Source of the DNA: Clostridium sp.
GTDB lineage: Bacteria; Bacillota; Clostridia; Lachnospirales; Lachnospiraceae
Length of the DNA: 64,000 nt
Assembly: GCA_023664775.1 (NCBI GenBank)
Contig: JAMPEW010000001.1
Coordinates: forward strand, 62,001-126,000
Direction of reading: 5' to 3'
The notes under the pieces were generated by a model. The model was not told the DNA's origin and ran no database searches. It saw only the letters and a list, made by a program, of their open reading frames with translations. Shown in pieces: positions 1 to 64,000 of the stretch. The translations under genes and the position numbers were made by a program. The first letter of the stretch is position 1. Every line of letters begins with the position of its first letter.

Positions 1-218
1 CGGCAAGTCCATACAAATTTACAAGAAGCGTTATGAATGCCATTGATACGGAATATGATAAGAAATCCGATTTTGAGCTTGTCGATGAGCTTTGCAGACT
101 TTCAGGCGTAAAGGTTCCAAATGCAATTGAGGAAATAAGAACTGCGCCTGTAAGACATGATACGGTTTGTGATAAGGAAGCTATGCCTGATGAGGTAAAA
201 AAATTCCTTGGAATTTAG
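1..218 (+). CDS. thrC: Threonine synthase, C-terminal fragment (probable)
   Basis: An open frame enters from the left edge (first full codon at base 3) and stops at 218, so only about 71 C-terminal residues are visible. They begin ASPYKFTRSVMNAID and include SGVKVPNAIEEI and APVRHDTVCD. From memory this matches the tail of the long PLP-dependent threonine synthases of Clostridia, which convert O-phosphohomoserine to threonine. The catalytic part lies outside the window, so the call rests on tail resemblance only. The internal ATG at 33 is not taken as a start because the frame is open upstream of it. Confidence 0.7.
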   Translation, partial: ASPYKFTRSVMNAIDTEYDKKSDFELVDELCRLSGVKVPNAIEEIRTAPVRHDTVCDKEAMPDEVKKFLGI

Positions 219-225
219 GCAGATA

Positions 226-270
226 GCAGACAGTTCGATTGCACCATCCTGTCTATAAAAAAAACTAGGG
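226..270 (+). promoter_or_regulatory. preQ1-I riboswitch aptamer
   Basis: A six-pair stem, AGACAG (228-233) with CTGTCT (249-254), encloses a loop starting TTCGA and containing CACC. An A-rich tail, ATAAAAAAAACTAGG, follows at once. This is the small H-type pseudoknot layout of class I preQ1 riboswitches, where the end of the tail pairs back into the loop. It sits directly upstream of queD-queE-folE-queC, the pathway whose product it senses. Confidence 0.82.
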
Positions 271-298
271 CAGACCTTAATAAAATGTAAAGTGTGAG

Positions 299-347
299 GC
301 TGCCATAGGATTGTTTTTTTGATAGTTACTTATGGCAGCTTTAATTT
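299..347 (+). terminator. Hairpin downstream of the preQ1 aptamer, probable attenuator
   Basis: GCTGCCATA (299-307) pairs with TATGGCAGC (331-339) as a perfect nine-base stem, followed by TTTAATTTA. The 23-base loop itself holds a run of seven T. Its place between the aptamer and queD suggests the expression platform. The long loop and broken T tract make it an atypical intrinsic terminator; the 3' arm also lies about 20 bases before the queD ribosome binding site. Confidence 0.5.
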
Positions 348-367
348 ATCTTTACGGGAGGCGAAAC

Positions 368-787
368 ATGTATACATTAAAAACAGATTCTGACTTTGAC
401 AGCGCACATTTTCTAAAGGGCTATGATGGGAAATGCTCAAATATTCATGGACACAGATGGACTGTGGAAATTGAAGTTTTCAGCGGGGAACTTGTGGAAA
501 GCGGAAGTCTGAGAGGAATGATAGTGGACTTTGCCAAGCTGAAAGAGGATTTAAAAAAAATAACAGGCAGGCTGGATCATGCCCTCATAATAGAAAGGGG
601 AAGCCTGAAGGAAAAAACGCTGGAGGCTCTTTTGGAGGAGAGCTTTGAGATTATTCAGCTTGATTTTAGGCCGACAGCGGAAAATTTTGCAAAATACTTT
701 TATGACAGCATGAAATGCTTAGGGTACAGCGTCAAAAGGGCAACAGTATATGAAACACCGAAAAACTGCGCCTCCTTTGCAGAATAA
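368..787 (+). CDS. queD: 6-carboxy-5,6,7,8-tetrahydropterin synthase QueD
   Basis: A 139-residue member of the 6-pyruvoyl-tetrahydropterin synthase family. It converts 7,8-dihydroneopterin triphosphate to 6-carboxytetrahydropterin, the second step to preQ0. The zinc site is visible as DSAHF near the N-terminus and the HGHRW motif; the C-terminal VYETPKNCA is also typical. I chose ATG 368 because GGGAG lies eight bases upstream; an in-frame ATG at 332 lies within the attenuator hairpin and lacks a ribosome binding site. First gene of the riboswitch-controlled operon. Confidence 0.93.
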   Translation: MYTLKTDSDFDSAHFLKGYDGKCSNIHGHRWTVEIEVFSGELVESGSLRGMIVDFAKLKEDLKKITGRLDHALIIERGSLKEKTLEALLEESFEIIQLDFRPTAENFAKYFYDSMKCLGYSVKRATVYETPKNCASFAE

Positions 788-821
788 ACGCTGTTAATAT
801 ATAATAGAGGTAATATGAAAA

Positions 822-1490
822 ATGGATACATTTCATGTCGTTGAAAAATTTGTAAGCATAAACGGAGAGGCGGCGCATGCGGGTGAGCTTGCCTGCTTTA
901 TCAGGTTTGCAGGCTGTAATCTTAATTGCAGCTATTGTGATACAGCATGGGCGAATAAAAAGGATGTTTTATTTGAAAGCGTAACTGGTGAGGAACTATG
1001 CGATTACATAGTAAAATCCGGGGTTTTTAACGTGACGCTGACTGGGGGCGAGCCGTTGCTTCAGCCTGATATTGATAAGCTGCTTTCTAAGCTGTCAAAA
1101 AATGATAATCTTAGAATAGAAGTAGAAACCAACGGCTCAATAGATGTGTCAAGCTATTTTGACATAGGCGATAACATAGAATTTACCATTGATTATAAGC
1201 TGCCGAAAAGCGGTATGTCAGATAAGATGTGTCTTGACAACTTTAAAAAAGCAAGGTCCAAAGATACGGTTAAATTTGTCGTTTCTGATTATAATGATTT
1301 AGTGGAAGCAAAAAAAGTGATAGAGGATTATGGACTGGCAGATAAAACAAAGGTGTATTTAAGCGCTGCATTTAATAGTATTACGCCGAAGGATATTGTT
1401 GCATTTATGATTGAAAATAATATGAATAAGATTCGCATACAGCTTCAGATGCATAAATACATTTGGGAGCCTGACAGGAAGGGAGTATAA
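822..1490 (+). CDS. queE: 7-carboxy-7-deazaguanine synthase QueE (radical SAM)
   Basis: A 222-residue radical SAM enzyme that rearranges 6-carboxytetrahydropterin to 7-carboxy-7-deazaguanine. The cluster-binding CNLNCSYC (CxxxCxxC spacing, as usual for QueE of Firmicutes) lies near residue 32, and the SAM-binding [10 protein letters not shown] near residue 73. The protein is short, as expected for QueE, which has a trimmed radical SAM barrel. The start at 822 has AGAGG about 11 bases upstream. It lies between queD and folE with only one base before folE. Confidence 0.93.
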
Positions 1491-1491
1491 A

Positions 1492-2070
1492 ATGGCAATA
1501 GATAAGGAAGCAATAAAGGAGCATATAAAGGGAATACTTGCAGCACTTGGCGATGATCCTGAAAGAGAGGGTTTAAGAGATACGCCTGATCGGGTTGCGC
1601 GTATGTATGAGGAAGTATTTGAGGGAATGAATTATACAAATGACCAGATTGCCGAACTGTTTTCAAAATCCTTTGAACAGCCGGAGGGTCTTACGCAGGA
1701 TATGGTGCTTGTTAAGGATATTGATATATTTTCTTACTGTGAGCACCATTTGGCGCTTATGTATGACATGAAGGTTTCAGTGGCATATATTCCGAGAGGA
1801 AGGGTATTAGGGCTTAGCAAAATTGCCCGTATTGCCGATATGGCGGCAAAACGTCTGCAGCTTCAGGAACGCATAGGCTCGGATATTGCCTATATTATGG
1901 AAAAGGTTACAGGCTCGCCCGATATAGCTGTTATTATTGAGGGGAGTCATAGCTGTATGACTGCAAGAGGAATAAAAAATGCACATGCAAAAACTGTGAC
2001 GACTACAATGAGGGGAAGCTTTGAAGCTGACAAGGATTTGCAGGAACGGCTTATGCTGCTTTTAAAGTGA
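1492..2070 (+). CDS. folE: GTP cyclohydrolase I FolE
   Basis: A 192-residue GTP cyclohydrolase I, close to the family length. It opens GTP to 7,8-dihydroneopterin triphosphate, the shared precursor of folate and queuosine; in this operon it feeds QueD. The zinc and catalytic residues are seen in [13 protein letters not shown] and in the later SHSCMTARG (the CMxxRG motif). The ATG follows the queE stop by one base, and the ribosome binding site GGGAG overlaps the end of queE, so the two are probably translationally coupled. Confidence 0.95.
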
Positions 2071-2135
2071 TAAAGATAAAAGCATGATAAAAATAACATT
2101 GGAAAAATAAGAAAAATGAAAGGTACTTGGGACAA

Positions 2136-2804
2136 ATGAAAAATAAAAAGGAAGCGGTTGTTGTTTTCAGTGGAGGACAGGACAGTACGACCTGCTTATT
2201 ATGGGCAATTAAAAAATATGACAATGTGTATGCAGTGTCCTTTGACTACAACCAAAGACATAAGCTTGAGCTTGCATGTGCAAAGAAAATATGTGATAAA
2301 TATAACATCAGCCATACTATACTTGACATGTCGCTTTTAAATCAGCTTGCGCCAAACTCACTTACAAGGGCTGAAATAAAGGTTGACAGTGATGCGCCTG
2401 AAAACGGAACGCCCAACTCCTTTGTTGATGGAAGAAATATGTTATTTCTTACATTTGCGGCTGTATTTGCAAAGCAAAAAGGAATTACAGATATCATTAC
2501 GGGTGTCTCCCAAAGCGACTTTTCAGGTTATCCTGATTGCAGGGATGTTTTTATAAAATCACTGAACACGACATTAAATCTTGCCATGGATTATGAATTT
2601 GACATAATTACGCCTCTTATGTGGCTTGATAAAAAAGAAACATGGGAGCTGGCAGATAAGCTTGGAGGCTTTGAAACGGTTAAAAATATGACGCTTACAT
2701 GTTATAATGGCATCATGGGTGACGGATGCGGCGCCTGCCCTGCATGTAAGCTTAGAAAAAAAGGCTTGGACGCATACGTAAAGACAAGGCAGGAGGTTAT
2801 ATGA
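2136..2804 (+). CDS. queC: 7-cyano-7-deazaguanine (preQ0) synthase QueC
   Basis: An ATP-dependent PP-loop enzyme of about 222 residues that turns 7-carboxy-7-deazaguanine into preQ0. The pyrophosphate loop SGGQDSTTC is at the N-terminus, and a zinc site of the form C-(x)n-CGACPAC closes the C-terminus. I prefer ATG 2136 over the in-frame TTG 2127 because AAAGG at 2119-2123 is too close to the TTG. It ends the queuosine block; its stop overlaps the start of the next gene by four bases (ATGA). Confidence 0.93.
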
Positions 2805-3802
2805 AGAAATTACTTTTTATTATAAATCCAAAAGCAGGAAGAACAGCAATCAAGGGCGACTTATTTGAAATCATCATGACATTTGCCAGCAGGGAGTATG
2901 ATGTCTGCATTTATCCTACAAAGGGACCAAATGATGCGGCAAGAAAGGTACGTGAGGATGGGACAAAATATGATATGATTGTGTGTGCCGGAGGTGACGG
3001 AACCTTAAGAGATACGGTATGTGGTTATATGGATATGGGAGAAAAAAAGAGCTCCATAGGGTATATACCGGTAGGTACGACGAATGATTTTGCCAGAAGT
3101 CTTGGCATATCAAGAAAACCGATTGAGGCGGCGGCGCAGATTGTAAACGGCACGGAACAGTTTGTGGACGTGGGGAGATTTGAGGATAAGCATTTTGTTT
3201 ATATTGCCGCATTTGGAATTTTTACGGACATATCCTACAGCACGAAGCAGTCCTTAAAAAGAGTGCTCGGACACAGCGCTTATGTTGTTGAGGCATTGAA
3301 AAACATAGCAAACTTCAAGTCATATAAGCTTGAGGCACAATTTGATGATGCCTTAATCACAGGAGAATATATATATGGAATGATAACAAACTCCTTTTCT
3401 GTTGCGGGCTTTAAAATAAGAGGCACAAAGCACGTTGTTTTGGACGATGGCAAGTTTGACTGCTTTTTCATAAAAAAACCGCAAAATCCTGCGGAGCTAC
3501 AGCAGATTTTGTCAGCGATTGTGACAAATGATGATGTTGAAGGCAATGAAATGTTTTTTCAAATAAAAGCGGCAAAAATCCATATAATAAGTGAGACCCC
3601 TATTGAGTGGACGCTTGATGGCGAATTTGGCGGAGAAACAAATGAGGCTACAATCATAAATGAAAAGCAGGCTGTGGGCATTTACCATGATGCAAGCTAT
3701 GCAAAGGGAATAACGGAAAGCGAAAGCAGTGATGAAAGCGCCATAACTGATTTGGAGGAATTTGATGACATGTATGACGACTACTATGATGGCTGGGAGT
3801 AG
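2801..3802 (+). CDS. Diacylglycerol kinase-family lipid kinase (YegS/BmrU type)
   Basis: A 333-residue soluble lipid kinase. The nucleotide-binding [10 protein letters not shown] is near residue 65 and [15 protein letters not shown] near residue 88, both hallmarks of the DAGK catalytic domain; the C-terminal half is the beta-sandwich that carries the substrate. The last 35 residues are very acidic ([18 protein letters not shown]) and not part of the family fold. It is translationally coupled to queC although its function, probably phosphorylation of diacylglycerol or a similar lipid, is unrelated to queuosine. The exact substrate cannot be read from sequence. Confidence 0.85.
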
Positions 3803-3847
3803 GCTGCTGTCTGCGTGTGTATCTTAAATCGAGGCATTTCCTTTTCC

Positions 3848-3876
3848 TTTACATTTTATGGAAATTAGAATATAAT
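3848..3876 (+). promoter_or_regulatory. Sigma-A promoter of glmM
   Basis: TTTACA at 3848-3853 and a perfect TATAAT at 3871-3876 are separated by 17 bases. Transcription would begin near 3883, at the hairpin around the glmM ribosome binding site. Confidence 0.75.
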
Positions 3877-3880
3877 ATAA

Positions 3881-3912
3881 GGTAATATGTCTATAGAAAG
3901 GAATATATTACC
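3881..3912 (+). promoter_or_regulatory. Leader hairpin enclosing the glmM ribosome binding site
   Basis: GGTAATAT (3881-3888) and ATATTACC (3905-3912) are perfect inverse complements. The 16-base loop holds GAAAGGA, the ribosome binding site, and the ATG follows the stem immediately. With transcription starting about 3883, the mRNA leader would be almost nothing but this hairpin. It could protect the 5' end or tune translation; which is unknown. Confidence 0.55.
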
Positions 3913-5271
3913 ATGGGTAAATATTTTGGTACGGATGGCTTTAGAGGAGAAGCAAACGTTTTTTTAACTGTAGAGCATGCGTATAAAGTTGGAAGATATG
4001 TAGGTTATTATTTTGGGAAAAAGAGAACAGATGGTGAAAGGGCGCGCATCGTAATAGGAAAAGATACAAGACGTTCCAGCTATATGTTTGAATATTCCCT
4101 TGTGGCAGGCATTACGGCAAGCGGTGCTGATGTATACCTTATGCATGTAACACCGACTCCGAGTGTGTCATATATAACAAGAGTTGATGAGTTTGATTGT
4201 GGCATAATGATTTCTGCAAGCCACAATCCGTTTTATGATAATGGCATAAAGCTGATTAACAGCCGAGGCTCAAAAATGGAGGCTGAGGTTGAGGAGGAAA
4301 TTGAGCGGTATATTGACGGCGAGATACCGGAGATACCATTTGCCGTAAAGGAAAATATCGGAAGGACTACGGACTATTCCATGGGAAGAAACAGATATAT
4401 CGGCTATCTTATGACGCTCCCTACCCGTTCCTTTAAGAATTTAAGAATTGGTCTTGACTGTGCAAACGGCGCTGCCTCCACTGTTGCGAAGGCAGTTTTT
4501 GATGCACTTGGCGCAAAGACATATGTTATAAACAATGACCCTGACGGAACGAATATCAATACAAATTGTGGTTCCACCCACATAGAGGGACTTCAGAAAT
4601 TTGTAATTGAAAATAATTTGGATGCAGGCTTTGCATACGATGGTGATGCCGACCGCTGCCTTGCTGTGGACGAAAAGGGCAACCTTGTTGACGGCGATAA
4701 AATACTGTATATTTGCGGAAAATATATGAGGGATAACGGAAAGCTTACTGGAAATACAATTGTGACGACAATCATGTCAAATCTCGGTCTGTATAAGGCA
4801 TTGGACGCTGAGGGCATAGAGTACGCTAAGACAACTGTGGGAGACAAATATGTCTATGAGTGTATGATGGAAAACGGATATGTGCTTGGCGGTGAGCAGA
4901 GTGGACATATTATCTTTTCAAAATATGCAAGAACCGGGGATGGTGTTCTCACATCGCTGAAGCTCATGGAGACGGTAATAGAAAGCAAGACGACAATGTC
5001 TGAGCTTACAAGAGATGTTAAAATATATCCGCAGCTCCTTGAAAATGTTAAGGTTGTTGATAAAAAACCTGTGATGGAGGATGCTGACGTTCTCGCTGCC
5101 GTAGACGCAGTGGCAGAAAAATTAGGCGATAACGGACGTGTGCTGCTTCGGGAAAGTGGAACAGAGCCTGTTGTCAGGGTTATGGTTGAAGCAGAAACGG
5201 ATGAAATATGTAACGATTGTGTAGCCTCCGTGGTGCAAATTATAAAGGCTAAGGGTTACGAGGTACAGTAA
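3913..5271 (+). CDS. glmM: Phosphoglucosamine mutase GlmM
   Basis: A 452-residue alpha-D-phosphohexomutase that interconverts glucosamine-6-phosphate and glucosamine-1-phosphate for UDP-GlcNAc and hence peptidoglycan. It starts MGKYFGTDGFRGEAN, typical of GlmM. The phosphoserine loop is ISASHNPFYDNG (near residue 101), the metal loop is DGDADRC (near 243) and the sugar-binding loop is GGEQSGH (near 327). The C-terminal phosphate-binding RESGTEPVVRVM is present. Length is normal. It heads a probable operon with the glycosyl transferase and rfbD. Confidence 0.95.
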   Translation: MGKYFGTDGFRGEANVFLTVEHAYKVGRYVGYYFGKKRTDGERARIVIGKDTRRSSYMFEYSLVAGITASGADVYLMHVTPTPSVSYITRVDEFDCGIMISASHNPFYDNGIKLINSRGSKMEAEVEEEIERYIDGEIPEIPFAVKENIGRTTDYSMGRNRYIGYLMTLPTRSFKNLRIGLDCANGAASTVAKAVFDALGAKTYVINNDPDGTNINTNCGSTHIEGLQKFVIENNLDAGFAYDGDADRCLAVDEKGNLVDGDKILYICGKYMRDNGKLTGNTIVTTIMSNLGLYKALDAEGIEYAKTTVGDKYVYECMMENGYVLGGEQSGHIIFSKYARTGDGVLTSLKLMETVIESKTTMSELTRDVKIYPQLLENVKVVDKKPVMEDADVLAAVDAVAEKLGDNGRVLLRESGTEPVVRVMVEAETDEICNDCVASVVQIIKAKGYEVQ

Positions 5272-5284
5272 TCAAGGTGTTAGG

Positions 5285-6673
5285 ATGAAAAGAAAACTTA
5301 GAAAGCTTGAAACATCAATCATATTTGTGTTGAAGATGTCTCTTTATGCCATATTGTTTTTTATATTTTACGTGATGTATGCACAAAAAAACAGGCAGCT
5401 TTATAATGTATCAAGAACATCAGTCATTGTGATTGTTTCATGTCTTATTATGGGATATATGTTTTCTAATATATACGGAAGATATGACATCGGAAAGAGA
5501 AAAAGCAAGCCTATTGTAAATTCTATTTTTCTCACGATATTATTTACAAACATCATAGGTATGCTTGCACTTTCCGTCATGAACACAAATACACAAAATA
5601 ATCATGTGTTCCAATTGGAGCAGCCCTTTTTAATTATTCCCATAACTGCCATTCAGTATGTTGTGATACTGATATATGTATATGGCGGTAATGCATTGTA
5701 TTTCAAGCTGTACGACCCTGAAAAATGTATTATTATAACCTCGTCCCAAAGAAGCTTAAACGAGGTAGTACGGGGAATAAAAAAGTACAAGCTGCAATAC
5801 AGCATAAAGCGGGCTGTTGATTACCGTAATGAAAATTTAAAACAGTATATTAAAGAAAACGATACAGTTTTTATATATGATGTTCCGGTGCAGGAACGGA
5901 CGGATATTATTGAATACTGTTATCAGAATATGAAAAATGTTTACTTTAACCCAAGCATGCATGACGTTGTGGAAAGAAATACAAAGCATATTATTTTGGA
6001 TGATGTTTCACTGTTTGGGAATTTTTCCAAGGGACTTACACTGGAGCAAAGAATATTAAAGAGAGCATTTGATATTGTAATATCAGTTGTTGCGCTTATT
6101 GTCACCTCGCCAATTCTTTTGGTGGCAGCCATCTGTATCAAGGCTGAGGATGGCGGAAAGGTTATTTTCAAGCAAAACAGGGCTACGAGATACGGAAGAA
6201 TATTCTCTGTATACAAGCTTAGAACCATGAAAGAGGATGTGGAAAATTATTCGGCGGTAGAGGATGATGTAAGGGTAACGAAGGTAGGCAGAATTTTAAG
6301 AAAATACAGAATAGATGAGATACCACAGTTTTGTAATGTTTTAAGGGGAGAGATGAGTGTTGTGGGTCCAAGACCTGAGATGCTTGCAAATATTTTCAAC
6401 TACACATCGGAATTTCCTGAGTTTGAGTACCGCTTACGTGTAAAGGCAGGTATAACGGGACATGCGCAGATAGCGGGGAAATATAATACATCCCCAAGGG
6501 ACAAGCTGATTCTTGACCTTATATATATTGAGGAATACAGCTTTTGGCTTGATATAAAGCTCATATTTCAGACAATTACCGTATTGTTAAAAAAGGATAG
6601 TACGGAAGCCTTCAAAAGAGAGGATGAAATGGAATTTGAGGGGTATGACAGCGGCGACGGCAAAGAACAATAA
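5285..6673 (+). CDS. Polyprenyl glycosylphosphotransferase (exopolysaccharide priming sugar transferase)
   Basis: A 462-residue membrane enzyme that transfers a sugar-1-phosphate to undecaprenyl phosphate, the first step of a capsule or exopolysaccharide. The N-terminal 140 residues hold about four membrane segments, a middle part resembles a CoA-binding-like fold, and the C-terminal domain (about 255 to 450) is the bacterial sugar transferase core, seen in LKRAFDIVIS, YKLRTMKED, VVGPRPE and ITGHAQIAGKYN. AAGGTG lies five bases before the start. Which sugar it uses is not evident. Confidence 0.9.
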   Translation: MKRKLRKLETSIIFVLKMSLYAILFFIFYVMYAQKNRQLYNVSRTSVIVIVSCLIMGYMFSNIYGRYDIGKRKSKPIVNSIFLTILFTNIIGMLALSVMNTNTQNNHVFQLEQPFLIIPITAIQYVVILIYVYGGNALYFKLYDPEKCIIITSSQRSLNEVVRGIKKYKLQYSIKRAVDYRNENLKQYIKENDTVFIYDVPVQERTDIIEYCYQNMKNVYFNPSMHDVVERNTKHIILDDVSLFGNFSKGLTLEQRILKRAFDIVISVVALIVTSPILLVAAICIKAEDGGKVIFKQNRATRYGRIFSVYKLRTMKEDVENYSAVEDDVRVTKVGRILRKYRIDEIPQFCNVLRGEMSVVGPRPEMLANIFNYTSEFPEFEYRLRVKAGITGHAQIAGKYNTSPRDKLILDLIYIEEYSFWLDIKLIFQTITVLLKKDSTEAFKREDEMEFEGYDSGDGKEQ

Positions 6674-6707
6674 ATATGATTATATTTTGATGATTTAGGA
6701 GAAATGT

Positions 6708-7550
6708 ATGAAAAAGATTTTGGTAACAGGCTGTAACGGTCAGCTTGGCAGGGCAATCAATGAGGTATATAAGAATGAACAGGCAGAGCTTATTAACACG
6801 GATGTGGAGGATTTGGATATAACGTGCATTGACGCTGTTGTGGATTTTATTTCCGAAAAAAAGCCTGATGTTATTATAAACTGTGCCGCACACACAAACG
6901 TAAACGCATGTGAAACGCAGTGGGATTTGGCATATAAGATAAATGCCATTGGACCAAGAAATTTAAGCATTGCAGCGGCAAAAACAGGTGCAAAGCTGAT
7001 ACATGTTTCTACAGATTATGTGTTTGACGGAACAGCAGTTGAGCCGTATAACGAATTTTCAAAGACTGCACCCCTTGGAGCATATGGTAAGACGAAGCTT
7101 GCAGGCGAGGAATTTGTAAAACAGTTTGCAGACAAATTTTTTATTGTGCGGACGGCATGGCTTTACGGCGATGGAAAAAATTTTGTGAAAACAATGCTTA
7201 CCCTTGCCGAAACCCACGACGAGGTAAGCGTGGTAGGAGATCAGATTGGTTCCCCTACAAGTGCAATGGAGCTTGCAAGGATGATAAAGTTTATCGAACC
7301 TACGGAAAATTATGGAGTGTTTCATGGAACCTGTGAGGGCTTTTGCTCATGGGCAGACTTCACCGAGGAGATATTCAGGCTTGCAGGGCTTTCCACAAAA
7401 GTGAAGCATATTACAACCGAAGAATATCCAACGCCGGCAAAGAGACCTGCATATTCCGTTTTGGATAATTATATGCTGAGGCTTACAACGAATTATCAGT
7501 TTGCAGAGTGGAAGGATGCACTGAAAGAATACATGGAGAACAGAAAATAA
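6708..7550 (+). CDS. rfbD: dTDP-4-dehydrorhamnose reductase RfbD
   Basis: A 280-residue extended short-chain dehydrogenase that makes dTDP-L-rhamnose in the last step of its synthesis. It shows the NADP-binding VTGCNGQLGRAI at the N-terminus, STDYVFDGT near residue 103 and the catalytic YGKTKLAGE (YxxxK) near 126. The other rhamnose genes (rfbA, rfbB, rfbC) are not in the window. It follows the glycosylphosphotransferase by 34 bases with AGGAG six bases before the ATG, and a strong terminator follows directly, so it probably ends the glmM operon. Confidence 0.93.
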   Translation: MKKILVTGCNGQLGRAINEVYKNEQAELINTDVEDLDITCIDAVVDFISEKKPDVIINCAAHTNVNACETQWDLAYKINAIGPRNLSIAAAKTGAKLIHVSTDYVFDGTAVEPYNEFSKTAPLGAYGKTKLAGEEFVKQFADKFFIVRTAWLYGDGKNFVKTMLTLAETHDEVSVVGDQIGSPTSAMELARMIKFIEPTENYGVFHGTCEGFCSWADFTEEIFRLAGLSTKVKHITTEEYPTPAKRPAYSVLDNYMLRLTTNYQFAEWKDALKEYMENRK

Positions 7551-7590
7551 TAAATAAGGGGCTGTGACAGCCCCTTATTTATTATTTTTC
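7546..7590. terminator. Bidirectional intrinsic terminator
   Basis: The stem AATAAGGGGCTG / CAGCCCCTTATT around a TGA loop is perfect and is extended by A/T pairs on both sides, giving T runs in each direction. It serves rfbD on the plus strand and the PilZ gene on the minus strand, whose stop codon lies inside it. Confidence 0.92.
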
Positions 7591-7944
7591 TTTTGAAGTT
7601 TTATACCGCTCGGCATATTCATCAAAAAGGTGATGATACATGGATGGAAGCCCCACAAATTCACATCCGTACCTGTAACCTGCATTACCGATTGGAGTTT
7701 CGTAGAGGATTTTGACGACTGACAAAATAATCTCATCAGTACCAACAAATTCGATTGTGGCATTAAAATAGTAATCAACAGGAAGCTTGCTGGCAGACAT
7801 AAAACCGATACCTGCCTTTGAAATATCAAAAACCTCAATCTCTGCATCTAAGGCATCTATGTTTATTCCATCCTGTTTAAAAAGGTTTGAAACCTCAAGT
7901 TTCAGCTTAATTGGTAATCGTTCGTATTTTCTTTTCTCTTGCAT
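7582..7944 (-). CDS. PilZ domain protein (cyclic-di-GMP binding)
   Basis: A 120-residue single-domain PilZ protein. The c-di-GMP-binding RxxxR is seen in RKYER near the N-terminus, and the second motif as DISKAGIGF (DxSxxGxxF) near residue 48. The start at 7944 is chosen because GGAGGA lies eight bases upstream; an earlier in-frame ATG at 7965 precedes that ribosome binding site. On the minus strand, TATAAT (7986-7991) and TGGAAA (8009-8014) with a 17-base spacer form a likely promoter. It may act as a receptor for the pool degraded by HD-GYP proteins such as the one at 40791. Confidence 0.85.
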   Translation of the reverse strand: MQEKRKYERLPIKLKLEVSNLFKQDGINIDALDAEIEVFDISKAGIGFMSASKLPVDYYFNATIEFVGTDEIILSVVKILYETPIGNAGYRYGCEFVGLPSMYHHLFDEYAERYKTSKEK

Positions 7945-8046
7945 AAAAAAATCCTCCGAATACATTTATAAAATCTGTTGTGCATATTATATCAAAAAAA
8001 TATATATATTTCCATAATTTTTTTCATATGTCACAACATAAAATAT

Positions 8047-8075
8047 TTGACAGTTTAATCCAACTAAGGCATAAT
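8047..8075 (+). promoter_or_regulatory. Sigma-A promoter of purB
   Basis: A consensus TTGACA (8047-8052) and CATAAT (8070-8075) are 17 bases apart, leaving a leader of about 70 bases before the purB start. Confidence 0.7.
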
Positions 8076-8153
8076 TTACATTGTTGCTGAGATTGACGTG
8101 AAAGCTGCCTGATGAACAGGGCTTTTAGACAAAAAAATGGAAGGATGTATGTT

Positions 8154-9605
8154 ATGAATGATAAATATGTAAGTCCGCTGTCAGAGAGATATGCAAGTAA
8201 GGAAATGCAGTATATTTTTTCGCCTGACATGAAGTTTAAAACATGGAGGAAACTTTGGATTGCACTTGCCGAAGCAGAACAAGAGCTTGGGCTTAAGGAT
8301 GCAGATGGAAATCCAAGAATAACAGATGAACAGATTGCCGAGATGAAAAGCCATGTAGACGATATAAATTATGAAGTGGCAAAGAAACGGGAAAAGGAAG
8401 TAAGACATGATGTAATGAGTCATGTATATGCTTATGGCGTACAGTGTCCAAAGGCGGACGGCATAATCCATTTGGGCGCTACAAGCTGTTATGTCGGGGA
8501 TAACACGGATGTCATTGTTATGACAGAGGCATTAAAGCTTGTGAGGAAAAAGCTTATAAATGTAATAGATGAGCTTGCAAAATTTGCAGATAAATATAAA
8601 GCCCTTCCTACACTTGCATTTACGCATTTTCAGCCGGCGCAGCCTACTACGGTGGGAAAGCGTGCAACACTTTGGATGCAGGAGCTTTTACTTGATTTAA
8701 GCGATATAGAATATATGATAGACCAGCAAAAATTGCTGGGCTCTAAGGGAACGACAGGTACGCAGGCAAGCTTTCTTGAGCTTTTTAACGGCGACCATGA
8801 AACGGTAAGAAAAATAGACGGCATCATTGCCGATAAGATGGGATTTAAGGCGTGTTATCCTGTTTCGGGACAGACGTATTCAAGAAAGGTGGATGCAAGG
8901 GTTTTAAATGTTCTCAGTGGGATAGCCATGAGCGCGCATAAATTTTCAAACGACATAAGGCTTTTGCAGCATCTCAAGGAGATAGAGGAACCGTTTGAGA
9001 AAACGCAGATTGGCTCCTCTGCAATGGCATATAAGAGAAATCCTATGAGAAGTGAGAGAATAGCGTCCCTTGCAAATTATGTGATGGTTGACGCCCTTAA
9101 TCCTGCCATAACCGCAGCGACGCAGTGGTTTGAGCGGACCCTTGATGATTCGGCAAATAAGAGAATATCCGTACCGGAGGCATTTCTTGCAGTGGACGGC
9201 ATACTTGATTTGTATTTGAATGTTGTAGATGGACTGGTTGTGTATGACAAGGTAATCTATCAGCACTTTATGAAGGAAATTCCATTTATGGCAACGGAAA
9301 ACATTATGATGGATGCCGTAAAGCGTGGCGGGAACAGACAGGAGCTTCATGAGAAAATAAGAGAGTATTCCATGAAGGCAGGAGAGCAGGTAAAGAAATA
9401 TGGAAAGGAAAATAACCTTGTAGACCTGATTGCAGAAGATGATGCCTTTGGAATGAGTAAGGAGGAAATTGTTTCTCTGCTTGAGCCGATTAATTTTGTC
9501 GGACGTGCGCCTCAGCAGACAGAGGAGTTCCTTAGTGAGGTCGTAAGACCGATGCTTGAGGCAAATCAGGATATACTTGGCGTTAAGGCAGAGATAAATG
9601 TATAA
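8154..9605 (+). CDS. purB: Adenylosuccinate lyase PurB
   Basis: A 483-residue member of the fumarase/aspartase superfamily. It removes fumarate from SAICAR and from adenylosuccinate, so it acts twice in purine synthesis. The superfamily signature SSAMAYKRNPMRSE lies near residue 290, with THFQPAQPTT near residue 160 and ATSCYVGDN near residue 108. ATG 8154 is preferred because GGAAGGA lies eight bases upstream; ATG 8145 overlaps that site. It is followed by a chemoreceptor and then purA, the enzyme that makes its second substrate. Confidence 0.95.
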   Translation: MNDKYVSPLSERYASKEMQYIFSPDMKFKTWRKLWIALAEAEQELGLKDADGNPRITDEQIAEMKSHVDDINYEVAKKREKEVRHDVMSHVYAYGVQCPKADGIIHLGATSCYVGDNTDVIVMTEALKLVRKKLINVIDELAKFADKYKALPTLAFTHFQPAQPTTVGKRATLWMQELLLDLSDIEYMIDQQKLLGSKGTTGTQASFLELFNGDHETVRKIDGIIADKMGFKACYPVSGQTYSRKVDARVLNVLSGIAMSAHKFSNDIRLLQHLKEIEEPFEKTQIGSSAMAYKRNPMRSERIASLANYVMVDALNPAITAATQWFERTLDDSANKRISVPEAFLAVDGILDLYLNVVDGLVVYDKVIYQHFMKEIPFMATENIMMDAVKRGGNRQELHEKIREYSMKAGEQVKKYGKENNLVDLIAEDDAFGMSKEEIVSLLEPINFVGRAPQQTEEFLSEVVRPMLEANQDILGVKAEINV

Positions 9606-9614
9606 ATAAAAACA

Positions 9615-9643
9615 TTGACCCTGCACATAAAAACAAATATAAT
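9615..9643 (+). promoter_or_regulatory. Sigma-A promoter of the chemoreceptor gene
   Basis: TTGACC (9615-9620) and a perfect TATAAT (9638-9643) are separated by 17 bases, starting ten bases after the purB stop. The TTG of the -35 box opens the reading frame upstream of the real chemoreceptor start but is not a start codon. It is a housekeeping, not a flagellar sigma-28, promoter. Confidence 0.75.
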
Positions 9644-9713
9644 AATGTATGTGTGTGATAGGCAGGGACTAATGATTATGCTGTCAAATAAACAAAAATG
9701 GAGGTTGCGTCTA

Positions 9714-11711
9714 ATGGGCAAAGGAAAAAAGATGGGTGTACGCTTCAAGCTTATCAGCTTGATAATTCCAATATTCATTATTATGGTTTTTGCTTTTTTT
9801 GTACTTTGCAGGGGTGTCATATTGGAGCTTGCAACGGATAGGTTTGGAACGGAATCTGAGGTTTATGCTGAAAAAATCAGTGCATGGACGGGACAGATTA
9901 TCAGTGAATTAAATATATACAAAAACACAATAAATGAGGCAGGCTTTCAGGATGATGCTGCCATACTTACATATATGGAAACCTCCTGCGAGAAAAATCC
10001 TGCTTACCCTGTAGGTCTTTATATGGGTGATGACTCAGGCATATATCTTGACGGCTCAGGCTGGGTACCGGAGGATGACTGGGTACTTACGGAGCGTGAT
10101 TGGTATATTGAGGGTGTTGACAATGAGGAATTTGCATTTGGCGAGCCTTATTATGATTCACAGACAGGAGATGTTTGTGTGAGTGCAACCGTGCGTATGG
10201 ATTATGATGCGGCAGTCAGGGTTCTTGCCGTGGATGTTTATTTGGATTACCTTTCTGAGCTTGCAACGGAGATTACGGAAGGCAGCATTGAAAATGCATT
10301 CTTTGTGACAAAGACAACGCAGACGATACTTGCCCATCCTGACAGCGGCATGATAGATGTAAAGCTGGACGATGCAGGTCTTGATAAGCTTTATGGCAAT
10401 ATAAGCAAGGCAATCAGTGAAGGAGATACAGGGAAGATAAAGCTTTTGATGCTTGAGGGCAAGGATGGAAAATATTATGTCAGCATAAACGAAATTGAAA
10501 ATACGGATTGGTATCTTGTTACATGCATGAAACGATCGGATGTTTTAAAGGAGCTGACCCGTGTTGAGATTATTATGACTATGATTGCTGTCATTACGGC
10601 GCTTGTGCTTATATTTGTTATAATCAGAATCGTAAATAGTATTGTAAAGCCTGTTGAAAATGTAACAAATGTATTGAAGGATGTGGCTGAGGGAGATTTC
10701 TCCCACGACATTGAGGTTAAGGGGAACGATGAAATTGCAAATATGAGCCGCAATATGCAGAACTTCCTCACAAATATGCGTATTACAATATCTGATATTT
10801 CACATACGGCTGACTGGCTCAGTAAACAGTCGGAGGAAAACGGTCGTGTGTCTGAGGAATTGGCGGATTCGTCAATGCACCAAAGCAATGCTGTGGAAAC
10901 GCTTAATGAAATGGTGGATTCACTTTCAAAGGCTGCGGAGGACGTTTCCGTACATATGTCTGAGCTTACAAATGTTATTTTGGCTGCAAAGACAGAGTGT
11001 GAGCGTGCAGGGGACATTATGCTTCAGACTGTTGACGCCTCAGAGGGTGGAAAGCGTGATATGCAGAAGGTAAGCAGTGGGATGTACAGCATAGAAAACA
11101 CAATCGGAAGCCTTGCCGGTCAGATAAAAAAGGCTGGAGAGGTTACATCAAATATCAGCAGGATGGTAACGCTCATTACGGATATTGCAGACGAGACAAA
11201 TCTCCTTTCCCTGAATGCGTCCATTGAGGCTGCACGTGCAGGAGAGGCAGGACGAGGCTTTGCAGTTGTTGCGGAGCAGATAAGCACCCTTGCAGAGAAT
11301 AGTAAAAATGCGGCGGAGGACATTTCAAGGCTTACGGAAGAAATAAGCCTTACTATGCAGGAAGCAGAGGGTCAGATGGAACAGAGTGTGTACGAGGTAA
11401 AGGAAAATGCAATTGTTGTCACACAAACTACTGAAACCTTTGATGTTGTATATGAAAAGGTGGCTGAGACAAACAAAAAGATTAAGCATTTGGTCGAGCT
11501 TATGGAAAAGGTAGACAAGGTTGCATTTGATATGCAGGAAACTGCCAATGAGCAGTTTAAGGCAACTGAGCAAATATCAGAGTCTGCAAAAGAACTTGAA
11601 AATTACACGCAGACGGTAAGCACAAACAGTGATACGGCGGCAGAAAATGCAAGAGTGCTTGAGACGGAATCTAAGAGCCTGATAAACCGTATGGGACAAT
11701 TCAGAGTATAA
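9714..11711 (+). CDS. Methyl-accepting chemotaxis protein
   Basis: A 665-residue transmembrane chemoreceptor. A membrane segment (about residues 12-36) is followed by an extracellular Cache-type sensor domain to about 285, a second membrane segment (near 287-306), a HAMP linker ([16 protein letters not shown]) and a cytoplasmic coiled-coil signalling domain whose tip is [19 protein letters not shown]. It should signal to CheA/CheW and implies motility, though no flagellar gene is in the window. The start at 9714 has GGAGG nine bases upstream. The ligand is unknown; dCache domains often bind amino acids. Confidence 0.93.
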
Positions 11712-11731
11712 AGTAATTGGAGGTATTTAAA

Positions 11732-13012
11732 ATGGTACAGGCAGTGGTAGGAGCTAATTGGGGCGATGAAGGAAAAGGCAAAATAACGGATATGCTTGCC
11801 CAGGAGGCAGACATAATTGTAAGATTTCAGGGAGGGGCAAATGCAGGACACACAATAGTGAATAACTATGGAAAGTTTGCATTACATACGCTTCCATCGG
11901 GTGTGTTTAATGCCCACACGACAAATATTATTGGAAATGGCGTGGCACTTAATATTCCTGTGCTTTTTAATGAGATAAAATCCATTACTGACCAAAATGT
12001 CCCTATGCCTAAGCTTTTGGTGTCAGACAGGGTGCAGATGGTTATGCCCTATCATATAAAGCTTGATGAGTATGAGGAGGAGCGGCTTGCAGGCAAATCC
12101 TTCGGTTCGACGAAATCGGGCATAGCGCCTTTTTATTCTGACAAGTATGCAAAGGTAGGCTTTCAGGTAAGCGAGCTTTTTGACGAGGCTGCGCTTAAGG
12201 AAAAAATTGAGAGGGTCATTGTACAAAAAAATGTTATTTTGGAGCATCTTTACCATAAACCACTGTTAGTGGCTGACGAAATATTTGATACGCTTATGGA
12301 GTATAAGCGTATGGTTGAGCATTACGTGTGTGACGTTTCAGCATATCTTTATGAGGCGATTAAGGAGGGCAAAAACATTCTTTTGGAGGGACAGCTTGGC
12401 TCACTGAAGGATCCCGACCATGGTATATATCCAATGGTTACTTCCTCCTCAACCCTTGCGGCATACGGAGCAATAGGCGCAGGCATACCGCCTTATGAAA
12501 TAAATAAGATTATTACTGTATGTAAGGCATATTCAAGTGCGGTAGGCGCAGGTGCATTTGTAAGTGAGATATTTGGTAACGAGGCGGATGAATTAAGGCG
12601 TCGCGGCGGTGACGGAGGCGAGTATGGCGCAACAACAGGCAGACCAAGGCGCATGGGTTGGTTTGACTGTGTAGCATCAAAATACGGATGCCGTATTCAG
12701 GGCACAACGGATGTTGCATTTACTGTCCTTGATGTCCTCGGCTATCTTGATGAGATTCCTGTATGTGTAGGCTATGAAATTGATGGAGAGGTAACGACAG
12801 ATTTCCCTACAACAACAAAGCTTGAAAAAGCAAAGCCTGTTTTAAAGACATTGCCTGGCTGGAAGACGGACATAAGGGGTATCAAGAATTATGAGGAGCT
12901 TCCTGAAAATTGCCGTAGGTATATTGAGTTCATTGAGGAGCAGATAGGCTTTCCGATTACAATGGTATCAAACGGACCGGGCAGGGAGGATATTATATAC
13001 CGCAAAAAATAA
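11732..13012 (+). CDS. purA: Adenylosuccinate synthetase PurA
   Basis: A 426-residue GTP-dependent enzyme that joins IMP and aspartate to adenylosuccinate, the first committed step to AMP. It shows the GANWGDEGKGKITD loop at the N-terminus, GGANAGHTI near residue 37, LEGQLGSLKDPDHG near residue 220 and the C-terminal VSNGPGREDII. GGAGG at 11719-11723 lies eight bases before the ATG; an in-frame TTG at 11717 overlaps that site and is rejected. It lies 20 bases after the chemoreceptor, so it may be cotranscribed with it. Confidence 0.96.
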   Translation: MVQAVVGANWGDEGKGKITDMLAQEADIIVRFQGGANAGHTIVNNYGKFALHTLPSGVFNAHTTNIIGNGVALNIPVLFNEIKSITDQNVPMPKLLVSDRVQMVMPYHIKLDEYEEERLAGKSFGSTKSGIAPFYSDKYAKVGFQVSELFDEAALKEKIERVIVQKNVILEHLYHKPLLVADEIFDTLMEYKRMVEHYVCDVSAYLYEAIKEGKNILLEGQLGSLKDPDHGIYPMVTSSSTLAAYGAIGAGIPPYEINKIITVCKAYSSAVGAGAFVSEIFGNEADELRRRGGDGGEYGATTGRPRRMGWFDCVASKYGCRIQGTTDVAFTVLDVLGYLDEIPVCVGYEIDGEVTTDFPTTTKLEKAKPVLKTLPGWKTDIRGIKNYEELPENCRRYIEFIEEQIGFPITMVSNGPGREDIIYRKK

Positions 13013-13020
13013 AAAGGTAC

Positions 13021-13049
13021 TTGACATTATACTGAATAGTTAATATAAT
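13021..13049 (+). promoter_or_regulatory. Consensus sigma-A promoter
   Basis: TTGACA (13021-13026) and TATAAT (13044-13049) match the consensus perfectly with a 17-base spacer. It starts eight bases after the purA stop and drives the small coiled-coil gene at 13104. The perfect match suggests strong expression. Confidence 0.85.
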
Positions 13050-13103
13050 TATGTTTACATACAATAACTTCAAAACAAGTCACATATATTTGGAGGTGAC
13101 TAT

Positions 13104-13349
13104 ATGAGTAAGGAAGCAAAAGAATTATTTAATGCACTTGTCGAGGAATTAGGAAGAACGGAAGACCGAATAAATCAAAGAATGGATAAATGTATTGGAC
13201 GGTTGGAAGAAAAATTTGACAGGAGCATACTAAACTTACAGCATGAGGTTAATGCATTGAAGCTGGAATATACAACCAATCAGGTAATTGTTGATGAGAT
13301 AAGTATGTTAAAGCATCGGGTTGATATTTTAGAGAAGAAAATGGCATAA
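13104..13349 (+). CDS. Small coiled-coil protein of unknown function
   Basis: An 81-residue, highly charged, probably all-helical protein without membrane segments. Residues 5-45 and 50-80 show spaced hydrophobic residues typical of coiled coils (for example LEEKFDRSIL and ISMLKHRVDILEKKM). It has one Cys. The ribosome binding site GGAGGTGA is ideal, the promoter is consensus and its own terminator follows, so it is a well expressed single-gene unit. I do not recognise the family. Confidence 0.75.
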   Translation: MSKEAKELFNALVEELGRTEDRINQRMDKCIGRLEEKFDRSILNLQHEVNALKLEYTTNQVIVDEISMLKHRVDILEKKMA

Positions 13350-13363
13350 CAAGTAAGTTAGAA

Positions 13364-13401
13364 AGAGGCTGTCGCATTAAGAAACGGCAGTCTTTTTTTA
13401 T
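13364..13401 (+). terminator. Intrinsic terminator of the coiled-coil gene
   Basis: A stem of nine pairs (AGGCTGTCG with CGGCAGTCT, two G-T pairs) around an eight- to ten-base loop is followed by TTTTTTTATTTTT. Confidence 0.85.
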
Positions 13402-13464
13402 TTTTGTTGAGAAAAAAAGCTGCTGTCATTCGTTTATATAGTGAGAGGGGGAGGGCAGGAACGC

Positions 13465-13938
13465 ATGGATAAAAAGGAATTCGAATTTACCGTAAACAAA
13501 TATGCAGATGATTTGTTTAAAATAGCCTTCCGGTATGTTTGTAACAAGGACGATGCTGAGGATATTGTTCAGGAAACATTTTTGAAATATTTAAAGCATT
13601 ATAAGGAATTACAATCGGAAGAACATAGAAAATACTGGCTGATGAGAGTGGCAATAAACAAATCAAGAGACTTGCTGAAATCCTTTTGGCATAAAAATAT
13701 CACAGAGCTTGAGGATAAATATATTTCAAAGGATGTAGGAGACAGCGCTGTCTTACATTATGTAAACTGCCTTAAAGCAGATGACAAAATTGTCATACAG
13801 CTTTACTACCTTGACGGCTATTCCATAAAGGAGATAGCGCAGATACTTAAAAAAAATGAGTCAACCATAGGAAACAGGCTTGCAAGGGCAAGAAACAAAT
13901 TAAAAAAAATGATGGAGGATGATGGATATGGAAAATAA
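13465..13938 (+). CDS. RNA polymerase sigma factor, ECF subfamily
   Basis: A 157-residue sigma-70 family factor with region 2 (AEDIVQETFLKYLKHYK, near residues 35-50) and a region 4 helix-turn-helix (IKEIAQILKKNESTIGNRL, near 122-141), the two-domain layout of ECF factors. ATG 13465 has GGGGAGGG about nine bases upstream; the GTG at 13441 lies before that site. The next gene overlaps its end by 11 bases and encodes a single-pass membrane protein, the usual arrangement for a sigma factor held by its anti-sigma. Confidence 0.87.
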   Translation: MDKKEFEFTVNKYADDLFKIAFRYVCNKDDAEDIVQETFLKYLKHYKELQSEEHRKYWLMRVAINKSRDLLKSFWHKNITELEDKYISKDVGDSAVLHYVNCLKADDKIVIQLYYLDGYSIKEIAQILKKNESTIGNRLARARNKLKKMMEDDGYGK

Positions 13939-14989
13939 GAAAAAAAATATTGACGATTTGTTGTCAAATTATGTGGACGATATGTATGTAATTCCTGATG
14001 TGGATAAATCAAAGTTTATGGATGTGTATGGGGAGAAGAAAAATGTAATGCCTATCATAGGGATAGTAGTTGTAGTGGTATTGGCAATCGGGATAGCTGC
14101 GAGAGCCGTTATGATTACACAGACTGATACTTTGGCAGATGAAGCTTATGAGCTTACTGATGAAGCCTTTGAACAGGGGGTTGAAATTCTTAGAAGCAAG
14201 GTTGCGGCGGCTGATATGTCGGAGGAGGAGTTTCAACAGCTTGTAGATGAAATAGGAAGGGATAAAGAATTTTATAGGAATATTGAAAATGTACCTGAGC
14301 TTAAAGTGAATGAATATGGTCAGACCTACGGCATTGAAATATTAAAGCCTGACCTTGTGTCGATTGGCTCCATATATCGTGAAGGGGAGGAAAGAAGGTA
14401 TGAATACTATGTGGGAGATATATTTGTTTATTGGGAGGAACGGCATCCTGAAGAAATAAATGCATCATATGTGAAAAGAAGCATGATTTATTTATCAGAC
14501 GGAAGGACGCCTATGGGGTATCTTTTTCCGAATGGAGTTGCGGCATATAGGGGCAATGCAGATGATGATTGGGATTTTATGACAGATGAAGAATTGAATT
14601 ATTGCATTGAAGTATTAAAAGATAAGGTTAAAGAGGCTGATTTATCTGAGGGGGACCTTCAAAAGCTTATCACAGACATATATCTTGGTGCGTCACCGAG
14701 CATCATAAATACTTTACTCAGCGATAGTGGTTTAAAGGTAAATGAGTATGGACAGACATATGGAAGTGACGCTCTTTATTATCCTGACCTTATAAAAGTT
14801 GTTTCTGATGACGGAAAATATGGATATGTATACAAATCGGAACTGGACGCAGATAGACCGAAATCTATGAGTCCGGAAGATATAGAAGCATTTAACAATG
14901 CTCCTCCTAAAGTATATGATGTGTATAAATCGGATGGAAAGACAGTAATAGGTTACATGTCATCGACAACTGGAGCAGTAATAGAATAG
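13928..14989 (+). CDS. Single-pass membrane protein, probable anti-sigma factor with repeated sensor region
   Basis: A 353-residue protein. Residues 1-35 are a short acidic cytoplasmic part (DDLLSNYVDDMY), residues about 38-60 are one membrane segment (MPIIGIVVVVVLAIGIA), and the rest should lie outside. The outer part contains two copies of a module: a helix pair with KVxxADxSExxxQxLxxxI, then LKVNEYGQTYG and PDLxxV, at about residues 80-145 and 235-300. Coupling to the ECF gene suggests it controls that factor, but there is no recognisable zinc anti-sigma motif, so this is inferred from context. ATG 13928 has GGAGG nine bases upstream. Confidence 0.65.
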   Translation: MENKKKNIDDLLSNYVDDMYVIPDVDKSKFMDVYGEKKNVMPIIGIVVVVVLAIGIAARAVMITQTDTLADEAYELTDEAFEQGVEILRSKVAAADMSEEEFQQLVDEIGRDKEFYRNIENVPELKVNEYGQTYGIEILKPDLVSIGSIYREGEERRYEYYVGDIFVYWEERHPEEINASYVKRSMIYLSDGRTPMGYLFPNGVAAYRGNADDDWDFMTDEELNYCIEVLKDKVKEADLSEGDLQKLITDIYLGASPSIINTLLSDSGLKVNEYGQTYGSDALYYPDLIKVVSDDGKYGYVYKSELDADRPKSMSPEDIEAFNNAPPKVYDVYKSDGKTVIGYMSSTTGAVIE

Positions 14990-15003
14990 ATAAAGAGAAA
15001 ATC

Positions 15004-15043
15004 AGGCATACCGTTTAAAATTATTTTTAGGCGGTATGCCATA
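15004..15043. terminator. Hairpin between convergent genes
   Basis: GGCATACCG and CGGTATGCC form a nine-pair stem around an A/T-rich loop between two converging genes. The T runs are weak (TGATTTTCTCTTT on the minus-strand side), so it is a modest terminator. Confidence 0.6.
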
Positions 15044-15496
15044 TTATGCCTCGGCTTTCGGTATATGGCTGTTTACAAGCTCATATATCTTTTCGCAAAG
15101 CTCCTGCTTCATAGTAAACGGAATGGAATATAAATCCCTGCCTGCCTTCAGATTCAGCATATAAAACAGCATGGATTCATCAGGTATTATCATTGTTATA
15201 AATTCAACCATATCATAGGTGTAGTTTGTTTCGCCGTAATGATGGACAACCCTTATGCCATCGTCAGAGAACACATAGGTTATGTCAAATGCCTGTTTTC
15301 TCAAAGATGACATAACAAGATAGATGCCGTATGCACCAAGACCAAAGGCAAACAAGCCTGTAAGCATTATATGATTTGACAGACCTTTCAATATTGTAAT
15401 AAGCTGAATTGCTGATATGGAAATAAAAATAAGTCCCATAATTCTGTAGGCTATTCTATTATATTTTCTTTTAGGAACCGTGTAATTGTATCTCAC
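15044..15496 (-). CDS. Small membrane protein with two transmembrane segments, unknown function
   Basis: A 150-residue protein. Two membrane helices lie at about residues 19-37 and 43-62, joined by a short turn, and the C-terminal 85 residues look like a soluble beta-rich domain (ITYVFSDDGIRVVHHYGE, then MVEFITMIIPDESMLFYML). The layout resembles YcxB-like proteins, whose C-terminal domain follows two helices, but I would not assign the family firmly. It lies 14 bases after the channel gene at 15511 on the same strand and is probably cotranscribed with it. Confidence 0.6.
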   Translation of the reverse strand: MRYNYTVPKRKYNRIAYRIMGLIFISISAIQLITILKGLSNHIMLTGLFAFGLGAYGIYLVMSSLRKQAFDITYVFSDDGIRVVHHYGETNYTYDMVEFITMIIPDESMLFYMLNLKAGRDLYSIPFTMKQELCEKIYELVNSHIPKAEA

Positions 15497-15510
15497 AATA
15501 TACCTCCATG

Positions 15511-16377
15511 CTATTTATTTGCAGATGTATTTTCAGGGCTTTGGTGGTTTTTCCTGTCAAACTTTATATTTATAAAATAAAGCATAATTCCGATAAACAT
15601 GCCGCCTAATAAATTGCCGATTGTGACCGGAATAAAGTTTTGCAGTATGCCGCCAAAATCTAAATGTGTAAGCTGTGCTTCTGTTATGCCGTATAATTCC
15701 TTGGCAAGGGAAACATAATGGGAATCCGTCTTTGCCAAAATACCCACAGGTATGTAATACATATTAGCAACAATATGTTCAAAGCCGTTTAAAACAAATG
15801 CGAATATTGGAAACCATGTTGCAAGGATTTTGCCTGCAACATCCGTTGCAGCCGTACCCTTCATAATCGCCATGCACACAAGAAAGTTACAGAGAATGCC
15901 GGAGGCAAGTCCGTTCACAAATGATATATTCGATTTATCGACAGCTATCTTTATGGTGTATGCGCCGAGTACACCTCCGCTTAAATTCAAGTTGCCGCTG
16001 TGAAAAACTAACACATCTATGATAAAAGCACCGAAGAAATTAGCCAAAAACACAACAAACAGATTGCGGATAAGACGCGTAATGGTAAAACGCTTGTCTA
16101 AGGCTGCCATAATCATAAGACAGTTACCCGTAAAAAGCTCGCCACCTACAAGGACAATCATTAAAAGTCCTATGGGAAATACTGCACCGCCTAAAACCTT
16201 GGCAAGCCCTACGTTTGAAATGTTATGTATAGCCGTGCTGCTTGTCACGCCGCCCAGAGCGATAAACATTCCGGCAAGAATACCCAAGGTAATCATTTTG
16301 GGAAGTCCCATATTTGCTTTTCCTACTGCACTTTGCATATTTAAGTCGACGATTTCCTTTGGGGTATTCATCTGCAT
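15511..16377 (-). CDS. Formate/nitrite transporter (FNT) family channel
   Basis: A 288-residue membrane protein with about six transmembrane helices. FNT hallmarks are GGELFTGNCLM (near residue 79), LANFFGAF (near 111), GILCNFLVCMA (near 160) and NGFEHIVANMYYIP (near 198), where the His is the conserved pore residue. These pentameric channels pass formate, nitrite or hydrosulfide. In a fermenting anaerobe formate is the likeliest substrate, but no formate gene is adjacent. ATG 16377 has GGAAGG eight bases upstream. It is divergent from the ABC operon. Confidence 0.88.
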   Translation of the reverse strand: MQMNTPKEIVDLNMQSAVGKANMGLPKMITLGILAGMFIALGGVTSSTAIHNISNVGLAKVLGGAVFPIGLLMIVLVGGELFTGNCLMIMAALDKRFTITRLIRNLFVVFLANFFGAFIIDVLVFHSGNLNLSGGVLGAYTIKIAVDKSNISFVNGLASGILCNFLVCMAIMKGTAATDVAGKILATWFPIFAFVLNGFEHIVANMYYIPVGILAKTDSHYVSLAKELYGITEAQLTHLDFGGILQNFIPVTIGNLLGGMFIGIMLYFINIKFDRKNHQSPENTSANK

Positions 16378-16535
16378 ATAATGTACCTTCCTTTTTTAAA
16401 AATTATTCTTTTTTCAAAAAAATGGTAAAAAGTCATTTTTCTTTAGTGTATATGAAAGTGCATCAGAAAGCAATCAGTTTTACACTTTTTTATTCAATTT
16501 CAAAAGTAATTTTATGGCGGAGTATCATATATTCC

Positions 16536-16563
16536 TTGATTTAGCTGGATGTTCTGCTATAAT
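16536..16563 (+). promoter_or_regulatory. Sigma-A promoter of the ABC exporter operon
   Basis: TTGATT (16536-16541) and a perfect TATAAT (16558-16563) with a 16-base spacer precede the three ABC genes by about 75 bases. Confidence 0.65.
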
Positions 16564-16638
16564 TTAGTAATATAAATTGGAACAAATTATGCTATCACAG
16601 GTATTATGAAAGCTAATCTGCAAAATTGGAGACAAAGT

Positions 16639-17448
16639 ATGAACAAAAAAAGCAACAAATCGGCATACTGCTTTATATATAAAATGCGGATACAAAAGGC
16701 GCTTGCCTATCGCTTTGATGTGTTTGCCAACATTATATTTCAGTGTATTGTCATGTTTGCAACTGCATTTTTTTGGAAAGCAATATACAGTGGATATGAC
16801 AGCGTGCAGGGAGCAAAAGTTGGTGACATGCTTACATATACGGTCGTTTCCGCAGTGATGTCCATACTTTTTGTGACAACGGTTGAACAAAAGCTTATGG
16901 AAAGCGTGGAAAAGGGGACCGTGGCTATGGACATGCTGAAGCCTGTACCATTATTCTCCATATATTTCTTTGAGGATTTAGGAAATATAACATCGCTGAT
17001 TTTTATAAACGGACTGCCGATTCTTTTCATCGGAAGCCTGTTTATCGGTGTACCGATTCCTGCTGACGGAGTAAGTGCAGCATTGTTTTTTGTAAGCCTC
17101 ATTTTGTCATTTTGCATAAACTGGATTTTTGCGGCGTTGTTTTCCATGCTTTCCTTTGTGACGATTAATATGTCTCCGCTTATTCAGGTTAAGAAGCATA
17201 TTTTAAGACTTTTATCAGGAAGCATTATACCTGTATGGTTTTTTCCTGCGTGGGCGCAGGGAATATTGGGTGCGCTTCCCTTTGTGTATATTTACCAGCT
17301 TCCACTTGACCTTTATATAGGCAGATATACATTGCATACGGCAATGCCAAAGCTTGCCATACAGCTTGTTTGGCTTGTAATACTAAGCGGACTTTTTTAC
17401 GCAGCCCAAAAGAGCATGACAAAAAAGGTTATGGTGCAGGGAGGGTAA
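16639..17448 (+). CDS. ABC-2 type permease subunit (COG4587-like)
   Basis: A 269-residue membrane protein with about six helices; the first follows a basic N-terminus (KMRIQKALAYRFDVFANI). It belongs to the ABC-2 permeases of the DUF990 type, which occur as two different permeases plus one ATPase. The pair seen here matches that arrangement, and the substrate is unknown. The ATG at 16639 has GGAGA seven bases upstream. It is followed after three bases by the second permease. Confidence 0.82.
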   Translation: MNKKSNKSAYCFIYKMRIQKALAYRFDVFANIIFQCIVMFATAFFWKAIYSGYDSVQGAKVGDMLTYTVVSAVMSILFVTTVEQKLMESVEKGTVAMDMLKPVPLFSIYFFEDLGNITSLIFINGLPILFIGSLFIGVPIPADGVSAALFFVSLILSFCINWIFAALFSMLSFVTINMSPLIQVKKHILRLLSGSIIPVWFFPAWAQGILGALPFVYIYQLPLDLYIGRYTLHTAMPKLAIQLVWLVILSGLFYAAQKSMTKKVMVQGG

Positions 17449-17451
17449 TAT

Positions 17452-18246
17452 ATGAAGCATATAAAACATTATCTTGATGTAAGCCTGTATCATGTAAAGC
17501 TTGCTGTGCTCACAATGCTTGAATATCCTGCAAACTTTGTGGGCTGGCTTTTGTCAAATCCCATTCAGTTTATTTTGGGCTTTGCAACAATTAAATTTGT
17601 TGTTGCAAGCTTTGGCACAATCAACGGCTGGGACTACGGACACCTTGCATTTTTATATGGAATAGCAGTGATATCCCATGCCTTTTCCATGATATTTTTT
17701 GTGCAGGGCTGGTTTATGGGCGGATATGTTGTGCGAGGAGAGTTCGACCGGTTCATGCTTCGACCGTTAAGCGTGCTGTTTCAGTTTTTCTTTACGAGAT
17801 TTAATATCATAGGCATTACAGATTTAATTCCGGGAATCTGTGTGTTTGCCTATGGATGTCATAAGATACAGTTTCACTGGACGATAGAAGCTGTTATTGC
17901 GGTTATTCTGCTTATTACAGGGGCTACGCTTATCCGCGGAGGAATTTATATTATCATGGGTACATTTTCCTTTTGGACAAAAAACATGAATGATTTTGCA
18001 GGGTTTACACAGGAGTTTTTTGATAAGACAACCATGTACCCTCTTTCCATGTATCCGAGAATGATGCAGATAATACTTACTTATGTTATTCCCATTGGGT
18101 GGATAAGCTATTATCCTGCAAAGGATCTTTTGTCGGGCATAGGAACGGGCTCAGTTATTTCACTGATAATTGGAATTGTTACAATGACCTTGGCGGCGCT
18201 GTTTTTTAAGCGTGGACTTAGAAGCTATGAAAGTGCAGGCCAGTGA
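17452..18246 (+). CDS. ABC-2 type permease subunit (COG3694-like)
   Basis: A 264-residue membrane protein with about six helices, the second permease of the exporter. The conserved stretch GGYVVRGEFDRFMLRPLSV (near residues 90-108) is typical of this family, and so is the late PLSMYPRMMQIILTYVIP. It begins three bases after the first permease with GGAGG directly before, so synthesis of the two is probably coupled. The two permeases likely form a heterodimer with the ATPase at 18294. Confidence 0.84.
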   Translation: MKHIKHYLDVSLYHVKLAVLTMLEYPANFVGWLLSNPIQFILGFATIKFVVASFGTINGWDYGHLAFLYGIAVISHAFSMIFFVQGWFMGGYVVRGEFDRFMLRPLSVLFQFFFTRFNIIGITDLIPGICVFAYGCHKIQFHWTIEAVIAVILLITGATLIRGGIYIIMGTFSFWTKNMNDFAGFTQEFFDKTTMYPLSMYPRMMQIILTYVIPIGWISYYPAKDLLSGIGTGSVISLIIGIVTMTLAALFFKRGLRSYESAGQ

Positions 18247-18293
18247 TGCTATGCAAAAAACGATAAGCAGTATTTATTCACAGGGAGAACGAT

Positions 18294-19265
18294 ATGGACG
18301 CAATCGTAGTTGAAAATTTAATAAAGGAATATAAAATTGCCCAAAAGGAAAAAGGGCTTGCGGGCGCAATGAAAAATCTCGTTGTGAGAAAATATGAAAT
18401 ATTGCGTGCCGTGGACGACATAAGCTTCACAATCTCCAAGGGGGAGATAACTGCATTTATAGGACCAAACGGCGCAGGAAAAAGCACTACCGTAAAAATG
18501 CTGTCAGGCATACTGGTACCTACCTCCGGTGATATTTTAATTAACGGCAGAAATCCACAGAGGGAAAGGATCAGCGTCGTACAGGACCTTGGCGTTGTAT
18601 TCGGTCAAAGAACACAGCTTAACTGGGATCTTCGGCTGGGCGAAAGCTTCGAGCTGATGCGGCACATTTACAACATTCCGAAAGCCATGTACGAGGAAAA
18701 CCTGAAGGTGATGGATGACATACTTGGCATAGGAGAAATCATAAACATTCCCGTAAGACAGCTTTCTCTCGGACAGAGGATGCGGGGCGACCTTGTATCG
18801 GCAATGCTGCACTCACCGTCGGTGTTATTTTTGGATGAGCCGACGATTGGGCTTGATGTTGAGGGTAAGTATGCAATCCGAAAATTTATAAAGGAAATCA
18901 ACCGTGTCAAGGGAACCACCATAATACTTACCACGCATGATTTAGGGGATATAGAAGAATTATGTAAACGGCTTATTATCATAAACAAGGGAAAAATTGT
19001 GGAGGACGGACCACTTGAGGAGCTTGTAAACCGTATTGCGCCAAGCCGTAATCTTGTTGTAGAATATTATGATGAGAACTATGTCGAACATGAAAATGCA
19101 CAGATAATCAATGTGGAAGGAAATATTGTTACCTATCAGTTTTTAAAAAAGGACATTACAGGCGCAAGGCTGATTTGCGATATTTCCGACAGGGCTAAAA
19201 TAAAGGATGCAACCATAAAGGAAGTAAAGATTGATGACATAATCAGGATAGCATACAGGGGATAA
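18294..19265 (+). CDS. ABC transporter ATP-binding protein (COG4586-like)
   Basis: A 323-residue ATPase. Walker A is GPNGAGKST (near residue 62), the signature is LSLGQRMRGDL (near 152) and Walker B is LFLDEPTIGLD (near 175). About 90 residues follow the nucleotide-binding fold, as usual for this group, and may be regulatory. It completes the exporter formed with the two preceding permeases. Known relatives are uncharacterised exporters; no substrate clue is present nearby. Confidence 0.87.
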   Translation: MDAIVVENLIKEYKIAQKEKGLAGAMKNLVVRKYEILRAVDDISFTISKGEITAFIGPNGAGKSTTVKMLSGILVPTSGDILINGRNPQRERISVVQDLGVVFGQRTQLNWDLRLGESFELMRHIYNIPKAMYEENLKVMDDILGIGEIINIPVRQLSLGQRMRGDLVSAMLHSPSVLFLDEPTIGLDVEGKYAIRKFIKEINRVKGTTIILTTHDLGDIEELCKRLIIINKGKIVEDGPLEELVNRIAPSRNLVVEYYDENYVEHENAQIINVEGNIVTYQFLKKDITGARLICDISDRAKIKDATIKEVKIDDIIRIAYRG

Positions 19266-19291
19266 AGACTAGGAAAGGAAGGTAGTGTATT

Positions 19292-20608
19292 GTGGAGCAG
19301 ATGTCATTATTTGATTATGAACCGAAGCACATTCCGCTTGCAAGCAGACTCAGACCCAAAACCCTCGATGCATTTGTTGGACAACAGCACTTGCTTGGGA
19401 AAGGGAAAATACTAAGACAGCTTATAGAGAAGGACCAGGTATCCTCCATGATTTTTTGGGGACCGCCTGGCGTTGGAAAGACAACACTTGCAGGTATCAT
19501 CGCTGCAAGGACAAACGCAGATTTTATTAATTTCAGTGCTGTCACAAGCGGGATAAAAGAGATAAAGGATGTTATGAAAAAGGCGGAGGACAGTCAGAAA
19601 ATGGGTGTGCGGACCGTTCTTTTTATAGACGAGATACACCGCTTTAACAAGGCACAGCAGGATGCGTTTCTTCCCTTTGTCGAGAAGGGGAGCATAACGC
19701 TGATAGGCGCCACGACGGAAAATCCTTCCTTTGAGGTAAATGCGGCGCTTTTGTCAAGATGCAGGGTATTTGTCCTAAAGGCACTTGGGGAGGACGACCT
19801 GATTTTGCTGATAAAAAATGCTATAGCATCTTCAAACGGATTCGGAACGCAAGGCGTAAAAATTTCGGATGCCCACATAAAGACGATTGCCATATTTGCT
19901 GACGGTGATGCAAGAACTGCCCTTAACACCTTAGAGATGGTTGTATTAAATAGCGAGATAAGCGAGGACGGCTTTACCGTGACGGATGAGATTATGGAGC
20001 AGTGCATAGGAAAAAAATCCCTGCTGTATGATAAAAACGGCGAGGAGCATTACAATATGATTTCCGCACTCCACAAATCCATGCGCAACAGCGACCCTGA
20101 TGCTGCAATTTACTGGATGCTCCGAATGCTTGAGGGAGGGGAAAATCCACTTTACATAGCAAGAAGGCTGATACGGTTTGCAAGTGAGGACGTGGGAATG
20201 GCGGACAGCAATGCCCTTACGGTAGCGGTTGCCGCATATCAGGCGTGTCATTTTTTAGGGGTTCCCGAATGTGACGTGCATTTAACCCATGCTGTAACAT
20301 ATCTTGCAATGGCGCCGAAATCCAATTCGCTTTATACAGCCTGTGAGAGTGGTAAGCGCTCTGTCAGGGAGCATGGGGCGCAGCCGGTACCCCTGAATTT
20401 GCGCAATGGGGTGACGAAGCTTATGCAGGAGCTTGATTACGGAAAAGACTATGAGTATGCACACGATACGGAGGAAAAGCTTACCCGTATGCAGTGTATG
20501 CCTGAGGGCATGGAGGAGGAACGGTATTACTATCCTACAAAACAGGGGGATGAAAAGAAAGTCTTTGAGCGTTTGCAGGAAATACGTGAATGGAAACAGG
20601 AAAAATAA
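19292..20608 (+). CDS. rarA: Replication-associated recombination protein A (RarA/MgsA)
   Basis: A 438-residue AAA+ ATPase that acts at stalled replication forks. Near the N-terminus PLASRLRPKTLDAFVGQ is characteristic; Walker A is GPPGVGKTT (near residue 54), Walker B LFIDEIHRF (near 110), and the C-terminal half is the MgsA tetramerisation part. The start is taken as GTG 19292, with GGAAGG about ten bases upstream; ATG 19301 would leave almost no room for a ribosome binding site. The N-terminal EQMSLFDYE resembles a beta-clamp binding peptide (QxSLF). Confidence 0.92.
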   Translation: MEQMSLFDYEPKHIPLASRLRPKTLDAFVGQQHLLGKGKILRQLIEKDQVSSMIFWGPPGVGKTTLAGIIAARTNADFINFSAVTSGIKEIKDVMKKAEDSQKMGVRTVLFIDEIHRFNKAQQDAFLPFVEKGSITLIGATTENPSFEVNAALLSRCRVFVLKALGEDDLILLIKNAIASSNGFGTQGVKISDAHIKTIAIFADGDARTALNTLEMVVLNSEISEDGFTVTDEIMEQCIGKKSLLYDKNGEEHYNMISALHKSMRNSDPDAAIYWMLRMLEGGENPLYIARRLIRFASEDVGMADSNALTVAVAAYQACHFLGVPECDVHLTHAVTYLAMAPKSNSLYTACESGKRSVREHGAQPVPLNLRNGVTKLMQELDYGKDYEYAHDTEEKLTRMQCMPEGMEEERYYYPTKQGDEKKVFERLQEIREWKQEK

Positions 20609-20696
20609 TGGTAAAGTAATAGTAAAATAAAGCAAATTAGCGTATAATGTATGCGAAACATAGATTGTGGTAATGTTCAATTAAAGGAGGTCTTTT

Positions 20697-21344
20697 ATGG
20701 ATAAAAATGTTTTTAGAAATATGTCTTACGGAGTTTATGCAGTGACAACCATGGATGGTATGCGCCAGACGGGCTGTATTGCCAATAGCTGCATGCAGAT
20801 AACCTCGGAGCCTGCCGTTGTCGCAGTAAGCATCAACCATGATAACTATACAAATAAATGCATCAAGGAGTCAAAGAGCCTTGCCGTAAATATACTGACA
20901 GAAAATGCGGACATGACGCTGATTGGTAATTTTGGTTTCCAGTCAGGAAAGGATATCAACAAATTTGAAAATATACCCTTTGAATGGGCATATGGCAACC
21001 CTGTCTTAAAAGACAGTACATGTGGTTACTTTGCAGGCGATGTGATAGGAAGCTACGAGACAAGCACCCACACGGTATTTTTTGTGGAGGTTAAGGATGC
21101 CAAGGTTCTTGACGGAACGCCGATGACCTATGCATATTATCATAAGGTAAAAAATGGAAAAAGTCCTAAGAATGCACCGACCTATCTGCCTGAAGAAAAG
21201 GATGAAAAAGAGGCATCGGGCAAAAAATGGGTATGCTCCGTATGCGGATATATTTATCAGGGGGATGTTCCCTTTGAGGAGCTTTCAGAGGATTTTGTAT
21301 GTCCTGTATGCAAACAGCCCAAATCGGTATTTGAACAAAAATAA
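20697..21344 (+). CDS. Flavin reductase-rubredoxin fusion protein (high molecular weight rubredoxin type)
   Basis: A 215-residue redox protein. Residues 1-155 are an FMN-binding flavin reductase-like domain ([11 protein letters not shown], then [14 protein letters not shown]), and residues 170-213 are a rubredoxin with [12 protein letters not shown] and FVCPVCK, giving the two CxxC iron ligands. Such fusions pass electrons from NADH to diiron flavoproteins or other oxygen and peroxide scavengers in anaerobes. The partner flavoprotein is not adjacent. AAAGGAGG lies eight bases before the ATG, and a TATAAT (20643-20648) suggests its own promoter. Confidence 0.9.
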
Positions 21345-21371
21345 AACTATATTTGGCTAAGGAGAAACAAA

Positions 21372-21638
21372 ATGTATTATGTACCTGACGATACGACAGA
21401 ATGTGGTTATTATGAATGTGACTGCTGCAAAACAAGATTTCTTTCCCTTCAAAAGGAAAGTCAGATTGAGTGTCCGTACTGTGCGCAAGGATTAGACCTT
21501 GAGATCGGTCCTGATGAGGAGCTGTCCCCTGAAAATAAAAGCGCCAGACTCATAAAGGTAGTGTATGGCGAGGATGTAGAAAAAATGGACGCACTGCTTA
21601 GTCTTGCAATAACAGGAGGCAATTACGAATGGATTTAA
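21372..21638 (+). CDS. Small zinc-ribbon protein of unknown function
   Basis: An 88-residue acidic protein with a probable zinc ribbon: CDCC near residue 16 and CPYC near residue 36, about 16 residues apart. The C-terminal half (ARLIKVVYGEDVEKMDALL) looks helical. AAGGAG lies upstream of the ATG at 21372. It lies between the rubredoxin fusion and pheA and overlaps pheA by ten bases, so it is very probably cotranscribed, but neither neighbour explains it. I do not recognise a named family. Confidence 0.72.
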   Translation: MYYVPDDTTECGYYECDCCKTRFLSLQKESQIECPYCAQGLDLEIGPDEELSPENKSARLIKVVYGEDVEKMDALLSLAITGGNYEWI

Positions 21639-22525
21639 TGAAGGTGGCAGTTTTAGGACCAAAGGGAACCTTTAGCGACATGGCATTTTTGGAATATAGG
21701 CAGCTTATGAAGGAACACTCAGATAAAAAGGGAAAAAGCTGTGATATAGAGGCGGCGTATTACCCTAGCATTGATGAGGTTTTTAATGCTGTTTGTGATG
21801 AAAATGGAGACAGCAGATGTGAAATGGGAATCGTTCCCTTAGAAAATACCTTGGACGGATATGTGCAAAGAACCTTGGATTTGCTTCTTGAAAAGCAGGT
21901 ACGGATTATTGATGAGCATATGGTGCCCGTTCAATTTTCAGCAGTGGCGAATGTAGAAAAAATAGAGGATATTGACACGCTTTATGTGCAATTCAAGGCA
22001 AACGGACAGTGCAGAAGGTTTATTGCCTCTCTTGAAAACGTGAAAATCGTTACCACGGAAAGCAATATGGAATCCTATTACATGCTTGAGCATGTGGCAG
22101 GCAGGGCAGCGATTGTTCCAAGACATGTTGCACAGGAAGAAAAAAACGGTGCCTCAAACCGCATGGTTATAGAGGATATAACGGATGCAGCAAATAACCA
22201 TACAAGATTTATCGTGTTAAAAAGAGATGACAAAGTAAGCTTTAGTGGGTATTCTGACAAGGAAAAAATCAGAATACCGGTTTACATAATGCCAAAAGCA
22301 GACCGTCCCGGACTTTTGTATGAGATTTTAAAGGAGTTTTATGACAAGCAGATAAATCTTATATCCATTATGTCAAGACCTACAAAGCAGGAGCTTGGAA
22401 CCTATAATTTCTATATAGAGATAGACGCATATGCCGGACGGGTCAGCGGCATTAAGGAAGCACTTGCAAACATAAACAAATATAACGAAATAAAAATACT
22501 CGGCATTTATGAGGAAGAAGATTAG
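21629..22525 (+). CDS. pheA: Prephenate dehydratase PheA
   Basis: A 298-residue monofunctional prephenate dehydratase, which converts prephenate to phenylpyruvate for phenylalanine. The catalytic domain starts VLGPKGTFSDMAF and carries the family motif NNHTRFIVL (near residue 190). A C-terminal ACT domain (about 210-295), seen in GLLYEILKEFYDKQINLISIM-like sequence and SRPTKQELGTYNF, should bind phenylalanine as feedback inhibitor. ATG 21629 is chosen because GGAGG lies nine bases upstream; ATG 21638 is farther than usual. Confidence 0.92.
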   Translation: MDLMKVAVLGPKGTFSDMAFLEYRQLMKEHSDKKGKSCDIEAAYYPSIDEVFNAVCDENGDSRCEMGIVPLENTLDGYVQRTLDLLLEKQVRIIDEHMVPVQFSAVANVEKIEDIDTLYVQFKANGQCRRFIASLENVKIVTTESNMESYYMLEHVAGRAAIVPRHVAQEEKNGASNRMVIEDITDAANNHTRFIVLKRDDKVSFSGYSDKEKIRIPVYIMPKADRPGLLYEILKEFYDKQINLISIMSRPTKQELGTYNFYIEIDAYAGRVSGIKEALANINKYNEIKILGIYEEED

Positions 22526-22537
22526 CAGGAGGTAAAT

Positions 22538-23086
22538 ATGGAAGGTTTCAAGAGATACATAAACGACCTTAGAAGGGGTCACGGCATAAGGCTCATCATG
22601 CTTGTTTTGGGAGGCTTGCTTCTTGTGTTTCCCGGAACGGCACAAAAAACGCTTGCGAATATTATTGCAATTGCATTTGTGATAATGGGCGTGGTAAAAA
22701 TTTTAAGCTATTTTGGAAAGCCGAAGGAGGATGCCTATGGATATATGGAGTATAAGTCAAAATCCGTAATTGTTATCGGAATTTTATATATTGTTTTGGC
22801 GGCCCTTATTGCAAAGGTGCTTATATCAATCATACCAATACTGCTTGGAATTATTATTGCATTAAATGGGATTATTAAGCTGCAGTATTCCTTGGAGGTA
22901 AAGAAGAATATCCCTGACAGCAGATGGCAGCCTATGCTGCTTGCCGCTGTTATCATGCTTGCTGTGGGTGTTGTGATTTTATTAAATCCATTCAAGACAA
23001 ATAATCTGATTATAAGAATCATTGGTGGTATTCTTGTATTTGAAAGTATATTTGATTTAGCGGCAAGCTACAAATATGCAAAATAA
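22538..23086 (+). CDS. DUF308 (HdeD-like) membrane protein
   Basis: A 182-residue membrane protein with about six helices in pairs, an internally repeated layout typical of DUF308/HdeD proteins. The first pair starts HGIRLIMLVLGGLLLVFPG and a later pair is MLLAAVIMLAVGVVILLNPF; the second helix of a pair tends to end in a P-G or N-P turn. HdeD of E. coli is linked to acid resistance, but family function is generally unknown. It follows pheA by 12 bases with GGAGG before the ATG. Confidence 0.8.
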   Translation: MEGFKRYINDLRRGHGIRLIMLVLGGLLLVFPGTAQKTLANIIAIAFVIMGVVKILSYFGKPKEDAYGYMEYKSKSVIVIGILYIVLAALIAKVLISIIPILLGIIIALNGIIKLQYSLEVKKNIPDSRWQPMLLAAVIMLAVGVVILLNPFKTNNLIIRIIGGILVFESIFDLAASYKYAK

Positions 23087-23150
23087 ATTGATGTATTTCG
23101 TTGCATTTTTAATTTGACCTACAACTTGATAAGAATAAGGAGGCTTAAAA

Positions 23151-23594
23151 ATGGCTGTGGATGAAAATCAGGCAATTGGTCAGGTTATCCTTAGCGAAGA
23201 AAGTATCATTGCAAGACTAAAGGAAAAAGGCTTAAGGCTGACCGAACCGAGAAAACTTATTATCAATATAGTTGCAAATGAAGAATTTTCCTGCTGCAAG
23301 GAGGTTTATTTCCTTGCGCATAAGAGGGATTCCAATATAGGAATTGCCACGGTATACAGGATGATAAATATATTGGAGGAGATTGGTGCCATAAGCAAAA
23401 GAAATCTGCAAAAGACGGTCTGCACGGGAAGATGCTGTGATATGAAGGGAGGATGCACCGTTGTAACAAATAAGAGCAAGCAGATAATTTTGTCTGAGGC
23501 GGACATTGAGGAAGCACTGAAATACATAATGGAAAAAAACGGATATTCCAATGTGGATGAGATAAAGGCAGTCCTTGTGAACCAAGCCTTATAA
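23151..23594 (+). CDS. Fur-family-like transcriptional regulator lacking the usual metal-binding domain
   Basis: A 147-residue protein. Residues 20-90 form the winged helix of Fur proteins (RLKEKGLRLTEPRKLIIN, then IGIATVYRMINILEEIGAI with the TVYR signature). The C-terminal part differs: the expected HHHDH stretch and paired CxxC zinc ligands are absent, replaced by CTGRCCDMKGGC (four Cys near 99-110) and a helix. The next gene is mntP, a manganese exporter, so metal or redox sensing is plausible. Binding site and inducer cannot be seen. Confidence 0.78.
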   Translation: MAVDENQAIGQVILSEESIIARLKEKGLRLTEPRKLIINIVANEEFSCCKEVYFLAHKRDSNIGIATVYRMINILEEIGAISKRNLQKTVCTGRCCDMKGGCTVVTNKSKQIILSEADIEEALKYIMEKNGYSNVDEIKAVLVNQAL

Positions 23595-23644
23595 CATATC
23601 ATAACAGGAAAAGATACGGTAATGCGTAGAAGTTGATAAGGTTG

Positions 23645-23722
23645 TGTCAAGTTTTCTATGAAAACTTGACATGTAGCGTCGCCACTTTTGCGAAGCAAAA
23701 TTAGGATGTGGCGACGTTCAAA
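23645..23722 (+). repeat. Structured dispersed repeat in the mntP leader, copy 1
   Basis: First, TGTCAAGTTTTC and GAAAACTTGACA form a perfect 12-pair stem (23645-23671). Then CGTCGCCAC (23677-23685) pairs with GTGGCGACG (23708-23716), and inside it TTTTGC-GAA-GCAAAA forms a third hairpin. The last 35 bases (23688-23722) recur with one change at 53455-53489 in front of murD. The element ends in GTTCAAA directly before the mntP ribosome binding site. Confidence 0.8.
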
Positions 23723-23738
23723 AAAAGGAGTACATAAA

Positions 23739-24332
23739 ATGGGAATTGCAGAATTGTTTGTGCTTGCAATCGGGCTTTCGATGGATGCATTTGCTGTGTC
23801 TGTATGTAAGGGTCTTGAAACAAAAAAAATAACGATAAAGCAGATGCTGCTTGCTGGCGTATGGTTTGGCGGATTTCAAGCACTTATGCCTGCAATTGGC
23901 TACCTTCTTGGACAGGCATTTGCAGGAGCAATAAAAAAATATGACCATTGGGTTGCTTTTTTTCTGCTTGTATTTATTGGTGTTAATATGCTGAAGGAGG
24001 CAGCTTCTGCCGAGGATAGCTCTGACAAAAATGACGATGGGAACAGCGGCGGTAAGGATTGCTTTGGTGTAAAAACAATGTTTGTCATGGCAGTTGCCAC
24101 AAGTATAGATGCACTTGCCGTAGGCGTTACATTTGCATTCTTAAAGGTAAATATTATTGTGGCGGTAAGCTTTATCGGTGTTACAACCTTTGTATGTTCC
24201 TTTATCGGCGTAAAAATAGGAAATATATTTGGAGCAAAATATGAGAAAAAGGCACAAATGGTTGGAGGCATCATACTAATTTTAATCGGCTTAAAGATTC
24301 TGCTGGAGCATTTGGGCGTCCTTAATTTTTAG
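23739..24332 (+). CDS. mntP: Manganese efflux pump MntP
   Basis: A 197-residue membrane protein with six helices in two repeats. The conserved metal motifs are GLSMDAFAVSVCKG near the N-terminus and its repeat ATSIDALAVGVTFA (near residue 115). A charged loop with DSSDKNDDGNSG separates the halves. It exports Mn2+. ATG 23739 has AAAGGAG eight bases upstream; the longer frame from 23688 would translate the repeat and is not credible. I looked for the yybP-ykoY manganese riboswitch often found before mntP and did not find it. Confidence 0.92.
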   Translation: MGIAELFVLAIGLSMDAFAVSVCKGLETKKITIKQMLLAGVWFGGFQALMPAIGYLLGQAFAGAIKKYDHWVAFFLLVFIGVNMLKEAASAEDSSDKNDDGNSGGKDCFGVKTMFVMAVATSIDALAVGVTFAFLKVNIIVAVSFIGVTTFVCSFIGVKIGNIFGAKYEKKAQMVGGIILILIGLKILLEHLGVLNF

Positions 24333-24347
24333 ATATTGGAGCAAAAA

Positions 24348-25013
24348 ATGAAAACAATACTTATTATAGATGATGACGAGCATATTGGAAATATGCTTGA
24401 AGAAACGCTTAGCAGGGAAGGATATGGAACGCTTCGGGCTTATTCGGGAACGGAAGCCCTTTTGGTGCTTGAGGCAAGCCGTCCTGATTTGGTTTTGCTT
24501 GATTTGATGCTTCCGGGACAAAGTGGTGAGGCGGTATTAAAGAAGATTAAGAATATTCCTGTCATTGTCGTGTCTGCAAAGACCTGTGTGGACGACAAGG
24601 TGCAGCTTCTTCTTGACGGCGCTGTTGATTATGTTACAAAGCCCTTCGATATGGAGGAGCTTCTGGCAAGGATTACGGTTGCCCTGAGAAATTCGCAGAT
24701 TGCAGTACAAGGCGGCAAGCTCATATTTGAGGAAATCAGTCTTGACTGCATGGCGCATATAGCAAGCGTGGAGGGACAGACTGTTAAGCTTACAAAAACG
24801 GAATTTGCAATCTTAAAGCTTCTGATGAGCAATCCAAAACAGGTAATCGCCAAGTCGGTTATGCTTGATAAAATAAGCATGGAAACGCCTGACTGTGTGG
24901 AAGGCTCCCTGAAGGTGCATATCAGCAACCTTAGAAGAAAGCTGAAGGAGATAAACGGAAAGGATTATATTGAAGCAGTTTGGGGGATAGGCTTTAAAAT
25001 GAGGGAAACTTAA
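24348..25013 (+). CDS. OmpR/PhoB-family response regulator
   Basis: A 221-residue two-component regulator. The receiver domain has the acidic pair IIDDDEH, phosphorylation site LVLLDLMLPG (Asp near residue 49), and the switch residues in VSAK and TKPFD. The winged helix (about 125-220) carries TKTEFAILKLL and VHISNLRRKL with GIGFKM at the end. ATG 24348 has GGAG six bases upstream. The matching kinase is at 26955, with an ABC pair between them, as in antimicrobial-peptide resistance systems. Confidence 0.93.
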   Translation: MKTILIIDDDEHIGNMLEETLSREGYGTLRAYSGTEALLVLEASRPDLVLLDLMLPGQSGEAVLKKIKNIPVIVVSAKTCVDDKVQLLLDGAVDYVTKPFDMEELLARITVALRNSQIAVQGGKLIFEEISLDCMAHIASVEGQTVKLTKTEFAILKLLMSNPKQVIAKSVMLDKISMETPDCVEGSLKVHISNLRRKLKEINGKDYIEAVWGIGFKMRET

Positions 25014-25122
25014 CCATATCTTAACCGTTTCCTTAACCGCCTGCTTAACCCTTTTTTGATATACCATGGAATGTAAAGCACATTTTGTATTGTATAAGAA
25101 AGTTCTTTGGACCTTCTTATAC
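25010..25122 (+). promoter_or_regulatory. Phased TTAACC boxes and promoter region of the ABC operon (putative response regulator operator)
   Basis: TTAACC occurs at 25010-25015, 25021-25026, 25033-25038 and 25045-25050, spaced 11, 12 and 12 bases, that is, on one face of the helix. PhoB-family regulators bind such direct repeats. Downstream lies TATAAG (25093-25098), a possible -10 box, and an inverted repeat GTATAAGAA / TTCTTATAC (25092-25122). It precedes the ABC operon at 25158 and follows the response regulator gene. Confidence 0.55.
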
Positions 25123-25157
25123 GGCAGTGCTAAAACGTATCAAAGGAGGATAAGGAA

Positions 25158-26072
25158 GTGGAATATATTTTGCAGACAAATCATCTGTGTAAATATTACA
25201 GAAAATTTAAGGCGCTGAACCAGCTTAACATGAATGTTCCCAAGGGGGCAATTTATGGCTTTGTTGGTAAAAACGGCGCAGGAAAAACTACGCTTATACG
25301 TCTTATTAGTGGTCTTCAGCCTGTTACGTCGGGCGAATTTACCCTATATGGAAGAAAAAATCTTGACAGGGATATAAGCAAATCAAGAAAGCGTATGGGC
25401 GCTGTGGTTGAAACACCGTCCATATATCTTGACATGACGGCGGAGGATAATTTGAAGGAGCAGTACAGAAATTTGGGACTGCCCTCCTTTACCGATATTC
25501 CTGAGCTGCTTACTCTCGTGGGACTTGGCGAAACGGGAAGAAAAAAGGCAAGGAATTTCTCCCTTGGCATGAGGCAGCGGCTCGGCATAGCAATGGCGCT
25601 TGCAGGAAATCCTGATTTTCTTGTTTTGGACGAGCCGATAAACGGACTTGACCCACAGGGTATTATTGAAATACGGGAGCTTATTTTAAAGCTTAACAGG
25701 GAAAAGCAGATTACTGTGCTTATTTCAAGCCATATTCTTGACGAGCTTTCCAAGCTTGCAACACATTATGGATTTATCGATGGCGGAAGAATGGTAAAGG
25801 AGATAAGTGCCGAGGAGCTGGAGCAGGCATGCAGAAAATGTATGAGGGCTGAGGTTACCGATTTGCAGGTGCTTACACGTGTGCTTGACGAAATGCAGGC
25901 GGAGTACAGCGTGACCGATGACAGTCGGGCAGACATCTACGGTGAAGTAAATATTACAGAGCTTGTGCTTGCACTTGACAGGGAACACTGCGGGCTGCTT
26001 TCCCTGAAGGAGCATGACGAGAGCCTGGAGAGTTATTTTGTAAATCTTGTAGGAGGTGAGAGAAATGAGTAA
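25158..26072 (+). CDS. ABC transporter ATP-binding protein, bacitracin/lantibiotic-resistance (BcrA) type
   Basis: A 304-residue ATPase with Walker A VGKNGAGKTT (near residue 36), signature FSLGMRQRLG (near 132) and Walker B FLVLDEPINGLD (near 155); the variant INGLD is common in BcrA/NukF-like subunits. The GTG start has AAAGGAGGA eight bases upstream. Its permease overlaps the end by eight bases. Being enclosed by a response regulator and a kinase, the transporter probably answers to an envelope-active peptide. Confidence 0.86.
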   Translation: MEYILQTNHLCKYYRKFKALNQLNMNVPKGAIYGFVGKNGAGKTTLIRLISGLQPVTSGEFTLYGRKNLDRDISKSRKRMGAVVETPSIYLDMTAEDNLKEQYRNLGLPSFTDIPELLTLVGLGETGRKKARNFSLGMRQRLGIAMALAGNPDFLVLDEPINGLDPQGIIEIRELILKLNREKQITVLISSHILDELSKLATHYGFIDGGRMVKEISAEELEQACRKCMRAEVTDLQVLTRVLDEMQAEYSVTDDSRADIYGEVNITELVLALDREHCGLLSLKEHDESLESYFVNLVGGERNE

Positions 26073-26934
26073 GCTTCTTAGAACCGAATTTGCAAGACTT
26101 ATGAAAAACAAGCTGTTTTATTTTGCCATGCTTATAATGTTTGCGCTTCCGATATTTTGTATCGTTACAAGATATATGGAGATGAAAGAATATCCTGAGG
26201 TATTTGCAGAGCTTGGAAGCGACTATCTTTCTGCTGACGGCTTTCTTTTTGTCGGCAGCTTTTACGGAATTATTGTGGTTGCAGTGCTTTTAGGATATTT
26301 TATCGGTACGGATTATTCCTATGGAACAATACGGAACAAGCTGATTGCAGGACATAAAAGAGTGCATATTTACCTGTCAAGTCTTATTGTATGTGGAACG
26401 GCAACAATGATATTAAATTCAATTTCTGTTATAACAATACTGGTTGTAGGCGGTATTGCGTTTGGCTTTGCTTTATCTGTGCAGGATATTTTGTTACTGC
26501 TTGCTGTGGCAACCCTTGCCCTTATCTGCTTTGCAGCTCTTTATCTGTTGATTGTTGTTGTGTGGGCTTCAAGATCGGCAGGACTTGCGTCAGCCATACT
26601 GATAGGCTTTCTGCTGATTATGGCTGCAATGACGATTGATAATCGGCTTTCTGCACTCGAATATTATCAGGATATTGTGGTAGACGGTAATACAGGCGAG
26701 TTGGTTGAACTGCCGCCTGAGAAAAACCGTTATTACATTACAGGAACGAAACGCAAGGTTTATGAGGCATTATACGACATACTTCCCAGCTGTCAGCTTT
26801 ACCGTTTGGTGCGTTCGGATGGGCTTTCAGAAGATGTGGCAGAGTATGTAAAATTGATGGCGTTAAGCGTTGTGGAAACGGCAGGCTTATCGGGAATTGG
26901 AATTTTTATATTTTCAAGGAAGGATTTAAAATAA
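26065..26934 (+). CDS. ABC-2 type permease, lantibiotic-resistance-like
   Basis: A 289-residue membrane protein with six predicted helices: one near residues 18-38, a large extracellular loop, then others near 72-92, 110-135, 140-165, 170-190 and a last one near 265-285. The N-terminal LLRTEFARLMKNKLFYF is typical for permeases paired with BcrA-like ATPases. ATG 26065 has GGAGG nine bases upstream; an in-frame GTG at 26056 overlaps that site. The ORF ends 20 bases before the kinase gene. Confidence 0.83.
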   Translation: MSKLLRTEFARLMKNKLFYFAMLIMFALPIFCIVTRYMEMKEYPEVFAELGSDYLSADGFLFVGSFYGIIVVAVLLGYFIGTDYSYGTIRNKLIAGHKRVHIYLSSLIVCGTATMILNSISVITILVVGGIAFGFALSVQDILLLLAVATLALICFAALYLLIVVVWASRSAGLASAILIGFLLIMAAMTIDNRLSALEYYQDIVVDGNTGELVELPPEKNRYYITGTKRKVYEALYDILPSCQLYRLVRSDGLSEDVAEYVKLMALSVVETAGLSGIGIFIFSRKDLK

Positions 26935-26954
26935 GCTGAATTTGAGGTGATTGT

Positions 26955-27851
26955 TTGGAATTGGTGTGTTTGTGTCTTTTGGCTGTTATGCTTGCAGCAT
27001 TGTCAATCAAACTATATACGTTGAAAAAATCTGCAAGGGAAATCAGGCGGGAGCTTGCCGATAAGCTTTCGGAGGATACAAACACACTGATTTGCTTATC
27101 CTCAAATGATAAGGATATGAAGCTGCTGGCAGAGGATTTGAATGTGCAGCTAAAAAGCTTAAGAAAGCAGCAGTTGAAATTAAGCCTTGGCGACAGGGAG
27201 CTAAAGGAGGCGCTTACAAATGTATCCCACGACATCAGAACACCGCTTACGGCAATTTATGGTTATATGCGTCTTCTTGAAAAGGAAGAAAAACCGGAAA
27301 ATATAAGAAGGTATCTGGAAATAATAAAGGGGCGTATCGATGCAATAAAGCAGCTTACGGACGAGCTTTTAAATTACTCGGTTGCAATTTCTGAAAATCA
27401 GCAGACTGAGCTTTGCGATGTGGTTATCAATCATGTGCTTTTTGAATGTATTTCCAATTTTTATGCTGCCTTAACGGAAAAAGAGATAGCGCCTGTCATC
27501 GAAATATGTGAGGAGAAGGTAATAAGACGGTCAAATAAAAATGTCCTTGCAAGAATTTTCTCGAATATTATTTCCAATGCAATCAAATATAGTGACGGGG
27601 ATCTTACGATAAGGCTTTCTTATGACGGAACGGTTATATTTTCCAATCATTCCACCGACCTTGACGAGATTTCCGTGGGCAGACTGTTTGACCGTTTTTA
27701 CACGGTTGAAACGGCAGGACGGTCAACAGGACTTGGACTTTCCATTGCCAAGGCATTAACGGAAAGCTTAGGCGGGGACATAAGTGCAGTCTATCATGAC
27801 GGTGTTTTTACTGTGCGGGTAGTGTTTGAGGGGAATGAAGCAGTCGGTTGA
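26955..27851 (+). CDS. Sensor histidine kinase
   Basis: A 298-residue kinase. One membrane segment is visible at residues 2-22, followed by a HAMP-less helical linker with SLRKQQLKLSLGDRELKEAL, the phospho-His box NVSHDIRTPLTAI (near residue 90), an N box SNIISNAIKYSDG (near 205) and a G box GRSTGLGLSIAKAL (near 255). With hardly any extracytoplasmic part it resembles the intramembrane-sensing kinases that take their signal from an ABC transporter. The start is TTG 26955 with GAGGTG six bases upstream. Confidence 0.88.
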   Translation: MELVCLCLLAVMLAALSIKLYTLKKSAREIRRELADKLSEDTNTLICLSSNDKDMKLLAEDLNVQLKSLRKQQLKLSLGDRELKEALTNVSHDIRTPLTAIYGYMRLLEKEEKPENIRRYLEIIKGRIDAIKQLTDELLNYSVAISENQQTELCDVVINHVLFECISNFYAALTEKEIAPVIEICEEKVIRRSNKNVLARIFSNIISNAIKYSDGDLTIRLSYDGTVIFSNHSTDLDEISVGRLFDRFYTVETAGRSTGLGLSIAKALTESLGGDISAVYHDGVFTVRVVFEGNEAVG

Positions 27852-27910
27852 CGCAGTGGTAAACGGCATGGTATATTTGGAAAAATGAATTGAGCGGGGC
27901 AATTATACTT

Positions 27911-28810
27911 ATGGATGAAATGAAATTATTGACAGTGTCTGATATTTACAAAAGCTACAAGGAAAAAGAAGTGCTTAAGGGTATCAGCTTTGACCTTAAT
28001 ACCGGTGATATTTATGGGCTGATTGGACCAAATGGAATCGGAAAAACGACAATCATAAAGTCTGTAACGGGTCTTGTAAAATTTGATGCGGGAACAATTA
28101 CATTTAAGGAAAATCATGATAAGGCGGGGCTGGTGCTTGACCAAAATTGTTTATATCCACAATTAACAGGCAGTGACAATATAGAATTTTATGTGAGAAT
28201 GTTCGGGCAGGCGGGAAGCGACATCACGGAACGTGTGCTAAGGCTTGTTGATTTATATGACGTAAAGGATAAGAAGGTTCTGACGTATTCCAAGGGAATG
28301 AAAAGAAGACTGGTTTTAGCCAGAACACTGGCATTCGACCCTAATTTGCTCATATTGGATGAGCCCTTTGATGGTCTTGATTTAAGCAGCCAGATGACAA
28401 TGATAAAGTGCCTGAAACAATGGGTTGGTCAGGGGAACAGGGGGATATTATACACATCCCACAATATGAGTGAGGTAAAAATGTTCTGCAACAGGCTGGG
28501 CTTTATAAAGGACGGAAAAATTGCAAAGCAGGGTAATATAACAGATTTGCTGAGAGACAGCTTCAAATGCTTAAGAATTGTGCCACAAAGTAAGGACATG
28601 CAGCAGATTATAACCTGCATTGGGGATTTCATCCATACCTATAAGCTGGAGGCGGACGAGCTTAAGCTGTTTATGGATGAGGAAAATATAAATGCAGTTT
28701 ACGAAAGACTGAAGGATGCTGACATTGCACTTGCCGAGTTTAACAAGGAGTACAAGGATTTAATTGATATTTATGTAGGGGTGAATGGGATTGAAACGGA
28801 CAATGATTAA
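27911..28810 (+). CDS. ABC transporter ATP-binding protein
   Basis: A 299-residue ATPase of the same general class as the one at 25158 but clearly different in sequence. Walker A is GPNGIGKTT (near residue 40), the signature is YSKGMKRRLV (near 129) and Walker B LLILDEPFDGLD (near 150). The start is uncertain: ATG 27911 has only GAGCGGGG upstream, and TTG 27890 or ATG 27920 are possible. It overlaps its permease by 26 bases. It probably belongs to the same regulated unit as the preceding kinase. Confidence 0.83.
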   Translation: MDEMKLLTVSDIYKSYKEKEVLKGISFDLNTGDIYGLIGPNGIGKTTIIKSVTGLVKFDAGTITFKENHDKAGLVLDQNCLYPQLTGSDNIEFYVRMFGQAGSDITERVLRLVDLYDVKDKKVLTYSKGMKRRLVLARTLAFDPNLLILDEPFDGLDLSSQMTMIKCLKQWVGQGNRGILYTSHNMSEVKMFCNRLGFIKDGKIAKQGNITDLLRDSFKCLRIVPQSKDMQQIITCIGDFIHTYKLEADELKLFMDEENINAVYERLKDADIALAEFNKEYKDLIDIYVGVNGIETDND

Positions 28811-29501
28811 GGGAATGATGTGGAAGGAATGGAAACAGTTTATCGGTTCCTCCGCAGTGCTGATTGCATTTTATATGCTTGTATTTGTGTCAACCTTTTA
28901 TTTTAATATAGAGACTCTGTTAGAGGAAGCTGCATTGGATTATTATGCACGCTTTGGCATCTGTTCATCGCTCGTTATATTTATTATGTGCATTTCAGGC
29001 TGTATCGTAATTTCTCAAAGCATATCCACTGACAAAAGAGAGGGGATATTAAATTCCCTGCTTGGCACTGCAAAGTCGGCAATGAGCATTTGGATGGGAC
29101 AGCTTCTGTTTGGGGTTGCTGTCGGCTATCTTTTTTCCATGCTGGGACTTGGGCTTATGCTTGTTACCATCTACCTGAAATTTCAACTGGTAATAAAGCT
29201 TTCATTTCTTTTATGGGTGGAGCTGATTGTGGTGATGCCTGTTTTTTGTGCCTTTATATTATCCATTTACAGCTTTTTGTTATGGATAACAAAGAATAAT
29301 TTTTTGCAGATGATTATTACAATCCTGCCTACCCTTGCATATATACCTGCCATTATGCTGTCCAATTACATCAATCAGATAACGGATGCTTTGCAGGTGC
29401 CGTTTGTCATGGCAGCAGGTCTTATTGGCGTGCTGGGTATACTGGCAGTGGGCTTTATTGTAAACAAAATACCAAGCTCCGTGTTTGTATCTAAGATATA
29501 G
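28785..29501 (+). CDS. ABC-2 type permease
   Basis: A 238-residue membrane protein with six helices (about 20-42, 60-80, 105-130, 140-163, 172-190, 205-228). The start KGMMWKEWKQFIGS is typical of ABC-2 permeases. ATG 28785 follows GGGGTG closely; ATG 28803 is an alternative. It pairs with the ATPase at 27911. Its stop and the stop of the converging PHP gene are one base apart, and no terminator hairpin is evident there. Confidence 0.8.
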   Translation: MGLKRTMIKGMMWKEWKQFIGSSAVLIAFYMLVFVSTFYFNIETLLEEAALDYYARFGICSSLVIFIMCISGCIVISQSISTDKREGILNSLLGTAKSAMSIWMGQLLFGVAVGYLFSMLGLGLMLVTIYLKFQLVIKLSFLLWVELIVVMPVFCAFILSIYSFLLWITKNNFLQMIITILPTLAYIPAIMLSNYINQITDALQVPFVMAAGLIGVLGILAVGFIVNKIPSSVFVSKI

Positions 29502-29502
29502 C

Positions 29503-30339
29503 TTACAGCGTTTTGATATGCTCCAGTAATCTGTAAGGAATCCGCATATTACCACGTCCTACGCCAAGCTGAATATTTGGCTTTATGATGCCGTGAAAAT
29601 CAGAGCCGCCTGAAATGCAAAGGTCAAGCGTTTGGGCAATCTGACGCAGCTTGTCGCTTTCATATGCATTGTTTGAGGAGTGGTAAGCCTCCAAGCCCTT
29701 TAAGCCCAAGCCTTTCAGATAAACAAGCAGTTCCTCGATTTGCCTGTAACCCAGATGGTAGAGAAGGGGATGGGCAAGAAAGGCAGCTTTGCTGTATGTT
29801 GTAAGGATATGCATAGCTGTCTCGCACGTAACCTGTGGCTTTGGCAGATAATATTTACAGCCGATACCGATATATTTCCGGAAAGCAACTTCTTTATCCT
29901 TACAGATTCCTTCTTCCACAAGAACACGTGCAAAATGTGCCCTTGTAATGACACTGTCAGGGTTGCCGTGTAACAGCTTTTCCATCGTTATGGGAAGACC
30001 GTCCTTTTGCATCAGCTCAATCATTTTAATATTTCTGCCTTCCCTTGCTTCCTTCAAAAATGAAAGCTCACGATTCAGGTCTGGGTTTTCGTAATCCACA
30101 TAAAAGCCCAATATATGAACCTCGCGGTTTTGGTAGTAGCAGGAAAGCTCGATGCCGGGTACAACCTCTAAGGGCTTGTCCTTTGTGTAATTCATAATCT
30201 CGGATATACCGTCGATGGTATCGTGGTCGGTAAGTGCAATTGCCCGAAGCCCTGCATCTAATGCAAGGTCGGCAACCTGTGACGGTGTAAAGGAACCGTC
30301 CGAGGCATTGGAATGTACGTGTAAATCTATGAACTCCAT
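29503..30339 (-). CDS. PHP-domain phosphoesterase (TrpH/YciV-like)
   Basis: A 278-residue metal-dependent phosphoesterase. The N-terminal PHP motifs are DLHVHSNASDGS and ALTDHDTIDG; later metal ligands are in PGIELSCYY, AHPLLYHLG and SGGSDFHG. The best known relative hydrolyses 3'-5' nucleotide bisphosphates and short oligonucleotides. The start at 30339 is chosen because AGGAG lies about eight bases upstream and the protein then begins with the PHP domain; the frame is open further to 30417 but without a ribosome binding site. Confidence 0.88.
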   Translation of the reverse strand: MEFIDLHVHSNASDGSFTPSQVADLALDAGLRAIALTDHDTIDGISEIMNYTKDKPLEVVPGIELSCYYQNREVHILGFYVDYENPDLNRELSFLKEAREGRNIKMIELMQKDGLPITMEKLLHGNPDSVITRAHFARVLVEEGICKDKEVAFRKYIGIGCKYYLPKPQVTCETAMHILTTYSKAAFLAHPLLYHLGYRQIEELLVYLKGLGLKGLEAYHSSNNAYESDKLRQIAQTLDLCISGGSDFHGIIKPNIQLGVGRGNMRIPYRLLEHIKTL

Positions 30340-30646
30340 AAAAAAACTCCTATTAAAACCTAAATTTTTATTATATAATACAACAAGCAATGTTATTTTA
30401 TGTAGTGCAAACTGCATAAAGGGATAAAATGAGTTTGTCTGTCGCTGATATTATATACAAATAGTGGGAAATAATCAACCATGCAGAGATAATAAGCTGG
30501 AACGGACGGGATGTTGACAGGCAGCTACGATGGGAAATGGAGAATGGCAGCGAAACAAAAAATTATCCTTGACGGAATAAAAATGAACAAAATGTGTTAT
30601 TTTTAAGATGTAAGTATACATATAACATAGGAGTGAAACTCGTATC
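30340..30646. other. Intergenic region between divergent genes
   Basis: This stretch separates the PHP gene (minus) from the PAP2 gene (plus). On the minus strand TATAAT-like sequence lies near 30372-30380. On the plus side TATACATATAACAT just before the PAP2 ribosome binding site is a possible -10 region. I see no RNA gene, repeat or conserved peptide in it. Confidence 0.5.
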
Positions 30647-31225
30647 ATGCAGCAGCTTTTGGAATTAGATGGTAATATCCTTTTGTGGATACAGGAAAAT
30701 TTAAGAACGGATTTGATGACTGTCATAATGAAAGCAGTGACAAGACTTGGGAACAAGGGGCTTTTTTGGATAACTGTGACGGTTTTATTTTTGTTATTTA
30801 AGTCAACAAGAAAAACAGGATTTGCACTTTCCATCGGTCTTGTGATAAATGCACTTATTGTCAATGCTTGGCTCAAAAATATGGTTGGGCGCATACGCCC
30901 CTATGAGGTTGTAGCGGGCTTGAAATGCCTGATACCTGAACCTGTGGATGCTTCCTTTCCCTCAGGACATGCAAGTCACGCATTTGTCGCTGTGGCAGTA
31001 ATTTGTATTATGATGCCTAAAAAATATGGCATAATTGCCCTTATCATATCAGTGCTTATAGCGTGGAGCAGGCTTTATTTAGGTGCACATTATCCATCCG
31101 ATGTAATTGCAGGCATGTTAATCGGAGTGATTGCAGGCGTCTTAGGTGTTATTATCGTGAAGGCTGTGGAAAAAAGAATGGGCGACAGTGACGAAGCTAT
31201 GTCGAAACAAATCGATGATAATTGA
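30647..31225 (+). CDS. PAP2-family membrane phosphatase
   Basis: A 192-residue membrane protein with about five helices and the three acid phosphatase motifs: KNMVGRIRP (KxxxxxxRP, near residue 77), PSGHASHAF (near 104) and SRLYLGAHYPSDV (near 144). Such enzymes dephosphorylate undecaprenyl pyrophosphate or phosphatidic acid; an undecaprenyl role would fit the many envelope genes around but is not shown. AGGAG lies nine bases before the ATG. Confidence 0.88.
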   Translation: MQQLLELDGNILLWIQENLRTDLMTVIMKAVTRLGNKGLFWITVTVLFLLFKSTRKTGFALSIGLVINALIVNAWLKNMVGRIRPYEVVAGLKCLIPEPVDASFPSGHASHAFVAVAVICIMMPKKYGIIALIISVLIAWSRLYLGAHYPSDVIAGMLIGVIAGVLGVIIVKAVEKRMGDSDEAMSKQIDDN

Positions 31226-31256
31226 CTAAAATGTAGTAAAAATAGACAAAATTACA

Positions 31257-31286
31257 TTGACACATGATATCAAAATTGTATATAAT
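31257..31286 (+). promoter_or_regulatory. Sigma-A promoter of the SCP2-domain gene
   Basis: A perfect TTGACA (31257-31262) and perfect TATAAT (31281-31286) are separated by 18 bases, with transcription expected near 31293. Confidence 0.75.
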
Positions 31287-31304
31287 TATGTTGAAATTTA
31301 TTTT

Positions 31305-31331
31305 TAACATGGTTACGTTCAAAAGAAGGGG
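31305..31331 (+). promoter_or_regulatory. Leader module: short hairpin, GTTCAAAA, ribosome binding site
   Basis: TAAC-ATG-GTTA forms a small stem (31305-31315), then CGTTCAAAAG and GAAGGGGG follow. The same order occurs before mntP, ftsL, mraY and murD in this window. The stem here is the weakest of the five. Confidence 0.45.
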
Positions 31332-31339
31332 GAATTATT

Positions 31340-31657
31340 ATGACATACGAGGAAATAGTAGAATCAGTAAGAAAGAGGCTGAAGGATGTAGACACAAGTG
31401 CTGTTAAGGATTTACTTGCAATTCAGGTAAATATAACAGGCGAGGGAGAGGGCGCTTTTTACGTGGAGGTAAAGGACGGCGTGCTTTCTGTTGAGCCTTA
31501 TGAGTATTTTGACAGACAGGCAAAGATTACAATGAAATCAAAGAATTTCCTTGCCCTTATGGAGGGTAAGCTTGACCCTGTGGCTGCATTTACATTAGGC
31601 AAGCTTAAGATTGACGGAAGCATTGAAAAGGTGCTTGAATTTAGTAAGCTGCTTTAA
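31340..31657 (+). CDS. SCP2 sterol-binding domain protein
   Basis: A 105-residue single-domain protein of the SCP2 fold, which binds hydrophobic molecules in a pocket. Typical are AFYVEVKDGVLSVEP in the middle and the late MEGKLDPVAAFTLGKLKIDG, the well conserved loop with the GKLxxxG turn. It is cytosolic (no signal peptide). The ligand in bacteria is unknown. It has its own promoter and a GAAGGGGG ribosome binding site, and the WYL regulator follows 47 bases later. Confidence 0.85.
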   Translation: MTYEEIVESVRKRLKDVDTSAVKDLLAIQVNITGEGEGAFYVEVKDGVLSVEPYEYFDRQAKITMKSKNFLALMEGKLDPVAAFTLGKLKIDGSIEKVLEFSKLL

Positions 31658-31704
31658 AATCATTTTCATTGCTGTTTTTGACATATGAAAAATTGGAGGA
31701 TTGT

Positions 31705-32700
31705 ATGGCAAGAAATGAAAACCAAAAGCTGAAGCTGATATACATGATAGACATGCTGTATCGTGAGACGGACGAGGAACACGGTGTCACGATAAATGAA
31801 ATGATAGACATGCTGGCGGGACATAACATAAAGGCAGAGCGTAAAAGCCTTTATAATGATATAGACACTTTGATAGCGTATGGCATGGATATCGTAAAGA
31901 AAAAGCATGACCGTAACATGTATTACAGTCTTGTCTCAAGGGACTTTGAGCTGGCTGAGCTTAAGCTTTTGGTGGATGCCGTACAGTCCTCAAAGTTTAT
32001 CACGGTAAAAAAGACAAATGAGCTGATTAAAAAAATTGAAAACCTAACAAGTAAGCATGAGGCAAGACAACTGCAGAGACAGGTGTATGTGCTTAACAGG
32101 GTAAAAAATCTGAATGAGAAAATATATATATCCGTGGACGTGCTTCACCGTGCGATACATAATGGCGTTCAGGTTACGTTCCAGTATACCTCATGGAATG
32201 TGAAAAAGCAGCTTGTTCCAAAAAATAATGGAGAACGATACAGGGTAAGTCCATGGGGACTGATATGGGACGATGAAAATTACTATTTGGTCGGCTTTGA
32301 CGAGAAGTCTCAAATAATAAAGCATTATCGTGTGGACAAGATGCTAAAGCTTGAGGAAACGGACATACCGCGAAATGGAAAAGCGCTGTTTGAGCAGTTT
32401 GACGCTGCGTCATATTCTAAGCAAACCTTTGGTATGTACGGCGGCGAGATGTGTACGGTTAAGCTTAGGGTGTCGAATAAGCTTGCAGGGGTTATCATCG
32501 ACCGTTTTGGCAGGGATGTTATGCTTCACCCTGATAGTGACAAGGAGTATTTTATCGTAAATGTTGACGTGGCGGTAAGTGGACAGTTCCTTGGCTGGAT
32601 AGCAGGACTATCCGATGATGTGGAAATTGTTGAACCTTCTAGCGTTCGTGAGCAATTTACAGATATGATAAAAAAATTGAATGAGATATACAAGGTATAG
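31705..32700 (+). CDS. WYL-domain transcriptional regulator
   Basis: A 331-residue regulator. Residues 1-70 hold a winged helix (TINEMIDMLAG, then ERKSLYNDIDTLIAYG), and residues about 140-215 a WYL domain with SPWGLIWDDENYYLVGFD, where YYL stands in for the WYL motif. A C-terminal extension (WCX-like) follows. WYL domains bind small ligands or nucleic acid. ATG 31705 has GGAGGA four bases upstream; the frame's earlier in-frame ATG 31669 lacks a site. Its target is unknown; hydE follows 65 bases downstream. Confidence 0.85.
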   Translation: MARNENQKLKLIYMIDMLYRETDEEHGVTINEMIDMLAGHNIKAERKSLYNDIDTLIAYGMDIVKKKHDRNMYYSLVSRDFELAELKLLVDAVQSSKFITVKKTNELIKKIENLTSKHEARQLQRQVYVLNRVKNLNEKIYISVDVLHRAIHNGVQVTFQYTSWNVKKQLVPKNNGERYRVSPWGLIWDDENYYLVGFDEKSQIIKHYRVDKMLKLEETDIPRNGKALFEQFDAASYSKQTFGMYGGEMCTVKLRVSNKLAGVIIDRFGRDVMLHPDSDKEYFIVNVDVAVSGQFLGWIAGLSDDVEIVEPSSVREQFTDMIKKLNEIYKV

Positions 32701-32765
32701 TTAATTGCGAAATTCCTTGCTTTTGAAAGGATATTTGCAAAAATAGAGATAAAATAGTTAAAAAT

Positions 32766-33803
32766 ATGAATGAAATTGAAAAGCTTATTTCAGGAAAAAC
32801 TCTTACACATGGCGAATATGTAACGCTTATAAGCTGCTATGAGGATGATGCGATAAGGGAAACGCTCATGGTGGAGGCAAGGCGGCTTAGAGGTATGCAT
32901 TATGGCAATCAGGTGTACATTCGGGGACTGATTGAATTTACAAATTATTGTCGTAATGGATGCTTTTATTGTGGTATCAATGCTTCCTGTAAAACTGCAA
33001 AAAGGTACAGGCTTACAAAGGATGAGATACTGGAATGCTGTAAGCGTGGATATGAGTTAGGCTTTAGAACCTTCGTGCTGCAGGGCGGGGAGGACGCATA
33101 TTTTACAGATGCTATTTTAGTTGACATAATATCAAAAATAAAAGAAAAATATCCTGATTGTGCAGTTACGTTATCGATTGGCGAACGGTCATATGAAAGC
33201 TACAAAAGACTAAAGGAGGCAGGCGCAGACAGATATTTGTTAAGACATGAAACGGCAAATGAGGAGCACTATAAAATGCTTCACCCTGATAATATGAGCC
33301 TTGAAAACCGAAAGCAATGTTTGTTTTGGTTAAAGGAGCTTGGATTTCAGGTGGGGGCGGGCTTTATGGTCGGCACTCCGGGACAGACTGTGGAGCAGCT
33401 TGCTGAAGATTTGGAATTTTTAAAGGAGCTTGAACCGCATATGATTGGCATAGGACCCTTTATTCCGCATCATGCTACGGTCTTTGCAAATGAAAGAGCA
33501 GGAAGCACAAGGCTTACCCTTTATCTGCTGGCAATCATAAGGATTATGTTTCCAATGGTGCTTCTTCCTGCAACAACGGCGCTTGGAACTGCCGCCTGTG
33601 ATGGGAGAGAGCAGGGAATATTGGCAGGTGCAAATGTTGTTATGCCGAATTTATCGCCTATAAGCCATAGAAAAGATTATGATTTGTATGACAATAAAAT
33701 AAGCGACGGCGACGAAGCTGCCGAGTGTGTGGATGGGCTTAGGAAAAGCATGGAAAAAATAGGGTATGAAATTGTTGTTGACAGAGGAGATTATATAGGT
33801 TGA
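32766..33803 (+). CDS. hydE: [FeFe] hydrogenase H-cluster maturation radical SAM enzyme HydE
   Basis: A 345-residue radical SAM protein with cluster motif CRNGCFYCG (CxxxCxxC, near residue 61). Typical HydE sequences are TNYCRNGCFYCGI, LQGGEDAYFTD (near 104) and DRYLLRHETANEEHY (near 158). HydE works with HydG and HydF in building the dithiomethylamine bridge of the H-cluster, so the organism very probably makes [FeFe] hydrogenase. HydF, HydG and hydrogenase genes are absent from the window. The similar enzymes BioB and PylB are excluded by the HydE-like motifs, at good but not full certainty. Confidence 0.88.
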   Translation: MNEIEKLISGKTLTHGEYVTLISCYEDDAIRETLMVEARRLRGMHYGNQVYIRGLIEFTNYCRNGCFYCGINASCKTAKRYRLTKDEILECCKRGYELGFRTFVLQGGEDAYFTDAILVDIISKIKEKYPDCAVTLSIGERSYESYKRLKEAGADRYLLRHETANEEHYKMLHPDNMSLENRKQCLFWLKELGFQVGAGFMVGTPGQTVEQLAEDLEFLKELEPHMIGIGPFIPHHATVFANERAGSTRLTLYLLAIIRIMFPMVLLPATTALGTAACDGREQGILAGANVVMPNLSPISHRKDYDLYDNKISDGDEAAECVDGLRKSMEKIGYEIVVDRGDYIG

Positions 33804-33834
33804 CATAATATTTCATCACATCAAAATAAAATAA

Positions 33835-34695
33835 TTATTTCTTTAACGTAAGGAAGCTGATAAGCTCGTCAGTGGAAAATATATATTTTGTCCTGCAAAA
33901 ATCACATACAACCTCGATGGGCTTGCCCTCCTGAATCATGTCTGCCAGCTCTTTTCTTCCAAGGCTGATTACTGCCTTCTCAACACGCTCCTTGCTGCAA
34001 TCACACATATATGCCACGGGAAGCGTGTCAGTAATGCTTACGTCATAGCCGTCAAATATATTTTTTATAATGTCCTCAACGGATAAGCCCTTTTCAAGCA
34101 TTGTGGTAAAGGAAATCTCCTTCAGCCTGTTTTCAAGAACGCTTATCACTGCCTCCTCGGCAAAGGGCATAAGCTGTATAATAAATCCGCCTGCAGCGCT
34201 TACTGCTGCGTCATCATCAAGAAGAACGCCCAAAGCAACAGATGAGGGTATCTGCTCACTTGTTGCAAAATAATAGGTTAAATCCTCGGCAATCTCGCTG
34301 CTTACAAGGTGTGTCTGCCCCACATAAGGCTCCTTCAGTCCGATATCCTTGATAACGCTCATTACGCCAAGGTCGATTGCCTTTGCAACATCTCTTGCAG
34401 GCAGCATAACATCAGCTTCGCTTACATAACCCTTCACATTTCCTTTTGAATCGGCGGTTACAAGAAGTCCCTGTATGGGACCCTGACATTGAATACGGAT
34501 TGTAAGCTTATCATCATCATTTTTACACATGGCACCCATCAAGGCACCACCTGTTAAAAGCCTGCCAAGGGCATTTGTCACAACAGGGCTTGTGCCATGC
34601 GTGATTCTTGCCTTTTCAACTGTATTTGTAGAACGACATGCAAAAAATCTTACCTGATTGCCTGCCGCCATTCCCCGGACAATATAATCGGACAT
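33835..34695 (-). CDS. hslO: Redox-regulated chaperone Hsp33 (HslO)
   Basis: A 286-residue cytosolic holdase activated by oxidation. The zinc-binding Cys are in the C-terminal CDCSKERV (CxC, near residue 231) and CDFC (CxxC, near 263), in the expected spacing. The N-terminal domain includes GRLLTGGALMGAMCK and CQGPIQGLLV. The GG AGGTT-like ribosome binding site overlaps the end of the spacer to the methyltransferase gene, from which it is separated by 28 bases; the two are probably cotranscribed. Confidence 0.93.
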   Translation of the reverse strand: MSDYIVRGMAAGNQVRFFACRSTNTVEKARITHGTSPVVTNALGRLLTGGALMGAMCKNDDDKLTIRIQCQGPIQGLLVTADSKGNVKGYVSEADVMLPARDVAKAIDLGVMSVIKDIGLKEPYVGQTHLVSSEIAEDLTYYFATSEQIPSSVALGVLLDDDAAVSAAGGFIIQLMPFAEEAVISVLENRLKEISFTTMLEKGLSVEDIIKNIFDGYDVSITDTLPVAYMCDCSKERVEKAVISLGRKELADMIQEGKPIEVVCDFCRTKYIFSTDELISFLTLKK

Positions 34696-34723
34696 AGTAA
34701 TTTAACCTCCTGAAAAACGCAGC

Positions 34724-35491
34724 TTATTTTCCACATTCTCTTGCAATAATATAAATTCGTTCGCTGCTTTTGGCAGCGGGATTTTTTGTAAATGCGTCAT
34801 ACGCACATACAAGCTCCAGTCCCGAAGCTTTAACGATATGAAGCATCTCGGTAAGCGTATACCCTTTTTGAAGGTGCAGCTCCTCGTATTTTCTGTATAA
34901 ATTATCCTCATTTAAATTGTTATCCCTGATAAAAAGGCTTAAATATAATTCATTTATATTGGCTTCCTCATCATAAAGGTTATCCCATATAAAGCTTATA
35001 TCCTCCCTGTCCTCCGCTATGGTAGCATCGGCAACAACATCAAGATAATAATGGCGTGTGTTAAAATCAAATATAAATATGCCCTTGGGGTCAAGATAGT
35101 TGTTTACAAGCCTGAAAACCTCCGTAAGCTCATTGCTGTCAAGAATATAATTCACGCTGTCACATACGCTTATAATGGCGGAGACAGTGCCGTAAAGCTC
35201 AAATTCCCGCATGTCCTGATTGAGATATAATGTTGACGAGCCGTTTGCTTCCTTCTTTTTTTGGGCAATATCCAGCATGGCAGGAGCGTTGTCTATGCCT
35301 ATCATGTCATAGCCTGCCGCAGCAAGCCGTTCCGTAATTGCTCCCGTGCCGCAGCCAAGCTCAGCAATGATGCCTTTTTTTATATTAAATTCATCGAGTA
35401 AAAGACTTATATAATGAAACCACTCGTCATAGGGAATATTGTCCATAAGCCTGTCATAAACAAGGGCGAAATCGGAATAAGCCTCTGACAT
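34724..35491 (-). CDS. SAM-dependent methyltransferase, class I
   Basis: A 255-residue protein with a Rossmann methyltransferase fold: motif I is AELGCGTGAIT (near residue 42), the acidic residue after beta-2 is in MIGIDNAPAMLD (near 62), and motif IV region is IFIFDFNTRHY (near 137). It starts with YSDFALVYDRLMDNIPYDEW, typical for a group of Firmicute methyltransferases of unknown substrate. The start at 35491 has AGGTGA about seven bases upstream. Its promoter lies at 35520-35548. Confidence 0.87.
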   Translation of the reverse strand: MSEAYSDFALVYDRLMDNIPYDEWFHYISLLLDEFNIKKGIIAELGCGTGAITERLAAAGYDMIGIDNAPAMLDIAQKKKEANGSSTLYLNQDMREFELYGTVSAIISVCDSVNYILDSNELTEVFRLVNNYLDPKGIFIFDFNTRHYYLDVVADATIAEDREDISFIWDNLYDEEANINELYLSLFIRDNNLNEDNLYRKYEELHLQKGYTLTEMLHIVKASGLELVCAYDAFTKNPAAKSSERIYIIARECGK

Positions 35492-35519
35492 AAAATCACC
35501 TGCCTTTAATACGTGTCCA

Positions 35520-35548
35520 ATTATAAAATAAAATACAGGTAAAAACAA
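35520..35548 (-). promoter_or_regulatory. Sigma-A promoter of the methyltransferase-hslO operon
   Basis: On the minus strand, TTGTTT (35543-35548) and a perfect TATAAT (35520-35525) are 17 bases apart, about 30 bases before the methyltransferase start. Confidence 0.7.
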
Positions 35549-35578
35549 GTCTTGTGAAAATGATTGATAAGAAGTATG

Positions 35579-36025
35579 TTACCCGATATGCTCCAAAAAC
35601 ACAAAGTACTCATGCTTAAATTCGCTGTATTTGCGCATAGTCAGATAGGCTTTATATTGACTATTACATAAATGAATCAGATAGTTGTCAAAATAGTTTA
35701 CATAATTAAAATTCACAATAAAGCTTCTGTGACAGCGAAAAAAGTTGATTTTCGGCAGACGGGCTTCCCAGTCATTCATCTTCGTTGTGGAATAATAAGT
35801 TTCGTTTGGGGTATATACAATCACGCTGCCCAATCTGGCTTCCACCATAATAATGTCTGATGATAATATCGTGTGTACATCTTTTTTTGTCTCAATTGTT
35901 ATTTTTGTTGATGTTGTAGTGTATAGATGCATGGCATCGTCAAGGTTACGGAATAGCCGATTTTTGTCAAGGGGCTTTGATAGATAACGAAAAGCATGAA
36001 ACCGTAATATAGGTGTATTGCCCAT
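35579..36025 (-). pseudogene. LytTR-domain response regulator remnant (receiver domain lost)
   Basis: The frame encodes 148 residues. Residues 9-35 (FHAFRYLSKPLDKNRLFRN) are the last strand and helix of a receiver domain; residues about 45-145 are a LytTR DNA-binding domain (DIIMVEARLGSVIVYT, then FFRCHRSFIVNFNYVNYF). The phosphorylatable receiver is missing. Upstream on the same strand there is a stop four codons before the ATG, and another frame shows SVSMYEKH followed by a stop, which looks like receiver remains. It is therefore probably decayed, though a stand-alone LytTR protein cannot be excluded. Confidence 0.6.
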
Positions 36026-36147
36026 TAGTGCTTTTCATACATGGAAACTGAATAATATAAGAGGTAGTCAGCTCAGACATCCTACGATAACCATAAAATT
36101 AAATTTGAGTATTAGGTCGCTATAAAATAATTAAATCGCCTGTTAAA

Positions 36148-36213
36148 AAGGGCTGACGCAGTAAGCGTATTTATATCATAATAAAAATCCTTACTGCGGC
36201 AGCCCTTTTGTTG
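36148..36213. terminator. Bidirectional terminator hairpin
   Basis: AAAAGGGCTG plus CGCAGTAAG pairs with CTTACTGCG plus CAGCCCTTTT, a stem of about 20 pairs with one small mismatch around a 25-base A/T-rich loop. T runs appear on both strands. It separates the XRE gene from the LytTR remnant. Confidence 0.85.
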
Positions 36214-36248
36214 GAAGTAACCTGTATGAGTCTGCATTTTTCGTTCTA

Positions 36249-36578
36249 CTATCTCTGTCTGTCCTGTTTCTCTATCAGAATATCTATGATTCCGTCTATA
36301 GTATAAAGTGTATCAGTGGAACAAAGTTTAAGCTTGTCTACAATATTCTGTGGCACATTATTTGAGTGCATGCTTCCAAGCATGAGATAATCAGGCGGTA
36401 CGTTAAGCTCAATACACAGCCTACAAAGTAAATCAAAGCTTGGTTTTGTTTTTCCTGTTTCCAGAGACGATAAGTGATTTGGAGATATGTCAAGCCGTTC
36501 TGCCAGCTCATATTGTGGTATTCCAAGACTGCTCCGTCTCCTTTTAATATTTTTGCCAAAGTTTTCGATGCTTACCAT
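36249..36578 (-). CDS. XRE-family helix-turn-helix regulator
   Basis: A 109-residue DNA-binding protein. The helix-turn-helix spans residues about 8-62 (IPQYELAERLDISPNHLSSL), and the typical KTKPSFDLLCRLCIELNVPPDYLML follows. The C-terminal 40 residues may form a dimerisation helix. It has no sensor domain. The upstream region has a repeated 12-mer (36658 and 36700) that could be its operator. It is not near phage genes, but the neighbouring region looks partly degraded. Confidence 0.83.
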   Translation of the reverse strand: MVSIENFGKNIKRRRSSLGIPQYELAERLDISPNHLSSLETGKTKPSFDLLCRLCIELNVPPDYLMLGSMHSNNVPQNIVDKLKLCSTDTLYTIDGIIDILIEKQDRQR

Positions 36579-36947
36579 AATTCAACTGCTACTCCTTATC
36601 ATACAAAAATTTATTGTAAGCATATCAATTTTAAACTTCTCTATGAACAAGCCAAAACGGAATAAATCTGTATGACATTAAAATCAAGTTGAAATATAGC
36701 GGAATAAATCTAAACTTTATAGGAAAAAAATTGATATTGATATAAATATATTTTTTATATTTTATCGTTTTCTATGCAAAATATGGGAATTAAATTATAA
36801 ATATTGTTTATTAGTGGGCACTGACGGAATGATATTTTTTTAAATTATGGATGATAATATGTAAAAATTATAAAATTTAACTAATTGCTGTGACTGCACC
36901 TGTATGTTAAACTATAAAAACATTGATAAAATATAAGGATAAGAAAA
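36579..36947. other. A/T-rich divergent intergenic region with a repeated 12-mer
   Basis: CGGAATAAATCT occurs at 36658-36669 and 36700-36711, 42 bases or four helical turns apart, upstream of the XRE gene. The rest is very A/T rich without a convincing small gene. Upstream of 36948, TTGCTG and TAAACT with 17 bases between them is a weak promoter candidate. Confidence 0.55.
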
Positions 36948-38987
36948 ATGATAGGGTTTGTTACATATTCCGTTATAATTGTATATTTGGAGCTTATATT
37001 TCATATAGCAGTTTATCAATCCGTGGATATAGTTATTATTTACCCCGTGTTATTTGCTATTGCAGCAGGTATGGGAATTTTTGCGTTTTTAAATATTTTA
37101 CCGGGGCTTGCCGGAAAGCTTCTTGGGTGTGTGGTTGTGGCTATAGTTTCATTTTATTATATGGCGCAGCTCATTTATTTCAAGATTTTCAATACATTTT
37201 TAAGTCTTGTTTCAATTGGCGGGGCGGAAAATGCCATGAATTTTAAATCGGTGTTGTTTGATAAGCTGTGGGAAAACATGGGGTGGATTGCTGCATTTAT
37301 ACTTCCTGTAGCAGCCATTATCCTGTTAAATGTAAAGAATGTCATAAAAAATACAAGGCTTAAGGGGAATCTGATAGGCTTTGGAAGCTGTATATTGGCG
37401 TTCCTGCTCGCCGTTCTTTCCCTCAATATTCATGGCAGAGGTGCATATTCACCGTATTGCTTGTTCCATGAGAACTATATCCTTGAGCTTTCAATGAGTA
37501 AGCTTGGAGTTGCAGTTACCACAGTGCGGGATGGGATGTGTCTCCTTGGACAAAAGGATGATAGGAAACAGTTTGTCATGTCGCAAAATGAAGAACCTGT
37601 CGGTAATGATGAAAATTCATTTGTGGAGGGCAATAAAACCGATAACGAGAAAACAGCATGTTCAGGCAGCATCGGCACAGTGTTTGCAGAAACGGAAGGG
37701 AAAACGCCGCCAATTGTATTATACGAACAACAAATTGATGAAAGCATCGATTTTGCTGTGCTGTACGATCAGACGGAGGACGAGGATTTAAAAAATATTA
37801 CTGCCTATTTATCGGAGACCGAGCCGTCCTATAAAAATAAATATACGGGAATGTTTCAGGATTATAACGTCGTGTTTGTTACTGCGGAGAGCTTAAGCAG
37901 ATATGGAATATCCGATACATGTACGCCTACCCTTTATAAGCTTATGAATGATGGGTTTGTATTTGACAATTTTTATAATCCTATGTGGTATCACAGTACG
38001 ATTGACGGAGAATATGTAAACTGCCTGAGTCAATATCCTGCCTCTTCAGATTGGAGCTTTTATAAGTCCGAACAGACATATCAGCCCTATGCTTTGGGAA
38101 ATATATTGAATGAGCAGGGCTATGACAGCTATGCCTATCACGATTTCGATTTTTATTATTATGACAGAAGCAAAACCCATGCCAATATGGGCTATGATTT
38201 TAAGGCAATAGGCTACGGTCTTGATATACCATGCTATGTTATGTATTCTGATATTGATATGGTTGAAGCAGTTTATGGGGAATTTATTGATAAGGATAAA
38301 TTTAATGTGTACTTTATGACCTTCAGTGGACATCTTCCGTATGATTACAGGAATAACTCCATGTGCGTAAAAAACAGGGAGGAGGCAGAACGGCTTACAA
38401 AGGATATGGGACTTTCCGAGGAAGCAGTGGCATATATTGCAGGGCAGATGGAGCTTGACAAGGCACTGGAGCTTCTTATTGATAAGCTTGACGAGGCGGG
38501 AAGGCTTGAAGATACGCTGTTTATTGTAACACCCGATCACTATCCCTATGGACTGTCAGAACGTGCATATGACGAGCTTTCAGGTGGAAGAACCAAAGGA
38601 GCTGCGTTTGAGCTTCACAGGTCATGTCTTGGAATTTGGAATGTGAGGATGGAGGAACCTATATATATTGATAAGCTGTGCGCAAGTGTTGATGTGCTTC
38701 CGACGATTTTAAACTTACTTGGCGCCAAATTTGATTCAAGGCTTTTGGCAGGGCGGGATATATTATCGGATGCGGAGCCGCTTGTTATATTTGCAGACCA
38801 CAGCTTTATGAATGATAAGATAAACTATAACACAGCTACGGGTGACATTACATATTTGACGGACGAAAAAGCTTTGGAGGAACATTATTTGGAGGATATG
38901 GTAGAGCAGGTGGAAAACCGGCTTTATATTTCCGATTTAATGATAGATAAGGATTACTTTTCGTTTGTATATAAAAAAGGAAAGTGA
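36948..38987 (+). CDS. LTA-synthase-like membrane sulfatase-family enzyme (phosphoglycerol transferase)
   Basis: A 679-residue protein. About five membrane helices fill residues 1-165, a linker follows, and residues about 290-600 are an extracellular sulfatase-fold domain. Matches to lipoteichoic acid synthase are FVTAESLSRYG (metal-binding Glu), FDNFYNPMWYHSTIDGEY, where the Thr is the likely nucleophile, TFSGHLPYD and VTPDHYPYG. Such enzymes transfer glycerol phosphate from phosphatidylglycerol to a polymer or lipid. It stands alone with AAGGAT about eight bases before the ATG. The precise product is not known. Confidence 0.85.
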   Translation: MIGFVTYSVIIVYLELIFHIAVYQSVDIVIIYPVLFAIAAGMGIFAFLNILPGLAGKLLGCVVVAIVSFYYMAQLIYFKIFNTFLSLVSIGGAENAMNFKSVLFDKLWENMGWIAAFILPVAAIILLNVKNVIKNTRLKGNLIGFGSCILAFLLAVLSLNIHGRGAYSPYCLFHENYILELSMSKLGVAVTTVRDGMCLLGQKDDRKQFVMSQNEEPVGNDENSFVEGNKTDNEKTACSGSIGTVFAETEGKTPPIVLYEQQIDESIDFAVLYDQTEDEDLKNITAYLSETEPSYKNKYTGMFQDYNVVFVTAESLSRYGISDTCTPTLYKLMNDGFVFDNFYNPMWYHSTIDGEYVNCLSQYPASSDWSFYKSEQTYQPYALGNILNEQGYDSYAYHDFDFYYYDRSKTHANMGYDFKAIGYGLDIPCYVMYSDIDMVEAVYGEFIDKDKFNVYFMTFSGHLPYDYRNNSMCVKNREEAERLTKDMGLSEEAVAYIAGQMELDKALELLIDKLDEAGRLEDTLFIVTPDHYPYGLSERAYDELSGGRTKGAAFELHRSCLGIWNVRMEEPIYIDKLCASVDVLPTILNLLGAKFDSRLLAGRDILSDAEPLVIFADHSFMNDKINYNTATGDITYLTDEKALEEHYLEDMVEQVENRLYISDLMIDKDYFSFVYKKGK

Positions 38988-39040
38988 AAATTAAATCCTT
39001 GGCGAATGTGGGAAATAAGAAAAGCAGAAAAGCCATACGG

Positions 39041-39721
39041 CTAATCTGCAAATTCAACGTCATATTTTATTATCTTGCCTGTCTCTGCGTTTATTTCGTA
39101 TTCATATTCTGTAAAGCCATTGCGAAATTCTATATCGTAGGTAACGTGTAAATCGTCATTATCAAGCTCAGCCTTAAGGAGAGTAACCTCTGAAGCGGAA
39201 AACCCTGCATGGTTTAAGGCAATTGTTTTCGCCTCCTCCACATCGATAACATTGCGTGAGCCGGTATTTGGATTTCCGGTACTTATATCGGTTGTGGCAG
39301 CTTCCGTGGCTTGGGTCGTATCCTTCGGTGCAGCGGCTTCTGTTGTCGGGGCAATTTCAGTATTTGTAGCTGCGGATATATTCTGAGGAATAACATATGG
39401 CTCTCTTTCTAATATTGTGCCATCAGAGGCTTTGATTAAATACTCATACTCTGTGTAGTTTGCATAAAATGAAACCTCATATACAAAATGTCCATCGTCA
39501 AATTCAAAGTCGGTATCAACAAAATTTGCATCAGACGCAGAAATGCCCGCATCGGCAAATGCTGCTTTTCGTGCACCTTCAGCCCCGATAGAATTTCCTT
39601 TGATAATTAAGCTTACAATAAATACAATACCTGCTATAAAGATTGCCAGCAGAGGAATGAAGCAGATAATAGTAACAATTGCTTTTCCCGGTGTTTCAAA
39701 AAAACGTTTTTCTTTTTTCAT
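39041..39721 (-). CDS. Membrane-anchored protein with two PepSY-like domains
   Basis: A 226-residue protein. After a basic start a membrane segment covers residues 13-39. Two PepSY-like domains follow (about 47-100 and 163-225): the first has ASDANFVDTDFEFDDGHFVYEV, the second EVTLLKAELDNDDLHVTYDIEF-like sequence with EYEYEINAETGKII. A Thr/Ala-rich linker (TTEAAAPKDTTQATEAAT) joins them. PepSY domains often inhibit proteases or mark the cell surface. It converges on the LTA-synthase-like gene and a small hairpin (39024-39049) overlaps its end. Confidence 0.75.
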   Translation of the reverse strand: MKKEKRFFETPGKAIVTIICFIPLLAIFIAGIVFIVSLIIKGNSIGAEGARKAAFADAGISASDANFVDTDFEFDDGHFVYEVSFYANYTEYEYLIKASDGTILEREPYVIPQNISAATNTEIAPTTEAAAPKDTTQATEAATTDISTGNPNTGSRNVIDVEEAKTIALNHAGFSASEVTLLKAELDNDDLHVTYDIEFRNGFTEYEYEINAETGKIIKYDVEFAD

Positions 39722-39770
39722 ATAAACATCCTTTCCGGTTAATAAAACCTGTCCTTATTTAAAAATGATG

Positions 39771-39891
39771 CATCGAAGGTACTTTGTACCTTTGTAAGAA
39801 AGGTCTCTGAAATTTCTTATAAGGCATGGCATTCGCCTAAAGTGCCATTAAAACTACGATTACCTAAAGAGTGCCAAAGGCACTTTGTTCT
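39771..39891. repeat. Array of four hairpins in the intergenic region 39722-40111
   Basis: In order: AAGGTAC-TTT-GTACCTT (39776-39792), TAAGAAA / TTTCTTA (39796-39819), AGGC / GCCT (near 39821-39838) and AGTGCC-AAA-GGCACT (39870-39885), the last followed by TTGTTCTTTT. Such a row of short palindromes is unlike the rest of the window. The last could end transcription on the plus strand. The remainder of 39722-40111 holds a likely rnhA promoter -10 box (TATAAT, 40040-40045). Confidence 0.6.
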
Positions 39892-40111
39892 TTTATGATA
39901 AATAATATTATAAGTATAGCGTCATTATACACTATTATTCATCCAAAAGAAAACCTTAAATTGTTCAAGAAACGGTTGTTTTGATATAAAAAAATGGTTA
40001 CGCAAGGAGTGAATGGTATTGTTTTTTTAAATTCTGTGTTATAATTTGAGAGAAGCCTTGACTTGAACGAAGGCATTTGGTAAAACTTAAATTTCATATG
40101 AGGAGACAAAG

Positions 40112-40711
40112 ATGGCTAAAAAGTTTTATGCGGTTAAAATAGGAAAAACGCCGGGAGTATATGAGACGTGGGCAGACTGCCAGAACCAGATACATGGGTT
40201 TTCAGGTGCGGTATATAGAGGGTTTACAACGAGGGAAGAAGCGATGGCTTTTGTCGGAGAAGGGGAGCGAGAGCCGAAAAAAAGTGAGGAAACACAGGCA
40301 GTTGCATATGTTGATGGGAGTTATGATTCGGCAAAAAATGCATTTTCATATGGAATGGTTTTCTTTTATCATGGGCAGGAACTGCATTTCTCACAAAAAT
40401 TTGATGATACTGAGCTGGCGAAGATGCATAATGTGGCAGGAGAGATAAAAGGAGCGGAAGCTGCAATACAATACTGCTTAGATAATCATATAGCAAGCGT
40501 TACAATATACCATGATTATGAGGGGATAGCAAAGTGGTGTAATGGCGATTGGAAGGCAAACAAAGCAGGAACCATTGCATATGCAAATTTTTATAGGGAA
40601 GCTGCTTCTAAGGTAGCTATTCAATTCGTGAAGGTAAAAGGACATTCGGGGGACCGGTATAATGACCTTGCAGACAGGCTGGCAAAAGAAGCACTTGGGA
40701 TAGGGAATTAA
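40112..40711 (+). CDS. rnhA: Ribonuclease HI with N-terminal viroplasmin-type (RNase H1 hybrid-binding) domain
   Basis: A 199-residue enzyme that cuts RNA in RNA-DNA hybrids. Residues 1-47 are the hybrid-binding domain (KFYAVKIGKTPGVYETW, then YRGFTTREEAMAF), better known from eukaryotic RNase H1. The catalytic domain follows from about residue 63, with acidic residues D68 (YVDGSYD), E111 (AGEIKGAE), D135 (YHDYEGI) and D185 (NDLADRLAKEA). AGGAG lies before the ATG. Confidence 0.93.
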   Translation: MAKKFYAVKIGKTPGVYETWADCQNQIHGFSGAVYRGFTTREEAMAFVGEGEREPKKSEETQAVAYVDGSYDSAKNAFSYGMVFFYHGQELHFSQKFDDTELAKMHNVAGEIKGAEAAIQYCLDNHIASVTIYHDYEGIAKWCNGDWKANKAGTIAYANFYREAASKVAIQFVKVKGHSGDRYNDLADRLAKEALGIGN

Positions 40712-40790
40712 TTTGTATGAAACAGGAGCATTAATATTACAGGCACGTTCCTAAAGGATGGTCTGATGTTCAACTGAGAAGGGTGGGTTT

Positions 40791-42116
40791 ATGTTAGCAG
40801 GACTTAGTAATATATTGGAAGTAATAACAATCGTGATAGGCATTTTTCTGATAGAACGATATGTATTTTTGGAGCCGGAAATGGAAGTCAAAAAACAAAA
40901 GCTGTTTTATCTGGTCAGCATTATCAGCGTTATGGCAGTGTTTTTCTTCATGGGAAAGGATGCTGCTACGGTTGCGGCACTGATAGCAGGCGGATTGAAT
41001 ATTGTTTTGGGAAGAAATGTGCATCGCTTGAGTGGCTTTTTTCTGATTCTTCCGATTCCGGGTATTTTAAATGGACTTGTCGTTCCTATTTTTGTAATGG
41101 CACCGAATTTGCTTGGATTTTCTGAACGGACAACGCTTTATTATGGTTTTTTGATGTATGGCGTGCTGGCATTTGTTCTGCTGCTCTTTTTCGTGAAAGG
41201 GAAGGAGTGGCGGAATTGGTTCCGGGAAAATATGAACAAACGCCATTTGCAGAAATGGGAGAGCATTTTACTGTATGTGTCAGGTATTTTGCTTTTATCC
41301 TTTTCAAATATTATTGCGAGGCAGATTATATTGAACAGGCAATTGCAGGAAGCAGGGGATGACTATGCGGTAAGTGGTCAGTTTGCGTGGGATGTCTGCA
41401 TATACGGAGTGACTGCATTTGTACTGACTGTTGCGTTGATTGTCCTTGTCATGCAGGGAAATAAGCGTTCCTACTACCATGAGCAGCTTTCTTCCATGCA
41501 GTTTAATATGATTGCGTTGATGGCTGACCTTGTGGAGAACAGGGACGAGAATACGGGCGGTCATATTAAGCGTACCGCAAGGTTTGTTGAAATTATTGCA
41601 AATGCCCTGAAAAGACAAAATCTGTTTTTGGATACGCTGACGCCGCAGTATATATCAGATATGGTTGTTGCCGCACCATTACACGACATTGGGAAAATAC
41701 ATATTCCGGATGCCATTTTGAATAAACCGGGAAAATTGACGGAAGAAGAATTTGAAATTATGAAAAGCCATGCTGCAGCAGGGCGTGATTTGCTGAAACG
41801 GGCGGAAGGTCAATTGGGACAATCTGCATATTTGGATATTGCTGTGGAAATGGCGGCATATCATCATGAATGGTGGAATGGAAAGGGCTATCCGGATGGA
41901 GTAAAAGGAGAGGAAATACCTTTATGTGCAAGAATTATGGCAGTGGCGGATGTGTTTGATGCACTTACCTCAAAACGCTGCTATAAGGAGGCAATGCCGC
42001 TTCAAAAGGCATATGAGATTATACGCAGCGAATCGGATACACACTTTGACCCGATCGTGGCAGAGATTTTTTTGGCTTCCTCTGACGAAATTGAAGCAGC
42101 ATTAAAAGAATTTTAG
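40791..42116 (+). CDS. HD-GYP domain protein with membrane sensor region (c-di-GMP phosphodiesterase)
   Basis: A 441-residue protein. The N-terminal 220 residues hold about seven membrane helices, and the C-terminal 200 residues are an HD-GYP domain: NRDENTGGHIKRTAR (near residue 246), LHDIGKIHIPD (near 297), HHEWWNGKGYPDG with the GYP motif (near 362) and ADVFDALTSKR (near 385). It should degrade cyclic-di-GMP. Leucine codons TTG and CTG dominate, unlike the CTT-rich genes elsewhere in the window. The start has GAAGGGTGGG upstream. Confidence 0.88.
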   Translation: MLAGLSNILEVITIVIGIFLIERYVFLEPEMEVKKQKLFYLVSIISVMAVFFFMGKDAATVAALIAGGLNIVLGRNVHRLSGFFLILPIPGILNGLVVPIFVMAPNLLGFSERTTLYYGFLMYGVLAFVLLLFFVKGKEWRNWFRENMNKRHLQKWESILLYVSGILLLSFSNIIARQIILNRQLQEAGDDYAVSGQFAWDVCIYGVTAFVLTVALIVLVMQGNKRSYYHEQLSSMQFNMIALMADLVENRDENTGGHIKRTARFVEIIANALKRQNLFLDTLTPQYISDMVVAAPLHDIGKIHIPDAILNKPGKLTEEEFEIMKSHAAAGRDLLKRAEGQLGQSAYLDIAVEMAAYHHEWWNGKGYPDGVKGEEIPLCARIMAVADVFDALTSKRCYKEAMPLQKAYEIIRSESDTHFDPIVAEIFLASSDEIEAALKEF

Positions 42117-42141
42117 GAAATGACAAAAGCAACGCCAATCA

Positions 42142-42170
42142 TTGCCCCAAAAGTATAAATACGTTATAAT
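42142..42170 (+). promoter_or_regulatory. Promoter of the aldo/keto reductase gene
   Basis: TTGCCC (42142-42147) and a perfect TATAAT (42165-42170) are 17 bases apart, about 58 bases before the start codon. Confidence 0.6.
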
Positions 42171-42228
42171 ATGTCTGTAAAGCATGGATGAAGCTGAAAG
42201 AAATCGGATGTTAAAGGAGGAAAAATTT

Positions 42229-43344
42229 ATGCAATACCGTAAGCTGCCGAAAGGAGTGGAACAGATTAGTGTTTTTGGGATTGGCACCAGCTCCATTCAG
42301 GCTTCAAGTGAAAAAGAAATTGAGGAGATTATGGATATTGCCATTGAGAACGGTATCAACCTTTTTGATATGGCATCGTCGGAGGCAAAGCCCTTTGCTT
42401 CCTATGGACGTGCAATAAAAGGCAGACGGGATAAGGTATATTTCCAAATTCATTTTGGTGCAAATTATGAAACGGGAACCTACGGATGGACAACAAATCT
42501 GGATACTGTTAAGCGTTCTGTTGATTGGCAGATGAAAGCACTACAGACCGATTATATTGATTTTGGGTTTATCCACTGTATTGATGAGCCTGCGGATTTA
42601 CGGAGCATAGAGAAAGCAGGAATCATCCGTTACATAGAAGAACTGAAGGAAAAAGGCGTGGTGCGGCACATCGGTCTTTCTTCCCATACGCCGGAGCTTG
42701 TAAATAAAGTGCTGGACATGGGAATTTTGGATATGCTGATGTTCAGCATCAATCCTGCCTATGATTATGCCGGTGGTGAATTGGATTATGCAACGGACAG
42801 CTACGCGGTAGGAAGTGTAGCTGAACGTATGAATTTGTATCGGCGATGTGAGATGGAAGGCGTGGGAATCTCCGTTATGAAGGCTTTTAGTGGAGGACAG
42901 CTATTGAATGAAAAGACTTCTCCTTTTGGCAAAGCATTAACAGAATATCAGTGTATTCAGTATGCTTTGGATAAGCCGGGTGTTTTGACTGTGCTTCCCG
43001 GCGTCCGAAATATGGCAGACCTGAAACGGATTCTCGGTTTCTGTAATGCAACACTAGAGGAAAAGGATTATTCTATTCTCGGCTCCTTTGCACCGCAGGA
43101 TGCCACTGGAAAATGTGTTTACTGTAATCATTGCCAGCCCTGTCCGAAAGGCTTGGACGTGGGGCTGATTAACAAATATTATGACCTTGCAGGCTCAGGG
43201 GATGAACTGGCAAGAAGCCATTATGAAACCCTTGCAGTCAAAGCAGATGCCTGTATTCGCTGTGGACATTGTAACAGCAGATGTCCGTTCCATGTGGATC
43301 AGATAGCGAGAATGCAGGAGATAGCTGCTTATTTTAAGCAATGA
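42229..43344 (+). CDS. Aldo/keto reductase with C-terminal two-[4Fe-4S] ferredoxin domain
   Basis: A 371-residue protein. Residues 1-270 form the aldo/keto reductase barrel (GIGTSSIQAS at the start, the catalytic region with DMASSEAKPFASYGRA, and HIGLSSHTPELV near 160). The C-terminal part has CVYCNHCQPCPKG and CIRCGHCNSRCP, two classical 4Fe-4S motifs. Such fused proteins are common in Clostridia and probably couple ferredoxin-type electrons to a carbonyl or related substrate that is unknown. ATG 42229 has AAAGGAGG about seven bases upstream. Confidence 0.88.
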   Translation: MQYRKLPKGVEQISVFGIGTSSIQASSEKEIEEIMDIAIENGINLFDMASSEAKPFASYGRAIKGRRDKVYFQIHFGANYETGTYGWTTNLDTVKRSVDWQMKALQTDYIDFGFIHCIDEPADLRSIEKAGIIRYIEELKEKGVVRHIGLSSHTPELVNKVLDMGILDMLMFSINPAYDYAGGELDYATDSYAVGSVAERMNLYRRCEMEGVGISVMKAFSGGQLLNEKTSPFGKALTEYQCIQYALDKPGVLTVLPGVRNMADLKRILGFCNATLEEKDYSILGSFAPQDATGKCVYCNHCQPCPKGLDVGLINKYYDLAGSGDELARSHYETLAVKADACIRCGHCNSRCPFHVDQIARMQEIAAYFKQ

Positions 43345-43446
43345 AATAAAATAAGGCATACGTATTTTAATCTGAAACAGATTGAGGGCAGCTTTGTCTG
43401 TTTAATTCCTACAGTAAATTTACGCTGTCCGCTTCAGATAAAAGCA

Positions 43447-43475
43447 TTGCAATCATCCTTTATATATGTTATATT
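43447..43475 (+). promoter_or_regulatory. Promoter of the antitoxin RNA
   Basis: TTGCAA (43447-43452) and TATATT (43470-43475) are 17 bases apart. Transcription would begin near 43482 and end at the terminator at 43526-43567. Confidence 0.65.
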
Positions 43476-43481
43476 AAATGC

Positions 43482-43567
43482 AAAGGAACAACCGCCCACA
43501 AAGTGGTTGACCTTGTTGATGGTAGAAAAATCACCCGTCACTCAGTCAAAGTATAGGGTGGTTTTTC
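43482..43567 (+). ncRNA. Putative antisense RNA antitoxin of a type I toxin-antitoxin pair
   Basis: A short transcript of about 86 bases is bounded by a promoter on one side and a terminator on the other, with no plausible ORF. It contains CCACAAAGTGG, a small hairpin, and runs against the 3' end of the toxin mRNA made from the other strand, so the two RNAs can pair over the terminator region. This convergent layout is known from TxpA/RatA and BsrG/SR4 of Bacillus. The role is inferred from layout only. Confidence 0.6.
43526..43567. terminator. Bidirectional terminator shared by toxin mRNA and antisense RNA
   Basis: AAAAATCACCC (43526-43536) pairs with GGGTGGTTTTT (43556-43566) with one G-T pair, and flanking G-C and A-T pairs extend it. 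Each arm supplies a T run for one strand. Confidence 0.8.
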
Positions 43568-43581
43568 TGCGTTTTAAAACA

Positions 43582-43689
43582 TTAATGACAAATCAGATAA
43601 ATGAATGTCAGCAATGCTAATATGAACGAACCAAAGGCCATAAGGTCTTTGAAGTCAAATAATTTCTTATTCTTCTTTTTTCTGTTCAT
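43582..43689 (-). CDS. Putative holin-like toxin peptide (35 residues)
   Basis: The 35-codon frame encodes a basic start (MNRKKKNKK) and one membrane helix (LMAFGSFILALLTFIYLI). The pattern LMxFGxFIxALLTFI is that of the putative holin-like toxin family (Hol_Tox) of Firmicute type I toxins. GGGGGTGG lies five bases before the ATG, and an in-frame ATG at 43704 is an alternative start. A promoter (43756-43784) and terminator frame the gene. Such peptides depolarise membranes when overproduced and are silenced by an antisense RNA. Confidence 0.78.
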   Translation of the reverse strand: MNRKKKNKKLFDFKDLMAFGSFILALLTFIYLICH

Positions 43690-43755
43690 AAGCACCACCC
43701 CCATTCTATGTAGAATAGAGGTCAGCCACCCTGTAACACGATTGCTCCCATAGAC

Positions 43756-43784
43756 ATCATAACATGCTGCCAGTTCCTTTACAA
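43756..43784 (-). promoter_or_regulatory. Promoter of the holin-like toxin gene
   Basis: On the minus strand TTGTAA (43779-43784) and TATGAT (43756-43761) are 17 bases apart. Transcription would start near 43749, leaving a leader of about 60 bases with the ribosome binding site GGGGGTGG. Confidence 0.65.
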
Positions 43785-44073
43785 CTATTTTTAACGATTT
43801 GCGTTAAGAAGTTTGCGTTTGTTTTATATATATTTTTTTATAAATACTTTTTTGAAATAATTATTGCATACTAAACATAATATACCGGTATTGGGTTATT
43901 CGTCAAAAATATAAGTATGGAAATTATGGAAGCACTGTGTTATTATAAGTGTTGGTTTGTGTGTAACGCCGCAAAGTGCCCAAAAAATTGGTGTAGTAAA
44001 TGGTGTAATAAGAAAATAGAGAAAAACGAAAAACCCAGTAAAATCAAGGGTTTCAGAGGAGGAAATGTAAAAA
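43785..44073. other. Intergenic region before ychF
   Basis: A/T-rich sequence with the repeated 7-mer TGGTGTA (at 43990 and 44002) and an inverted repeat AAACCC / GGGTTT (44032-44054) just before the ychF ribosome binding site. A frame from 43917 with six Cys runs through ychF's start but has no ribosome binding site and is not called. Nothing else convincing is seen. Confidence 0.45.
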
Positions 44074-45171
44074 GTGAAACTAGGAATCGTCGGGCTCCCG
44101 AATGTGGGAAAAAGTACATTATTTAATTCGCTTACAAAGGCAGGCGCAGAATCTGCAAATTATCCGTTCTGCACCATAGATCCTAATGTTGGAGTTGTTC
44201 CCGTACCTGATAAAAGACTTGATGCCCTTACCAGCATGTACAATTCAGCAAAGACTACCCCTGCCGTTATCGAATTTGTGGATATCGCAGGTCTTGTAAA
44301 GGGAGCGTCAAAGGGCGAGGGCTTAGGCAACCAGTTTCTTTCCAATATAAGGGAGACGGATGCAATCGTCCATGTGGTAAGATGCTTTGAAGACGCAAAC
44401 GTAATCCATGTTGACGGAAGCGTTGACCCTATCAGGGATATTGAGACAATCAATCTTGAACTTATATTTGCTGATATCGAGGTGTTGGACAGGAGGATTG
44501 CAAAAACCACAAGAGGGGCAAATAACAATAAGATGCTTGCAAAGGAGCTTGAGCTGCAAAAAAATGTGAAGGCTCATCTTGAGGAGGGCAAGCTTGCCAT
44601 TTCATATGAAACAGATGATGAGGACGAGATAAAATGGCTCAAGGAATATAATCTGCTTACGGGAAAGCCTGTTATATTTGCGGCAAATGTTTCCGAGGAG
44701 GATATTGCGGATGACGGTGCCTCCAATACGTATGTCCAAACAGTAAAGGAATATGCAGGAAAATTTGGCAGTGAGGTATTTGCAGTCTGTGCTCAGATTG
44801 AACAGGAAATATCGGAGCTTGACGATGATGAGAAAATGATGTTTTTGGAGGAGCTTGGCGTTTCCGAGTCAGGTCTGGACAAGCTGATAAAGGCAAGCTA
44901 CTCGCTTCTTGGACTGATTAGCTATCTGACGTCAGGCGAGGATGAAACAAGGGCGTGGACGATTACGAAGGGAACAAAAGCACCTCAGGCAGCAGGAAAA
45001 ATCCACACGGATTTTGAAAGAGGCTTTATAAAGGCGGAGGTTGTTGCCTTTAATGACCTTATGGAAGCAGGCACCATGCTTGCAGCAAAGGAAAAGGGAC
45101 TTGTGAGACAGGAAGGCAAGGAATATGTCGTAAAGGATGGCGACGTAATTCTTTTCAAATTTAATGTTTGA
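44074..45171 (+). CDS. ychF: Obg-like ATPase YchF
   Basis: A 365-residue translation-linked P-loop protein. G1 is GLPNVGKST near the N-terminus, G3 is DIAGLVKGASKGEGLG, and the G4 position reads NVSEED, the NxxE that favours ATP over GTP in this family. A C-terminal TGS domain contains TSGEDETRAWTITKGTKAPQ and FERGFIKAEV. The GTG start at 44074 has AGAGGAGG about 11 bases upstream. It is unlinked functionally to the neighbouring lgt. Confidence 0.94.
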   Translation: MKLGIVGLPNVGKSTLFNSLTKAGAESANYPFCTIDPNVGVVPVPDKRLDALTSMYNSAKTTPAVIEFVDIAGLVKGASKGEGLGNQFLSNIRETDAIVHVVRCFEDANVIHVDGSVDPIRDIETINLELIFADIEVLDRRIAKTTRGANNNKMLAKELELQKNVKAHLEEGKLAISYETDDEDEIKWLKEYNLLTGKPVIFAANVSEEDIADDGASNTYVQTVKEYAGKFGSEVFAVCAQIEQEISELDDDEKMMFLEELGVSESGLDKLIKASYSLLGLISYLTSGEDETRAWTITKGTKAPQAAGKIHTDFERGFIKAEVVAFNDLMEAGTMLAAKEKGLVRQEGKEYVVKDGDVILFKFNV

Positions 45172-45181
45172 TATGATAGAA

Positions 45182-45251
45182 ATGAGTAAAATATACTACT
45201 ATCAAAATTTAGTTGTATAACAGACATCTTCAAAAGTAGTAGTTTGCTCAT
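45182..45251. repeat. Imperfect inverted repeat downstream of ychF
   Basis: ATGAG ... TACTACT (45182-45200) mirrors AGTAGTA ... CTCAT (45235-45251) around a 34-base loop. It ends about 20 bases before the lgt ribosome binding site. It has no clear T run, so it is an unassigned structure, not a terminator. Confidence 0.45.
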
Positions 45252-45286
45252 GGCTGTTTAATACGAGGCAGCAGAGAGGACAAATT

Positions 45287-46225
45287 ATGTATGATATAAG
45301 ATTTCCAGGTCTTGGAATTGTTTTGAAAAATATAAAAGACGGTTTTTTCATCTTCGGCTTTGAAATTAAATTTTATGGAGTTATCATTGCACTTGGATTT
45401 CTGTTTGCGTATATACTGGTGTCCAAGGAGGCAAAGAGAACAGGACAAAATGATGAGCTTTATCTTGACTATGTTCTGTGGCTGATTATACCGGCTATAC
45501 TTGGTGCAAGGGCTTATTATATTATTTTTAGCTGGCGGGATTATTTTCAGGCGGGAAAAGGCTTTAAGAATACCCTGATAGACGTTATCAATATAAGAAA
45601 CGGAGGACTTGCCATTTATGGAGGCGTCATTGCAGGCGTGATTGTCACAATTATATTTGCAAAGAAAAAAAAGGTAAGCTTTCCCCTTATGGCTGACACA
45701 ATATCCATAGGGCTTCTTATCGGGCAGATTATGGGAAGATGGGGCAACTTCCTTAACCGGGAAGCCTTTGGAGAGTATACGGATTCTATTCTTGCAATGC
45801 AGCTTCCTGTTAATTATTTCAGTGAAAACTCAAACTTAAACGGACTTGTTTCGTCGGGAGTCATTACCCAGAAAATGGCAGAAAATGTAGTTACCATTGA
45901 CGGGATGCATTGGATAAGCGTTCATCCCACCTTTCTTTATGAATCGCTGTGGAACCTTGCGCTTCTCGTTATTATAATGCTATACAGAAAATATAAGAAG
46001 TTTGATGGAGAGCTGTTTTTAATGTATCTGTGGGGATATGGACTTGGACGTGTGTGGATTGAAGGGCTTAGAACAGACTCCCTCATGATTTCAGGACTTA
46101 ACATTCGTGTTTCCCAGCTTTTGGCTGCTATATGTGTTCTTGCGGCATCTATAATACTTGTAAAAAAACGTATGGATTATGCGAAAGTGGAGGTTGAAAA
46201 AAGTAAAGTGGAGGTTGATGAATAA
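45287..46225 (+). CDS. lgt: Prolipoprotein diacylglyceryl transferase Lgt
   Basis: A 312-residue membrane enzyme that transfers diacylglycerol from phosphatidylglycerol to the lipobox Cys of prelipoproteins. About seven helices are visible. The family signature GRWGNFLNREAFG (near residue 149) is present, along with RNGGLAIYGGVIAG (near 105) and the late HPTFLYESLWN (near 211). The C-terminus after residue 295 is a charged repeat (KVEVEKSKVEVDE) beyond the family core. It is followed by a terminator. Confidence 0.94.
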   Translation: MYDIRFPGLGIVLKNIKDGFFIFGFEIKFYGVIIALGFLFAYILVSKEAKRTGQNDELYLDYVLWLIIPAILGARAYYIIFSWRDYFQAGKGFKNTLIDVINIRNGGLAIYGGVIAGVIVTIIFAKKKKVSFPLMADTISIGLLIGQIMGRWGNFLNREAFGEYTDSILAMQLPVNYFSENSNLNGLVSSGVITQKMAENVVTIDGMHWISVHPTFLYESLWNLALLVIIMLYRKYKKFDGELFLMYLWGYGLGRVWIEGLRTDSLMISGLNIRVSQLLAAICVLAASIILVKKRMDYAKVEVEKSKVEVDE

Positions 46226-46290
46226 CACTCACTGTACAATATGCACAAAAACAAAACATATGTTTTGTGACATTTTAAGCTGATAATGCA

Positions 46291-46329
46291 AAAAGAATTG
46301 CGATTTGCCTATTGCAATTCTTTTTTTTA
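46291..46329 (+). terminator. Intrinsic terminator of lgt
   Basis: AAAAGAATTGC (46291-46301) pairs perfectly with GCAATTCTTTT (46314-46324), followed by more T. It isolates the dcw operon that begins with mraZ. Confidence 0.93.
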
Positions 46330-46347
46330 TGTAATAAAATGTGTGAA

Positions 46348-46390
46348 GTGGGTGCTAAGTGGTGTTAAAGGTGTAGCTTAGTGGAGTTAC
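46348..46390 (+). promoter_or_regulatory. MraZ operator: 11-base tandem repeats
   Basis: GTGG-type boxes start at 46348, 46359, 46370 (degenerate, GGTGT) and 46381, exactly 11 bases apart. Regularly spaced GTGG repeats upstream of mraZ are the known binding sites of the MraZ repressor. A possible -10 box, TATAAA, follows at 46400-46405. Confidence 0.72.
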
Positions 46391-46452
46391 ATAACACCAT
46401 ATAAATTTACTTAGGGGAGACGTTCCCTGGGTAGAAAGGATAAAAGCGGAAG

Positions 46453-46896
46453 ATGACAAAGGGCATGAAAGGCGAATCAAATCATACGCTGGACGCAAAG
46501 GGCAGATTAATTATACCGACAAGGCTTAGAATGGGTCTTGGAGATAATTTTGTTCTTTGTCAGGGCATGGACCATAATATATATGCTTATCCGGAAAGTG
46601 AGTGGGAAGCTTTTTCAGAAAAATTAAATGCCCTGCCCATCTCTAATATAACCGCACGTAGGTTTAAAAGCTTCTTTCAAGGCTCAGCATTTGACTGTGA
46701 GGTCGACGGACAGTACAGAATTGTTATCCCACAAAAATTAAGAACGTGGGCGAACATAGATAAGGAGGTTGTCCTTGTTGGAAATGGCTCTGTGGCAGAA
46801 ATATGGGATAAGGCTTCCTGGGAGGAGTTTAACAGCGTGGATAACATGGATATCAATGAGATAGCAATGGAAGTAAGCGCCCAATATGGAATATAG
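46453..46896 (+). CDS. mraZ: Transcriptional regulator MraZ
   Basis: A 147-residue AbrB-fold protein with two copies of the domain: the first contains [17 protein letters not shown] and the second [16 protein letters not shown]. It binds the repeats before its own operon and represses the division and cell wall cluster. ATG 46453 is used, although ATG 46465 would give a start closer to relatives; ribosome binding sites for both are imperfect. It begins the long dcw operon. Confidence 0.94.
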
Positions 46897-46906
46897 GAGA
46901 CAGAAA

Positions 46907-47854
46907 ATGGAATTTAAACACATTTCGGTTCTTCTTGACGAAACAATAGACAGCTTAAATATAAAGCCAAATGGAATATATGTTGATGGGACATTAGGCG
47001 GCGGCGGTCATTCAATGGAAATATGCAAACGTCTCAGTGCGGACGGAAGGCTGATTGGAATAGACCAGGATTTGGATGCTATAGCCGCAGCAACAAAGAG
47101 GCTTGCTAACTACATGGACAAGGTGACAATCGTTCATAGTAATTATCAGGATATAGACTCCATATTAAAAGGGCTGTCCGTCGGCGGTGTCGACGGCATA
47201 GTCCTTGACCTTGGGGTTTCCTCATATCAGCTTGACAATGCTGACAGGGGATTTACATACAAAGAAGATACGCCCCTTGATATGCGTATGGATCAAAGTA
47301 TGGAAGCTACGGCAAAGGATATCGTAAACGGCTATTCTGAAAAGGAGCTGTTTCGGGTAATCAGAGACTATGGTGAGGAAGGCTTTGCAAAAAACATAGC
47401 AAAGCATATTGTGAGAGCGAGACAGGAAAAGGATATAGAAACGACGGGAGAGCTTAATGAAATAATAAAAGCGGCGATACCTGCCAAGGTAAGGCAGGGC
47501 GCAGGACATCCTTCTAAAAAAACATTTCAGGCTATCAGAATAGAACTCAATCATGAGCTTAGTGTATTGGAAAATTCCATAGATAAAATGATAGAACTCC
47601 TTAATCCGGGTGGGAGGCTTTCCATTATAACCTTTCATTCCTTGGAGGATAGGATTGTAAAAAATATATTCAGAAGAAATATGTCGCCATGCATATGTCC
47701 GCCGAATTTTCCGGTATGTACATGCGGGCGGGTTCCGACAGGAACGGTAATCACGAGAAAACCTGTTGTGCCAAGCGAAAAGGAGCTTGAGGAAAACAGG
47801 AGGGCAAAAAGCTCAAAATTAAGAGTGTTTGAAAAATCAATTGCGTCACCATAG
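46907..47854 (+). CDS. rsmH: 16S rRNA m4C1402 methyltransferase RsmH (MraW)
   Basis: A 315-residue SAM-dependent enzyme that methylates N4 of C1402 in 16S rRNA. It starts [15 protein letters not shown], has motif I in [14 protein letters not shown] (near residue 28), [11 protein letters not shown] (near 100) and the C-terminal [14 protein letters not shown] 46907 has AGGAGA about six bases upstream. Conserved place after mraZ. Its stop codon lies within the hairpin of the ftsL leader module. Confidence 0.94.
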
Positions 47855-47870
47855 GTTAGTGGCGTTCAAA
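47844..47870 (+). promoter_or_regulatory. Leader module before ftsL: hairpin, GTTCAAA, ribosome binding site
   Basis: CGTCAC (47844-47849) pairs with GTGGCG (47859-47864) over a nine-base loop, and GTTCAAAAAGGGAGA follows. It overlaps the rsmH stop codon and so ends one reading frame and starts the next; see the similar modules before SCP2, mraY, murD and mntP. Confidence 0.5.
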
Positions 47871-47885
47871 AAGGGAGATGAATAC

Positions 47886-48374
47886 ATGAACGAGAGAACA
47901 AGGAGTATGGGCTATGTAGTTGAGGGCAGCGTTGTAAGAAAGTTGAATGAAGCGCCTGCCAGACGGCTTAGGCCTGAAGCTGAACCGCCAAGGAAAAATA
48001 AAAATGAAAACAAGAGACAGGGCGTTCCTGCATCGCTTGACAGGGCACTTGCATTTAATCTCAAATATACAATATTTGTTGTTGCGTCCGTATGTATCAT
48101 GATTGCCGCATGTGTTGTGATGCTATACATGGAAACAAGGGTGAATGAGCTGAAAAGAAACATAAACAGCTTAGAGGCACTGGTTGAGGAGGCACAGACA
48201 GATAATGCGGCATATAAGTCGAGCATAGAAAGCATGTATACATTAGATGAAATATATGATGTGGCGACAAATGAGCTTGGAATGGTCTATGCAAGAAGCG
48301 GGCAGATTATATATTACGAGAGCGCAGATGAGGATTATGTAAAGCAATATCGCGATGTTCCTGAGGCGAATTAG
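47886..48374 (+). CDS. ftsL: Cell division protein FtsL-like
   Basis: A 162-residue single-pass membrane protein. A basic N-terminus with RRLRPEAEPPRKNKNENK precedes a membrane helix (about residues 61-83), then a coiled coil with VNELKRNINSLEALVEEAQ (about 88-115). That layout and its place between rsmH and the class B PBPs identify FtsL/DivIC-like proteins, which diverge strongly. It should join the septal complex with FtsQ/DivIB. ATG 47886 has GGGAGA six bases upstream. Confidence 0.85.
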   Translation: MNERTRSMGYVVEGSVVRKLNEAPARRLRPEAEPPRKNKNENKRQGVPASLDRALAFNLKYTIFVVASVCIMIAACVVMLYMETRVNELKRNINSLEALVEEAQTDNAAYKSSIESMYTLDEIYDVATNELGMVYARSGQIIYYESADEDYVKQYRDVPEAN

Positions 48375-48420
48375 CCTCGGGAAATTTTGGTGTTAGGAAA
48401 AGACAAAGGTGGAATGTTGA

Positions 48421-50475
48421 ATGGCAAAAAAAAATCGTAGGTTTTTGGCAAAGATGAAAAAGAGACTGCTGATTGCTATGGGAGCTTTTTTAGCAGTTTT
48501 TGCCGTTCTTATCGTGAACCTTATCAATATAACGGTAAGCAAGGGGGCAAAGTATGAGCAGAATGTTTTGGCGCAGCAGGGCTATTCAAGCACGGTAATT
48601 CCTTACAGGCGCGGGGACATTATAGATGCAAACGGCACAGTGCTTGCCACTACAAAAAAAGTTTACAATTTGATACTTGAACCGAAAAATATTCTCAATC
48701 CCATAAATAAAGATGCAACAGACGTCACAAAAAATGCCATAAAGCAGTATTTTGGCTTTACGGATGCAGAGCTGAACCAGTTTTTGTCAAACGAAAACTC
48801 TTATTATGAAATTGCAAAGAAAAAGCTTGCATATGAAGAAGTTAAGCCTTTTCAGGACTATTGTAAGTCTGATGAGGGTAAACTTGTAACAGGCGTATAT
48901 CTTGAGGAAGAATACGTGCGCATTTATCCCAACAATGAGCTTGCATGCCACCTGCTTGGATTTACTGTAAGCGGAAATGTGGGGCTGTATGGTATAGAGC
49001 AGAATTATAACAGCTATTTAAACGGCTATAACGGCAGGCAGTATTCCTATCTCAATGAGGATTACAGCATGACACAGACGATAGAGCCGGCAGTAAACGG
49101 CTATAACCTCGTTACAAGCATTGACGCTAAGCTGCAATCCATTGTACAGGAAAATGTGGACGAGTTTATGAATGGGGAGGAGAGCGCCCGCAATGTATCG
49201 GTGCTTGTGATGGACCCGAAAACCTGCAATATACTTGCGCTGTATAACTCCCATACCTTTGACCCGAATGACGCATATGATACTGATGCTGTAAGGTATC
49301 AGTTTCCTGATATGACGGATGAGGAATTTAAGGAATACATGGAAAATGCCACGGATGATGAAAGGGTTGAGGCGCTCAACAAGCTTTGGCGAAACTTTGC
49401 AGTCAGTGATGTTTATGAGCCAGGCTCCACATACAAGGCATTTACCGTTGCAGGCGCATTAGAGGAAAGCGTAATAGACAAGAATGATCTGTTTTTCTGC
49501 GATGGTGGTGAGCAGAAGGATATATATTATATACAATGCTGGTATCATGCGGGACATGGAGAACAGACCATTGCACAATCCATAGAAAATTCCTGCAATG
49601 ATGCACTGATGCAGATTGCGGCAAAGGAAGGGGCGACAAGATTTGACAAATATCAGGTGCGCTTCGGCTTTGGGCAAATGACAAATGTTGATATACCGGG
49701 GGAACCCGACGAGGCATCCTTCAGCCTTGTTGTATATCATAAGGACACGTTAAATGAGGTTGAGCTTGCGACCTCCTCCTTTGGACAGGGCGTGTGTGTA
49801 TCGATGGTACAGCTTGGCACGGCATTTTGTTCCCTTATAAATGGTGGGTATTACTATGAACCCAGCGTAGTACAGAAAATTGAGGATGAAAATGGAAACA
49901 TAATTGACAGTAAGGAAAACGTGCTTGTAAGAAGGACCATTTCCGAGGAAACCTCAGCCACAATGAGAAATATACTTTTTCAGGTTATTGAGGAAGGAAC
50001 AGGCGAGCTTGCAGGCGTTGAAGGCTACGAGGTAGGAGGAAAAAGTGGAACTGCTGAGAAGCTGCCACGTGGAAATGGTAAATATATTCTGTCATTTATA
50101 GGCTTTGCCCCGATTGATGACCCTAAGGTAATGATTTATGTTGTTGTTGATGAACCGGGGGAGCAGTCCAACAGCCTTGCGGCTAAAAATTTGTTCAGGG
50201 AAATTTCAAAGGATGTATTTCCTTATATGAACATATATAAGACAAATGACAATTACGATATTGATTATGATAATGCCACAAACGAGGTTATAGACGGAAT
50301 TTACGGGGATGTAATTCCTGAAAATGATATTGCAGGTGGAGAAAATCCTTATGGGGATGACGCTGAGAGCGGTTCTACAGAGGAAGGAACCACAGAGGAA
50401 GAACCCGAAAACGGTGACACAGAGGGCAATACTGAGGAAAGTAATACAGAGGAAGGCCCTGAAGGTGCAGAATAA
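48421..50475 (+). CDS. Class B penicillin-binding protein (peptidoglycan transpeptidase), first of two
   Basis: A 684-residue transpeptidase with one N-terminal membrane helix (about 13-35), a dimer/pedestal domain and a C-terminal transpeptidase domain. The catalytic triad motifs are GSTYK (Ser near 336), SCN (near 390) and KSGTAEK (near 540). The last 70 residues are a Glu/Thr/Gly-rich tail outside the fold. The place in the dcw cluster indicates septal FtsI. The next gene is a second class B PBP, so the pair may be division and SpoVD-type enzymes. Confidence 0.92.
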   Translation: MAKKNRRFLAKMKKRLLIAMGAFLAVFAVLIVNLINITVSKGAKYEQNVLAQQGYSSTVIPYRRGDIIDANGTVLATTKKVYNLILEPKNILNPINKDATDVTKNAIKQYFGFTDAELNQFLSNENSYYEIAKKKLAYEEVKPFQDYCKSDEGKLVTGVYLEEEYVRIYPNNELACHLLGFTVSGNVGLYGIEQNYNSYLNGYNGRQYSYLNEDYSMTQTIEPAVNGYNLVTSIDAKLQSIVQENVDEFMNGEESARNVSVLVMDPKTCNILALYNSHTFDPNDAYDTDAVRYQFPDMTDEEFKEYMENATDDERVEALNKLWRNFAVSDVYEPGSTYKAFTVAGALEESVIDKNDLFFCDGGEQKDIYYIQCWYHAGHGEQTIAQSIENSCNDALMQIAAKEGATRFDKYQVRFGFGQMTNVDIPGEPDEASFSLVVYHKDTLNEVELATSSFGQGVCVSMVQLGTAFCSLINGGYYYEPSVVQKIEDENGNIIDSKENVLVRRTISEETSATMRNILFQVIEEGTGELAGVEGYEVGGKSGTAEKLPRGNGKYILSFIGFAPIDDPKVMIYVVVDEPGEQSNSLAAKNLFREISKDVFPYMNIYKTNDNYDIDYDNATNEVIDGIYGDVIPENDIAGGENPYGDDAESGSTEEGTTEEEPENGDTEGNTEESNTEEGPEGAE

Positions 50476-50547
50476 CAGTTTTTCATGTTATACATTTTTG
50501 CTTTTTGAAATACAATTTAATAATAATGTTCGTTTCAGGTCATGGGT

Positions 50548-52341
50548 ATGGAAGACAAAAAATCAGATTTGTTCCTCGTCCACAGCATGAAAAGGCTTAC
50601 ATTTTTTGTGACTGTCATCATAATATTTTCGATTGTAGTAGCCGTAAGAATTTATTTGTTGATGGTTTCGGGCGCAGGAGAGTATGGGGAAATGGCTATC
50701 CTTGTACAGGAAAGGGAGAGAAGCATAAAGGCAAGACGTGGAATTATATATGACAGAAACGGAGTCTGCCTTGCATCAAATAAGCCTGTTTGCTCAATAT
50801 CGGTTATTCACAATCAGATAACCGAGCCTGAAAGGGTCATAGAGGTCTTGTCCACCAAGCTTGATATGGACGAGGCAGAGATAAGGAAACGGGTTGAAAA
50901 GGTATCTGCAAGGGAAAAAATAAAAAGTAATGTTGATAAGGAAACTGCTGATGCGATCCGTGAGCTTAATTTAGACGGCGTTATGGTGGATGACGATTAC
51001 AAAAGATACTATCCCTACAGCACGCTTGCCTCGAAAATTATAGGCTTTACCGGTGCAGATAATCAGGGGATTGTAGGAATTGAAGTACAGTATGATGATG
51101 TGCTTGCGGGAACGGATGGGAGTATCAATACCCTTACGGACGCAAGGGGAATAGAAATAGAAAATAAGGCTAAGACACGGGTGGAGCCGGTTCCCGGCAA
51201 CAATCTCGTGCTTACAATAGATGCAAATATACAAACCTATATAGAAACAAAGGCAATGGAAATTCTGCATAAGAAATCAGCCAAACGGGTTTGTATCATA
51301 ATTATGAATCCTCAAAACGGCGAGATTTACGGTTTGACGGATGTACCTGAATATGACCTTAATGATCCATTTACGCTTAATGTGGAGCTTCCTGAGGGCA
51401 CAACTGATAAGGAAAAACAGGATATGCTGAATCAGATGTGGAGATGCTTTCCGATAAGTGACACATATGAGCCGGGTTCTGCATTTAAGATTGTGACGGC
51501 GACAGCCGCACTTGAGGAAGGGGTTGTAAAGGAGGATGACGGCTTTTATTGTCCGGGGTACAGAGTTGTTGAGGATAGAAGAATAAGGTGTCATAAGGTT
51601 GCAGGGCATGGACAGGAAACCTTCAAGGAAGGAATTATGAATTCCTGCAATCCCGTGTTTATGGATGTGGGACTAAGGCTTGGCAAGGATAATTTTTACA
51701 AGTACCTGAAGGCACTTGGACTTTTTGAGAAAACAGGCATAGACCTTCCCGGCGAGGCTGCCTCCATATTTCATAAGCAGGAGAATGTAAAAACCGTTGA
51801 CATGGCTGTAATGTCCTTTGGACAGTCCTTTCAGATAACACCGCTGCAGCTTATGAGGGCTGCGTCGGCGGTTGTGAATGGTGGAAGGCTTATCACACCG
51901 CATTTTGGCTTATATGTAACTGACCAAAACAATAATATAATTGAAAAGCTTGAATATGAGGAAACGGACGGTGCCGTATCAGAGGAAACATCAGAGAAGA
52001 TGAAATATCTTCTTGATGCCGTTGTCTCGGAGGGAACAGGCGGTAAGGCTTACGTTGAAGGGTTCGACATAGGGGGAAAGACGGCTACAAGCGAGAAGCT
52101 GCCACGTGGAAATGGAAAGTACATTGCATCATTTTTGGGCTTTGCCCCGTCAGACAATCCACAGGTTATGGTGCTTGTGCTCATTGATGAGCCTGAAGGG
52201 GCCTATTATGGAGGAACAATAGCAGCTCCCGTTGCGGGGGAGGTTTTTAAAAATATATTGCCTTACATGGGTATTCAAAAGCACAGCGTTGAGGATAATG
52301 ATGCCGATACAGAAGAAACATGGGTTGACACCGTTTTTTAA
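50548..52341 (+). CDS. Class B penicillin-binding protein, second of two (SpoVD/FtsI-like)
   Basis: A 597-residue transpeptidase with a membrane helix (about 17-40), RRGIIYDRNG and the pedestal domain, then catalytic motifs GSAFK (Ser near 310), SCN (near 365) and KTATSEK (near 510), an Ala version of the usual KTG. That variant also occurs in other Firmicute SpoVD-like proteins. ATG 50548 has AGGT eight bases upstream; ATG 50542 would leave two. It may serve division or spore cortex; no other sporulation gene is nearby. Confidence 0.9.
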   Translation: MEDKKSDLFLVHSMKRLTFFVTVIIIFSIVVAVRIYLLMVSGAGEYGEMAILVQERERSIKARRGIIYDRNGVCLASNKPVCSISVIHNQITEPERVIEVLSTKLDMDEAEIRKRVEKVSAREKIKSNVDKETADAIRELNLDGVMVDDDYKRYYPYSTLASKIIGFTGADNQGIVGIEVQYDDVLAGTDGSINTLTDARGIEIENKAKTRVEPVPGNNLVLTIDANIQTYIETKAMEILHKKSAKRVCIIIMNPQNGEIYGLTDVPEYDLNDPFTLNVELPEGTTDKEKQDMLNQMWRCFPISDTYEPGSAFKIVTATAALEEGVVKEDDGFYCPGYRVVEDRRIRCHKVAGHGQETFKEGIMNSCNPVFMDVGLRLGKDNFYKYLKALGLFEKTGIDLPGEAASIFHKQENVKTVDMAVMSFGQSFQITPLQLMRAASAVVNGGRLITPHFGLYVTDQNNNIIEKLEYEETDGAVSEETSEKMKYLLDAVVSEGTGGKAYVEGFDIGGKTATSEKLPRGNGKYIASFLGFAPSDNPQVMVLVLIDEPEGAYYGGTIAAPVAGEVFKNILPYMGIQKHSVEDNDADTEETWVDTVF

Positions 52342-52376
52342 AATATATTATCTACAATAAAACAAATAAATGAAAG

Positions 52377-52410
52377 CGCCATACATACGTGGCGTTCAAA
52401 AGATAGGAGC
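52377..52410 (+). promoter_or_regulatory. Leader module before mraY: hairpin, GTTCAAAA, ribosome binding site
   Basis: CGCCA (52377-52381) pairs with TGGCG (52390-52394) over eight bases, followed by GTTCAAAAGATAGGAGC. Same order as before ftsL and murD. Confidence 0.5.
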
Positions 52411-52417
52411 AAAAAAT

Positions 52418-53371
52418 ATGATTAAAAATGACGTAATACTTCCGGTGCTTATAGCATTTGGCATAAGCGTAGTGCTTAGCCCCATCGTAATTCCTTTTTT
52501 GAAAAAACTGAAATTCGGGCAATTTGTACGGGATGACGGACCGGAATCCCACCTTAAAAAATCGGGAACACCTACTATGGGAGGACTAATCATTCTCATA
52601 AGCATTGTTGTTACGTCGCTTATCTATATCAAGGATTATCCGAGAATTATACCTGTGCTTTTTGCGACACTCGGCTTTGGCATTATCGGTTTTTTAGACG
52701 ATTACATCAAGGTTGTGATGAAACGCTCCCTTGGACTTCGGGCATGGCAGAAAATGCTGGGACAGTTTATCGTTACAGGAATTTTCGCATATTATATATA
52801 CGCCCATACAGATTTGGGTACGGAGATGATAATACCGTTTTGGGGCAAGACGGTTGACATAGGCTGGATGTATTATGTGCTTATGTTCTTCGTTATGCTT
52901 GGAACAGCAAATGGAGCAAACTTTACTGACGGACTTGATGGACTTGCCTCCTCTGTAACGGTGTTGATTGCAACTTTTTTTACCATAGTTGCAATCGGCT
53001 ATAATTCAGGCATTGAGCCTATCACCTGTGCAACCATGGGAAGCCTTCTCGGATTTCTCGTTTACAATGTATATCCTGCCAGGGTATTCATGGGAGATAC
53101 AGGTTCCCTTGCACTTGGAGGATTTGTCGCCTCGACCGCATATGTGCTAAGAATGCCGCTTATCATACTCATCGTGGCATTTATATATTTTGCCGAGGTA
53201 TTATCCGTTATTATTCAGGTTACCTACTATAAAAAGACAGGTAAAAGAGTTTTCAAAATGGCACCGATTCATCACCATTTTGAGCTTTGTGGATGGCCTG
53301 AGACAAAGGTTGTTTCCATTTTCTCGATTGTTACAGCCATACTCTGCCTGATAGGTATTCTTGCTGTGTGA
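52418..53371 (+). CDS. mraY: Phospho-N-acetylmuramoyl-pentapeptide transferase MraY
   Basis: A 317-residue membrane enzyme with ten helices that attaches the muramyl-pentapeptide to undecaprenyl phosphate, giving lipid I. Family motifs are GTPTMGG (near residue 45), FLDDYIK (near 90), NGANFTDGLDGLA (near 170) and the His cluster APIHHHFEL (near 283). ATG 52418 has AGGAG eight bases upstream; the frame's earlier ATG at 52370 would translate the leader hairpin. Confidence 0.95.
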   Translation: MIKNDVILPVLIAFGISVVLSPIVIPFLKKLKFGQFVRDDGPESHLKKSGTPTMGGLIILISIVVTSLIYIKDYPRIIPVLFATLGFGIIGFLDDYIKVVMKRSLGLRAWQKMLGQFIVTGIFAYYIYAHTDLGTEMIIPFWGKTVDIGWMYYVLMFFVMLGTANGANFTDGLDGLASSVTVLIATFFTIVAIGYNSGIEPITCATMGSLLGFLVYNVYPARVFMGDTGSLALGGFVASTAYVLRMPLIILIVAFIYFAEVLSVIIQVTYYKKTGKRVFKMAPIHHHFELCGWPETKVVSIFSIVTAILCLIGILAV

Positions 53372-53423
53372 CCTGTGGAGTATGTCCGGCGACACAGTCA
53401 CTGTAACACTGAGCCGCCACAGA

Positions 53424-53489
53424 GTTCTCGATTTACTTTGTAAATCGGAACATATTGCGAAGCAAAATTAGGATGCGGCGACGTTCAAA
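53424..53489 (+). repeat. Structured dispersed repeat in the murD leader, copy 2
   Basis: A hairpin CGATTTAC-TTT-GTAAATCG (53429-53447), extended outward by GTTC / GAAC, is followed by 35 bases (53455-53489) that match 23688-23722 before mntP in 34 positions. GCCGC (53413-53417) can pair with GCGGC (53475-53479), echoing the longer stem in copy 1. The element ends in GTTCAAA just before AGGAGG. The first part differs between copies though both are hairpins. Confidence 0.78.
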
Positions 53490-53505
53490 GTTAGGAGGAA
53501 ATGAT

Positions 53506-54867
53506 ATGTTTGACAAAAAGGTTATCGTTGCGGGAACGGGAAAAAGTGGAATATGTGCGACAGAGCTTTTGGCAAGAAACGGCGTTAAGGTGCTGCTTTT
53601 TGATGAAAATACGAAAAACCGCAAGGAAGAAATATTAGATAGGCTTAATTGTGCCGATAAGTCGGGAATAGAAATTGTTTTGGGAAAGCTTAGTGACGAG
53701 GCTGTATCGGAATGTGAATTTATGGTTATAAGTCCGGGCATTCCGGTTGATGCACCGTTCGTACTGCGGGTAAAGGAATTAGGACTTCCGGTGTGGAGTG
53801 AGATAGAGCTTGCTTATTTCTTTGAAAAAGGAACGGTGTGTGCCATAACGGGAACAAACGGAAAAACTACCACAACAACGCTTGTGGGCGAAATATTGAA
53901 GGCTTATAATCCGAGGACGTTTGTTGTAGGAAATATCGGAACGCCGTATACAAGCATAGCTGACGAGACAGGAGCAGATACGCTTACGGTTGCGGAGATA
54001 AGCAGCTTTCAGTTGGAGACAATCATAAAATTTAAGCCCCACGTAAGCGCAATATTAAATATTACGCCTGACCATTTAAACAGACATTATACATTTGAAA
54101 ATTATGCAGGGTGTAAGCTTGATATTACAAAAAACCAAACAGGGGAGGACTATGCGGTTATAAATATGGATGACCCTGAGGCTGCAAAGCTTGCAGGCCG
54201 CATTTCGTCAAGGGTAATTAAATTCAGCAGAATGAAAGAGCTTGAGGAAGGCGTATACATAAAGGATGGAATGATAGTTGTTTCCGATGGAAAAGAAGAA
54301 AACAGCGTGCTTGCCCTGAAGGATATAAAGCTTTTGGGAACCCACAATACCGAAAATGTGCTTGCGGCAGTTGCCATGACTTATTATATGGGCGTTCCTG
54401 CTGCCGTCATTGAAAAAGTATGTACTGAATTTATGGGAGTTGAGCATAGAATTGAGTATGTTGATACGATAAACGAGGTGGCATATTACAATGATTCCAA
54501 GGGAACAAACCCTGATGCGGCAATAAAAGCCATACAGGCAATGACGACGCCTACCCTTTTAATCGGAGGGGGCTATGACAAGGAATCCTCATATGATGAA
54601 TGGATTGAAAGCTTTGAGGGCAAGGTTAAATATCTTGTGCTGCTGGGTCAGACTGCCGAAAAAATAGAGCTTTGTGCAAAAAAGCATGGATTTGAAAATA
54701 CGGTTATCGTAAATGGGCTTGAGGAGGCGGTGAAATTCTGCCATGAGCATGCGGCTTCAGGAGATGCAGTGCTGCTTTCGCCGGCATGTGCAAGCTGGGG
54801 CATGTTTGAAAACTATGAGCAGCGAGGGGATATGTTTAAGGCGTATGTTCGCGCACTTAAGGAGTGA
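53506..54867 (+). CDS. murD: UDP-N-acetylmuramoylalanine-D-glutamate ligase MurD
   Basis: A 453-residue Mur ligase that adds D-glutamate to UDP-MurNAc-L-Ala. The N-terminal domain starts VAGTGKSGICATELL, the ATP loop is TGTNGKTTTT (near 112), EISSFQLE (near 163) and NITPDHLNRH (near 184) follow, and the C-terminal domain has DSKGTNPDAAIKAI and SPACASWGMFENYEQRG. ATG 53506 has AGGAGG seven bases upstream; the longer frame from 53455 translates the repeat. murC and murG, usual neighbours, are not present here. Confidence 0.95.
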   Translation: MFDKKVIVAGTGKSGICATELLARNGVKVLLFDENTKNRKEEILDRLNCADKSGIEIVLGKLSDEAVSECEFMVISPGIPVDAPFVLRVKELGLPVWSEIELAYFFEKGTVCAITGTNGKTTTTTLVGEILKAYNPRTFVVGNIGTPYTSIADETGADTLTVAEISSFQLETIIKFKPHVSAILNITPDHLNRHYTFENYAGCKLDITKNQTGEDYAVINMDDPEAAKLAGRISSRVIKFSRMKELEEGVYIKDGMIVVSDGKEENSVLALKDIKLLGTHNTENVLAAVAMTYYMGVPAAVIEKVCTEFMGVEHRIEYVDTINEVAYYNDSKGTNPDAAIKAIQAMTTPTLLIGGGYDKESSYDEWIESFEGKVKYLVLLGQTAEKIELCAKKHGFENTVIVNGLEEAVKFCHEHAASGDAVLLSPACASWGMFENYEQRGDMFKAYVRALKE

Positions 54868-54873
54868 GTATAG

Positions 54874-56022
54874 GTGAGCAGTGAAGTTGAAAAAAGAAAT
54901 GAACAGCGTAAAAGCAGAACATTAAATAACAGCTTTTGGGTAAGGGGCGGCTATTTTGATTATCAGACGCTGTTTATCATAATTGTTATCGTGCTGTTTG
55001 GAATTATGATGGTGTACAGCTCAAGCTCCTACAGAGCGGTAATGAGCGGTGAGTCAAGCTCGTATTTTGCGAAAAGGCAGGCGGTATTCGCAGTCCTTGG
55101 CATTGCAGCTATGCTTGTTGTATCTCATGTGAATTACAGATACTACAAAAAGTTTTCCGTCATCCTTATGTATATCGCAATTGCGCTGTCAGGACTTGTA
55201 TTTATCATCGGTACGGCAAGCCACGGCGCTACGAGATGGATACCGATAGGACCGATACACTTTCAGCCGTCAGAGGTGGCAAAGCCAATACTTATTATAT
55301 ATATGGCGCATGCCTGCGTTTCAAAGTCGACCCTGCTAAATAGCATTAAGGGAATTATACAGATGGTAATTTTGCCGGGCATATGTGTTGTTTTAATCGG
55401 TAAGGAAAATCTGAGTACTGCTATCGTGTGTTTTGCCATAATTATTATCATCATGTTTGTGGCAAGTCCTAAAATTGTAAACTTGGTTATTCTTGGACTT
55501 GTGGGTGTTGCAGTTGCCGCGATTGCCATTTTTGCGGTAGGCTACCGGGGCGACAGAATAGATGCATGGCTGCACCCTGAAACGAGTGAAAATGGGTTTC
55601 AGACAATGCAGTCCTTGTATGCAATCGGTTCGGGAGGACTTTTTGGAAGGGGACTTGGCGAGAGCATACAGAAAATGGGATTTCTTCCGGAGTCCCACAA
55701 TGACATGATTTTCTCCGTAATCTGTGAGGAGCTTGGACTTTTTGGGGCAATTGCAGTTATTGCGCTTTTCGTAATGCTGCTGCTGCGGTTCAGATACATA
55801 GCAAACAATGCGCCGGACAGCTTTGGCGGACTTCTTTGTACGGGCGTCATTACACATATAGCAATACAGTTTATCATCAATGTAGGTGTTGTAACAAATA
55901 CAATTCCAAATACGGGAGTTACGCTGCCCTTTATAAGCTATGGAGGTACGTCGCTGGTTTTCCTTCTTGTCGAGGTAGGAATTGTTCTCGGCGTATCAAG
56001 GCAGATGAGGCCTGTGGAGTAA
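54874..56022 (+). CDS. ftsW: Septal SEDS glycosyltransferase FtsW/SpoVE
   Basis: A 382-residue SEDS membrane protein with about ten helices that polymerises lipid II. The signature sequences are GATRWIPIGPIHFQPSE (near 127-143), GFQTMQSLYAIGSGG (near 237) and PESHNDMIFSVICEELG (near 267), then NTGVTLPFISYGG. GTG 54874 has AAGGAG nine bases upstream. A partner of the class B PBPs encoded upstream. The family members FtsW and SpoVE cannot be told apart by sequence alone. Confidence 0.93.
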   Translation: MSSEVEKRNEQRKSRTLNNSFWVRGGYFDYQTLFIIIVIVLFGIMMVYSSSSYRAVMSGESSSYFAKRQAVFAVLGIAAMLVVSHVNYRYYKKFSVILMYIAIALSGLVFIIGTASHGATRWIPIGPIHFQPSEVAKPILIIYMAHACVSKSTLLNSIKGIIQMVILPGICVVLIGKENLSTAIVCFAIIIIIMFVASPKIVNLVILGLVGVAVAAIAIFAVGYRGDRIDAWLHPETSENGFQTMQSLYAIGSGGLFGRGLGESIQKMGFLPESHNDMIFSVICEELGLFGAIAVIALFVMLLLRFRYIANNAPDSFGGLLCTGVITHIAIQFIINVGVVTNTIPNTGVTLPFISYGGTSLVFLLVEVGIVLGVSRQMRPVE

Positions 56023-56046
56023 AAAAAGGGGGACAAAGGAGAAGAT

Positions 56047-56748
56047 ATGAGAAAACGTATTATTGTCATATTGGTGTTGGCAATGCTTGCAGGTGTGTCG
56101 TTTTATATAAGCACCTTCCGGCTGACCGACATACAGGTATCGGGCTGTAATGTGGTGGACGAGCAGATAATCATAGATGCCGTCCGTGATACGGGCTATG
56201 CCAAAAACACCATAGGGCTATACCTTGGAAATAAAATAAAACCAATAGAAAGCATACCGTTTGTGGCGAAGATAGATATAGAATACATATCAAAAAACAA
56301 GGTAGCCGTGACGGTCTATGAAAAATCCATTGCAGGCTGTGTGGAATATATGGATTCATATGTGTTTTTTGATAAGGATGGCATCGTTCTCGACTCGGCA
56401 CCAGAGCTTATTGACGGCATCCCCTGTATACAGGGCATGGAGTTTAGTGAATGGGAACAGGGAAGCAGCCTTCCTGTAAAGGATGAAAGTAAATTTCAGT
56501 CAATCCTTACAATAACTCAGCTTATTGAAAAATATAAGCTTGACATAGATGGCATAAAATTTACGGCAGAAAATGAAATGATATTAATGCATGGTAACAT
56601 AACCATAGAACTTGGAGAGGGGGAATACTTGGCAGTGCAGATGATGAATTTAGGCAGCATATTGGACAGGCTTTCAGGAATGGAAGGCACGTTGTATATG
56701 AAGGATTTTAATTCGGATCATGCAACGGCAAGCTTTAGTAAGAAATAA
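56047..56748 (+). CDS. ftsQ: Cell division protein FtsQ/DivIB
   Basis: A 233-residue single-pass protein. The membrane helix is at residues 4-20, and a POTRA domain follows directly (TFRLTDIQVSGCNVVDEQ to about residue 90), then a beta domain with YVFFDKDGIVLDSAPE (near 108). This is the DivIB layout. It works with FtsL at the septum. A gap of about 150 bases with its own promoter separates it from ftsZ. Confidence 0.9.
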   Translation: MRKRIIVILVLAMLAGVSFYISTFRLTDIQVSGCNVVDEQIIIDAVRDTGYAKNTIGLYLGNKIKPIESIPFVAKIDIEYISKNKVAVTVYEKSIAGCVEYMDSYVFFDKDGIVLDSAPELIDGIPCIQGMEFSEWEQGSSLPVKDESKFQSILTITQLIEKYKLDIDGIKFTAENEMILMHGNITIELGEGEYLAVQMMNLGSILDRLSGMEGTLYMKDFNSDHATASFSKK

Positions 56749-56803
56749 TAAGGAAAAATTAAGAAAAAAAGCAAGAAAAATAGCAAGAAATCATAAAAAT
56801 CTA

Positions 56804-56832
56804 TTGATTATTTGCAAAAAAAATTATATTAT
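56804..56832 (+). promoter_or_regulatory. Promoter of ftsZ
   Basis: TTGATT (56804-56809) and TATTAT (56827-56832) are 17 bases apart in an A/T-rich gap, giving ftsZ a start independent of the dcw operon. Confidence 0.65.
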
Positions 56833-56899
56833 TAATAATAATGTAAAAATGCAATTAGTGACTATTTTAATATGAAATACGAAAAAGGAGGAATTAGCC

Positions 56900-58096
56900 T
56901 TGCTTGAAATAAAATCAAACGATGAAAAAACCCCTGCAAGAATCCTTGTGATTGGTGTGGGAGGAGCCGGTAACAATGCAGTAAACAGAATGATAGATGA
57001 AAACGTTGAGGGTGTTGAGCTGATTGCCATAAATACGGACAAGCAGATTCTCTCACAAAGCAGAGCAACAACAAAGATTCAGATAGGTGAAAAGCTTACA
57101 AAGGGTCTTGGTGCAGGTGCAAAGCCTGAGATTGGCGCAAGTGCCGTTGAGGAAAACAGAGAAGAAATCACTGACATTATGAAGGATGCCAACATGGTTT
57201 TCGTAACCTGCGGCATGGGCGGCGGTACAGGAACAGGTGCTGCGCCTGTAGTGGCAGAGATTGCAAGAAATCTTGGCATACTTACTGTAGGTGTCGTGAC
57301 AAGACCATTCTCTTTTGAGGGTAAGCCTAGAATGAACAATGCCGTAAATGGTATTGCAAAACTCAAGGAAAATGTTGACACACTGATTGTCATTCCTAAC
57401 GATAAGCTTTTGCAGATATGTGATAAGCGTACAAGCATTCCGGAAGCGCTTAAGAAGGCGGATGAGGTTCTTCAGCAGGGTGTTCAGGGTGTTACAGACC
57501 TTATCAACAAGCCTGGTCTTATCAACCTTGACTTTGCCGACATACAGACGGTTATGCGTGACAAGGGTGTCGCTCACATCGGTATTGGAAGAGCAAGTGG
57601 AGATAACAAGGCGGTTGACGCAATCAAGTCTGCTATGGACAGCCCATTGCTTGAGACTACTGTTTCAGGAGCAACGGATATTATTGTAAACTTTTCAGGT
57701 AATATTGGTATTGTTGAGGCATATGATGCCATTACATACCTTACTGAGGTTGCAGGCGACGGTGCCAATATTATATTCGGTACGGTTGACAATGACGTCA
57801 TGGGTGAGGATGTATGCATAACGATTATTGCCACAGGCATTGAGGGCAATCAGAGAGCTGCTTCAGCAGTTTCCGTGCCTTCATCACAGGCGGCTGCCCC
57901 ATCAGCTGCAAAGCCGGCAGTGACGCCGCTTAAGACGCCTACTTACTCAGGACAGCCTTTAGCGCCTGCTGCGTCTAAGCCATCATACAATACAACTCCA
58001 AAGACTGCGGCTCCTGACTTTTCCAGTCCGGTTACTGTTAAGCCACAAGGAAGCACAAGCGGAATCAAAATTCCGGATTTCTTAAAAAGAGGTTAA
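56900..58096 (+). CDS. ftsZ: Cell division GTPase FtsZ
   Basis: A 398-residue tubulin homologue that forms the Z ring. It has [13 protein letters not shown] near residue 20, the tubulin signature [14 protein letters not shown] (near 105) and NFADIQTVM-like [14 protein letters not shown] (near 208). A flexible Ala/Pro linker (about 325-385) leads to the C-terminal [10 protein letters not shown], the conserved peptide that binds partners. The start is TTG 56900, with AAAGGAGG eight bases upstream. ftsA is absent next to it. Confidence 0.96.
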
Positions 58097-58107
58097 AGCT
58101 ACAAAAT

Positions 58108-58156
58108 AGGAGCTGTCGCACTAAGAATTTTCTTCGTGTGACAGCTCTATGTTTTT
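58108..58156 (+). terminator. Intrinsic terminator of ftsZ
   Basis: GAGCTGTCGCAC and GTGTGACAGCTC pair over a 15-base loop (one G-T), followed by TATGTTTTT. The stem and the loop start closely resemble the terminator at 13364 (GCTGTCGCA then TAAGAA). Confidence 0.85.
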
Positions 58157-58168
58157 GGGAGAGAGAAT

Positions 58169-60760
58169 ATGAGCAAAGATAATGACGAAAGAACCGTATA
58201 TTTTGACCCCTCCATGTTAGAGCAGCTTCAGGGCGGCGGGTCAAAGAAGAAAACCCTTGTTATTGTAGATAATGGGGGCATCAATGAAATTGATTTAAGC
58301 GGTTATGCTGATGCCGTATATCCCTTTGGACGCTCGGCTGACAACAGCATAATTATAAATTCTGAAATTGTATCGGGACACCACGGCGAAGTATGTATGA
58401 GCGGCGGTGTATTTTACATTAAGGATATAGGCAGCTCAAATGGAACATACATAGCAAGTGGACAGCAGTTTTATCAGGCGGCGCCGGGACAGTATTACGG
58501 CGGTGACGGGGGAGACATGGTGATAAGGCTGGGCACTACCCAGACAATGGAGGGAAGAAGCTCGGTTCTTATGCTTTATGACAGTGATGCAACGGAAGGA
58601 AGCTGGCGAAGCTATAACCTGCATGACGGGGACAATAAAATAGGACGTGACCCGTCCTGCGACATTAGGGTTAAGAACGTGGCGGTTTCACGTATACATG
58701 CAGGCATAAGATGCATAAACGGCGAAGCATACCTGTTTGATAACAAATCAAGAAACGGCGTATTTTTAAATGGAATAAAAATCGAAAGACCCGTAAAGCT
58801 TTCGGATAAAGATATATTTACAATATTAAATGCCACCTTTATATTTGTCGGCAGTCAGATTTTTTACAAGGTTGGACAGGAGGGCATTAACCTTGAGATA
58901 AGGAAGCTCAATAAGGAGGTTGATGCCAAAAATGGCAAAAAGACCATACTCAATAAGGTTGACTGTAGTATCGGGGCAAATGAATTTGTAGCCATAATCG
59001 GCGGATCGGGTGCAGGAAAAACAACGCTTATGACTGCCATGAGCGGATTTGATACGGATATAACAGGTGATGTGTTCTGTAATGGAATCAATCTGCGTGA
59101 GAACTTTCAGACATTAAAGAATATAATCGGCTTTGTCCCGCAGCAGGATATTATATACGAAAACATAACCCTCAAAAAAATGCTTTACTATACGGCAAAG
59201 CTCAAGATGCCGGAGGATACAACGAAGGAGGAGATAGATGAGCGTATCAGGGATGTGCTTGCCATGGTTGAGCTTACCGACCATCAGGACACATATATAC
59301 GGCGGCTCTCCGGAGGACAAAAGAAGCGTGCCAGCATAGCAGTTGAGCTTCTTGCCAACCCTGGACTGTTTTTCCTTGATGAGCCTACAAGCGGACTTGA
59401 CCCGGGAACAGAGCAGCACCTTATGCACACCTTGAGCAGACTTTCCAAGGAGCAGGAGAAAACCATTATCATGGTTACACATACAACCAATAACCTCCAC
59501 CTCTGTGACAAGGTAATCATAATGGGATATGGCGGACGCCTATGCTACTGTGGAAAGCCTGAGGGTATAAAGGATTTCTTCCATACTGACGATATAGTTC
59601 AGGTATATGATATGATTACGGCTGACACCGTCTCATGGGAAAATAGATTTAAGTCATCGGGCATCAACAAGCTTGGACAGGCAACGGGCACAAACACAGG
59701 AAAGGAAATAAAGCCGAAAAAGGTAAGTAACATAAACCAGTTATCCGTTCTTGTGAGAAGGTATCTTACACTCATTAAAAATGATATTGAAAGGCTTATG
59801 ATGATATTCATACAGCCTGTGCTGATTGGTCTTCTCATGGCTCTTGTGGCAGAGAAGGGCATATATGAAAAAATGTTTGAAACAAGATCCATACTTTTTG
59901 CACTTATGAGTGCAGGAATTTGGATGGGACTTTTTAATACAATACAGGAAATTTATAAAGAGCGTGTTATTTTAAAACGTGAATACATGGCAAATTTGAA
60001 GCTGCCCCTTTATATGCTTTCAAAGTATATTGTGCAGGCAATGATAGCGCTCATACAGTCAGCCATACTTGTTGCCGTATTCGTGCTTATTAAGGGTACG
60101 CCGAAATGTGATGGGGTAGTGTTTGGAAATGCCGCCTTTGAGATGATAGTTACCATTTTCATCACCATATATGTATCTGCGGGCTTTGGACTTCTTATTT
60201 CTGCCATCTCCAAAAATGGAGACAGGGCTATGTCCATTGCACCGTTTATACTTATTATACAGCTTTTGTTTTCAGGCATACTGTTTTCCTTGAACGGCGT
60301 TACTGAAAAGGTTTCCTATTTTACCTTCAGCAGATGGTCCATGGAGGCGCTTGGAAGCACAAACGATTTAAACGGGCTGACGCCTGTAGGTCAGGAGGAT
60401 GCTGACAAGGCAAAGGAGGAAGCCGAGGAAAAACAGGACGAGCTGATAAGTGATGTCAATGAACAGATTGCTGATATGCAGTCTGCATATGATGAAACAA
60501 TCAACGACCTTCAAAATGCCGTCAATACATATTCTGCCATAGCAGGAGATCCGCAAAATCTGGAGGAGTATGTTTCTGAGCCGGTGGTAATAGAGGCTCC
60601 TGAGGAAGATGACGCTGAGGAGGACGAGGAAGAAGACGAAATGTTCATAAGAACCGGAAAGCACATGGGATGGTGCTGGGGACTTTTATTTGGTGTAACA
60701 TTTGTTTTTGCAGGACTTAGCATAGCAGTTTTAACAAGATTAAAGAATGAGCAAAGGTAG
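58169..60760 (+). CDS. ABC transporter with two FHA domains (Rv1747-like)
   Basis: An 863-residue half of an ABCG-type transporter fused to sensor domains. FHA 1 covers about 50-115 (FGRSADNSI, SSNGTY), FHA 2 about 150-210 (IGRDPSCDI, SRNGVFLNG). The ATPase follows, with Walker A GGSGAGKTT (near 278), signature LSGGQKKRAS (near 380) and FFLDEPTSGLD. Six membrane helices lie in the C-terminal 320 residues, interrupted by a coiled, acidic insert (EEDDAEEDEEEDEMF). FHA domains bind phosphothreonine, so a Ser/Thr kinase should regulate it. The order equals that of M. tuberculosis Rv1747. Nine bases before the next gene. Confidence 0.9.
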   Translation: MSKDNDERTVYFDPSMLEQLQGGGSKKKTLVIVDNGGINEIDLSGYADAVYPFGRSADNSIIINSEIVSGHHGEVCMSGGVFYIKDIGSSNGTYIASGQQFYQAAPGQYYGGDGGDMVIRLGTTQTMEGRSSVLMLYDSDATEGSWRSYNLHDGDNKIGRDPSCDIRVKNVAVSRIHAGIRCINGEAYLFDNKSRNGVFLNGIKIERPVKLSDKDIFTILNATFIFVGSQIFYKVGQEGINLEIRKLNKEVDAKNGKKTILNKVDCSIGANEFVAIIGGSGAGKTTLMTAMSGFDTDITGDVFCNGINLRENFQTLKNIIGFVPQQDIIYENITLKKMLYYTAKLKMPEDTTKEEIDERIRDVLAMVELTDHQDTYIRRLSGGQKKRASIAVELLANPGLFFLDEPTSGLDPGTEQHLMHTLSRLSKEQEKTIIMVTHTTNNLHLCDKVIIMGYGGRLCYCGKPEGIKDFFHTDDIVQVYDMITADTVSWENRFKSSGINKLGQATGTNTGKEIKPKKVSNINQLSVLVRRYLTLIKNDIERLMMIFIQPVLIGLLMALVAEKGIYEKMFETRSILFALMSAGIWMGLFNTIQEIYKERVILKREYMANLKLPLYMLSKYIVQAMIALIQSAILVAVFVLIKGTPKCDGVVFGNAAFEMIVTIFITIYVSAGFGLLISAISKNGDRAMSIAPFILIIQLLFSGILFSLNGVTEKVSYFTFSRWSMEALGSTNDLNGLTPVGQEDADKAKEEAEEKQDELISDVNEQIADMQSAYDETINDLQNAVNTYSAIAGDPQNLEEYVSEPVVIEAPEEDDAEEDEEEDEMFIRTGKHMGWCWGLLFGVTFVFAGLSIAVLTRLKNEQR

Positions 60761-60769
60761 GAGAAGCAT

Positions 60770-61726
60770 ATGAGATTTATAGAAGGAATTGGATATGTGG
60801 ACGATAATTATGCGGTAAATAATAACAGCGCTGCTGCGGCAAATAAAACCACAAGCGGACAGTTTGACAGCCTTTTGGCAAGTGAGACGGCAAAGCTTGC
60901 TGAAAACGGAAGCACAACCTATAATTTAAAGGATATATTTGCAGAGGCTGCTGAAAAATATAACATTCCACAGGAGCTTCTTGAGGCCATCGGGTATCAC
61001 GAGTCAAGATTTCAGACAGGCGTAACCTCAAGTGCAGGTGCAATGGGAATCATGCAGCTTATGCCCGGTACGGCGCAGGCTATGGGTGTTCAGGATGCCT
61101 ATGACCCTTACGACAATATTATGGGAGCGGCAAAGCTGTTAGGTTATCTGTCTGATTTATATGACGGAGATTTAAAGCTTACCCTTGCCGCATATAGTGC
61201 AGGCACAGGAAATGTTGCAAAGTACGGCGGAGTCCCTCCGTTTTCTGAAACACAGAATTACATTAAAGATATATTTGAAATGTTAAATTCAGGCGAGCGC
61301 TTTTTAAGTGAAACGCAAACTGTAAGTGCAGGCGGGAAAGCAGTGGGGAATGAGAGTGCATCTCAAAAAAATACAGGGCAAAAGGTGACAGAAACAAAAA
61401 CTGCCGGTACGAGCGAAAAGAATGTCTTTGTGGAAAGCAGCCTGTATAATAATTTCAAGCTGGATGACCGTTTTACTTATTCAGAATATGAAATGCTTAT
61501 GGAATATTATACAAACATGCTGGAAATTATATCAAAAATAGGCGATACGGATTCAGATGACTCGGAGGACGATTCACTGACGGATTTATTTAAGCTTGGC
61601 ATGCAGCAAAGAGTTGGAGCTATGTCCACGGAAAATAATCTGATAAACATATCAACAACGCAGGTAAGTACAACCTCCATGTCTGACGTTGCCGCAAAAT
61701 ATATGGCTGTTTCAAAAATGTTATAA
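60770..61726 (+). CDS. Lytic transglycosylase, SLT domain
   Basis: A 318-residue protein with a catalytic lytic transglycosylase domain (about 60-165). The catalytic Glu is in AIGYHESRFQTG, followed by SSAGAMGIMQLMPGTA, DPYDNIMGAAKLLGYL and the late AAYSAGTGNVAKYGG. No signal peptide or membrane anchor is seen at the N-terminus, so its export route is unclear. The C-terminal 130 residues are Ser/Thr-rich then helical. Nine bases downstream of the FHA-ABC transporter; cotranscription is very likely. Confidence 0.87.
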   Translation: MRFIEGIGYVDDNYAVNNNSAAAANKTTSGQFDSLLASETAKLAENGSTTYNLKDIFAEAAEKYNIPQELLEAIGYHESRFQTGVTSSAGAMGIMQLMPGTAQAMGVQDAYDPYDNIMGAAKLLGYLSDLYDGDLKLTLAAYSAGTGNVAKYGGVPPFSETQNYIKDIFEMLNSGERFLSETQTVSAGGKAVGNESASQKNTGQKVTETKTAGTSEKNVFVESSLYNNFKLDDRFTYSEYEMLMEYYTNMLEIISKIGDTDSDDSEDDSLTDLFKLGMQQRVGAMSTENNLINISTTQVSTTSMSDVAAKYMAVSKML

Positions 61727-61746
61727 ACGATGCCTCGGAGGATAGG

Positions 61747-63258
61747 ATGAAATATATAGCTGACAGTGCTGAGATGGCACAGATTGACAGATACACAACA
61801 GATGATATCGGTATTCCTGAGATGGTGCTTATGGAGCGTGCTGCCCTTGCCGTTTTTGATTATATCAAATCAAATTACTCAAAAAAAACCAAGACGCTCA
61901 TTGTTGTTGAAGGCGGCAATAACGGTGCGGACGGACTTGCAGTGGCAAGGCTTATGCTAAATGATGGATATGACGTTGAAGTATATTATATAAGTGCCAT
62001 TGAAAAGACGACAAAAAGCTTTGATGCGCAGCTTAGCATTGCGAAAAAGCTGAATGTAAAATTTGCTGACGAGATAGTAAATTACGGCTATGACATTATT
62101 GTTGATGCTATATTTGGCGTTGGTCTTTCAAGGGCAGTTATGGGAAAGCATGCGGAGACGATTAATCAGATGAATGAAATACCTGCATTTAAGCTTGCAA
62201 TTGATATTCCGTCAGGAATTGATGCGTCAACAGGCTTTGTTATGGGAACGGCATTTCATGCAGATGCAACTGTAACCTTCGGTCTTTTAAAGCTTGGACA
62301 TATCATGGGAATTGGAAATGAATACAGCGGCAAGGTTATTTTGGCTGACATCGGTTTCCCTGAAAAGGCAGTTTCCTTTGCAGGGCCTAAGCTTTATGCA
62401 TATACAGGTGAGGATGTTGACAGGCTTCTTCCGTTCCGGAAATCAGATACCCACAAGGGAAGTTATGGAAAAATAGGCGTAATAGGCGGTTACACAAATA
62501 TGGCGGGAGCTGCTCTTTTTTCTGCAGAATCGGCATACAGGATGGGCTGTGGACTTGTACGCATATGCACTGTTTTAGATAACAGGGAAATCATGCAGAC
62601 GAAGCTTCCTGAAGCACTGCTCACAGCCTTTGACCCATCGGAGCAAGCTTCGGTCAGGGAAGCGGTAAAGACTATGATTGCCTGGTCGGATGTGCTTATC
62701 GTGGGTCCGGGACTTGGCAGAGGCGAATATGCGGACTATATCGTTGAAAAAGTATTAAGAAATTATGATAAAACAATTATTATAGATGCGGATGCCATAA
62801 ATGTGCTTGCTAAAAATCTTAACTGGCTTTCAGATACAAGGGCAAATGTAATAATAACACCGCATCTTCTTGAAATGTCAAGACTTACGGGACAGAAAAC
62901 AGGCGATATAAAGGGAAATAAATTTCATGTTGCAAAGGAGTTTGCAAAGGAGCATAAGCTTGTAGTAGTGTTAAAGGATTCACGAACGATAGTATCTGCC
63001 GGCGAGGAGCAGGCATATATTAATATTACAGGCAACAATGGAATGGCAACCGGAGGCTCGGGAGATGTGCTTACAGGCATGATCGGTGCGCTTGTAGGGC
63101 AGGGAATGACTGCATTTGAGGCTGCGAAGCTTGGAGTATGCATGCATGGGCTTGCAGGACAGGAGGCATCCATAAGCATGGGAAGGTACAGCATGATAGC
63201 GGGAGATATTGTCCGAAGCATAACAAAGGTTTTGGAAAACGAATATTATACGGACTGA
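61747..63258 (+). CDS. nnr: Bifunctional NAD(P)H-hydrate epimerase / ADP-dependent dehydratase (Nnr)
   Basis: A 503-residue fused repair enzyme. The N-terminal epimerase domain (about 1-215) has MVLMERAALAVFD, EGGNNGADGLAVARLM and AIDIPSGIDASTG; the C-terminal dehydratase (about 225-500) has KGSYGKIGVIGG, GPGLGRGEYADY, IIDADAINVLA and the nucleotide-binding GNNGMATGGSGDVLTG. Together they restore hydrated NADH and NADPH. The ribosome binding site GGAGGATAGG precedes the ATG; alr follows 49 bases later, the usual neighbour order in Firmicutes. Confidence 0.94.
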   Translation: MKYIADSAEMAQIDRYTTDDIGIPEMVLMERAALAVFDYIKSNYSKKTKTLIVVEGGNNGADGLAVARLMLNDGYDVEVYYISAIEKTTKSFDAQLSIAKKLNVKFADEIVNYGYDIIVDAIFGVGLSRAVMGKHAETINQMNEIPAFKLAIDIPSGIDASTGFVMGTAFHADATVTFGLLKLGHIMGIGNEYSGKVILADIGFPEKAVSFAGPKLYAYTGEDVDRLLPFRKSDTHKGSYGKIGVIGGYTNMAGAALFSAESAYRMGCGLVRICTVLDNREIMQTKLPEALLTAFDPSEQASVREAVKTMIAWSDVLIVGPGLGRGEYADYIVEKVLRNYDKTIIIDADAINVLAKNLNWLSDTRANVIITPHLLEMSRLTGQKTGDIKGNKFHVAKEFAKEHKLVVVLKDSRTIVSAGEEQAYINITGNNGMATGGSGDVLTGMIGALVGQGMTAFEAAKLGVCMHGLAGQEASISMGRYSMIAGDIVRSITKVLENEYYTD

Positions 63259-63307
63259 TTAGGACTTGATTTTAAATGCAGATCGTTTGGCAGGTTGGAG
63301 ATGGAGC

Positions 63308-64000
63308 ATGTATAACAGAATTTATGCACAGATAGACGTAGATAATCTGCGTCATAACATAACAAGTATAATGGCACGCCATAAAAAGGATATGAAGGTG
63401 CTTGCCGTCATAAAGGCAGATGCATATGGACACGGCTCATGTGAAATTGCACGCCGCATAGATGACATGGCATATTATTATGGCGTTGCGACAGTTGATG
63501 AGGCTGTGGAGCTTCGGAATGCGGGCATTAAGAAGCCGATACTTATCATAGGCTACACATCCCCTGAGGATTATGACAGGCTTATCAAATATCATATTAC
63601 GCAGACAATATACAGCCTTTCCGATGCAAAAAAGCTGTCTTGGCTTGCCGTAAAAAGCGGCACAATTGCGAACATTCACATAAAGGTTGATACGGGTATG
63701 TCAAGAATCGGCTTTCCCGTAAGCCCTGACGGAATAAAGGCGGCGGCGTCCTTAAAGGAGCTTGCAGGCTTACAGATTGAGGGCATATTTACCCACTATG
63801 CCAAGGCTGATGAAAGAGATAAGACCTCGGCAATGGAGCAGAAGGAAAGGTTTAAGTATTTTATAGACGGTCTTGAGGCTTTTGGCGTTAAGCCAAGGCT
63901 TAAGCACATAGATAACAGTGCAGGCTCCATGGAGCTTGACGATGATGAATTTGATATGGTCAGGCTTGGAATAGCAATGTACGGCTTATATCCGTCTTGC
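63308..64000 (+). CDS. alr: Alanine racemase, N-terminal part
   Basis: The frame starts at ATG 63308 with GGAG seven bases upstream and remains open to the window edge (231 codons). It shows the PLP-binding VLAVIKADAYGHG (Lys near residue 38) and IKVDTGMSRIGFP (near 130), HIDNSAGSMEL (near 200) and VRLGIAMYGLYPS. It supplies D-alanine for peptidoglycan. The C-terminal domain lies outside the window. Confidence 0.95.
   Translation, partial: MYNRIYAQIDVDNLRHNITSIMARHKKDMKVLAVIKADAYGHGSCEIARRIDDMAYYYGVATVDEAVELRNAGIKKPILIIGYTSPEDYDRLIKYHITQTIYSLSDAKKLSWLAVKSGTIANIHIKVDTGMSRIGFPVSPDGIKAAASLKELAGLQIEGIFTHYAKADERDKTSAMEQKERFKYFIDGLEAFGVKPRLKHIDNSAGSMELDDDEFDMVRLGIAMYGLYPSC

Follow-up and report, generated by a model that had tools for sequence, protein, structure and literature searches.

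The window, by which we mean the whole 64,000-nucleotide stretch of DNA analysed here, carries what is very probably a chromosomal type I toxin-antitoxin module whose RNAs are laid out much as in the par system but whose toxin is a different one. The locus lies between two genes that, judging from their translations, we take to encode an aldo/keto-reductase-like protein (42184-43344) and a ychF-like GTPase (44074-45171). It appears to be intact and conserved and to belong to a widespread RNA family for which we found no description, and most likely represents a variant of the type I kind. A type I system had been proposed in an earlier note on this DNA, a reading that is supported, at the level of sequence, by the anatomy of the locus, its recurrence and its conservation. 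On this basis we infer that the two RNAs are transcribed, that they pair in the cell and that the encoded peptide is toxic.

The earlier note had described, on the minus strand, a membrane peptide of 35 codons, together with two facing promoters with 17-base spacers, a terminator hairpin common to both RNAs, and a convergent RNA of about 86 bases ending at that hairpin. These parts were all recovered (Table 1): the reading frame was confirmed, both promoters were returned by a promoter scan and recur in sister loci, and the common hairpin was found as an inverted repeat whose stem covaries. The convergent RNA lies where it had been placed, with ends deduced from its promoter and the hairpin.

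Table 1. Features of the putative toxin-antitoxin locus, in positions of the window
Feature	Position	Strand	Remarks
Antitoxin promoter	43447-43475	+	TTGCAA-17-TATATT with TG extension; promoter scan
Antisense antitoxin RNA	43482..43570	+	About 86-89 nt; ends deduced from promoter and hairpin
Antitoxin 5' hairpin	43489..43509	+	CAACCGC ... GUGGUUG; conserved, 5' arm nearly invariant
Shared bidirectional terminator	43524..43568	both	Inverted repeat 43524-43536 / 43556-43568, 12/13 pairs
Toxin ORF	43582..43689	-	35 codons and stop; contains LMAFGSFILALLTFI
Toxin mRNA leader	43690..43749	-	Conserved 5' element at about 43720-43745 and predicted hairpin 43697-43722 burying the Shine-Dalgarno 43695-43702
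Toxin promoter	43784-43756	-	TTGTAA-17-TATGAT with TG extension; promoter scan
Two direct copies of TTTGCGTT	43798..43819		Start-to-start distance 14 bases; lie 5' of the toxin promoter

Since the promoter scan of 42800-44400 returned 12 sites where 4.4 were expected, lone sites prove little. Both putative promoters are, however, conserved among sister loci. Upstream of the antitoxin, a sigma-70-type promoter score of 9 or more was reached in all of the distinct regions compared (105/105, against a mean of 16.7 in dinucleotide shuffles), and upstream of the toxin in 92 of 101 sister loci (shuffle mean 15.8), counts that are non-independent because the sister loci are related. The spacer of these promoter-like sites measures exactly 17 in 80 of the 105 antitoxin regions and in 78 of the 92 toxin regions. 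Paired copies of TTTGCGTT, a possible regulator site, were also observed in four further loci that are copies from the same genus (L002, L004, L030 and L061).

The shared hairpin was omitted by a terminator scan, probably since its loop exceeds the length that the scan allows. Its predicted stem carries compensatory changes: in an alignment of 23 antitoxin sequences (21 picked for diversity, together with those of the window and of its paralog L002), 8 of 11 stem pairs showed two-sided changes, with 38 such cells as against 11.3 after shuffling. Across the whole antitoxin structure, 96.2% of the cells in this alignment were paired, compared with at most 59% on sliding. In addition, the terminator loop of the antitoxin keeps CAA (in at least 90%); on the toxin strand this corresponds to UUG, in agreement with YUNR.

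Translation of the reading frame yields a peptide of 35 residues with a basic N-terminus and a single hydrophobic stretch, presumably a membrane helix; 5' of the frame, on the minus strand at 43695-43702, lies the strong Shine-Dalgarno stretch GGGGGTGG. Against Pfam Hol_Tox (PF16935) the peptide scored 18.5 bits, below the gathering cut-off of 23.3. In NCBIfam it weakly resembled ComI (16.4 bits against a cut-off of 55), and the sole match in PHROGs was to one uncharacterised PHROG (19.2 bits). The Pfam scan at E<=1 returned no match to the Fst family, and the PXXXG motif and charged C-terminal tail of Fst, as described in PMC7472228, are both absent from the peptide. Matches to the peptide were found in 26 of 145 genomes at E<=0.01, its own included, and its own genome holds five at E<=10 (three identical over the matched length, i.e. 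100%, one at 58% and one with an E of 0.6). Across 63 distinct ORF cores of the window's toxin kind, a pN/pS of 0.21 (mean pN 0.13, mean pS 0.62) indicates that the predicted peptide is under purifying selection; the core comprises 17 codons outside the antitoxin RNA, and the high pS makes the ratio a rough one.

A fuzzy-pattern script identified 176 antitoxin-like sites in 202 loci, 107 of them with a facing toxin ORF after a conserved leader, 11 with a leader without an ORF and 58 with neither. Re-examination of the 69 ORF-less sites brought out a toxin motif in 15 more, and the 69 include seven stretches ended by the locus boundary and, among the others, a few apparently spurious hits of the pattern. 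Two kinds account for most of the toxins, FDFKDLMxFGxFxLALLTF, which is that of the window, and STYEVLSLLxxGGxFLVALLAYIDRNNKRK, and similar leaders and antitoxin 5' hairpins accompany both. Three loci in the window's own genome (L010, L011 and L013, on contigs 25 and 58) have an STYEVLTLL-type toxin near a like antitoxin 5' hairpin. The Hol_Tox assignment made in the earlier note is borne out only in part for the window's own peptide: all four scanned peptides of the window's kind, that of the window among them, fall under the cut-off (13.5 to 21.2 bits), but one scanned STYEVLSLL-type peptide, encoded in the same RNA context, reaches 47 bits (cut-off 23.3). Where the peptide might have been lost from surroundings that are kept, the opposite was found, with peptide and both RNA genes recurring at different genomic sites.

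Two other accounts of the locus bear on these findings. The weak match to ComI, which is named as a competence inhibitor in NCBIfam, and the presence of several copies per genome would be in keeping with a membrane peptide that acts as a regulator or is secreted, under antisense control, instead of being a self-toxin. We consider this unlikely, as the strong Shine-Dalgarno, its predicted sequestration and the scattering of the copies, some of them on plasmids or in viral contigs, are in line with type I toxins. It is also conceivable, though very improbable, that the window holds a decayed, non-functional copy of which only repeated sequence is left. Some copies do lack a toxin ORF, as does one in the same genome, but the copy in the window has its ORF, Shine-Dalgarno, both promoters and terminator, and this ORF shares 97% identity with those of two paralogs. 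The ORF-less copy in question (L009, contig 56, at about 1501) is a solitary antitoxin in which the promoter, the RNA and part of the leader remain; a search of this locus for the toxin ORF did not find one, and other toxin-less antitoxin-like sites exist elsewhere.

The antitoxin RNA can be followed well beyond this genome. By DNA similarity it has nine matches in its own genome (E<=10) and occurs in 19 of 145 genomes, its own included (E<=0.001). A covariance model built from the antitoxin alignment, for which E-values are rough, matched 78 genomes in a sample of 250 from the host's family (apparently Lachnospiraceae), again including its own, at E<=0.001; the best E was 1e-10 or lower in 65 of these and only 6.5e-8 to 3.4e-5 in the other 13. 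The model found 10 copies in the window's genome and a maximum of 12 elsewhere in this sample. When applied to a sample of the phylum, it matched 7 of 299 genomes, one being that of the window and the other six giving weak matches (best E 1.9e-4 to 8.4e-4, 27.8-30.5 bits). In named genome contigs, the antitoxin pattern was present in at least 117 stretches; among the 80 matches listed, all titles name Clostridia, and most of these are names that we take to be those of Lachnospiraceae genera or of Lachnospiraceae itself, which points to Lachnospiraceae as the host's family. The antitoxin RNA thus appears to recur across what is apparently one large family of gut bacteria.

The same pattern was identified in 15 stretches of viral contigs, where a second antitoxin type (AAAGGCAAYCGCCACAG...) had no matches. 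Phage records gave one match, over 11% of the query. Four plasmid records were matched, three of which are from Enterocloster bolteae (identity 73-74%, with 74-81% of the query covered); in these E. bolteae plasmids no annotated feature lies beneath the match. No Rfam family matched at gathering score anywhere in the window, and permissive Rfam matches within 43400-43850 (SpR08, RNAI and others, E 1.3 to 8.8) were rejected as lying far below the cut-offs. The titles and abstracts that we searched, most subscription papers being outside our reach, held no description of this toxin-antitoxin or RNA family, and it is not named in what we consulted of PMC7472228, PMC8167048, PMC6563280, PMC7699646, PMC8040213 and PMC11228461, although the tables of PMC8040213 may list it.

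Both RNAs are predicted to be structured. For the antitoxin (43482-43572) the predicted fold, with z = -4.96, consists of a 5' hairpin followed by the terminator hairpin. The four pairs of the 5' hairpin show no two-sided change, which leaves conservation as their sole support: the 5' arm AACCGCCCAC is close to invariant, a conservation partly built in by the use of 5'-hairpin patterns to find the antitoxin sites, and the 3' arm varies by insertions and deletions. On the other side, the toxin mRNA (43750-43515) folds with z = -4.07, and its ribosome-binding site is predicted to be masked by this folding. Among 97 distinct leaders (mean z -3.19), thermodynamic prediction placed the whole core of the Shine-Dalgarno in base pairs in 91. 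In an alignment of 23 leaders, 97.6% of the leader pairs were formed, as against at most 72.7% on sliding; covariation in this alignment did not rise above that of shuffles, as is expected because one arm is the fixed Shine-Dalgarno.

These features suggest how the module might work. Transcription from the minus-strand promoter would yield an mRNA of about 230 nt for the single-helix membrane peptide of 35 residues, and folding of the leader would pair the strong Shine-Dalgarno and so delay translation. From the convergent promoter would come an RNA of about 86 nt that stops at the same hairpin, read in the opposite direction. The 3' part of this antitoxin is by position fully complementary to the 3' end of the toxin mRNA, and first contact would probably be made between the terminator loops. 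Repression could follow in one of two ways: the antitoxin 5' arm AACCGCCC might extend to the Shine-Dalgarno region GGGGGUGG and prevent translation, or RNase III might cut the duplex. Were transcription of the antitoxin to stop, the peptide would be made and would damage the membrane. In the earlier note, the overlap of the two RNAs had been placed in the 3' region of the toxin; it is present there, but this description is incomplete, since the antitoxin also has its conserved 5' hairpin.

The antitoxin 5' arm could pair with the toxin Shine-Dalgarno, as CCGCCC in the antitoxin and GGGUGG in the toxin make such pairing possible in the window. We compared this pairing with several controls. 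Duplexes between leader and 5' part of the antitoxin gave z values from +0.19 to -2.64 against shuffles in 30 pairs. At the Shine-Dalgarno of the window, a fraction of 0.199 of 1000 shuffled antitoxins paired equally well, as did 2 of 56 ordinary Shine-Dalgarno windows. Across 103 pairs, cognate partners had no clear advantage over swapped ones at the Shine-Dalgarno (p = 0.086); taken by toxin group, p was 0.008 for the 77 pairs of the first and 0.99 for the 26 of the second. At the 5' end of the leader the overall p of 0.0028 vanished within the groups (0.29 and 0.38), so that the signal there reflects a difference between groups. The antitoxin arm does pair better with toxin Shine-Dalgarnos (69 distinct, mean -11.7 kcal/mol) than with 56 ordinary ones (-7.5), an advantage that is confounded because those of the toxins are the stronger Shine-Dalgarnos, pairing with the ribosomal anti-Shine-Dalgarno at -15.2 as against -9.75. 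Shuffles and partner swaps were thus unconvincing as evidence that the antitoxin 5' arm has coevolved with its cognate toxin leader or Shine-Dalgarno, and this idea was kept at the status of a hypothesis.

With firm support for the 5'-arm pairing lacking, a mechanism like that of RatA becomes a real rival, in which the antisense RNA acts through its 3' overlap only, by RNase III decay as for TxpA/RatA, and the 5' hairpin merely stabilises it. It is at the 3' end that perfect complementarity sits, and the strong covariation is in the terminator; the unconvincing statistics at the Shine-Dalgarno point the same way, and RatA itself, as described in PMC8167048, provides a precedent for action at the 3' end. 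By contrast, a near-invariant AACCGCCCAC arm facing a variable 3' arm suggests a role beyond that of forming a stem, even if this contrast is partly built in by the search patterns. We regard action through the 3' end only as a substantial possibility that falls somewhat short of being probable; as a variant of the type I explanation, it shares in the likelihood of the latter.

Comparison of the window copy with its relatives suggests that its parts have different histories. The sequence at the start of ychF was found in 31 of 37 genomes of the genus, and the module is present at this site in 3 of 30 loci (those of the window's genome, G014 and G028, the last cut by a contig end), the upstream sequence of locus L208 being too short to judge. 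Relative to G014, the window copy is 96% identical in the antitoxin promoter, 92% in the toxin promoter, 87% in the leader, 85% in the antitoxin RNA and 67% in the toxin ORF. Relative to its paralog L002, identity is 97% in ORF and leader, 88% in the antitoxin RNA and 67% and 62% in the promoters, and relative to a second paralog, L003, it is 97% in the ORF and 62% in the antitoxin RNA. The window copy therefore looks like a mosaic, and the simplest reading of this one site is that the toxin cassette was exchanged between paralogs while local promoters were kept. In G014 the module directly follows the match to window positions 42001-42142, and the aldo/keto-reductase-like stretch (42142-43437) is absent, having been either gained in one genome or lost in the other. 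A mobile element with terminal inverted repeats, an idea prompted by the alike starts of the RNAs (GGAACAAYCG...), was set aside, as no insertion boundary or target duplication could be established.

A subset of copies may also be wired to stress. The motif GAACN4GTTC, which matches a LexA box of Gram-positive bacteria, was found in 12 of 101 toxin upstream regions, where 0.03 were expected from shuffles. The carriers (L019, L020, L022, L023, L024, L028, L029, L031, L070, L098, L125 and L174) mostly have it as CGAACTTGTGTTCT, at the toxin promoter, and nine of the 12 are closely related loci beside the second antitoxin type, so that the count may reflect few events. This suggests that the copies with LexA-like boxes are under SOS control; the locus in the window has no such box. 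A broader and rather doubtful picture would join these observations: the unnamed antitoxin RNA family, apparently restricted to one bacterial family, might serve as a fixed chassis whose conserved RNA ends recombine to exchange one membrane-toxin cassette for a different one, with local promoters, some of them SOS-controlled, staying in place, and with solitary antitoxins acting as anti-addiction guards against incoming copies.

If the type I reading is correct, a common family of gut bacteria possesses a multicopy toxin-antitoxin system with a recognisable RNA signature, and the RNA model makes these tiny genes findable where the peptide falls under family cut-offs. Hol_Tox-type peptides, by name only putative toxins, would gain a defined antisense partner and a mechanism that can be tested, and the mosaic copy in the window and the copies with LexA-like boxes would open toxin exchange and stress wiring to direct tests.

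Of the known systems, par (Fst-RNA II) of the Enterococcus plasmid pAD1 is one that the locus resembles in layout. PMC7472228 describes the promoters of par as convergent and its single terminator as bidirectional, with loops at which the RNAs first touch; the toxin RNA there has a U-turn motif and conceals its Shine-Dalgarno in a stem-loop, and part of the antitoxin extends to the start region. The locus in the window seems to share the convergent promoters, the bidirectional terminator and a small membrane toxin, together with a predicted Shine-Dalgarno-sequestering stem-loop in the toxin mRNA and a U-turn-type loop on the toxin strand. It differs in that its antitoxin is about 86 nt long, compared with about 40 nt as given in the same source, in that its toxin is not Fst, and in that it has no proven counterpart of DRa/DRb, no such repeat being among those detected at the locus. 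With Hol_Tox (PF16935) the peptide shares an LMxFGxFxxALLTF core, but it has a longer basic N-terminus and is without the basic C-terminus. The antisense RNA, convergent over the 3' end of the toxin mRNA, resembles those of TxpA/RatA in B. subtilis and of the CD2517.1-RCd8 type in C. difficile, as described in PMC8167048 and PMC6563280. The toxins of those systems are longer, at 59 and 50-53 residues as against 35 here; a strong Shine-Dalgarno is a further feature that the window's toxin appears to have in common with TxpA.
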